DNA of 36,044 nucleotides from Thermodesulfobacteriales bacterium (GTDB lineage Bacteria > Desulfobacterota > Thermodesulfobacteria > Thermodesulfobacteriales > Thermodesulfatatoraceae). The notes beneath the pieces were generated by a model. That model worked only from the letters and a program-made list of their open reading frames with translations, did no database searches and had not been told where the DNA came from. Position numbers and translations under genes: made by a program. The stretch covers positions 1-36,044 of the forward strand of contig JALSKZ010000072.1 of assembly GCA_026988575.1 (NCBI GenBank), in the 5' to 3' direction. Below are positions 1 through 36,044 of the stretch, one piece after another. How positions within the stretch are numbered: position 1 is the first letter of the stretch; every line of letters begins with the position of its first letter.

Positions 1-96
1 CCTTCGAAGCACCTCTGCCCGCCTACTGGCCTCTGCCTTCCTTGTCTCAATAGGGCACAACGAAGACATAAAAATTATCCGGATTATCGGCGTCTC

Positions 97-663
97 ATGC
101 GGCTTCTTGTCCTGCGCACCGGAGGGATCTTAAAGATAAGCGACCTGGCCCGAGACCTCGGGTTTTCTCAAACTACTGTAAGTCGGTATATCCATCTGCT
201 CGAAACGAGTTGCCTGTTGATCAGGCTTCCGGCCTTCACCAACAATATGGCCAAAAGGGTGATCAAATCTCCCAAGGTGTATTTTCTCGATCCCAGTCTT
301 GCTTCACACCTTATGGACAAGCGAGACCTCAAAGATCTTTCTCGAGAAGAGCAGGCCAAACTCTTTGAAAACCTGGTCTTCCTGAACCTCTATGTCTTCT
401 CCGAGATTGAAGGGGGAAGGCTATATTATTTTCGCACCTATGGGGGCCGGGAAAAAGAGGTTGATTTTGTTCTTGAGGTCGCCGGTTCCGTCGTAGGGGT
501 GGAAGTCAAGTTCAAAAAGGAAGTTGGTTTTAAAGATGTCGAAAACTTGCGTTTCTTCCGGGAAATAACCCCTTCTTTTCAGACAGGTTTCGTTATTTAC
601 TTGGGAGAAAGGCTCCAAAAACTTGGGAAAGATCTATACGCCGTGCCCTGGCGGGGGCTTTGA
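97..663 (+). CDS. DUF4143-type AAA+ ATPase, C-terminal part only
   Basis: This is the C-terminal half of a protein of the DUF4143/AAA+ family, whose full members have about 380-420 residues with an N-terminal P-loop ATPase. Seen here are a winged-helix-like segment (residues about 14-38, SDLARDLGFSQTTVSRYI), the family motif KSPKVYFLDPSLASHLM (about 58-74), and a PD-(D/E)XK-like end with REKEVDFVLE followed by GVEVKF. The ATPase domain is missing. The ATG at 97 is only the first ATG: this frame is open back to base 1, but its upstream translation does not look like the family. The +2 frame reads NEDIK just before a run of five A at 70-74, and adding one A would join it to NYPDYRRLMRLL, as family members read. 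A frameshift or decayed gene is therefore likely. Function of the family is not established; some members sit near toxin-antitoxin or defence genes. Confidence 0.75.
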   Translation: MRLLVLRTGGILKISDLARDLGFSQTTVSRYIHLLETSCLLIRLPAFTNNMAKRVIKSPKVYFLDPSLASHLMDKRDLKDLSREEQAKLFENLVFLNLYVFSEIEGGRLYYFRTYGGREKEVDFVLEVAGSVVGVEVKFKKEVGFKDVENLRFFREITPSFQTGFVIYLGERLQKLGKDLYAVPWRGL

Positions 664-674
664 TACCATAACAA

Positions 675-700
675 AAAGGCCCTCTTTGAAGAGGGCCTTT
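675..700 (-). terminator. Intrinsic terminator between convergent genes
   Basis: A perfect 12-bp inverted repeat (675-686 with 689-700, AAAGGCCCTCTT and its complement). On the minus strand it is followed by five T, so it fits best as the terminator of the beta-barrel gene ending at 729. It may also stop transcription arriving from the DUF4143 gene. Confidence 0.75.
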
Positions 701-728
701 GAGGAGGTAAGGGATAGCTTCATAGTGA

Positions 729-1352
729 CTAATAAAATTTATAACCCAACATAAAAAGAAAAGATCTAGTCTTTAAGCTTAAATCTGAATAATCATCAAT
801 GTCGACAAGACCATAATCATAGCGGGCATCCACAGTGAACTTGTTGGCTATTTCAAGACCTGCACCAAAAGAGAGGCCGAAATCAGAAGATTTTATATCT
901 GGATCAAAACCTACTGATACATTTTGTACACTTACATCACAAGAATCACTTATTTTCAAAGAAGAGTAAAATCCAAAATATAAATTTGGCTTTATTTGTC
1001 CCTGTACAGGTATGTCATATCTCAATCCCACAGGAACTTCGAAATAATGAATGGTAACATCAAAATCAACATTATAAACAGAAATTCCTCCTTTTTTCAT
1101 TACGTAATAAAGTCCGGATTCCAAGGAAAAGTTCGGTACAATCTGCTTAACTAAAGAAATACCGCCAATAACACCCACCTTGTAACTCTCATCAATACCA
1201 TCAACTCCCGACACTTCACAACTAAACTTTCCATAAGTAAGGCCGCCCTTGACGGCTAAAGATAATGACTTATCTTGTGCTTTTACTGGAAAAGCAGCAA
1301 ACACCAAGAAGAAAACCCAACAAAAACAACCTAAAAGCAATTTTTTAATCAT
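729..1352 (-). CDS. Outer-membrane beta-barrel protein (porin-like, PorT/OmpA-barrel type)
   Basis: A 207-residue exported protein. Residues 1-26 form a signal peptide: KK, a hydrophobic core, then cleavage near VKA-Q. The rest shows alternating short amphipathic strands and ends in FLFMLGYKFY, an aromatic C-terminus typical of barrels inserted by BamA. Motifs such as SLESGLYYV, VPVGLRYDI, LSFGAGLEIANKFTVDARYDYGL match the small eight-stranded 'outer membrane protein beta-barrel' families. A strong SD (GGAGG) lies 8-9 nt before the ATG. The gene is monocistronic, bounded by a terminator at its 3' end and a promoter candidate at 1382-1411. It is AT-rich compared with the core genes further on. 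Ligand or role cannot be told from the sequence. Confidence 0.7.
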   Translation of the reverse strand: MIKKLLLGCFCWVFFLVFAAFPVKAQDKSLSLAVKGGLTYGKFSCEVSGVDGIDESYKVGVIGGISLVKQIVPNFSLESGLYYVMKKGGISVYNVDFDVTIHYFEVPVGLRYDIPVQGQIKPNLYFGFYSSLKISDSCDVSVQNVSVGFDPDIKSSDFGLSFGAGLEIANKFTVDARYDYGLVDIDDYSDLSLKTRSFLFMLGYKFY

Positions 1353-1381
1353 AAAAGTACCTCCTACTAGGATCTTGTAAA

Positions 1382-1411
1382 ATTAGACAAAACCCTTCAC
1401 GTTTTAAACAA
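1382..1411 (-). promoter_or_regulatory. Candidate sigma-70-type promoter of the beta-barrel gene
   Basis: On the minus strand TTGTTT (1411-1406) and TCTAAT (1387-1382) are separated by 18 bp, about 30 bp upstream of the start codon. A perfect 12-bp palindrome, CCCTCATGAGGG (1430-1441), lies about 18 bp upstream of the -35 and could be an operator. This is by eye only. Confidence 0.45.
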
Positions 1412-1481
1412 AGGGCCCTAAAACCAAACCCCTCATGAGGGAAACTTAGCTAGTATCAAAGAGCATTCTAAAAAAATCAAA

Positions 1482-1516
1482 TGGAAGCAAGGAAGGAAAG
1501 GAAAGGAAGGAAAAAA
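1482..1516. repeat. Purine-only GGAA/GGAAA low-complexity tract
   Basis: About 35 bp of A and G only, apart from a few bases at the edge, built of irregular GGAA/GGAAA units and followed by an AT-rich stretch. It lies far upstream of both flanking genes, so it does not act as an SD. It may be slippage-derived. Confidence 0.5.
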
Positions 1517-1552
1517 TTAATAATTTCTCTTATTTGTTTTTAATTTTATAAA

Positions 1553-1644
1553 AGACCTTTGTAAAACACCTTTTCTTAAGGCCCGTTAAAGGATCCCTTG
1601 CGCTTGTACTGGCAACACTGATCTCGGCAATTTTACAAAGGTCT
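1553..1644 (+). repeat. MITE-like inverted-repeat element, copy A (92 bp)
   Basis: The ends are AGACCTTTGTAAAA and its exact complement TTTTACAAAGGTCT. The body matches the other copies: CACCTTTTCTTAAGGCCCGTT on the left and CAACACTGATCTCGGCAA on the right. Relative to copies B and D, the outer repeat carries C-to-T at one end and the matching G-to-A at the other, so pairing is kept. The internal hairpin module is reduced to AAAGGATCC. Flanking bases are TATAAA on both sides (left flush apart from one base, right offset by one), a possible target duplication. Confidence 0.8.
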
Positions 1645-1837
1645 ATATAAATATTTTAATCTTTTTGATTAAGGCAATCTCGGGACTTACCAATTTTAAA
1701 AACTTCCTGCTATAAGCCATACAAAGGACAACAAAGATGTCTTCACAAAGAGACCCTTAAAAGGCCGAGGAAGTAATCTTACGGGACCGCTTGGCTCGCA
1801 AAGATAAGACTGAGCTTTGCTCCACACAATATAAAAA

Positions 1838-1968
1838 GAGACCTTTGCAAAACATCTTTTCTTAAGGCCCGTTCAAGGATCCGTTCCCATTTTTCGGAAC
1901 GAAAAATAGGAACGGATCCCTTGCGGTTGTGCTTGCAATACTGATCACGCTGATTTTGCAAAGGTCTC
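1838..1968 (+). repeat. MITE-like inverted-repeat element, copy B (131 bp)
   Basis: The longest copy. Perfect terminal repeats GAGACCTTTGCAAAA / TTTTGCAAAGGTCTC. Its internal module is a nested palindrome at about 1878-1919: GGATCCGTTCC on the left and GGAACGGATCC on the right, with a second inverted pair (ATTTTTCG / CGAAAAAT) inside. It is in the same orientation as copy A, 193 bp downstream of it. Confidence 0.85.
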
Positions 1969-2066
1969 ATAAAGAATGTTCACCATAACAACCCAACTTG
2001 GATAAAGTTATAAGGTTATTTAAGAATATCTATCCTATAGATCAGTTAAATACTTGTGGGCTTAAT

Positions 2067-2097
2067 TTGACACGATAAAAAACTCTCACAATAGAGT
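2067..2097 (+). promoter_or_regulatory. Candidate promoter of the response regulator with overlapping dyad
   Basis: A consensus TTGACA (2067-2072) is followed after 17 bp by AATAGA, a weak -10. An inverted repeat ACTCT-6-AGAGT (2082-2097) overlaps the -10, which would suit an operator. If the start codon is 2239, the leader would be about 135 nt. Confidence 0.4.
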
Positions 2098-2238
2098 AAT
2101 CTTACAAAGAGTCACTACCTTTTTACAGAAATGTTACAAGTATTAAAAATATATGACAAAAATATTAGCCTATTGCCAAACACAACAAAAAAGTATAGTA
2201 CTAAAATAAACTCTCTTAGGAAGAAATACCCATTAATC

Positions 2239-2952
2239 ATGCACAAAGAACAAAACAATATAACTAAACCTCTTATCTACATATTAGACGACGAACCAGA
2301 TATATGCAAATTGATAGATTCTTTTTTAACCAAACAAGGATTTAGAATCAAATATTTTTACAAAGCAGACACATTTTGGGAAAACATAGAATACCGACTA
2401 CCAGACTTATTAATTCTGGATATCATGTTACCAGACGCAGACGGATTTAAGATATGTCGCAGGTTACGCGCCAACAAAGAAACATCCATGATCCCTATTA
2501 TTATGTTGACCGCTAAAGGAGAAGAGGTTGACCGAATACTGGGCTTAGAAATAGGGGCTGACGATTATATTATTAAACCGTTTTCTTTAAGAGAATTACT
2601 GGCAAGGATAAAAGCAGTGCTTAGGAGAACCAGAGAATATGACAAAGAGAACGAACTAATTACTTTGAACAACAACTTACTAACTATAAACCCAAACAAA
2701 TATGAAGTTTTGGTAGAAAACAAAAAAATTACATTAACGCCAACAGAATTCAAAATATTATATATCTTGGCCAAGAACAAAGGATGGGTGTTTACGAGAC
2801 AACAACTTCTAGACCGTATTTGGGGACAAGAAAAAATTGTAATAGACCGAACAATAGACGTACATATCAGGAACTTGAGAAAAAAATTAGGCAAGGCAAA
2901 TAAACTAATAAAAAACGTAAGAGGAATAGGCTATAAAATCGACATAGAATAA
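2239..2952 (+). CDS. Orphan OmpR/PhoB-family response regulator
   Basis: A two-domain response regulator that would receive phosphate from a sensor kinase and bind DNA. The receiver domain shows the acidic pair D17-D18 (ILDDEPD), phospho-acceptor D61 (LILDIMLPDADG), the switch Thr in MLTAKGE and Lys in IIKPF. The C-terminal winged helix has LTPTEFKIL, the recognition-helix region DRTIDVHIRNLRKKLG and the terminal RGIGYKI. Start 2239 gives 237 residues, the family norm. The frame stays open upstream to ATG 2131, which would add 36 polar residues unlike any receiver domain, and neither start has a clear SD. No kinase gene adjoins. Its codon use is strongly A-rich (ATA, AGA, AAA), unlike genes after 5 kb, suggesting recent acquisition. 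It converges on an alkaline phosphatase gene, so a PhoB-like role is possible but unproven. Confidence 0.85.
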   Translation: MHKEQNNITKPLIYILDDEPDICKLIDSFLTKQGFRIKYFYKADTFWENIEYRLPDLLILDIMLPDADGFKICRRLRANKETSMIPIIMLTAKGEEVDRILGLEIGADDYIIKPFSLRELLARIKAVLRRTREYDKENELITLNNNLLTINPNKYEVLVENKKITLTPTEFKILYILAKNKGWVFTRQQLLDRIWGQEKIVIDRTIDVHIRNLRKKLGKANKLIKNVRGIGYKIDIE

Positions 2953-3035
2953 TCCCGATCTCACGAAATTTCTTCGGTCTCTGCCCACCTCCATCAAAGG
3001 AAGTATACCCTTCCCATCTCGCAAAATATGAAAAG

Positions 3036-3059
3036 ACAGGCGGGGTCTCCCCCACCTGT
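3036..3059 (-). terminator. Hairpin between response regulator and alkaline phosphatase
   Basis: ACAGG/CCTGT and GGGG/CCCC arms with one internal mismatch and a 4-nt loop. On the minus strand it is followed by TCTTTTC, so it probably ends the alkaline phosphatase transcript (stop codon at 3072). Confidence 0.55.
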
Positions 3060-3071
3060 ACAGCTAGCTAT

Positions 3072-4559
3072 CTATTTCTCGTAACAACCTCTTTGGAGGG
3101 CTTGATACATAACCTTAAAGATAAAGGTATTGTCTTTTATATCTCCGTCGTATTTAGCCTTAAGAGCCCCCGCACACACACCCTGAGCATAAATAGGCAC
3201 TAAACTATTGGTGTGATGATGCCAACCTTCACAATTTACCCCCCAACACTGACCTTCAATAACCTGATCACCAGAGGAATCTCCTACAGGTTGAAGGTGA
3301 CCACATTCATGATCGGCAGTGACGATCACGAGAGTATTGTCCCAATTGCTTCCGTTGGAGGGATCGTTAACCCAATCAATTACAGCCTTAACCGCTTTAT
3401 CAAAATCAATCATTTCTTCTAACATACGGGTCATATTATTGGCGTGACTGGCCCAGTCAATGGCCCCGCCTTCAATCATGAGAAAGAACCCTTCTTTGTC
3501 TTGCTGAAGCACATCTAAAGCGGCCTTGGCCATAGTCTCTAAAGAAGGAACCGTAGGAATAAAGGCCTGCCCTCCAACCTTCCAATCATCAGAAGGATCT
3601 CCATCATCTATATTTCTATTAAATTGTAAGGTCTCAGCTACAGGAGCCAACCCAAAAACCCTCTTGGGCATAGGACCTCCGTGGAAAAAGCCGTCCCCAT
3701 CGGCCAAATCCTCAAAATCGGCCTTAGTGTCCACAAAGACCCTTCCCCTAAAACCAGCTACTACCTTGTTAAAAAGGGCCTGGCCGTCCATATCTTCCAT
3801 GTAAGGCCCCTTATTCCGAGACCAGTAATAAAAATCTGGCTCTGCTCTACGTTGACCATTGTCGTCAAAATAAGGGTGCCCTGCTCCCATAATCACGTCT
3901 AGGTTAGAATAGACCATTTGCCGGGCTATTTCGCCATAATTTTTGCGGTATTGAGTCTTGGCCAAAAAACCTGCTGGAGTAGCATGATCCCAGGGCACAG
4001 AGGTTACCACACCTGTAGCCATACCTTTGGCCTCGGCATAATCCACAATGGTAGGATAGTATTTGACAGTATAAGGTTCATCGGCCGCATAACCTTCCGG
4101 CTCGGCTACCACATTTAAAGCATATTTTACGGTCTTGTGTCCATCGGCAAGGGCACTGGCCGCAGCAGCCGAATCAGTAGCCCCCTCATCTACATAAGCC
4201 GGTACAGGCTGAATTTGCCAAGGAGTATACCCCCCTTGGGTAGGATCATAACTGCCTACCTCGCTGGGATCATCCCAATATTCATGCAAAAGACCACCTT
4301 CTCCAGTAGCATTACGCATAAAAGTAGTCATATAGCCAAAATCAGCCAGTTTTTCCATATTAGTCTTTTGCACACGTAAATATTTACGCAGTGCATCAAC
4401 ATGCCAATATCCCATACCATCGCCAATCAAAAGGATCACATATTTGGCTTTATGATGATGAAATTTAAATCGGTTTTGATTAAAAGCACCGGCTAAAGAA
4501 ACATAACCAAACAAAAAGAAACAAATCGATAAAGCAACTAACTTAATTCTCCGATTCAT
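3072..4559 (-). CDS. Exported alkaline phosphatase (PhoA/PF00245 family)
   Basis: A phosphomonoesterase of the alkaline phosphatase superfamily, 495 residues, with an N-terminal signal peptide (about 1-25, ending SLAGA). The metal and catalytic motifs are present in order: LLIGDGMG (Asp about 47), DEGATDSAAAASAL with the nucleophile Ser near 130, DHATPAGF, MIEGGAIDWASHANN (Glu, Asp and His ligands), VTADHECGH (Asp-His), and a late HHHTNSLVPIYAQG (His). ATG 4559 is chosen over an in-frame GTG two codons earlier, because GGAGGAGG ends about 6 nt upstream of this ATG. It follows the PEP-CTERM gene by 18 nt in the same orientation and is probably co-transcribed. It would release phosphate from organic esters in the periplasm or at the cell surface. 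No Pho box was recognised upstream. Confidence 0.92.
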   Translation of the reverse strand: MNRRIKLVALSICFFLFGYVSLAGAFNQNRFKFHHHKAKYVILLIGDGMGYWHVDALRKYLRVQKTNMEKLADFGYMTTFMRNATGEGGLLHEYWDDPSEVGSYDPTQGGYTPWQIQPVPAYVDEGATDSAAAASALADGHKTVKYALNVVAEPEGYAADEPYTVKYYPTIVDYAEAKGMATGVVTSVPWDHATPAGFLAKTQYRKNYGEIARQMVYSNLDVIMGAGHPYFDDNGQRRAEPDFYYWSRNKGPYMEDMDGQALFNKVVAGFRGRVFVDTKADFEDLADGDGFFHGGPMPKRVFGLAPVAETLQFNRNIDDGDPSDDWKVGGQAFIPTVPSLETMAKAALDVLQQDKEGFFLMIEGGAIDWASHANNMTRMLEEMIDFDKAVKAVIDWVNDPSNGSNWDNTLVIVTADHECGHLQPVGDSSGDQVIEGQCWGVNCEGWHHHTNSLVPIYAQGVCAGALKAKYDGDIKDNTFIFKVMYQALQRGCYEK

Positions 4560-4577
4560 AAACACCTCCTCCTAAAT

Positions 4578-5201
4578 TTAGTTATTAATGGTTAAATAAT
4601 TCCGAGACTTAAAGCCCAAAAAACCAAACAAAAAAAGACTCAAACCCACGAGTAAGACAGAAGATGGTTCAGGAACAGGGGCATTTACAGGTGCAGAGAA
4701 AGTGATCACGTAATTTGCATCTTGGGTAAAAGCACTCCCATCCCAATAGGCCAATGGATCTTGATTCTGAGGGCCAAACTGCTGATCATAGGGCTGATTA
4801 GGAAAAATTAAGCCCGAAATGCTATAGGGATCCCAGTCAAAACTTGATATACCGAGGAAATAGATACCAGAATCAAGATTCGGATCATAAATACGCGCGT
4901 TCAAGGAAGAAACCTCGTCATCGTTGGCCCAAACGCCCACGCCATTTTCATCGAAGAGGAATAGCTGGGGATCATCACTGTAAGCCTTAATTTCCAAAGC
5001 ACCGCCACTCCAAGAAAAGACATATAGATCAGCGCCAGCAAATTCTGCCGTACCATGAATTTCCGTGGTCCCATTCACTAGAGACACTGCTGTATCTAAA
5101 GAATCGCCTGCATCGGAAGACTCATAGAAAGGAAGGCCATATACATTATTCAACCCCACCAAAAAAAACAAAAACCAAAAAAGACAAATTTTCCTAAACA
5201 T
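4578..5201 (-). CDS. Exported PEP-CTERM sorting-signal protein
   Basis: A 207-residue secreted protein. Residues about 1-22 form a signal peptide (ending VYG). The middle part (ADLYVFSWSGG..., LFLFDENGVGVWANDDE, LDSGIYFLGIS) resembles the beta-sandwich of DVUA0089/pre-peptidase C-terminal type proteins. The tail is a clear PEP-CTERM signal: VPEPSS, a hydrophobic helix (VLLVGLSLFLFGFLGF), then KSRN. Such tails are cut and sorted by an exosortase, usually in strains making exopolysaccharide. No exosortase gene lies in this window. An AGGAGG SD lies just upstream of the ATG. It is first gene of a unit with the alkaline phosphatase, hinting that both act at the envelope. Confidence 0.8.
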   Translation of the reverse strand: MFRKICLFWFLFFLVGLNNVYGLPFYESSDAGDSLDTAVSLVNGTTEIHGTAEFAGADLYVFSWSGGALEIKAYSDDPQLFLFDENGVGVWANDDEVSSLNARIYDPNLDSGIYFLGISSFDWDPYSISGLIFPNQPYDQQFGPQNQDPLAYWDGSAFTQDANYVITFSAPVNAPVPEPSSVLLVGLSLFLFGFLGFKSRNYLTINN

Positions 5202-5312
5202 TTCCCCCCTCCTGAAAAGGTTTTGACCCGATTTAAAGGGGCTTAAGTTAAAAAGGCTTAAAGTTTGTATGGCTAATGTGTGACAAACGGGCCTCGTGAT
5301 TGGAAAGAATTG

Positions 5313-5341
5313 TTGACATAAGGGCCTATTCGCTGTTTCTT
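5313..5341 (+). promoter_or_regulatory. Candidate promoter of the cooT-argS operon
   Basis: A perfect TTGACA (5313-5318) followed after 17 bp by TTTCTT, a poor -10, 40 bp before the cooT start. It is the only good -35 in the 179-bp divergent gap. Confidence 0.35.
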
Positions 5342-5380
5342 TAACTTTAGTCTTTTATCCCTTGGAAGCGGGGGTTTTAT

Positions 5381-5581
5381 ATGTGCCAAGCACGGGTATT
5401 TTTGGTTGGCCCAAACGGCCAAGAAGAAGAAATAATGCAAGATGTCATATCCTTAGAGGTCACCCGTGAGGGTATATACTTAAAGAACTTTTTTGATGAA
5501 CCCCGTACCATTAGAGGGACTATTACTAAAATAGATTTTCTTAAACACAAGGTCTTTATCCAAGCACAGGAGGAGTCATGA
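5381..5581 (+). CDS. CooT-family nickel-binding small protein
   Basis: A 66-residue protein starting MCQARVFL. The Cys directly after the start Met is the hallmark of CooT-like proteins; in the characterised CooT, Cys2 binds nickel and the protein assists CO dehydrogenase maturation. The later parts (EEEIMQDVISLEVTREGIYLKNFFDEP, GTITKIDFLKHKVFI) fit the family's short beta-rich fold. It opens a (+) operon and overlaps the next gene by 4 bp (ATGA). No CO dehydrogenase gene is nearby, so a nickel role is inferred from family only. Confidence 0.75.
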   Translation: MCQARVFLVGPNGQEEEIMQDVISLEVTREGIYLKNFFDEPRTIRGTITKIDFLKHKVFIQAQEES

Positions 5582-5916
5582 GTGAGTTTAAAGAAAAATT
5601 AGCTAAAATTTTACCTCATTGGGAAGAACACGTGGCCGAACACGCTCAAGAGTTCCTTACCTGGGCTGACCGTCTAGAAGAAGAAGGGCAAAAGACCCTG
5701 GCGGAAAAGCTACGCAAGGCCGCGTTAGCCATGGGTAATGCCCGGCTTACCCTTGCTGAAACCCGGGTGTATTTAGAATCGGGCAGTATAGCCGAAGACC
5801 TCGCCCTTTGTGCCGTATGTGCTTGGCGTGAAACCTGTAAAAAGCGTTTTACACGCGACAGCGGTAGCCCTTTTCGCTGTCCGGACTTCACTCGTGACGT
5901 CACCTTAAAGGACTAA
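5578..5916 (+). CDS. Conserved hypothetical protein with C-terminal four-cysteine motif
   Basis: 112 residues. The first about 80 residues are charged and helical (ILPHWEEHVAEHAQEFLTWADRLEEEG...). The last 35 carry CAVCAWRETCKKRF followed by FRCPDF, that is C-x2-C-x5-C-x14-C, a possible zinc or iron-sulfur site. I do not recognise a named family. Its start overlaps cooT and its stop is 3 nt before argS, so it is in the same operon. Confidence 0.75.
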   Translation: MSEFKEKLAKILPHWEEHVAEHAQEFLTWADRLEEEGQKTLAEKLRKAALAMGNARLTLAETRVYLESGSIAEDLALCAVCAWRETCKKRFTRDSGSPFRCPDFTRDVTLKD

Positions 5917-5919
5917 TAT

Positions 5920-7587
5920 ATGATCGCCAAGGTCATTGAAGAGTTACTGAACAAATTGATTGAAGAAGCCCAAGAAGAAGGCCTTCTTTCTAAGGACGCA
6001 AAACCTCGCTTCCAGGTGGAACCACCTAAGGTAGCGCATCATGGCGATTATGCTACCAACTTGGCCCTGGCCTCGGCCAAACTCTCTACACGCAACCCAC
6101 GCGAACTGGCCCAGTGGTTTACCCAACGACTTTTGGTCTTTAAAGATTTGTTTTCCAAGGTAGAAGTTGCTGGCCCGGGCTTTATAAACTTTTTTATTTC
6201 TCCCTCTTATTGGCAAAGCCTCCCCGCCTCCATTATGGAAATGGGTGATGCCTATGGGCGAAGTGATGTAGGAGAAGGGCGACGCGTACAAATAGAATTT
6301 GTCTCGGCCAATCCCACAGGCCCCCTCCATATAGGCCACGGGAGAGGAGCGGCCGTAGGAGACACCTTGGCTCGTATACTCCTCTTTGCCGGCTTTGAGG
6401 TAGAAAAGGAGTATTATATCAATGACGTAGGCCGACAAATGCAAATTTTAGGGAGATCGGTTTATTTACGCGCTCTGGAACTTCAGGGCCAACCGGTAGA
6501 TTTCCCCGATGATCACTATAAAGGTGACTATATCCGCCAACTGGCCGCTGAATTATTAAAAAAAGATCCCACCTTTGTCCAGCGCCCAGAAAACGAAGCG
6601 GTTTCTATAGCCAGAGATTTTGCCAAAGAAGCTATTCTGGCCCAAATACGCAAAGACCTCGAAGATTTTGGGGTATCTTATGATTCATGGTTTTCTGAAA
6701 AGACCCTCTATGAACATAGCGAGGTGGAAAAGGCCCTCTCCTTTTTAAAGGATAAAGGGCTAATTTACGAGAAAGACGGGGCCTTATGGTTTCGGGCCTC
6801 TGAATTTGGTGACGAAAAAGATAGAGTAGTAATTAGGGCTAGTGGTGAACCCACCTATTTTGCCTCTGATATTGCTTATCACTACAATAAATTTTTTACC
6901 CGTAATTTCGAAAAAGTTATTGACGTGTGGGGTGCTGACCATCATGGTTATATTCCTCGTCTTAAGGCAGCGGTGAAGGCCTTGGGGCTAGACCCAAACA
7001 ATTTGAAAGTAATTCTCATTCAAATGGTCAATTTACTTCAAGGCGGGGAGATAAAAAGTATGTCTACGCGGGCCGGAGAGTTTGTCACCCTCCGCGAACT
7101 CCTTGACGAAGTAGGCCGCGATGCTACCCGGTTTATATTTCTCACCCGTCGCGCAGACAGCCCGCTAGATTTCGATGTAGATTTGGCCAAACAACAATCG
7201 CAGGAAAATCCTGTCTATTATGTACAATACGCCCATGCCCGTTTGTGTAGCATTTTTCGCAAGGCCAAAGAAGCGCGCATTTTCCTCCCGCCTATCGATA
7301 AAATCGACACTTCTTTTTTAAATACCCCGGAGGACTATACCCTTTTAAAACTTTTAGATTACTTCCCAGACATAATTGAAGAAGTGGCCTTAAAACTTGA
7401 ACCTCATCTTTTAACTTTTTATTTACTAGATTTAGCCACTGTATTTCACAACTATTATGCCAAGTATCGATTTTTGGACCAACACGAACCTACTACGTGG
7501 GCGCGGCTTTTGTTAGCCCACGCTACAAGAATCGTTTTGGCCCAGGGGCTTTGGCTCTTGGGAGTATCCGCACCGGAGAAGATGTAA
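5920..7587 (+). CDS. argS: Arginyl-tRNA synthetase
   Basis: Charges tRNA-Arg with arginine in the cytoplasm. 555 residues, a normal length for bacterial class I ArgRS. Seen: N-terminal Add-1 domain with PPKVAHHGDYATNLAL and VEVAGPGFINFFIS, the HIGH signature in PTGPLHIGHGRGAAVGD (about residue 138), YINDVGRQMQILGRS, WGADHHGYIPRLKAA, a KMSKS-like loop (IKSMSTRAGEFVTL), and the anticodon-binding end (LLLAHATRIVLAQGLWLLGVSAPEKM). It is coupled to the SPOR gene by a TAATG overlap. Confidence 0.98.
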   Translation: MIAKVIEELLNKLIEEAQEEGLLSKDAKPRFQVEPPKVAHHGDYATNLALASAKLSTRNPRELAQWFTQRLLVFKDLFSKVEVAGPGFINFFISPSYWQSLPASIMEMGDAYGRSDVGEGRRVQIEFVSANPTGPLHIGHGRGAAVGDTLARILLFAGFEVEKEYYINDVGRQMQILGRSVYLRALELQGQPVDFPDDHYKGDYIRQLAAELLKKDPTFVQRPENEAVSIARDFAKEAILAQIRKDLEDFGVSYDSWFSEKTLYEHSEVEKALSFLKDKGLIYEKDGALWFRASEFGDEKDRVVIRASGEPTYFASDIAYHYNKFFTRNFEKVIDVWGADHHGYIPRLKAAVKALGLDPNNLKVILIQMVNLLQGGEIKSMSTRAGEFVTLRELLDEVGRDATRFIFLTRRADSPLDFDVDLAKQQSQENPVYYVQYAHARLCSIFRKAKEARIFLPPIDKIDTSFLNTPEDYTLLKLLDYFPDIIEEVALKLEPHLLTFYLLDLATVFHNYYAKYRFLDQHEPTTWARLLLAHATRIVLAQGLWLLGVSAPEKM

Positions 7588-8297
7588 TGGCTAAACCAAA
7601 CAAAAAGAAACAAAAAAGGTTTCAATTCGAACTAGGGATCCCCGGGCTTATCTTCGTGACCGGGCTACTAATATGCCTGTTTTTGTGGATGTTTATCCTG
7701 GGCTTTTGGCTAGGACAAAAAATAATGACTTCCAAGGTCCAACACACAGGTTCTCCTATTGCCCAAAAGATGTTACAACAGAAGAAGGAAACTCCCCCTC
7801 TGGTTACCGAAGAAGTACGTCCTCCAGCCCTAGAACCAGAAAAGGACCTCGCAGAAGCCAAAAAGCCTACTCCCCTTCCGGCTTCTAATCCTCCTCAGGA
7901 GCAGCCTCCCAAAGAGCTACCCCCCGCCAAAAACCTTTCGCTACAACAGAGCATGCAAGACAAAGGGCCTAAAATAAGCAAAAAAGAGGCTAAAATAATC
8001 CAAACCAGCCCGGCCAAGGTCAAAATAAAGACCAAATCTCCGGCTCAAAAGGTTTATTCCTTGCAGGTGGCTTCTTTTCGCAGCCCCCAAGAAGCCCAAA
8101 AATATGTCCGTTTTTTGAGTAGAAAGGGCTACGAGGCCTTTGTACGCAAGGTTAATCTCCCCCAAAAAGGACAGTGGTATCGCGTCTATATAGGTCGATT
8201 CTCAAACCTTAAACAGGCCAAAAATTTCGGACAACAACTCCAAAAAAAAGAAAAGATTAAGACTTATTACATCACACGGATAGAGGTAAAACCTTGA
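7587..8297 (+). CDS. SPOR-domain membrane protein (FtsN-like layout)
   Basis: 236 residues. A short basic cytoplasmic N-terminus (KPNKKKQKRF), one membrane helix (about 17-41), a Pro/Lys/Glu-rich linker (about 55-150), then a C-terminal SPOR domain (about 155-230: VYSLQVASFRSPQEAQKYVR ... GQWYRVYIGRFSNLKQAKNF). SPOR domains bind denuded peptidoglycan glycans at the division site. ATG 7587 is chosen because it overlaps the argS stop (TAATG), has GGAG at 7575-7578, and puts the membrane helix close to the N-terminus. An upstream in-frame start would lie inside argS. argS-SPOR adjacency is common in Desulfobacterota (from memory). Confidence 0.9.
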   Translation: MAKPNKKKQKRFQFELGIPGLIFVTGLLICLFLWMFILGFWLGQKIMTSKVQHTGSPIAQKMLQQKKETPPLVTEEVRPPALEPEKDLAEAKKPTPLPASNPPQEQPPKELPPAKNLSLQQSMQDKGPKISKKEAKIIQTSPAKVKIKTKSPAQKVYSLQVASFRSPQEAQKYVRFLSRKGYEAFVRKVNLPQKGQWYRVYIGRFSNLKQAKNFGQQLQKKEKIKTYYITRIEVKP

Positions 8298-8767
8298 TTC
8301 GTAAGGCACGCATCTCCGACGTACGCGACATCCATCGCCTCATTGCCCATTTTGCCAAGACGGGCCAAGTCATTCCCCGTCCTTTGAGCGAAATCTACGA
8401 ACATGTACGTGAATTCTTTGTTTTTAAACCTGAAGACACAGATCTACTTGCTGGCACCTGTGCTCTTCATATCTGCTGGGAAGACCTAGCAGAGATTCGT
8501 TCTCTAGTAGTTAGCGAAGAGTATCAAGGTCAAGGAGTAGGAGTGGCTTTGGTAAAGGCCTGCCTGGAAGAAGCCTTAAAACTTGGGCTACCTAAAGTGT
8601 TCGTATTGACCAATGCCCCTGATTTTTTTCAACGTCTGGGCTTTGAGCTCATTGAAAAAACCGCCCTCCCCCAAAAAGTATGGGCAGACTGTGTCAAATG
8701 CCCTAAATTCCCCGATTGTGACGAGGTAGCTTTAATTAAGTACCTACATAATGATCATTGGGATTAG
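8294..8767 (+). CDS. GNAT N-acetyltransferase, short ArgA-like
   Basis: 157 residues, a single GNAT domain. MIRKARISDVRDIHRLI is the usual GNAT N-terminus, and EIRSLVVSEEYQGQGVGVALVKACLEEA carries the acetyl-CoA loop (Q-G-x-G-V/A-G). The C-terminal PDFFQRLGFELIEKTALPQKVWADCVKCPKF...DEVAL matches the short N-acetylglutamate synthase-like proteins used for arginine synthesis in Desulfobacterota and Thermus-like bacteria. TTG start overlapping the previous stop, with AGAGG 7 nt upstream. Its 3' end overlaps the convergent pgsA-like gene by 32 bp. ArgA function is likely but not proven. Confidence 0.8.
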   Translation: MIRKARISDVRDIHRLIAHFAKTGQVIPRPLSEIYEHVREFFVFKPEDTDLLAGTCALHICWEDLAEIRSLVVSEEYQGQGVGVALVKACLEEALKLGLPKVFVLTNAPDFFQRLGFELIEKTALPQKVWADCVKCPKFPDCDEVALIKYLHNDHWD

Positions 8768-9725
8768 GGCAAAAATAGAAACGCAATTTCCAACCAAGAT
8801 ATATAGTTAAAGCCAAGTCTATTGCCAAAACTAGTCCTAAAACAGCGACTAAAAATGTTTTGTTTAGAAAGGCAAAGGTAAACAATATAGAAAAAGAAAG
8901 AAAAACAGCGAGGCCCAATGAGGACCTCTTAGGCGAAAGTAATTCTAGCGCTTGACGAATAAGTTCTACAATAAGGATAAGGGGAACAATCAACCAGAAT
9001 TCATCTATTCTTGGCATTACAATCAATGCCGATACAGGGACTAAAAGACTCCCACAAAAGCGCATTAATCCTGTTGGTTTCCACAGAAAGGGCCAAGCAC
9101 TCTGCAGATAAGAAAAAGCAGAATACCAAGTAAAGATAAGAGCTACGAGACCAAGGGCAAAGGATAAACTTTCCTTAAATAATATCCCTAACAAAGGAAA
9201 TACTATAGATAGCGCCGCGACAATTATTTTTTGCCGTAAATTGAAACGTGTAAACCACGAACCTAAAGACAAGAAAACAGCTGCTAAACACAAAAACACT
9301 AGGTGCCAGGGAGGCACTACTTCGGTTAGCACAATAAGTATAGCAACTACCATTTGTACGGAAGTCTTCAGTTTAGCTAACCAGCTTACGGGCAAATTAT
9401 TTGGAGTAATAGCCCTTAAACTAGTAATAAGAAATTCTCGCACCAATAATAATATTACCAACCACAAAGGAAGATAGTGTAAGTGGACCAGAAACAGGTA
9501 TAACACCGTGATGAATATCTTATCAGCAATAGGATCTAAGAGGACACCCAGACGCGTTACCCCTTGTCGCCGCGCAAGATGGCCATCAAAGTAGTCCGTA
9601 ATGCCCAACAGAGAGGTCAAACCAATTGCGGTAAGCTTGGCTGTAGGCCCCCCGTAGAGGAGGGCACAAGGCAATGGTAAAAGAAGAATACGCAGTAAAG
9701 TAAGGCGATTGGCCGTGATTTTCAT
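8736..9725 (-). CDS. pgsA: CDP-alcohol phosphatidyltransferase (PgsA-like) with long membrane extension
   Basis: Probably makes phosphatidylglycerophosphate from CDP-diacylglycerol and glycerol-3-phosphate at the inner membrane. Residues about 1-110 match PgsA: NRLTLLRILLLP and the CDP-alcohol signature DYFDGHLARR...G-x3-D-x3-D (about 43-66), then LVREFLITSLR. PgsA is normally about 180-200 residues; this protein has 329. The extra about 190 residues contain roughly six further hydrophobic helices of no family I recognise. It overlaps the dksA-like gene by 4 bp, and its 3' end overlaps the convergent acetyltransferase by 32 bp. The substrate alcohol is inferred from the signature and could differ. 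Confidence 0.8.
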   Translation of the reverse strand: MKITANRLTLLRILLLPLPCALLYGGPTAKLTAIGLTSLLGITDYFDGHLARRQGVTRLGVLLDPIADKIFITVLYLFLVHLHYLPLWLVILLLVREFLITSLRAITPNNLPVSWLAKLKTSVQMVVAILIVLTEVVPPWHLVFLCLAAVFLSLGSWFTRFNLRQKIIVAALSIVFPLLGILFKESLSFALGLVALIFTWYSAFSYLQSAWPFLWKPTGLMRFCGSLLVPVSALIVMPRIDEFWLIVPLILIVELIRQALELLSPKRSSLGLAVFLSFSILFTFAFLNKTFLVAVLGLVLAIDLALTIYLGWKLRFYFCPNPNDHYVGT

Positions 9726-10114
9726 TCAAGCGCCTTTAATTTTTCCCATTTTTCTTTACACTCACGACAACGCGCGGCCCAGGGCATAATTTCTAAACGC
9801 TTAATACGAAGCCATTTACCACAATCTATACAGCGTCCGTACTCGCCATTCTCTATGCGAATTAAGGCTTGCTCAATCTCTTCTAGTTCGCGAATTTTAG
9901 GCTCTAAGAGGGAAAGGATGGTATCTTCTTGTAAATCAGCCAAGGCTATATCCTGTTCGTCCTTTACTGTTTGTAAAAGATGTTGATATTCCTCGGCGGC
10001 CTCGCGTTTTAAAGTCTCAAGTACTTCTTGCCATAATTCTTTTTTTCTCTGAATTAGTTTGTCTCTAAAATATTCGATCTCGTCCGGAGACAAAGGCCTT
10101 CGTTCGCTTGACAT
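9722..10114 (-). CDS. DksA/TraR-family zinc-finger protein
   Basis: 130 residues. A long helical hairpin (about 10-85: FRDKLIQRKKELWQEVLETL ... IRELEEIEQALIRIENGEYG) is followed by a C4 zinc finger, CIDCGKWL ... CRECKEKWEKL. DksA-like proteins insert their coiled coil into the RNA polymerase secondary channel with ppGpp. The coil-tip acidic pair of DksA (DxxDxA) is matched by DEQDIALADLQED. It overlaps pgsA (ATGA) and lies 8 nt after the next upstream gene, so it belongs to one operon. Named dksA in some annotations, but true DksA is about 150 residues, so I leave the symbol empty. Confidence 0.88.
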   Translation of the reverse strand: MSSERRPLSPDEIEYFRDKLIQRKKELWQEVLETLKREAAEEYQHLLQTVKDEQDIALADLQEDTILSLLEPKIRELEEIEQALIRIENGEYGRCIDCGKWLRIKRLEIMPWAARCRECKEKWEKLKALE

Positions 10115-10122
10115 AAAGCCTC

Positions 10123-10629
10123 CTATCGCTTCCAGTATACTCTCACCAACTTGTTCCCTTCAGACCACCTAAAGGAAAGATCTCCTTTATATGCCCGGTA
10201 GACCGCCCGCCCAAGACGCTGCGCCAAATTTTCGGTAGTAGTTTCAATCACTGTCGAACCATCTTCTTCATAAGTGGCAATGATCTGCTGGAGGGGATTT
10301 TTCTGTCGAGCCCGCTCGTATTCGTTGTTTATTACCCGCATAATCTCTTCTTTATGTTCGTTAAAAAAATCACCCGAAAGATACAAATAACCCATAGGAT
10401 AGCGATCTACCGCTTTACGACATCCAGGACAAAGATATTTGGGCACCAAGTCACTATCTTTAAATTCTTGATAAAAATCTTCATCTAACAACCAGCGTTT
10501 ATCTCTAAACACGGCGTGACACCGTGGACATATTGCTTCTCCCCCCGGAGCCTTCTTAGGAAGATAAGGATCATCTGTACTTTGGAATTCTTGCGTTTCT
10601 GTAATCCACTTACGACCCTTACGGCTCAT
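10123..10629 (-). CDS. Zinc-ribbon protein, BCAM0308 type
   Basis: 168 residues. Two CxxC pairs near the N-terminus (CPRCHAVFRDKRW at about 34-46, and YLCPGCRKAVDRYP at about 65-78) form a treble-clef/zinc-ribbon like the start of archaeal NMD3. The C-terminal half (STVIETTTENLAQRLGRAVYRAYKGDLSFRWSEGNKLVRVYW) matches the uncharacterised BCAM0308 family. It overlaps the preceding alpha/beta hydrolase gene by 11 bp. Role unknown; nucleic-acid binding is plausible. Confidence 0.7.
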   Translation of the reverse strand: MSRKGRKWITETQEFQSTDDPYLPKKAPGGEAICPRCHAVFRDKRWLLDEDFYQEFKDSDLVPKYLCPGCRKAVDRYPMGYLYLSGDFFNEHKEEIMRVINNEYERARQKNPLQQIIATYEEDGSTVIETTTENLAQRLGRAVYRAYKGDLSFRWSEGNKLVRVYWKR

Positions 10630-11404
10630 AAGACCTCCCTTTAGTGAAATCTTTTTTTTTGAATCTACCCACCAAACGATTTAACAACTCGGCAATTGTT
10701 TCGGCATATAGCAAACCACCACGCTCAATAGTCTCCTCGCGATGATAACCTGGCATGATCAAAAGTTTTTTATTTCTTCCGGGACAAAAAATAAGTAATT
10801 TTTCGGCCTGGGGAAGAGATACTTCCTCGTCTAATTGGGCCTGAAAGATCAAAAGGGGTTTCGTCCACTTTTTTATATATTTTTCTATTTGGAAGGGATC
10901 TTCCTCAGAAGCCAACCCCCGGTAAGACAACCAAGCTCGACCGTCGATAATGGGACTATCCAGCACAAGGGCCCACACCTTTGAGGCCCTCTCTACCGCG
11001 ATACGAAGGGCTATCCCCGCCCCCAAGGATCGACCCAACAAAGCTATAGGGCTGTAACGCCCCCTTTCTTCCAGATAACGCAAAAGAAAATCAAAGGCCG
11101 CCAGGGCATCATCGAATATATTTCCCCAAGTGGCCTCACCCTCACCAGCATTCTGACCTCTATAGGCTATAATGGAAAGAGAAACCCCTTCTTTATTTAG
11201 GTTTTGTCCTAAATCGTGGTAATGATCAGGACTGTCTTTTTCGGCCGGAAAAAAAAACAGATGCGGCCCTACGGTTTCGGTAAGGTATTGCCGTACCGTT
11301 AAAGTACCTCCGGCCAAAGGTACAACAATGTCCTCGGCTCCTTCAGGAGGCGAACAAAAAGGTTCTCTGGGCAAAAGGGCGCTCAAAGTGGTCGATTTTT
11401 CCAT
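10619..11404 (-). CDS. Alpha/beta-hydrolase family protein
   Basis: 261 residues with no signal peptide. A serine-hydrolase triad is visible: nucleophile elbow GRSLGAG (about residue 125), Asp in QAQLDEEVSLPQAE, and His in MPGYHREET. Other family marks are IIAYRGQNAGEG (cap/oxyanion area) and WALVLDSPIIDGR. It resembles small dienelactone-hydrolase/BEM46-like proteins; the substrate is unknown. ATG 11404 is preferred over an earlier in-frame start because the upstream gene ends at 11383, and GGAGAGG and AGAAGAAG lie just before this ATG. It overlaps that gene by 22 bp. Confidence 0.78.
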   Translation of the reverse strand: MEKSTTLSALLPREPFCSPPEGAEDIVVPLAGGTLTVRQYLTETVGPHLFFFPAEKDSPDHYHDLGQNLNKEGVSLSIIAYRGQNAGEGEATWGNIFDDALAAFDFLLRYLEERGRYSPIALLGRSLGAGIALRIAVERASKVWALVLDSPIIDGRAWLSYRGLASEEDPFQIEKYIKKWTKPLLIFQAQLDEEVSLPQAEKLLIFCPGRNKKLLIMPGYHREETIERGGLLYAETIAELLNRLVGRFKKKDFTKGRSYEP

Positions 11405-11865
11405 TCTTCTTCTAACCTCTCCAAGATGGAATCTTTTTTTTGTATCTCTTCTTCCCATCGCTTGCGACGCTCGTACAAAGCCACCTCAGCAGCAATGAGA
11501 CGCTCCTTAAAACTAGGATGAGAGAGATAACCCACCGCTACCTCTAAAAAACGCCTCTTTAACTGGTCAAATATATTCTCCCTCTCGCGTTCATCTATAA
11601 AAGTACGTTCCTTTCGGTGACGATAATACACCCACCCTTCTTCTTCCTCCAAAAACGATTGGTATAGCTCTTCGTGAGAAAAGGCCTCTGGTGGTGCTTC
11701 AACTTTTATCTGAGCCAGCATACCTACTAGCCATCTATCACCAGCTAACCGACGCGAATAGTCCCATATTTCAAGGATTAGACCATTTTCTAACGTCACT
11801 GATTCTACTAATTGCCCAGGCCAACGTGGTTGTTTGCCCTTGGTAGGAGGAACCCAATCTGCCAC
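11383..11865 (-). CDS. Conserved hypothetical protein, charged and helical
   Basis: 160 residues. N-terminus MADWVPPTKGKQPRWPGQLV with an aromatic/Pro-rich segment, then LENGLILEIWDYSRRLAGDRWLVGMLAQIKV, which looks like two beta-strands, then a long Glu/Lys/Arg-rich helical C-terminus. No family is recognised. It is the first gene of the (-) operon running to pgsA and overlaps the alpha/beta hydrolase by 22 bp, so the two may work together. Confidence 0.7.
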   Translation of the reverse strand: MADWVPPTKGKQPRWPGQLVESVTLENGLILEIWDYSRRLAGDRWLVGMLAQIKVEAPPEAFSHEELYQSFLEEEEGWVYYRHRKERTFIDERERENIFDQLKRRFLEVAVGYLSHPSFKERLIAAEVALYERRKRWEEEIQKKDSILERLEEEWKNRPL

Positions 11866-11922
11866 TATATTTACCCCTTTCTTAAAAGATTTAAGCCTTC
11901 AATTAAACTAGATAATTAAATT

Positions 11923-12004
11923 GAGACCTTTGCAAAACATCTTTTCTTAAGACCCCTTGCGGTTGTGCTTGCAACACTGATCTCGACAATTTAAAAAAGG
12001 TCTC
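11923..12004 (+). repeat. MITE-like inverted-repeat element, copy C (82 bp)
   Basis: The shortest copy. Left end GAGACCTTTGCAAAACATC, right end AATTTAAAAAAGGTCTC (two bases differ from perfect pairing). The internal hairpin module is missing: CTTTTCTTAAG runs through ACCCCTTGCGG into GTTGTGCTTGCAACACTGA. Flanks are TAAATT on the left and AATTTA on the right, so the inverted repeat extends six bases outside the element; a palindromic AATT target duplication would explain it. It lies in the 234-bp gap upstream of the 11383-11865 gene. Confidence 0.82.
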
Positions 12005-12033
12005 AATTTATTAACGGCTCCTTATTTTCATAT

Positions 12034-12082
12034 CCAGGTATGCCCCTGTTCTTATACCCCACAGGGGCATACCCAGGGATAG
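12034..12082 (-). terminator. Strong palindrome downstream of the AICAR transformylase gene
   Basis: A 13-bp perfect inverted repeat (12037-12049 with 12061-12073, GGTATGCCCCTGT and its complement) around an 11-nt loop, extended by TATCC/GGATA outside a small bulge. It lies 27 bp beyond the stop codon at 12100 on the minus strand. There is no T-run, so it may be a transcript-stabilising stem or a separate palindromic element instead of a classic terminator. Confidence 0.5.
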
Positions 12083-12099
12083 CCTAAATAGAAAAAACT

Positions 12100-13392
12100 C
12101 TAATGTTTGAACACCCTCTGCCCGGTAAAGACCATGGCCACGGGCGGATCGGCCTCGTTACAAGCCTCTATGGACTCCCAATCTCTTATAGAACCTCCAG
12201 GATGGATAATAGCCGTAATACCCTCTTTAATAGCCACGTCTACGGCATCTCTAAAAGGGAAAAAGGCATCCGAGACCATAACCGAACCTGGAAGGCCCGC
12301 ACGAGCCGCTTTGGTCTCTTCGTCTATTTCTATTTTCTGGGCCTCGGGCCGCAACCCCTTTCGCACTTCAAGTTCTAATTGTTTATAAGGAATACCATAA
12401 CGATCGAAACATAAAAGATCTGCATATTTGACGTAGGCCTTAAAAATGGCTATTTCCGTTACCCCCACACGGTCCTGCTCTCCTGTTCCAATAGCCACCG
12501 TACATAGATCTTTAACAAACAGGACAGAATTAGACGTTACCCCTATTTCTACAGCCCACCCAAAAATCATATCTTCGATTTCCCGCTGATCAGGTTGTCT
12601 CTTACAACTTATCTCTGTTCCGTCGGGTTTTTGAGCCTTAGCGGGCTTTAAATCTTCTGGTCCCCTAACCTTATTTACCTGAGACTGCTGGACGATAATA
12701 CCGCCGTCCATCAAGCTCTTAAATTCTACAACCCTCTGCCCCCAATAACTTTCCAAGTTGTCAAGGCGTTTGATACGAATAATACGCAAATTCTTACGTT
12801 TTTTTAGGATATCTAGGGTTCCCTCTTCGTATTCTGGCGCTGCCACGACCTCGAAATATTGAGCAGCAATAGCCTCGGCACAGGCCTTATCAACAGGTCT
12901 ATTTAAGGCCACTGCCCCCCCAAAGGCCGCTATACGATCGGCCCTAAAGGCACGAGTGAAGGCCTGCTCGATGCTTTCTCCATGAGCCACACCGCAAGGG
13001 TTATTATGTTTCACAATGACACAAGCAGGCTTGCGAGCCAAATAACGTAAAATATTCAAGGAGTTGTCCACATCGGTTAAGTTTGTCTTGCTGGGATGTT
13101 TGCCAAACTGAAGCATATCCTCTTCGGTAAGGGAAGAGACCAACCCTAATCCCGGCTTTATAAATTCGCAATCTCCCAAAACCAAGTTGCCGTTTATTAG
13201 TTCGTAAAGGGCTGCTTCTTGATCGGGGTTTTCCCCGTATCTTAGACCACGCTCTTCTATTACCCCTGGCTCCACTTCTATTTTCCAGGTACGCTTCCGA
13301 TAAACTAAGGTCTGGTCTCCAAAAGAAATACGTATTTCAGGAGGAAAATGATCTCCTATAACCGTACGATACATCTTTTTAATATCTTCCAC
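12100..13392 (-). CDS. Free-standing AICAR transformylase (PurH C-terminal domain homologue)
   Basis: Transfers a formyl group from 10-formyl-THF to AICAR, the ninth step of purine synthesis. 430 residues. It aligns only with the transformylase half of PurH: LRYGENPDQEAALY (about 48-61), VIVKHNNPCGVAHGE with the catalytic Lys-His, RADRIAAFGGAVALNRPVD, GTGEQDRVGVTEIA, SDAFFPFRDAVDVAIKEGITAIIHPGGSIRD, and VFTGQRVFKH at the end. The IMP-cyclohydrolase domain (about 190 residues) is absent, so that step needs another gene. GTG 13392 is chosen because AGGAGG lies 5 nt upstream; an in-frame TTG at 13407 would contain this SD. It is divergent from tldE. Confidence 0.9.
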   Translation of the reverse strand: MEDIKKMYRTVIGDHFPPEIRISFGDQTLVYRKRTWKIEVEPGVIEERGLRYGENPDQEAALYELINGNLVLGDCEFIKPGLGLVSSLTEEDMLQFGKHPSKTNLTDVDNSLNILRYLARKPACVIVKHNNPCGVAHGESIEQAFTRAFRADRIAAFGGAVALNRPVDKACAEAIAAQYFEVVAAPEYEEGTLDILKKRKNLRIIRIKRLDNLESYWGQRVVEFKSLMDGGIIVQQSQVNKVRGPEDLKPAKAQKPDGTEISCKRQPDQREIEDMIFGWAVEIGVTSNSVLFVKDLCTVAIGTGEQDRVGVTEIAIFKAYVKYADLLCFDRYGIPYKQLELEVRKGLRPEAQKIEIDEETKAARAGLPGSVMVSDAFFPFRDAVDVAIKEGITAIIHPGGSIRDWESIEACNEADPPVAMVFTGQRVFKH

Positions 13393-13553
13393 GGCCACCC
13401 TCCTCAACTTTTTTTAAAAACGCCTACCGTATTCTACCCTATTTCTCAAATATTTTGTGTTTAAATTTCTAGAATTTAAAATTATTCTTGTGGGTGTTAG
13501 GTCCCTAAAAAGCTGTTATCTTCATTTTTGCTCAAAACTTAAGGGAGGCCAAG

Positions 13554-14879
13554 ATGTCTTTGGATAAGGCGTGGGAGGCCCTACTATCGTGGTCAAAGGC
13601 TAAATCTATAGAAGGAATAGAACTCTACGGTACCATCCATCATGGTCTAAGAATCCAAAAAAAAGATCGTAAATTAGACACCTTTGAGCCTTTCAAAGAA
13701 GAAAACATAGCTGTACGCCTGTTAAAAGAAAAAAGCTTCGGCTTTTCTTATACTACCGGGACAGATCCGGACGAAATCATAAACACTGCCCAAAGAGCCC
13801 TGGAAAACGCCTTGATCTTAGAGCCCGACCCTTATTATGGTTTCCCCCGGCCTCAAAACTACCCTGATCTCCGTTTACCTTCAGGAGAGCCCCCATCTAG
13901 CGAAAAGGCCCTAAAAATACTCGAAGAGGTCGAACAAACAGCCCTGACCCAGGATAAACGTATTAAACGCATTCAAGAAGTCAGTCTCACCCAGGGCCAA
14001 ACCACCTACTTCATGGCTAACAGCCAAGGTATTAGGGTACAGGTAGATGTTCCCAAAGTTTCCCTATTTGTAGTGGTTATAGCCGAAGATCAAAAAGAAG
14101 CCCAAATGGGCTGGGAATGGCAAACAGCCTATTCTCTGGACTCTCTCTCCCCCTCTCAAGTAGGAGCAGAAGCGGCACAGCGGGCCCTAGCACGTCTAGG
14201 AGCCCAAGTACTACCCTCCACCAAATTACCATTATTGCTCCCTCCCCACGTAGGGGTAGACTTTTTAGATCTCCTTTCCCATGCTTTGTGCGGCGATCAG
14301 GTACTAAAAGGTAAGTCTTTTTTAGCAGAAAAAAGGGGACAGAAGGTTTTTTCGTCCCTTATCAATATATTGGACGATGGCTTATTACCCTTTGGCGGCG
14401 AAACAAGGCCCTTTGACGATGAAGGCCTCCCCCAACAAACTACTATACTTATAAAAGAAGGAGTACTAGAAGGATTTTTATTCGACTACTATTGGGGAAA
14501 AAGGGCTGGTGAAAACTCCACCGGTAACGCCCGAAGAGGAGGCTTTAAAAGCCCACCCACGGTAGAAGTAACCAACTTTTTCTTAAAGCCCGGAAACGCC
14601 TCCCTAAAAGACCTACGTCAAGCAAGCCCCAAGGTCTTTGAAATATTAGAAGTGCTAGGTATGCATACGGCAGACCCTGTCTCGGGAGATTTTTCTGTGG
14701 GTGTGGCCGGAGTTTTACACCACCATGGTTCGACGCAGCCTATATCCGGAGTGGCCTTGGCGGGCAACGTATTTGAGGTGTTCCAAAAAGTAGAGGCCGT
14801 GGGGAATGACCTCCGTTTTTACGGAAGCATAGGAGCCCCCTCTCTTTTTATCGGCGATATGGATATTAGCGGCTCCTAG
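13554..14879 (+). CDS. pmbA: TldE/PmbA-type subunit of the TldD/TldE protease
   Basis: 441 residues of the TldD/PmbA family. The HExxxH zinc motif of the TldD catalytic subunit is not present, so this is the TldE (PmbA) partner. Family segments seen: IEGIELYGTIHHGLRIQKKDRKLDTFE near the start, VRLLKEKSFGFSYTTG, SLINILDDGLLPFGGETRPFDDEGLP, FDYYWGKRAGENSTGNARRGG and VSGDFSVGVAGVLH. With TldD it cleaves unfolded peptides, as in microcin and CcdA processing. TldD is not in this window. SD GGGAGG 7 nt before the ATG. It overlaps the convergent coaE by 14 bp. Confidence 0.93.
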   Translation: MSLDKAWEALLSWSKAKSIEGIELYGTIHHGLRIQKKDRKLDTFEPFKEENIAVRLLKEKSFGFSYTTGTDPDEIINTAQRALENALILEPDPYYGFPRPQNYPDLRLPSGEPPSSEKALKILEEVEQTALTQDKRIKRIQEVSLTQGQTTYFMANSQGIRVQVDVPKVSLFVVVIAEDQKEAQMGWEWQTAYSLDSLSPSQVGAEAAQRALARLGAQVLPSTKLPLLLPPHVGVDFLDLLSHALCGDQVLKGKSFLAEKRGQKVFSSLINILDDGLLPFGGETRPFDDEGLPQQTTILIKEGVLEGFLFDYYWGKRAGENSTGNARRGGFKSPPTVEVTNFFLKPGNASLKDLRQASPKVFEILEVLGMHTADPVSGDFSVGVAGVLHHHGSTQPISGVALAGNVFEVFQKVEAVGNDLRFYGSIGAPSLFIGDMDISGS

Positions 14880-15426
14880 AACTTTGCGTAAAGGGGTCAT
14901 ATCCCAGGGCTACTATATCTGCCCGACGGCACTTTTCTGCCAACGGCCATTGAAGATTTAAAAAGGCCTCCACCAAAGAAAGGTCACCTATTTTTTTCTG
15001 GAGCCGCTCTTGCTGTATATGTAGGGGCACATAAACCACCACTACCAAATCAAAGAGGGACTCCCACCCTACTTCGTAAAGCAGAGGAATTTCCGCCGCC
15101 ACCACAGGAGCTTTTTTATTCTGGTTAAAAAAAAGGGCTAACTGCCTTTTTACTTCTGGATGAAAAAGAGACTCTAAAAATTCTCGTGTCTGGGCATCTT
15201 GTACAATAAGACGTAAAAGTTTTTTTCTATCAAGGTCCCCGTTCCTAAGCCAAATTTCTTCTCCAAAATAATTGCTTATACGTCTCCTTATTTCTACGTG
15301 CGTATTAGTAAGATTATGCACTACTTCGTCGGCGGAAAAAACAGGGATCCCTCTGCGGGATAGCCGTGCTAACAATGTACTCTTACCTGTAGAAGGGCCC
15401 CCAGTAATTGCTATTTTGTAAGACAT
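14866..15426 (-). CDS. coaE: Dephospho-CoA kinase
   Basis: Phosphorylates dephospho-CoA, the last step of coenzyme A synthesis. 186 residues. Walker A ITGGPSTGKSTLL (about 6-18), FSADEVVHNLTN, the conserved HPEV (SLFHPEVKRQL), AAEIPLLYEVGWESLFDLVVVVYVP and the lid QERLQKK. ATG 15426 has GGAGGAG directly upstream; a longer in-frame start would only add 13 residues that run through this SD. Members usually have about 200 residues; this one is slightly short at the C-terminus, where it overlaps pmbA antisense. Confidence 0.93.
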   Translation of the reverse strand: MSYKIAITGGPSTGKSTLLARLSRRGIPVFSADEVVHNLTNTHVEIRRRISNYFGEEIWLRNGDLDRKKLLRLIVQDAQTREFLESLFHPEVKRQLALFFNQNKKAPVVAAEIPLLYEVGWESLFDLVVVVYVPLHIQQERLQKKIGDLSLVEAFLNLQWPLAEKCRRADIVALGYDPFTQSSRSR

Positions 15427-15746
15427 ACTCCTCCGGCGTAAAACTTCTTTTATTACCAGAAGCACAAAACAGCTAACATCTGAAGTTTGTCATGGCAAGC
15501 GTTACCCTTTTTGGTCATGGCGAGCAAACGCATTTTTATGATAACCCAAAAAGGTAAAAATTAAAAAAGAAGATTAAAACCTACAGACTTTTGGGCTTTA
15601 GAGTATAATTGATTTGAGACCTTTGCAAAATTGTCGAGATCAGTGTTACAAGCACAAACGCAAGGGATCCGTTCCATTAAAATAGGAACGGGACTTAGAA
15701 AAGGTGTTTTGCAAAGGTCTCAAAATAAAAATTGGAAGGAGATACA
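15427..15746. other. Divergent intergenic region with repeat copy D
   Basis: 320 bp between coaE (-) and the M20 peptidase (+). It contains two near-identical GTCATGGC(A/G)AGC units at about 15489-15532, which resemble the widespread GTCATTGCGAGC-type dispersed repeat, then an A-rich stretch and the MITE-like element at 15616-15721. No gene is seen. Confidence 0.55.
15616..15721 (-). repeat. MITE-like inverted-repeat element, copy D (106 bp, reversed)
   Basis: Same ends GAGACCTTTGCAAAA / TTTTGCAAAGGTCTC, but its body is in the opposite orientation to copies A-C: on the minus strand it reads CACCTTTTCTAAGTCCCG, then the hairpin CGTTCC-loop-GGAACG, then GGATCCCTTGCG and GTAACACTGATCTCGACAA. 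It ends 25 bp before the start codon of the M20 peptidase, so it probably lies in that gene's leader or promoter. Confidence 0.85.
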
Positions 15747-16838
15747 TTGTCCCGCACAGCCGCCCTTCAAGCACGAATTAAAGAAACCATCTTTACCCTG
15801 GCCTCCATTCCCAGCCCTAGCGGACAAGAAGAGGCCATATTGGAATATCTTATCAACCGCCTGCAAGATCAGGGTTTTGGGCTTAAAACACAAGAAGTAC
15901 CCAATCGATTTTATAACATCATTGTAAACGAAGGACGCAATAATCCCCTTCTTCTTACCGCCCATGTAGACACTGTGCCCCCTTGGCTGGGGATTTTCCC
16001 CCCCCGTATACACGAAGATACGTTAGAAGGCCTCGGTGTATGTGACAATAAAGCGGGTGTAGCCCTTATGCTCTTACTCCTTGAAGAACGCAAACGCGAG
16101 GGAAAACCCATACCCGCTACTTTTGCCTTTGTGGTAGACGAAGAACGCGAAGGGGCAGGCTCTGCTACTCTAGCGCAAGGCTCCCTGCCTCCCTATGCTA
16201 TTGTCTTAGAGCCTACTAGTCTGGAGATCGCTATCGCGGAAGGGGGTTCGGTAGAGTTTGAAATACACGTTAAAGGTCGTTCTGTACACGGTAGTTGTCT
16301 TTCCGCGGGGATAAACGCCATTGAAAGGGCTATTGAATTGGTTACAGAAATCAAAAAACTCCCCTTTCTATACAGCGAACACCCCCTCTTAGGTCCTGGG
16401 GGATTTAACGTAGAAAAATTCTCCGGGGGAGATGGAGAACTAAGGGTACCAGACCTTTGTACCCTTGAAATAGATTTTCACGTATTACCAAATCAGGACA
16501 TTAACCAGATTATTCAAGAGATCAAAAACGTTTTAGAAAGAGATCCTTTAGTAAATTACGTGGTTAAGGATATCTCGGAGCCGTTTGCCCTTTCTGAAGA
16601 TACCCCTATTGTAAGCAATCTAGTCAGGGCCTTTCGTCAGGCCTTAAATAGAGAACCAAGGCTATCGGGGATGCGCAGTTGGACCGACGCCGCTCATTTA
16701 TATGCTGCAGGGGTTAAACCCGTAGTCTTTGGCCCGGGAGAGTTGGCCAAGTGTCATACTCCTGGAGAATGGATTTCTGTCAAAGAAGTGGTAGAGGCCT
16801 TTTGGGTATTGGATACCCTTCTAGATGACTTATCCTGA
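15747..16838 (+). CDS. M20-family zinc peptidase / deacylase
   Basis: 363 residues of the M20/ArgE-DapE amidohydrolase family, which hydrolyse peptides or N-acyl amino acids with two metal ions. Metal and catalytic motifs in order: LLTAHVDTVP (His, Asp), GVCDNKAGVAL (Asp), FVVDEEREGAGS (Glu-Glu), VLEPTS (Glu/Asp position), and C-terminal KCHTPGEWI (His). The dimerisation insert starts at EGGSVEFEIHVKGRSVHGS. A TTG at 15747 is chosen: GGAAGGAG lies 5-6 nt upstream, whereas the in-frame TTG at 15732 precedes that SD. Deacetylation in arginine or lysine synthesis is possible but not decided. Its last 85 bp overlap the opposite-strand GNAT gene. Confidence 0.88.
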   Translation: MSRTAALQARIKETIFTLASIPSPSGQEEAILEYLINRLQDQGFGLKTQEVPNRFYNIIVNEGRNNPLLLTAHVDTVPPWLGIFPPRIHEDTLEGLGVCDNKAGVALMLLLLEERKREGKPIPATFAFVVDEEREGAGSATLAQGSLPPYAIVLEPTSLEIAIAEGGSVEFEIHVKGRSVHGSCLSAGINAIERAIELVTEIKKLPFLYSEHPLLGPGGFNVEKFSGGDGELRVPDLCTLEIDFHVLPNQDINQIIQEIKNVLERDPLVNYVVKDISEPFALSEDTPIVSNLVRAFRQALNREPRLSGMRSWTDAAHLYAAGVKPVVFGPGELAKCHTPGEWISVKEVVEAFWVLDTLLDDLS

Positions 16839-17329
16839 AGGTCCAAATCTGTCTCCATACGAATCCAGGCCCCTTGCCTTGCGGTCTCTTTAAAACCTAT
16901 ATGGCGGTAAAATTGCTTGGCCCTTTCGTTCTTCTCTCCCACCCAAAGGGCTACCTTGGTATAGCCCTTCTCCTTTAAAAAGGAAAAGGCCTTTTGCATC
17001 AGCTGATACGCAATATTTTTCCCCTGGAAAAGGGGAGTTACCACCAACTCGTGGATTTCAGGGACCGTTTCCCTCTGAAAACGACAATCTGGTTGCAAGG
17101 CCAAAAAACCAACAGGAACATCATCGCAAAAAGCAACCCAAAAGCCACCCTGAGAGTGCTTTAATAACCAACGCAAATAACGTTTGACCCGTTTGGGATC
17201 ACGATAAGCATAAAGATAATCTTCACCATAGGCCTCTAAATAAAGTTTCTTTAACTCCTCAAAAAGGCCTTCAAGAGAAGATAATTGTTTTATTTCTATA
17301 GGTTTAGAAATGTCCATGCGGGGAAGCAA
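16754..17329 (-). CDS. GNAT-family N-acetyltransferase with antisense-encoded tail
   Basis: 191 residues. A GNAT core is seen: PVGFLALQPDC (beta-4), IHELVVTPLFQGKNIAYQLMQKAFSFL (acetyl-CoA loop, with Q-G-K-N-I-A in place of the usual Q/R-x-x-G-x-G/A) and NERAKQFYRHIGFKETARQGAWIRMETDL. The domain ends near residue 165; the remaining about 26 residues (DKSSRRVSNTQK...) are polar, unlike the family, and encoded opposite the end of the M20 gene. The TTG at 17329 starts one base after the preceding stop codon; ATG 17317 is an alternative. No clear SD. It is the last gene of the acyltransferase trio. Confidence 0.8.
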   Translation of the reverse strand: MLPRMDISKPIEIKQLSSLEGLFEELKKLYLEAYGEDYLYAYRDPKRVKRYLRWLLKHSQGGFWVAFCDDVPVGFLALQPDCRFQRETVPEIHELVVTPLFQGKNIAYQLMQKAFSFLKEKGYTKVALWVGEKNERAKQFYRHIGFKETARQGAWIRMETDLDLQDKSSRRVSNTQKASTTSLTEIHSPGV

Positions 17330-17330
17330 A

Positions 17331-18173
17331 CTAAATTAAAAGATCTGCGTGCTTTGACGACACGGAAAAATCCGCCCATTCCTTAGTAAGGTTGTACAGA
17401 TAACCAAAATAAGCCCTCTCTTCTTCGGAAAGAGTAACCCAAAAATTGGTTTTTTCCAGAAAGAAAAAGACAAAATCTTCCTTTTTTAAACGAGCAGTAG
17501 AAATCACCTTCAGGTCGAGAGGCAAAGGATCCTCCAGGAGAAACTTATATAGATTTTGGTCTTCAGAAACCCTTTTAAAGGCTTGTGCATAGACTCGAGG
17601 TACCTCTTCCAAATTCAGATGGATCAAGACAGTATATCCCCCCTGGGAGCAAGAGGCACAGGCCCTTAGCGGCCCCAACCTTCTAAACAAAAAGACCTTC
17701 TCGAAAAAAGCTGCTTCTTTAGGAACGACACATAAAATTAAATCTGTAGCTCCCTGTATCACGGCATAGCGATAAAGTACTCTAAACAAGTGAAAAAACT
17801 CTACGGAGGCCCGTGCTTTATTAGAAACCAAAGAGACCATATGTATGAATTCTACCAGATAACGTCCTTTACCTCGCAATTTATCAATATAATCTTTATA
17901 AAGCTGATCCGCAGGCAAACCCATCTCCACCGAATCAAACACCACGGTACCTGTAGTAAAAAAAGAATCAGGTACCAGAGAAGAGAGGAGGACTCTGGTC
18001 TCGGGTAAGGCATGGTGGGGAGAAAAACACAAATTTGACGGAGATACTTCTTTGATCTTCGTCCCCTTGCTACAGCGACAAATTAAAGAAAAGGCCTGTT
18101 CGAAATCTTCACGCGCCTGCGCTGGTTTCAGATATACCTTCTGGTAAAGATTACACGGCCAAAGCCAGGGCAC
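17331..18173 (-). CDS. FeeM-like N-acyltransferase paralogue, diverged copy
   Basis: 280 residues, clearly related to the preceding gene (18175-18990). Shared pattern: HALPETRVL, GTVVFDSVEMGLPADQLYKDYIDKLRG, FFHLFRVLYRYAVIQGATDLILCVVP, FEKVFLFRRLG. This is the layout of FeeM-type N-acyl amino acid synthases (GNAT fold, related to AHL synthases). Compared with its sister, the PKHxxFYE segment is changed to PKEAAFFE, and the N-terminal about 60 residues diverge with several Cys. GTG start with GGAGG 7 nt upstream, 1 nt after the sister's stop codon. It may have a new substrate or a partner role. Confidence 0.65.
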   Translation of the reverse strand: MPWLWPCNLYQKVYLKPAQAREDFEQAFSLICRCSKGTKIKEVSPSNLCFSPHHALPETRVLLSSLVPDSFFTTGTVVFDSVEMGLPADQLYKDYIDKLRGKGRYLVEFIHMVSLVSNKARASVEFFHLFRVLYRYAVIQGATDLILCVVPKEAAFFEKVFLFRRLGPLRACASCSQGGYTVLIHLNLEEVPRVYAQAFKRVSEDQNLYKFLLEDPLPLDLKVISTARLKKEDFVFFFLEKTNFWVTLSEEERAYFGYLYNLTKEWADFSVSSKHADLLI

Positions 18174-18174
18174 C

Positions 18175-18990
18175 TTAGGCCTCCGCGGTCTTTTTTATCT
18201 CGGATAAATTCGTAAAGTAATTAACATCTTTGAACGAAAAATTCAAAAAATTTATGTTGGTCTGTCTTATATACGAAAACATTTTTTCTTCAGGTAACCC
18301 TTTGGTTTTAAAGAAATGATAAAGGTTGTATTCCGCAGGAAAATTTTTATAGGCACGCCAGTAGCGCGCAGGGGCCTCGGTAAGAGAAAGATATTCTAAG
18401 GTAAAAGAAGTCTGAAACTGTAAGTGTGCACGCCTTTCCCCTACCCTTTCAAAGAGCAAAATACGTTCGTAAAAATCTGCGTGTTTAGGATGAATAGCAA
18501 TAACCAGCCCCTCTGCCCCACAAAATAAGGCGTAACGATAAAGAATGCGAAATAGGTGAAATAAGGTATTGCGTGCCTTCATATCTTTCCGCGAGGCCAG
18601 AGAAAAAATCTCTGCCAACTTCTGCTTGCCCCGCAGATCATCTAAGACATCTTTATACAGGACATCTGAGGGTAAACCTGTAATACCATCAAAAACAATA
18701 CCCGCCACACTCTCTGGACCTTCTTCACCTATGTAGGTGCCAAAAAAGCGTGTCTCCGGCAAAAAATGATAGGGGGTAGTCCAAAAAGAAGCTGTCTTAT
18801 CCAGCAAACCAACTTCTACGTAACGCTCGTATACCAAACGCCAATATTCAAAGAGAGAAGGTGGCGTTAAAGCCGCCTTTACGCGAATCTCACCCATTAA
18901 TACCTCGTGGGTACGGGTAAGTTTCAAGCGGCGCAAACGCCACCAATCTTCTTCAGAAAGTCCTTTTCTATAATCTTTTTTCCGAAACAT
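18175..18990 (-). CDS. FeeM-like N-acyltransferase (GNAT fold)
   Basis: 271 residues. Family marks: YWRLVYERYVEVGLLD (the RYxVYVE-like entry), YHFLPETRFFGTYIG, VAGIVFDGITGLPSDVLYKDVLDDLRG, LAEIFSLASRKDMKARNTLFHLFRILYRYALFCG, IAIHPKHADFYERILLFERVGE. These match FeeM-like N-acyl amino acid synthases, which join an acyl chain (often from acyl-ACP) to an amine; related proteins occur with PEP-CTERM/exosortase systems. Product here is unknown. It lies 100 bp after aroB, and a gap that size could hold its own promoter. It is followed tightly by its paralogue and a GNAT gene. Confidence 0.7.
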   Translation of the reverse strand: MFRKKDYRKGLSEEDWWRLRRLKLTRTHEVLMGEIRVKAALTPPSLFEYWRLVYERYVEVGLLDKTASFWTTPYHFLPETRFFGTYIGEEGPESVAGIVFDGITGLPSDVLYKDVLDDLRGKQKLAEIFSLASRKDMKARNTLFHLFRILYRYALFCGAEGLVIAIHPKHADFYERILLFERVGERRAHLQFQTSFTLEYLSLTEAPARYWRAYKNFPAEYNLYHFFKTKGLPEEKMFSYIRQTNINFLNFSFKDVNYFTNLSEIKKTAEA

Positions 18991-19090
18991 AATAATTTAT
19001 GCCTCTCTTTCCCATCAAGTCACCCTCTCAGACAACTACTTTATTATTTCTATTCGGCAATCTCTTTAAAAACAATCAATATGGCTCTAT

Positions 19091-20176
19091 TTACACAGTC
19101 TTTAGATCTTCTAATACCTTTTGAATCGTTTCTTGAGGGGGATCTTCATAAAAGACGAACTTACCTATTTCTTTAAGCAACACAAGGGTCAGCTTACCCT
19201 GCCATACTTTTTTATCTTTGCTAAGATAAGTCATAATATCCGCAACTGAAACGGAACGGGGAATCCTCACCGGGAGCCCTAAGTTCTTTAGTAAAGATTC
19301 AATGCGGTGAGCTAGGCCCAAAGAGCCTATACCTAGTATTTCCGAAATTCTTGCTGCAGCCACCATACCAATAGAGACACAAAAACCGTGCAGCAACTTA
19401 TATTTGGCAGCAGCTTCTAGGGCATGGCCTATTGTGTGTCCAAAATTTAATACCCGACGCAGCCCTCCTTCCTTTTCATCTTGAGAGACAATTTCTGCTT
19501 TAATACGACAACTCTCGTATATGAGGTGTTCCAAGTCATCGGCATTGTAGGCCAAAATGGCTTCAGCCTGTTCTTCTAGAAAAGAAAATAAATAAGAGTT
19601 CCAGATACAACCATATTTTACCACCTCAGCCAGTCCGTTTTTCAGGTGCTCCAAAGGCAAAGTAGTCAATACACCGTAGTCAATGTAAACCCGACGGGGC
19701 TGATAAAATGTACCCAAAAGATTTTTGCCTTCGGGCAAATCAACACCGGTCTTCCCTCCTACCGAACTATCTACTTGTGCTAAGAGACTGGTAGGTACTT
19801 GCACATAAGGAATACCGCGCAAATAAATAGAAGCCAAAAAACCGGCTAAATCTCCGGTTACACCCCCTCCCAAGGCCACCACCGCACATTTGCGATCAAA
19901 ACCACTTTGGAGCATCTGACGGGCAAGAAAAACTACCGTATCTATATTTTTGGATTCTTCGCCTGCCGGAAAGGTAAATAAGTGTGCAGACAGACCCGCC
20001 TCTTCCAAGAGCCTTACCAAGTCTTCCCCCAGGAGATGGGCCACATTACTGTCAGAAATAACGGCAAACCGACGGGCCAAATCCAGGACTTTGATGTTTT
20101 CAGGAATATCAGTGAGTAATCCTCCAGCGATTAGTATATCGTAAGGGCTGCCGGTCTTTACCCGAATACGCCGCAT
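19091..20176 (-). CDS. aroB: 3-dehydroquinate synthase
   Basis: Converts DAHP to 3-dehydroquinate, the second step of the shikimate pathway. 361 residues, normal length. NAD+ and metal motifs: FPAGEESKNIDTV, ALGGGVTGDLAGFLASIYLRGI (about 97-118), VPTSLLAQVDSSVGGKTGVDLPEGKNLLGTFYQP, GLAEVVKYG, and the zinc ligands in LNFGHTIGHALE. The ATG overlaps the trpA stop (TAATG), so it is translationally coupled to trpBA. Confidence 0.97.
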   Translation of the reverse strand: MRRIRVKTGSPYDILIAGGLLTDIPENIKVLDLARRFAVISDSNVAHLLGEDLVRLLEEAGLSAHLFTFPAGEESKNIDTVVFLARQMLQSGFDRKCAVVALGGGVTGDLAGFLASIYLRGIPYVQVPTSLLAQVDSSVGGKTGVDLPEGKNLLGTFYQPRRVYIDYGVLTTLPLEHLKNGLAEVVKYGCIWNSYLFSFLEEQAEAILAYNADDLEHLIYESCRIKAEIVSQDEKEGGLRRVLNFGHTIGHALEAAAKYKLLHGFCVSIGMVAAARISEILGIGSLGLAHRIESLLKNLGLPVRIPRSVSVADIMTYLSKDKKVWQGKLTLVLLKEIGKFVFYEDPPQETIQKVLEDLKTV

Positions 20177-21000
20177 TAGTTCCCTCCTCTACTTGTAGCT
20201 TCCCGCAAAGTGCGCACAAAGGAAGAGACTTCCTTAACCAACTTCTGGGGCTGTTCCTGATAACGGCCTATGATCTTTACAATAGCACTGCCCACTACTA
20301 TGGCGTGGGCGTAGGGGGCCAAAGCGCGCACTTGCTCTGGTCTGCCTATGCCAAAACCTACAGCCACAGGTACAGGGGAAAGTTCGCGGGCCAGATCAAG
20401 CTTTAAGGCCAAATCTTGGGGGAGTTCTTTACGATCGCCAGTAATACCCGTAACAGAAACATAATATAAAAAGCCCGAGCTGGCTTTGGCTATCCTGGCA
20501 AGTCTTTCTGGGGGCGTAGTAGGAGCAGCTAACAAAATAGACGCCCGCCTTTCTTTGCGGGCCAGATGCAGCCAATCGCCAGCCTCTTCCAAGGGGAGAT
20601 CCGGAATAATCAATCCATCAAGCCCAACCTCTCGGGCTTCTTTGGCCAACCGCTCTAGACCAAAGCGCCAAAAGGGATTCAAATACCCCATAATGACTAC
20701 CGGAGTATCAAAGCCTTGTTTACGCATGCGTGCTATTAAATGTAAAAAATCAGACAGCGTAGGCTTATTCTTAAGGGCCCTTTGGGCTGCTTCTTGAATA
20801 GTAGGCCCGTCAGCAAGGGGGTCAGAAAAGGGAAAGCCCAATTCTATTACGTCTCCTCCGGCCTCAGCCAAAGCCCACAGGAGATCTTCGGTAACGGTAA
20901 GATCAGGATCTGCCCCTTCAATAAAAGGAATCAGCGCGGCCCGTCCTTGTGTATTCGCCTTTAAAATGGCCTCTTCTACGGCCCTTGCACCCCTAGACAC
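20176..21000 (-). CDS. trpA: Tryptophan synthase alpha subunit
   Basis: Splits indole-3-glycerol phosphate to indole and glyceraldehyde-3-phosphate and passes indole to TrpB. 274 residues. [11 protein letters not shown] (catalytic Glu), [25 protein letters not shown] (catalytic Asp in the loop), [27 protein letters not shown] and [15 protein letters not shown] start, GGAGG 9 nt upstream, 8-bp overlap with trpB. Confidence 0.97.
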
Positions 21001-22192
21001 CTTTGGCCTCCTTTAAATATTGCCTAACAGCCTCCACGTCTTTGTCTCCCCGGCCCGAGAGATTAACCACCACTATACATCCTGAAGGTAAATCTCGCGC
21101 TATTTGGCAAAGATAAGCCACGGCGTGGGCACTTTCTAGGGCGGGGATAATGCCTTCTGTCTCGGAAAGGATTCGAAAACCTTCCAGGGCTGCTTTATCG
21201 TCCACGGCTACGTAATCTACACGACCAGTCTCTTTAAAAAAGGCATGCTCTGGCCCTACCCCGGGATAATCCAGACCAGGAGCCACAGAGTGAGCCCCTT
21301 TTATCTGCCCTACCTTATCTTGCAACAGATAGGTCATCATCCCGTGGAGGATACCTGGTTCGCCAACGGTTAGGGTAGCAGAATGGTGATCGGTATCCAG
21401 CCCCTCTCCTGCGGCCTCTACGCCAATCATTTTTACGGATTGATCATTAACAAAGGGGTAAAAAAGCCCCATGGCATTAGAGCCTCCCCCCACGCAGGCT
21501 ATAAGTACATCTGGTAAGCGTCCCTCCAAGGCCCTGATCTGCCTTTTGGTCTCTCGGCCTATGACACTTTGAAAATCCCTCACTATCATGGGATAAGGAT
21601 GAGGGCCGACTACAGAGCCTATTACATAGTGGGTAGTCTCTACATTGGTCACCCAGTCTCGAATGGCCTCGTTTATGGCGTCTTTTAAGGTCTGTGTCCC
21701 TGAATAAACGGGCAACACCTTAGCCCCTAACAATTCCATACGAAACACATTCATGGCCTGGCGCACAGTATCTTTGGCCCCCATATACACCACACACTCA
21801 AGCCCCATCAGGGCCGCGGCCGTGGCGGTGGCCACCCCATGTTGGCCGGCCCCTGTCTCGGCAATTATCCTGCGCTTGCCCATCTTCTTGGCCAAAAGTA
21901 CCTGTCCTATAGTGTTATTTATCTTATGGGCCCCTGTATGGGTAAGATCTTCTCGCTTGAGATAGATCTTTAAATGTCCTCCTAACGTTTCCGCCAGACG
22001 ATAAGCTGGATAGAGGGGAGTAGGACGCCCTACGTAGTGGCGAAGATAAAACTTTAAGGCGTTTTGGAAGTCGCTGTCTCGCTTATATCTTTTGTAGGCT
22101 TTTTCTAATTCATCTAGGGCGGGCATCAATGTCTCAGGGACATAACGTCCCCCAAAAGGCCCAAAATGACCACGACGGTTCGGAAGCGGCAT
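20993..22192 (-). CDS. trpB: Tryptophan synthase beta subunit
   Basis: PLP enzyme condensing indole with serine to tryptophan. 399 residues, TrpB1 type. [13 protein letters not shown] at the start, the PLP lysine in [13 protein letters not shown] (about 84-96), [29 protein letters not shown] (phosphate loop) and SGRGDKD at the end. AGGAGG precedes the ATG. trpB follows sir2 by 54 bp, in which a stem-loop lies (22213-22232). The other trp genes are not in the window. Confidence 0.98.
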
Positions 22193-22212
22193 AAAATCCT
22201 CCTTAATAAAGG

Positions 22213-22232
22213 CCCTACTTTAGCGAGTAGGG
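22213..22232 (-). terminator. Stem-loop between sir2 and trpB
   Basis: CCCTACT / AGTAGGG with a 6-nt loop, about 20 nt upstream of trpB on the minus strand, followed by CCTTTATT. It could be a weak terminator after sir2 or a leader element of trpB. No leader peptide rich in Trp was seen. Confidence 0.4.
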
Positions 22233-22246
22233 ATATCTAACTCAAC

Positions 22247-22957
22247 TTAATCGCTTATCAGTGCCAAAAGTTTTTTGACAAAATTAGGTACCACCCGGGT
22301 TGCCGGGCCATAGTAATGTTCGTGAAATAGCTCCGCCACAGCCGAAGGCTCCAAATTTAGCTCAATACACCAAGCCCCGGCCTCGCGGGCCAAAAGCACA
22401 AAACCCGCCGCCGGGTATACTGTACCAGAAGTCCCTATACTAACAAATAAATCGCACGACTTTAGGGCAGCATATATTTCTTCGAGGAAGAGTGGACTCT
22501 CTCCGAACCATACAATATGAGGCCGGAGATACCCCTTTTGGGAGCACCCAGGGCAGGCCGTAGAGGAAAAAACCGGCCCGTTATGGTTAAATATTTTATT
22601 ACACGCCTCACAGCGCACCTTGAGCAGCTCCCCATGCATGTGAAGCAAATTTTTACTCCCGGCCCTTTCGTGTAAGTCGTCTACATTTTGCGTCACCAGA
22701 AGGACTTCTCCCGGAAACTCCCTTTCTAATTGAGCCAAGGCATAATGTGCGGCATTTGGCCTATATTTGGCCAACTCCAGCCGGCGTTGATTATAGAAGG
22801 CATGAACTACATCAGGCTGCCGCGCAAAGGCCTCTGGGGTAGCCACGTCCTCTAGACGATATTTTTGCCAAAGCCCCTTGGGCCCTCTAAAGGTCTGGAT
22901 ACCAGATTCAGCCGAAATTCCGGCCCCCGTTAAAATAACAATTTTCTTAAACTTCAT
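22247..22957 (-). CDS. Sirtuin, NAD-dependent protein deacylase (CobB/SIRT5-like)
   Basis: 236 residues. NAD site GAGISAESGIQTFRG (about 10-24), TQNVDDLHERAG, catalytic His in LLHMHGEL, zinc site CEAC...CPGC (about 119-144), LRPHIVWFGESP and SIGTSGTVYPAAGF. The FYNQRR segment gives the Tyr-x-x-Arg pair that in SIRT5 and E. coli CobB accepts succinyl/malonyl-lysine, so desuccinylase activity is likely in addition to deacetylation. It overlaps the tolQ-like gene by 11 bp. Confidence 0.95.
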   Translation of the reverse strand: MKFKKIVILTGAGISAESGIQTFRGPKGLWQKYRLEDVATPEAFARQPDVVHAFYNQRRLELAKYRPNAAHYALAQLEREFPGEVLLVTQNVDDLHERAGSKNLLHMHGELLKVRCEACNKIFNHNGPVFSSTACPGCSQKGYLRPHIVWFGESPLFLEEIYAALKSCDLFVSIGTSGTVYPAAGFVLLAREAGAWCIELNLEPSAVAELFHEHYYGPATRVVPNFVKKLLALISD

Positions 22958-23651
22958 CCTTCACTTCTACGCTACTAGAGGACACCTGATGTAATTCTTT
23001 ATCCACAAGCATTAGGGTAAGGGTGCCTACTTCTTGCAGATAGACCTCTAAACGCTCTAACCGAGCGGTAAAAAAATTATAGGCCATCGCCGCAGGGATA
23101 GCCGCAAAAAGTCCCAAAGCGGTAGCAATAAGGGCTTCGGCAATCCCTGGAGCCACAGTGGCCAAACTGGCACTGCCCTTGAGGCCGATATCATGAAAGG
23201 CAGACATAATACCCCAAACGGTACCAAAAAGACCTATAAAAGGGGAGCTATTTCCTGCTACCGCCAGATAAGTAAGACCTTGCCTCAGTAGCAATAGTTC
23301 TCGTTCTATATAAAGGGGCACCAAATTGGAAAGCCTGCGCAAAAAGGCCTCTGACACAGGAGCCGAAGGAGTTACCTTTTCTGCCCGAAACCGGACCCAT
23401 TCGTTCAGTAACGCACGTACTACGCGCCATCCAGTAGTCTTGCGAAAAGACTTTAATTTACTGACCAGGGAAATACAGTCTCCTGCCTCTTCAATGGTAT
23501 CTACCAAGTCTTGAAGCGTTTGTTCGTTACGGCTAAATTCTCGCCATTTAAAAAAAATTATGGTCCAGGCCCCTAAAGAGATCAAAAACAAGATGACCAT
23601 AGTGAGTTTGGCTACCGGACCAGCTTGTAAAATAAGGATCCAAATATTCAT
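22947..23651 (-). CDS. TolQ/ExbB/MotA-family proton-channel protein
   Basis: 234 residues with three membrane helices: one near the N-terminus (about 12-33) and two in the family core GNSSPFIGLFGTVWGIMSAF ... LIATALGLFAAIPAAMAYNFF. This is the TolQ/ExbB arrangement, a proton-motive-force-driven motor subunit of the inner membrane. ATG 23651 is preferred: GGGGAG lies 7 nt upstream and the start overlaps the mqnD stop (TAATG). No TolR/ExbD gene follows; the next gene is a sirtuin. Its partner must be elsewhere. Confidence 0.88.
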   Translation of the reverse strand: MNIWILILQAGPVAKLTMVILFLISLGAWTIIFFKWREFSRNEQTLQDLVDTIEEAGDCISLVSKLKSFRKTTGWRVVRALLNEWVRFRAEKVTPSAPVSEAFLRRLSNLVPLYIERELLLLRQGLTYLAVAGNSSPFIGLFGTVWGIMSAFHDIGLKGSASLATVAPGIAEALIATALGLFAAIPAAMAYNFFTARLERLEVYLQEVGTLTLMLVDKELHQVSSSSVEVKDEV

Positions 23652-24487
23652 TAGGTCGCTCCCCAAAAGAAATCGTCTCTGTAGGAAGGAAAGATTCCTC
23701 GCCTCCAGGCTTCTTTTAACAAGACATGCACGGCTTCTAAGCCTTTAGGGCCCAAGTTGAGGCTAAATTCGTTTACGTAAGTGGCAATATGTTTGGAGAT
23801 CACTTGATCTTCCAGCTCCTGCGCCTGATCCCTTATAAAGGGCCAAATTTTTTCTCTGTGTTTTTGGGCATAAACCAGGCTACTAAAAATTAGCTCGGCG
23901 ACCTTTTGTTTCTCATCAGGGGGCAAACTCCTCTTTATAAAGAGGCCCCCCAAGGGAATAGGGGCCTTCATGTGTTCCTCCCACCAAGCACCCAAATCAG
24001 CCAATTTTTGGAGCCCATATTTGGCATATACAAAACGTCCTTCATGGATTATGAGACCAGCATCTACTTCGCCAGCCACTACAGCAGGAATAATCTCATC
24101 GTAGCGTCTTACCAGTACGCTTCCAAGCTCCGGGGCATAACAGCGAAGGAGCAAATAAGCGGTGGTGTAACGACCGGGAATAGCCACCCGAGCGGAAGAA
24201 AGGTCAACCGGACCTTTCCCTACCAATAAAGGCCCACAACCAAAACCCAGGGCCGCTCCCACAGGCAAGAGTTGGTAGTGGTCTAATAGATAACCAAAAA
24301 CCCCAAAGGATAGTTTGGACACGTCTAATGCGTGGGATAGGGCCCGGAGGTTCAAGGTCTCTACGTCTTCGATATAAAAGTTGAATGTTAGCGGTGAAGG
24401 TATTAAGCCCTGGACCAGGGCCCCTAAGATAAAAGTATCATTGGGACAGGGAGAAAACCCAAAAGTCAAAGTCTTTGGCGCAGACAA
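23651..24487 (-). CDS. mqnD: 1,4-dihydroxy-6-naphthoate synthase (futalosine pathway)
   Basis: Acts late in the futalosine route to menaquinone, turning cyclic dehypoxanthine futalosine into 1,4-dihydroxy-6-naphthoate. 278 residues with a periplasmic-binding-protein-like fold. The family start is exact: LTFGFSPCPNDTFILGALV. Later GRYTTAYLLLR, DEIIPAVVAGEVDAGLIIHEGRFVY with the catalytic His, and PIPLGGLFIKR. TTG start, GGAGG 7 nt upstream, 22-bp overlap with mqnB. Confidence 0.94.
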   Translation of the reverse strand: MSAPKTLTFGFSPCPNDTFILGALVQGLIPSPLTFNFYIEDVETLNLRALSHALDVSKLSFGVFGYLLDHYQLLPVGAALGFGCGPLLVGKGPVDLSSARVAIPGRYTTAYLLLRCYAPELGSVLVRRYDEIIPAVVAGEVDAGLIIHEGRFVYAKYGLQKLADLGAWWEEHMKAPIPLGGLFIKRSLPPDEKQKVAELIFSSLVYAQKHREKIWPFIRDQAQELEDQVISKHIATYVNEFSLNLGPKGLEAVHVLLKEAWRRGIFPSYRDDFFWGAT

Positions 24488-25080
24488 AGCAGGGCCTCCT
24501 TTACATTATTCAAGGCCTTTTCAACCTCCCAAGGGGCCTCAGGATAGGCTACTAGATTACTTATGGCCCGCAACTCTATCAAAGTAACTCCTAACTTTTG
24601 GGCCACACGAGCCACGGCAAAACCTTCCATGTTTTCCGCCAAGGCATCATAGCGCAAGCGAAAACGTCTTGCGCGTTGATAGTCGCGGGTAACACAGGAA
24701 ACCGTGACCAAAGGACCTACCTCGGGGTCAAAACCGGCCTCTTGCAGGAGGAAAATGATCTTTTCCAAAAAGGGCTTTTTCAAGTCGCAAAAAGTAGGCA
24801 CCGGAAACGGTCCACACAAGGGGCCTTCGGTTAGGAGATAACAGACCCCTAAATCAGCAAAGTGTTCCTCTGTAGCCAATACTAATTGCCCGCAGAGCAA
24901 ATCTGTGTCGGGATAAGCCCCCGCCAGGCCTACTAAAAAGGCTACCGAAGAAGGCCTCTTACTCAAGGCCTCCATAGCCCCTATAGCGGCCTCCACCGGA
25001 CCGACACCCACAATATCCACCCTAAGCCCGGCTTCTATTAAAGGTTTTGCCTCTATATCTGTGGGAACTAAAATCAGCAC
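24466..25080 (-). CDS. mqnB: Futalosine hydrolase
   Basis: Cleaves futalosine to hypoxanthine and dehypoxanthine futalosine in menaquinone synthesis. 204 residues of the nucleoside phosphorylase/MTAN fold: LVPTDIEAKPL at the start, GVGPVEAAIGAMEAL, FLVGLAGAYP, and the substrate-binding AENMEGFAVARVA (Met-Glu as in MTA/SAH nucleosidases). GTG start. A TATAAT (minus strand, 25102-25097) lies about 17 bp upstream of the start, so it may open the long mqn-tolQ-sir2-trp-aroB run. It is 64 bp from the divergent fur-feoA gene. Confidence 0.93.
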   Translation of the reverse strand: MLILVPTDIEAKPLIEAGLRVDIVGVGPVEAAIGAMEALSKRPSSVAFLVGLAGAYPDTDLLCGQLVLATEEHFADLGVCYLLTEGPLCGPFPVPTFCDLKKPFLEKIIFLLQEAGFDPEVGPLVTVSCVTRDYQRARRFRLRYDALAENMEGFAVARVAQKLGVTLIELRAISNLVAYPEAPWEVEKALNNVKEALLCLRQRL

Positions 25081-25144
25081 CTTAATTTTTTACCCCATTA
25101 TAGACTTGACAGCCAGCGAAATACATAAGATTTTTCTTCTCCAA

Positions 25145-25825
25145 ATGGACCGTAGAGACATACACCACAAAGAGCTCCAAAATTTTAAACGCCTTATTCA
25201 GGATCAACCAGTCGAAAAGCAAACCCATCTTTTGCAATTATTTGAGGTCTTTTTGACCACCGAAGGGCATATCTCAGCGGAAAAATTTCAAGAGGTGTTA
25301 CAAAAAAGGGGGCTAAACCTCTCCCTAAAAGAAATTGAAGAGGCCTTAGAATTTTTCTGTTGTCTTGGCTTTGCCTGCCGTAAAGAATTTATTGACAAAG
25401 GGCCTGTTTTTGAACACCGACATCTTGGAGAACACCACGACCATTTAATATGCACCAAGTGTGGCAATATCCAGGAATTCTACGTACCAAGCCTAGAAAA
25501 ATTACAGGAAGAAATTGCCCGTAACTATGGTTTTAAGCCCCTGGACCACCGTTTGGAGATATACGGCCTGTGTGAAAAATGCCGAAAGGCCCGGGCCACT
25601 CCTGCCTTACCTTTGGTTATGGCTGCAGTAGGCGAAAAGGTACGCGTTACAAAATTTTTAGGAGGGCCCAAAATGCAAAACCGCCTAGCAGGAATGGGCC
25701 TAACCTTGGGAGAGGAAATTACCGTCCTGAACAACTGTGGCCCGGTAATTATATCGGTTAGAGGTTCACGATTGGCTATAGGTAAAGGATTGGCCTCTAA
25801 AATCCTGGTAAGTCCTATCGATTAG
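25145..25825 (+). CDS. Fur-family metal regulator fused to a FeoA domain
   Basis: 226 residues. Residues about 1-145 are Fur: winged helix (LLQLFEVFLTTEGHISAEKFQEVL ... ALEFFCCLGFACRK), the metal-sensing HRHLGEHHDHLICTKCG and a second CEKC pair. Residues about 158-226 are a complete FeoA/SH3-like domain (GEKVRVTKFLGGPKMQNRLAGMGLTLGEEITVL ... VRGSRLAIGKGLASKILV). FeoA domains occur fused to DtxR-type regulators and as partners of FeoB; a Fur-FeoA fusion is unusual. ATG 25145 fits the usual Fur start; no SD is seen, and a TTGACA lies at 25106-25111. It probably senses ferrous iron. The gene overlaps ymdB by 11 bp and has no feoB nearby. Confidence 0.88.
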   Translation: MDRRDIHHKELQNFKRLIQDQPVEKQTHLLQLFEVFLTTEGHISAEKFQEVLQKRGLNLSLKEIEEALEFFCCLGFACRKEFIDKGPVFEHRHLGEHHDHLICTKCGNIQEFYVPSLEKLQEEIARNYGFKPLDHRLEIYGLCEKCRKARATPALPLVMAAVGEKVRVTKFLGGPKMQNRLAGMGLTLGEEITVLNNCGPVIISVRGSRLAIGKGLASKILVSPID

Positions 25826-26604
25826 TATCTGCGTTCAGGCGTATGCGCTCAATATAATGCGTTTTTCCGTCATCGGCGTCCACTTCTAGATAAACAGCTT
25901 CTAATTTTAGCGGCCCACTCTTAGGCACCTCAAGTTTGCGAGGCACCTGATTTAAAAATAACTCTATTGCCTGGTCTTTTTTCATGCCGATTACCCCGTT
26001 ACTTACACCGGTCATACCTACATCGGTTATATAAGCGGTACCTTCAGGCAAAATCGTCTCATCAGCGGTCTGGACATGGGTGTGTGTCCCGAGCAAGGCC
26101 GATACCTTACCGTCTAAATGCCAGCCCAAGGCGATTTTTTCCGAAGTAGCCTCGGCGTGAAAATCTACTATAATGCAGGGAGTATCCTTTCTTAACGCAG
26201 ACGCCAGGGCTGCTCCTATCCTGAAAGGGCAGTCCAAGCTACGCATAAATACCCGCCCTTCAAGATTCAAAACGCCTAAGGAAAAAGAGCCCTTTTTGAT
26301 GACCGCATATCCTTGCCCTGGAGCCCCCGAGGGATAATTGGCCGGGCGTAATACCCTGTCTGTCTGTTCTAAATAAGAAAAAAATTCCCGACGCCAAATG
26401 TGATTACCTGAAGTAAGACAATCAAAACCGGCTTGGAAAAGCTCCTTGGCTACGGCCTCGGTAAGGCCGTAGCCCCCAGCGGCATTTTCTCCGTTTCCCA
26501 AGACAAAATGGGGACCACGTTCAGATACCAACTGGGGTAAAAATTTCTTTACTGCTCGACGTCCAGGCCGCCCCACTATGTCACCGATAAAAAGTACTCT
26601 TATT

Positions 26605-26615
<11 letters not shown>
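25815..26615 (-). CDS. YmdB-type metallophosphoesterase (TIGR00282 family)
   Basis: 266 residues. The dinuclear-metal phosphodiesterase motifs are visible: [12 protein letters not shown] (Asp), [11 protein letters not shown] (Asn-Glu), TSGNHIW (Asn-His), [24 protein letters not shown] (His-x-His) and YITDVGMTG. In Bacillus YmdB hydrolyses 2',3'-cAMP/cGMP and acts in the same pathway as RNase Y. Here it directly follows rny with an 11-bp overlap, the conserved order. Its 3' end overlaps the fur-feoA gene. Confidence 0.93.
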
Positions 26616-28188
<1,573 letters not shown>

Positions 28189-28292
28189 AGCAAAACCTCC
28201 TATTTTATTGGTGGTTACCCCGTAAGGCAGGACAAGGCTAGCGGGTGAAAGGATATAGGAACACAACTATCCCTGCTACTTTAAAAGTAGTA

Positions 28293-28321
28293 GCTATAAA
28301 ATAGACATCATCGACCAGCAA
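28293..28321 (-). promoter_or_regulatory. Candidate promoter of rny-ymdB
   Basis: Minus strand TTGCTG (28321-28316), 17 bp, TATAGC (28298-28293), in the 281-bp gap between 6S RNA and rny, about 105 bp before the rny start. The rest of the gap holds nothing recognisable, except that TACCCCGTAAGG occurs twice in opposite orientation (near 28217-28228 and 28444-28455). Confidence 0.4.
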
Positions 28322-28469
28322 ACATCCTTGGCTAAAAACATCCGACAAGTTTTAAATTTTAATATCCATCAGGCCCTTTAAGCCTGCTAATAAACCTGAA
28401 CTCCCTTCACCTGCCGCCTCTACGGCACACTATATATGTCGTCCCTTACGGGGTAGCCTTAATAAAAAT

Positions 28470-28620
28470 AAACCCCCAGGGTGCCGTGTTAACCGGCCCG
28501 CACGAGACCCTACTTTGTAAGTGGGTGGCTCTTCCTCTCTTCTGGCTTCTCTCTCTCGAGAGCATGCCTCCGAGAGGAGAGGAGCCTCCCTCTGGTCTCG
28601 CTGTTGGCTCGGCAGGCTTA
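28470..28620 (-). ncRNA. ssrS: 6S RNA (SsrS)
   Basis: 6S RNA binds the housekeeping RNA polymerase and mimics an open promoter. On the minus strand the ends pair as a closing stem: GCCG-AGCC...GAGACC on the 5' side with GGUCUC...GGUU...CGGC on the 3' side, in plus coordinates 28594-28613 with 28483-28509. A second stem (GGCUC-CUCUC with GAGAG-GAAGAGCC) and the conserved apical part GGCAUGCUCUC ... GAGAAGCC follow, leaving a large central bubble of the expected kind. It lies directly downstream of zapA, the known conserved position of ssrS. A U-rich stretch (28461-28472) follows. Exact ends are estimates. Confidence 0.85.
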
Positions 28621-28625
28621 AATGG

Positions 28626-28931
28626 TTAATCACGAACACCCCAGGGAACCTTTTCCTTTTTTATAAATTCATCTAAACGAGAGACCTTATCAAGTACGGC
28701 CTCTCTAAAAAGTTTAATCTCTTTTTCTATTTTTACATAATCTTCGGCGATTTGTAAGAGCATCAGTAGAGCTACTTTCATGGGAGGCAAAAAAGGACGT
28801 TTCTGTAGGATCTCGCGTTCCTTCTGTCTTAGAAGGGTCTCTATCTCCTTGACTGTCTCTTCAGACAGAGAGGTGCGCAGATATACTCGTTGTCCAAGTA
28901 AAAAGAGTTCAACCGTGCGTTCGTCACTCAA
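28626..28931 (-). CDS. zapA: Cell division protein ZapA
   Basis: 101 residues. Promotes FtsZ bundling at the division ring. N-terminal head VELFLLGQRVYLRTSLSEETVKEIETLLRQKE (beta-strands and helix) and a C-terminal coiled coil (AEDYVKIEKEIKLFREAVLDKVSRLDEFI). TTG start overlapping the stop of the zapB-like gene. It is immediately upstream of 6S RNA. Confidence 0.88.
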   Translation of the reverse strand: MSDERTVELFLLGQRVYLRTSLSEETVKEIETLLRQKEREILQKRPFLPPMKVALLMLLQIAEDYVKIEKEIKLFREAVLDKVSRLDEFIKKEKVPWGVRD

Positions 28932-29173
28932 ATCTCACCCTGTACAGACTTGGTCTGAAATTGTTCTATTTTAGCTACTATTTGATGTATCTTATTCCGA
29001 ACCTCTTGGCGTTCGGTCTCAAGTTTTTTTATCTCTTCTTTGAGCCTTAAATTCTCTGCCTCGCTCTGACGCAACCTTCCTTCCAATTCTTCTTTTTCTT
29101 GCTTTATCCGCTCTATAAGCCCCAAAAGGAGTTCAATCTTCTCCTCTAAGACCTGGACCTCCGGAAATTCCAT
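28928..29173 (-). CDS. ZapB-like coiled-coil cell division protein
   Basis: 81 residues, almost all coiled coil: heptads of Leu/Ile with Glu/Lys/Arg from about 8 to 70 (EEKIELLLGLIERIKQEKEEL..., LRLKEEIKKLE). This is the size and make-up of ZapB, which binds ZapA. Low sequence complexity makes homology alone weak, but its overlap with zapA supports the call. SD GGAGG is 6 nt before the ATG. Confidence 0.75.
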   Translation of the reverse strand: MEFPEVQVLEEKIELLLGLIERIKQEKEELEGRLRQSEAENLRLKEEIKKLETERQEVRNKIHQIVAKIEQFQTKSVQGEI

Positions 29174-29225
29174 TTCCGCCTCCTATCTAGCCCTATAATA
29201 AGGAATCTTACTATTATAAGTCAAG

Positions 29226-30227
29226 CTAACGCCAAAACCTTCCCTGCACAACGCTACCAGGAGGTATTTTTACCTGCCTTAAGATTGATCCAGGCTGCAA
29301 TTCAGCACCATTTCCTACTACCACGTCTTCGAGGTACGAAAAGCTACCAATGCGACACTGTTCACCTATTAGGGTCTCTCCTCGCAAGACGGTATGGGGA
29401 AAAACAATAGTGCCTGCCCCTAGGCGGACTCGACGTTCCAGATAGATAGTTTCAGGACAAATAAGGCTGACACCCTGTTGCATAAATTTACGTCTGAGAC
29501 GTTGCTGATAAATCTCCTCTGCTTGAGCTAGATCTTCCTGACTATTAATACCAATAACCTCTGTAGGGTCAGAAACCTGAAGCGCAAAGACCCTTTCGTT
29601 CCTTTTCACCGCTCGTTCCACCACGTCGGTAAGATAATATTCCCCCTGAACGTTATCAGGGGTAATCTCCTCCAGGGCCTCAAATAAAAAGCTTGCCTTA
29701 AAAACGTAAGTACCGGTATTTATCTCCCGCACCCTCTTTTCTTCAGGCGAGGCCTCCTTTTCCTCTACGATCTTGGCCACATATCCCTCCTGGTTCCTGA
29801 TTATCCGACCGTAACCATAAGGATCATCAACCAAGGCGGTAAGTATAGTGATTGTAGAGGCCTCCCTACAGTGAGCGGCTAAAAGTCTAGAAAGCGTGGC
29901 CGTCGACAGTAAGGGCGTGTCTCCGCACAAGACCAAAACATCTTTATTTAGATCACCCAAAAAGGGTCTGACTTTCTTCACCGCATCACCGGTACCAAGC
30001 TGTTTTTCTTGAAGAATAGTTTTGACCGCATAACCTCTAAGGGCTTCCTCTACCAAAGAAGATTTAAAGCCCACCACTACAAAGATATCCTTTATAGGCA
30101 AAGGTAATACCGTTTCCACAACGTGGATTACCAAAGGCTCACCCGCCAAAAGGTGTAAAACCTTAGGATAAGGCGAGCGCATGCGCGTCCCCTTACCAGC
30201 GGCCAAAATAATTACCGAAACAGACAT
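29226..30227 (-). CDS. glmU: Short GlmU: UDP-GlcNAc pyrophosphorylase lacking the acetyltransferase domain
   Basis: 333 residues against about 450 for full GlmU. Uridyltransferase half complete: LAAGKGTRMRSPYPKVLH (about 8-25), QEKQLGTGDAV, VLVLCGDTPLL, DDPYGYGRIIR, INTGTYVF, NVQGEYYLTDVV and the Asn/Asp of VIGINSQEDLA. After about residue 255 only a few left-handed beta-helix turns remain (RVRLGAGTIVFPHTVLRGET, IGSFSYLEDVVVGNGAELQPG), then a stop; the C-terminal acetyl-CoA/GlcN-1-P site is absent. Only 52 bp separate it from the next gene, and no missing part is seen there. It would make UDP-GlcNAc from GlcNAc-1-P; acetylation must occur elsewhere. Confidence 0.9.
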   Translation of the reverse strand: MSVSVIILAAGKGTRMRSPYPKVLHLLAGEPLVIHVVETVLPLPIKDIFVVVGFKSSLVEEALRGYAVKTILQEKQLGTGDAVKKVRPFLGDLNKDVLVLCGDTPLLSTATLSRLLAAHCREASTITILTALVDDPYGYGRIIRNQEGYVAKIVEEKEASPEEKRVREINTGTYVFKASFLFEALEEITPDNVQGEYYLTDVVERAVKRNERVFALQVSDPTEVIGINSQEDLAQAEEIYQQRLRRKFMQQGVSLICPETIYLERRVRLGAGTIVFPHTVLRGETLIGEQCRIGSFSYLEDVVVGNGAELQPGSILRQVKIPPGSVVQGRFWR

Positions 30228-30243
30228 GCCAACCCCCAGACAT

Positions 30244-30273
30244 AAAAAAAGGGGAACCGAAGTTCCCCTTTTT
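30244..30273 (-). terminator. Intrinsic terminator after atpC
   Basis: On the minus strand GGGGAAC-TTCG-GTTCCCC followed by seven T: a stem closed by a stable UUCG loop with a long U-run. It ends the ATP synthase transcript 17 bp upstream of the glmU start codon. The 5' A/T tracts make it usable in both directions. Confidence 0.92.
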
Positions 30274-30293
30274 AAAAATATATCTTTTAGACC

Positions 30294-30722
30294 CTAACGG
30301 GGTTGCCCACCGCGGGCGTGTTCTACAACCTTTAAACGAGCCAGTGCCCGTTGTAAAGCAGCCTGCGCACGGGCCAAATCGATCTTTTCGGCCTTAGCCA
30401 AGGCCTCTTGGATACGTCTCTCTGCGCGCTCTTTGGCCTTCAAGGCCCTCTCTACGTCTATATCCTCGGCCTTTTCCGCCGCTTCACACAGGAAGGTGAT
30501 ACGATTACGGCTTACCTCACAAAAACCCCCGCTGACCGCCAAATATTCAACCTTATCACCCACCCGGTAACACAACTCTCCTATCTTTATAGCCGCCACC
30601 ATGGGCGCGTGGTGCGCCATTACACCAAATTCTCCCGCCACCCCGGGGGCGGTGACTATGTCAACTTCCTCACTCACGACCATTTTACTAGGCGTGACTA
30701 TCTCCAGGAGGATACGCGCCAT
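30294..30722 (-). CDS. atpC: ATP synthase F1 epsilon subunit
   Basis: 142 residues. N-terminal beta-sandwich ([41 protein letters not shown]) and C-terminal helical hairpin ([41 protein letters not shown]). Central-stalk subunit that couples rotation and can inhibit hydrolysis. 2 bp after atpD; last gene before the terminator. Confidence 0.96.
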
Positions 30723-30724
30723 TA

Positions 30725-32173
<1,449 letters not shown>

Positions 32174-32176
32174 TTA

Positions 32177-33061
32177 CTAGCCTTTAAGGGCCTCCGCACC
32201 GCCCACAATATCCATCAATTCTTTGGTAATAGCTGCCTGACGGGTTTTATTAAAAAGTAGAGTCAGGTTATGTACCATATCTCCACACGCCCTGTTGGCG
32301 TTATCCATGGCCGTCATACGGGCAGCCTGTTCACTGACTGCTGTTTCAAGCATGGCGGCAAAAACACGGGTATTTATATAAAGAGGTAATAACTCAGCAA
32401 AAATCTCTTCTACCGATGGTTCGTAAATATAAGACCCAGAAATCTGCTCTTCTGCCTGTTCCTCTACCTCTTCCTCTTCAATAGAAATAGGCAAAAGCTT
32501 TTCTACCTTAGGAACCTGCCTTACCACATTAATAAAATAACCATAAACAATATAGGTTTCGTCGACTTCGCCCTCGATAAAGGCCCGCATAGCTTCACGA
32601 GCCACCGTACGGGCGTTAAAAATCTCCACCCTGCTCATTATGTCTTCATAAGCCTTCCGGAAAAAGTCAAACTTGCGAAAATACTGCGCACCCTTTTTAC
32701 CCACACAAACTATTGATACATCACGGCCCTTGGCCTTTTGCTCTCTTATAAATCTTTCGGCCTTATTTATTAGATTGGCGTTAAACGCCCCACAAAGACC
32801 CCTATCAGCCGTAACAAGGACCAACTCAACCTTCTTGACGTCCCTGGTCTGCATCAACTCAAATTGTGACGTATTTACCGCCCCAGAGCCCACCAATTCT
32901 GTCATTACCGCCTTAAATTTCGAGGCGTACGGCCGAAAACGCTCTACCCGCTCTTGGGCCCCGCGCAACTTGGCCGCCGCCACCATATTCATGGCCCTGG
33001 TAATCTGCCCAATCTTTTTTACTGCTTCGATTTTTCGTTTAATATCTCTTAGGTTCGGCAT
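32177..33061 (-). CDS. atpG: ATP synthase F1 gamma subunit
   Basis: 294 residues, central rotor shaft. N-terminal helix PNLRDIKRKIEAVKKIGQITRAMNMVAAAKLR, middle TADRGLCGAFNANL, and C-terminal helix ARMTAMDNANRACGDMVHNLTLLFNKTRQAAITKEL, all family signatures. A Glu-rich insert (EEEEVEEQAEEQ) sits in the middle, common in this group. Confidence 0.98.
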   Translation of the reverse strand: MPNLRDIKRKIEAVKKIGQITRAMNMVAAAKLRGAQERVERFRPYASKFKAVMTELVGSGAVNTSQFELMQTRDVKKVELVLVTADRGLCGAFNANLINKAERFIREQKAKGRDVSIVCVGKKGAQYFRKFDFFRKAYEDIMSRVEIFNARTVAREAMRAFIEGEVDETYIVYGYFINVVRQVPKVEKLLPISIEEEEVEEQAEEQISGSYIYEPSVEEIFAELLPLYINTRVFAAMLETAVSEQAARMTAMDNANRACGDMVHNLTLLFNKTRQAAITKELMDIVGGAEALKG

Positions 33062-33086
33062 CTTTCCTCACCCTTGTCTTTTTGCT

Positions 33087-34628
33087 TTAGGGAACAGGAA
33101 CCGTCTCTACATTATGACGCTTCTTAAATTCCTCGTTAAATTCCGCAAATGCTGCTTTCATTTTCTCTTCTAATTCCGAGCTAATCTCTTTCTTCTCTTT
33201 AATTTCGTTATAGATCTCCGGATACCGGGATTCAATAAACTCATAAAGCTCTTTTTCGTAATCCCCTAAAACTTCCAAAGGCATCTCATCAAGAAAACCC
33301 TTGGTACCGGCAAAGAGTATACAAACCTGCTTCTCCACCGGCAAAGGTTGATATTGCGGTTGCTTCAATATCTCGGTCAAACGCGCCCCTCTGTGCAGAA
33401 CCCTCTGGGTAGCTCGGTCAAGCTCCGAACCAAACTGAGCAAAAGCCGCTAGCTCACGATACTGCGCCAACTCCAAACGCAGTGTACCAGCCACTTGTTT
33501 CATGGCCTTGATCTGCGCGGCACCACCTACGCGAGATACCGACAAACCAACGTTGATGGCTGGACGGATACCAGCAAAGAAAAGACTGGGCTCTAGATAA
33601 ACCTGTCCATCCGTAATAGAAATAACGTTGGTAGGGATATAAGCCGAAACGTCACCCTGAAGGGTCTCAATAATGGGCAACGCCGTCAAAGACCCAGCAC
33701 CATGCGAATCGTTCAATTTCGCCGCCCGTTCCAACAGACGAGAGTGATTGTAAAAGATGTCACCTGGATAAGCCTCACGTCCTGGAGGACGACGAAGGAG
33801 CAAGGCCACTTCACGATAGGCGTTGGCCTGTTTAGAAAGATCATCGTAGATGATCAAGGCGTGCCGCCCTGTATCACGGAAATACTCACCCATAGCACAA
33901 CCAGAATAAGGCGCAATATACTGCAACGTGGCCGGATCAGAAGCACAAGCCGCTACAACCGTAGTATATTCCATGGCCCCATGACGGCGAAGCACTTCCA
34001 CCGTCTGCGCCACCGAGGCCTTTTTCTGACCAGAGGCCACATAGATACAGTAAATATCACTGTCTTTTTGGTTGATGATGGCGTCAATTCCGATGGCTGT
34101 CTTACCCGTCTGACGGTCACCAATGATAAGCTCACGCTGCCCACGCCCAATAGGGGTCATAGCGTCAATAGCCTTAAGGCCCGTATACATAGGCTCATGC
34201 ACTGGCTTACGGGCAATAATCCCTGGGGCTTTAAGTTCTATACGGCGGAACTCTTTAGCCTGAACAGGTCCCTTACCATCTAGGGGACGGCCAAGAGGGT
34301 CTACAACACGCCCCAGCACAGCTTCGCCCACCGGGACTTCAGCAATACGCCCGGTACGCTTGGCAATATCGCCCTCTTTGATCTTGGTGGCATCACCCAT
34401 AATGGGAACACCAACGTTATCAAATTCCAAGTTCAGGGCGATCCCCATTTCACCGCCAGGGAACTCTATGAGCTCCATGGCCTGGCAGTTCCTAAGACCA
34501 TAGACACGGGCGATGCCGTCACCGATGGAGATAACTACCCCCATCTCGTTTAAATCAACCTTCTTCTCATACTCTTCAATACGCTTTTTAATAAGATCAC
34601 TGATTTCTTCTACTCTGATCCCCTGCAT
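33087..34628 (-). CDS. atpA: ATP synthase F1 alpha subunit
   Basis: 513 residues. N-terminal [14 protein letters not shown] and [21 protein letters not shown], Walker [48 protein letters not shown] and the arginine-finger segment [15 protein letters not shown]. Forms the non-catalytic nucleotide sites of F1. 1-bp overlap with atpH. Confidence 0.99.
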
Positions 34629-35179
34629 CAGGACACCTCACCCCTTATAATAGATTCTTTAAATTTTTCTAACTGGGCCCGGATACTCCCATCCAGGACC
34701 AGATCTCCTACTTTGGCCCACACCCCTCCTATAATAGAGGGATCCTCCACTACCTTAAGCACTACCTCACGCCCTACACGCTTGGCCAAAGCTTCCGCCA
34801 GAGCCTTCTCAAGCTCCGAATCTAAAGAGTCCGGCACACGAACCTCTACCCGGGCTATACCCAACTCTTCATCCAGGAGGGCCTGGTAAGCGTCTACAAT
34901 ATCAGCAATAAACTGGATACGACGCTTCTCCACCAGGAGACGCAAAAATTTGGCGATGGCCTCCTCTACCTTGAGCCCTTTTATGATTTCTTCTACTACT
35001 TCCATCTTGAGATCGGGAGGATATATAGGGCTCTCTAAGGCCTCTAAAATCTCTTCCTGGCCCTTGAGAAATTCGGCCACGCGCCGCAATTCTTCTCCAT
35101 ACTCCTTAACGCGGCCCTCATCCTTGGCTGCAGCAAACAAACCCCTTGCGTATTTTTGAGCTACTATTGTCCTAATCAA
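34628..35179 (-). CDS. atpH: ATP synthase F1 delta subunit
   Basis: 183 residues. N-terminal six-helix domain ([27 protein letters not shown] ... [27 protein letters not shown]) and C-terminal end [28 protein letters not shown]. Links F1 to the b stalk. TTG start, 2 bp after atpF. Confidence 0.97.
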
Positions 35180-35181
35180 GG

Positions 35182-35952
35182 CTAATGCACCACCCTTTCT
35201 ATGAATTCTTTAACAAGACGTTTTTGATCTTCGGGAGTCATCTTTTCCCTAATGATCTGTTCGGCCATCTTTACCGAAAGCTCGGCCACTTCCTGCCGCA
35301 AAGCCGCACGCGCCTTTTCAAGCTCTTGCTGTACATAAAACTCAGCCTGCTGCTTAATACGCTCTGCCGTTTCGTAAGCCTCTTTAATAATGCGCTCTTT
35401 CTCTTTTTGGCCTTGTTCAATAAAGGCCTCTACAATCGCCTTGGCCTCTTCTTCTAGAGAGGCAAGCTTGGCCTCATACTCTTTATAACGAGCCTCCGCC
35501 TCGGCCTTTTTCTCTTCTAATTCTTTATACTCGTTTTCTATAGCCTCGCGCCGAGATTGAAAGATCTCCACCGTGGGCTTTTTCCCGTATTTCACAAGAA
35601 TAACACACAGGACCAAAAAATTTACCGTCCACCAAAGGAGGTTACGCAATTGCGTACTGGTTACATGAGGCTTCACTTTATGCTCTTCATGCCCCGCGGC
35701 ACCATGCTCAGCCTCATGCCCCGCGGTTTCTTCAGTAGAGGCGACCTCTTCGTGCACTGGCGCTGTAGCCTCGTGTGTCGGCGCCATGGTAGCCTCCGAA
35801 GAGTGATTTACGGCCTCTGGATGATTAACCTCCTCTGAAGATACGGCCCCGGCCGTGGCCGCCTCATGCCCACCTTCTTCTGTAGACCAGGCTACAGAAG
35901 TAAAGACCAAAAAAGCGGCAACGATAAAAACCAAAAAACCCAAACGTCTCAT
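35182..35952 (-). CDS. atpF: ATP synthase Fo b subunit with exported His/Glu-rich N-terminal extension
   Basis: 256 residues, longer than the usual about 160. Residues 1-22 look like a signal peptide (ending SVAWS). Residues about 24-98 are Ala/Glu/His-rich with ten His (29, 44, 50, 60, 67, 79, 83, 88, 91, 96). The normal b-subunit membrane helix is at about 103-121 (RNLLWWTVNFLVLCVILVKY), followed by the coiled-coil stator stalk (about 127-245). The extension would lie in the periplasm. Similar leaders occur in Desulfobacterota b subunits (from memory). Overlaps the b' gene by 3 bp. Confidence 0.95.
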   Translation of the reverse strand: MRRLGFLVFIVAAFLVFTSVAWSTEEGGHEAATAGAVSSEEVNHPEAVNHSSEATMAPTHEATAPVHEEVASTEETAGHEAEHGAAGHEEHKVKPHVTSTQLRNLLWWTVNFLVLCVILVKYGKKPTVEIFQSRREAIENEYKELEEKKAEAEARYKEYEAKLASLEEEAKAIVEAFIEQGQKEKERIIKEAYETAERIKQQAEFYVQQELEKARAALRQEVAELSVKMAEQIIREKMTPEDQKRLVKEFIERVVH

Positions 35953-36044
35953 AAAGACCTCCCCAAGAGCTTCTGAGCAATACTGGTAGCAAACACTTCC
36001 ACCTGCGATTTCAGGGCTTCACGAACCTGTTGCAATTGTTGAGA
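35949..36044 (-). CDS. ATP synthase Fo b' subunit, C-terminal end (partial)
   Basis: The frame enters from the right edge of the window and ends at the TGA overlapping the atpF ATG (ATGA). It encodes 31 residues ending SIAQKLLGRSL, with the helical pattern QQVREALKSQVEVFATSIAQ typical of the C-terminus of b-type stator subunits. Its place before atpF indicates a b/b' pair, as in many Desulfobacterota, Cyanobacteria and Aquificota. Confidence 0.8.
   Translation of the reverse strand, partial: SQQLQQVREALKSQVEVFATSIAQKLLGRSL

Follow-up and report, generated by a model that had tools for sequence, protein, structure and literature searches.

It is probable that the two adjacent genes FeeM-1 and FeeM-2 are old, strongly diverged FeeM paralogues, most likely N-acylating amino acids, which, as far as the sampling goes, only this lineage has between aroB and a GNAT gene that is unrelated to them. 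The window (the whole stretch of 36,044 nucleotides that was analyzed) is from Thermodesulfobacteriales bacterium, assembly GCA_026988575.1, contig JALSKZ010000072.1, positions 1–36,044 of the forward strand. Directly supported are the family and the fold of the two proteins, the catalytic glutamate in both of them, the tight spacing of their genes, and the absence of the pair from this place in nine relatives. Acyl-ACP-dependent N-acylation of an amino acid by the pair is predicted: in the most likely reaction of FeeM-1 and FeeM-2, an amino acid would receive a long fatty acyl chain on its amino group. The product would, with less certainty, be an N-acyl amino acid of the cell surface or of a membrane, which proteins encoded at other places in the genome may modify and export (ThiF on contig C83, an oxidase-like protein on contig C20, and MMPL, DUF1302, and LolA on contig C74). 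The pair consists of further FeeM-type synthases of an already known type, and its one unusual trait is that motif B is altered in FeeM-2.

Locus, family, and fold of the two proteins

FeeM-1 (18175–18990, minus strand, 271 residues, ATG start), an FeeM-type N-acyl amino acid synthase, is followed by its diverged paralogue FeeM-2 (17331–18173, minus strand, 280 residues, GTG start) and then by a gene for a GNAT-family acetyltransferase (16754–17329, minus strand, 191 residues as listed, although translation more probably starts at the ATG at 17317 than at the TTG of the listing). The gaps between these reading frames are ∼1 to 13 bp. The preliminary description had assigned all three genes to 17331–18990; the three same-strand reading frames, with the GNAT directly after the pair, are indeed present, but this interval spans only the FeeM genes, and the GNAT gene is below it. 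The GTG of FeeM-2 is one base past the stop codon of FeeM-1, and a Shine–Dalgarno-like GGAGG (18180–18184, minus strand, read from the sequence), six bases upstream of this GTG, is within the 3' end of FeeM-1, so that the two proteins are probably translationally coupled. On the far side of the insertion point is the gene that we take, on our own reading of the sequence, to be aroB (19091–20176, minus strand), whose orthologue adjoins the GNAT gene in relatives. The gene of an M20-type ArgE/DapE-like deacylase (15732–16838, plus strand; TIGR01910, 1.7e-53, which is below the curated cut-off) is convergent with the GNAT gene, and their 3' ends overlap by 85 bp (16754–16838); the overlap is alike, 85 to 94 bp, in the two relatives checked (loci L072 and L073).

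The GC3 of the FeeM pair is 0.40 to 0.42, and both codon use and GC3 resemble those of the neighbors, such that the composition gives no sign of a recent foreign origin. Promoter and terminator scans yield nothing decisive, promoter-like sites being no commoner than in shuffled sequences and terminator-like sites numbering seven against a mean of 3.2. Elsewhere in the window, a GlmU-like protein of 333 residues (29226–30227) matches the bifunctional enzyme only up to about position 326, and most of the acetyltransferase domain is missing.

The FeeM-like family proposed for both genes is confirmed by the Pfam FeeM profile PF21926 (cut-off 27 bits), which is matched by FeeM-1 with 109.4 bits (2e-31) and by FeeM-2 with 87.1 bits (1.4e-24), and FeeM-1 also matches FeeM (PDB entry: 2g0b) on sequence (5.4e-6). 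The two proteins are 32% identical across 243 aligned residues, in agreement with the strong divergence noted before. AlphaFold (AF2) models, built from 12-sequence alignments, have mean pLDDT values of 84.3 (FeeM-1) and 87.1 (FeeM-2), and both have a GNAT-like fold that is closest to FeeM 2g0b. The Foldseek comparison with 2g0b gives E values of 7e-13 for FeeM-1 (TM-score normalized by target of 0.84 for 2g0b_D) and 7e-11 for FeeM-2 (0.82); for each protein the top six matches are all 2g0b, with TM-scores normalized by target of 0.79 to 0.86, and 2g0b ranks above the AHL synthases and the ordinary GNATs.

In common with FeeM, both window proteins have the fold, the catalytic glutamate, and the GLPxD-xxY segment, and FeeM-1 also has the PKHxxFY motif. 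They differ from FeeM in being longer, with a C-terminal helical part, and in that the identity in fold alignments is 24 to 25% for FeeM-1 and 16 to 19% for FeeM-2. In NCBIfam, each protein matches nothing but the N-terminal part of PRK14852, with scores far below the cut-off for the whole fusion. PRK14852 and PRK14851 (NF011425 and NF011424) are fusions of FeeM-like, ThiF, and nitroreductase parts, whereas the window proteins are single-domain proteins without ThiF or nitroreductase neighbors. Membership of the pair in exosort_acyl, the PEP-CTERM-linked acyltransferase family (TIGR03694), is ruled out, there being no match to either protein at E values up to 1.

FeeM clusters elsewhere in the phylum

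Relatives of FeeM-2 (E values up to 1e-12) are found in 24 of the 395 genomes of the phylum sample, and sets of several FeeM genes are frequent among the FeeM-positive ones. Diverged FeeM pairs recur in three families (f20, f24, and f72), and some Thermodesulfatator genomes have two or three FeeM genes. In several such sets the neighbors are genes for ThiF, an FMN nitroreductase-type oxidase, an MMPL transporter, DUF1302, and a LolA-like protein, and an MMPL gene is present in all 11 FeeM-positive genomes of the order that were searched and in neither of the two FeeM-negative ones. One or two FeeM genes are together with those of a LolA-like protein, DUF1302, ThiF, and MMPL at L046 (4084–10819), L047 (1756–10851), L132 (2–9302), L128 (1–8929), and L133 (852–5022); a nitroreductase-type oxidase is present in some of these five clusters, which are from several families. 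It looks as if such clusters make an acyl-oxazolone-type lipid that is sent to the outer membrane. The genes accompanying FeeM in these conserved clusters are elsewhere, and, contrary to the earlier proposal, the window is not the strongest candidate for a pathway that has yet to be described.

By analogy, the FeeM clusters resemble acyl-oxazolone, N-acyl-dehydrotyrosine, and stieleriacine-type systems. Acyl-oxazolone pathways have been described (PMC10404671, PMC12856293), as have stieleriacine-type clusters (PMC12479983), and in S. maiorica four synthase genes share a single region (PMC10404671, PMC12856293, PMC12479983). TyzA is an acyltransferase, TyzB a ThiF protein, and TyzC an oxidase of the nitroreductase family, and mmpL9 is close by (PMC10404671). 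An acyltransferase of the FeeM fold is common to the window pair and to the Oxz/Tyz/Trz pathways and stieleriacine-type N-acyl tyrosine clusters, and other FeeM clusters of the phylum also have ThiF, the nitroreductase-type oxidase, and MMPL; the window pair, in contrast, stands alone, no ThiF cyclase or nitroreductase-type oxidase being found among the window neighbors scanned, and the host lineage is anaerobic. At L037 (5333–7174), a class I methyltransferase is fused to a nitroreductase-type oxidase; the fusion protein, encoded next to three FeeM genes, is reminiscent of the methyltransferase in the stieleriacine clusters. The genome of the window has two further FeeM genes, on contigs C27 and C83; on the latter (L031, 6901–9353), 0.8 kb separates a PRK14851-type ThiF gene from an FeeM gene that is highly diverged (end branch of ∼2).

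It is possible, if somewhat unlikely, that the pair supplies, in trans, an Oxz/Tyz-type pathway to acyl-oxazolones or N-acyl-dehydroamino acids; this is compatible with N-acylation of amino acids by the pair. The conservation in the phylum of the clusters of FeeM with ThiF, the oxidase, and MMPL points this way, as do the proximity of ThiF and FeeM on contig C83, the MMPL–DUF1302–LolA operon on contig C74, and a weak oxidase match on contig C20 (32% identity). However, no ThiF, oxidase, or MMPL–DUF1302–LolA genes are found in the window, and the FeeM of contig C83 is the nearer candidate for the ThiF on that contig. Moreover, the described desaturation needs O2, whereas the host lineage is anaerobic (the known Thermodesulfatator being strict anaerobes), and the chemistry may differ.

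A PEP-CTERM system had also been reported in the window. One PEP-CTERM-tailed protein is encoded there (4578–5201, minus strand; PF07589, 22.5 bits, cut-off 20.7), whose sequence also matches the DVUA0089 family NF038127 (31.7 bits, cut-off 29), but no exosortase is found in the window, and the only hit in the genome is on contig C59. FeeM genes and exosortase do co-occur in the relatives sampled, exosortase being present in 12 of 13 FeeM-positive genomes and in 8 of the 47 remaining ones; when families are counted instead, these numbers become 3/4 and 5/18 (p = 0.12), and therefore relatedness explains much of the co-occurrence. A link between N-acyl amino acid synthases and exosortase is attributed to Craig et al. 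2011 where that work is cited in PMC4897644. The near-constant presence of exosortase in the FeeM-positive genomes recalls exosort_acyl, although the window proteins do not match this family, and a search of 13 genomes with TIGR03694 gives no match at 0.01. PEP-CTERM-tailed proteins are encoded near FeeM-cluster genes in several relatives. Beside FeeM, oxidase, or MMPL genes in five relatives are those at L037 (7443–8384), L039 (2259–3167), L035 (6081–6977), L046 (3135–4052), and L168 (2482–3375), two of which are PEP-CTERM by Pfam and one by its visible tail, the others being assigned by similarity to these three.

Active sites and the altered motif B of FeeM-2

The active-site residues have been compared in 53 distinct homologues sampled from the phylum, both window proteins included. 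A glutamate is aligned with Glu95 of FeeM in all 53 sequences, being Glu127 in FeeM-1 (in the motif LAE) and Glu108 in FeeM-2. Glu95 is the proposed catalytic residue of FeeM, and the equivalent Glu103 of Nas354 is needed for activity (PMC4897644). Tyr149 of FeeM is also listed among the active-site residues (PMC9654057, Table 1). Motif B is intact in FeeM-1 (HPKHADFYE). The PKHxxFY segment had been described as lost in the second gene; it is alignable and altered to PKEAAFF, with Glu153 in place of the histidine and Phe157 in place of the tyrosine. The PKHxxFY pattern is a regularity found here and is not a published membership rule: the motif-B histidine is present in 51 and the tyrosine in 52 of the 53 homologues, FeeM-2 being the only one without the tyrosine and one of two without the histidine.

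The aligned tyrosine is the general acid in many GNAT-superfamily enzymes, in which it protonates the leaving thiolate. Because FeeM-2 is without this tyrosine, we infer that its rate, substrate, or role has changed, and, since two near-invariant positions of motif B are changed and its branch is long, it may not catalyze the family reaction. FeeM-1 would be the fully competent enzyme.

That FeeM-2 is a noncatalytic or specificity-giving partner, working in complex with FeeM-1, is unlikely. This division of labor would fit the changes in motif B, the overlapping translation signals of the two genes, and the distribution of the conserved parts, as FeeM-2 keeps the fold and a long C-terminal helical domain (C-terminal profile score of 46 bits), whereas FeeM-1 keeps motif B and has this C-terminal part shortened (29 bits). 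Pairs of a long and a short FeeM are also present in f20 genomes and in two same-family relatives (G004 and G005), but both members of other FeeM pairs keep the tyrosine and the histidine, and FeeM-2 retains the catalytic glutamate, a residue that would be dispensable in a dead partner. We regard it as quite unlikely that FeeM-2 forms a two-part synthase with FeeM-1, or has a changed acceptor or thioester chemistry, such that the product would be outside the known N-acyl amino acids.

Gene order at aroB and origin of the pair

The GNAT protein is a clear member of Acetyltransf_1 (70.5 bits, 1.9e-19, cut-off 20.7), and its nearest solved relative is PH1933 (PDB entry: 1wwz; 9.7e-21). Gene order has been compared in nine same-family relatives (G001–G009) and in one genome of another family (G010). 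In all nine same-family relatives, the GNAT orthologue (58–64% identity) adjoins aroB or is one gene away from it, and the convergent M20 gene follows wherever the contig continues (in G001 the contig stops inside the GNAT orthologue). No FeeM gene is found between aroB and GNAT in any of the nine: in G001, G008, and G009 there is nothing between them, and in G002 to G007 there is one opposite-strand gene, coding for ∼471 to 498 residues and metallophosphoesterase-like in the one example scanned. In G010, the GNAT–M20 pair is present without an adjoining aroB, which follows trpB–trpA both there and in the window. The FeeM genes of Thermodesulfatator and of G010 are elsewhere, and the flanks that were examined contain no relative of the window GNAT. 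What separates aroB from GNAT (18990–19091 in the window, with equivalents in L072–L080) differs with the lineage: the two FeeM genes in one, a metallophosphoesterase-like gene in some, and no gene at all in others.

Since the aroB–GNAT order is kept in relatives with no FeeM gene between the two, the trio is not a pathway unit, and the proposal that it is a conserved one fails, the same three genes being together in none of the nine same-family relatives and the aroB–GNAT–M20 order of relatives without FeeM at this place ruling it out. The simplest history is that of an old GNAT–M20 pair, which later came to be beside aroB and was followed by lineage-specific insertions between aroB and GNAT. 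It is very improbable that the three genes are an operon making and then modifying an N-acyl amino acid, with the GNAT as tailoring enzyme. The common strand and short gaps would make cotranscription through the GNAT gene likely, and cotranscription with the FeeM pair today is possible; against the operon are the three relatives in which aroB and GNAT are direct neighbors, the six with another, opposite-strand gene, the GNAT–M20 pair even in another family, and the FeeM flanks of Thermodesulfatator and G010. Most likely, the GNAT takes no part with the FeeM pair. Synthesis of an acyl-homoserine lactone-type cell-to-cell signal by the pair is extremely improbable. AHL synthases share the fold and are present in the Foldseek list, but the best of them has an E value of 8e-6 against 7e-11 for FeeM, and when the pair was scanned against Pfam and NCBIfam at E values up to 1, no AHL-synthase family was found.

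Among the relatives sampled, only the genome of the window has an FeeM pair at the aroB–GNAT place, and no same-genus relative of this genome has been found. In two trees (support of 95/85 and 91/90), FeeM-1 is placed together with the one short FeeM of Thermodesulfatator, whose gene adjoins lepA and lepB; an FeeM gene at this place in the window's genome is ruled out, a DUF4124 protein being encoded there instead. FeeM-2 has a long branch (1.77) and no supported placement; a clade of FeeM-1 and FeeM-2 alone is neither supported nor rejected (p-AU 0.079), and the grouping of FeeM-2 with the C27 clade is rejected (p-AU 0.011).

With the recognition of these old FeeM paralogues, a tempting false lead is removed, as the neighboring GNAT is very probably no tailoring enzyme. 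The FeeM-type synthases are extended to a lineage related to heat-loving sulfate reducers, which has several diverged copies per genome, and the clusters of FeeM, in many cases as a pair, with ThiF, oxidase, MMPL, DUF1302, LolA, and sometimes a PEP-CTERM protein are the better target for relating N-acyl amino acids to the outer membrane and the exosortase system. FeeM-2 itself is a natural variant that tests the role of the histidine and the tyrosine of motif B.
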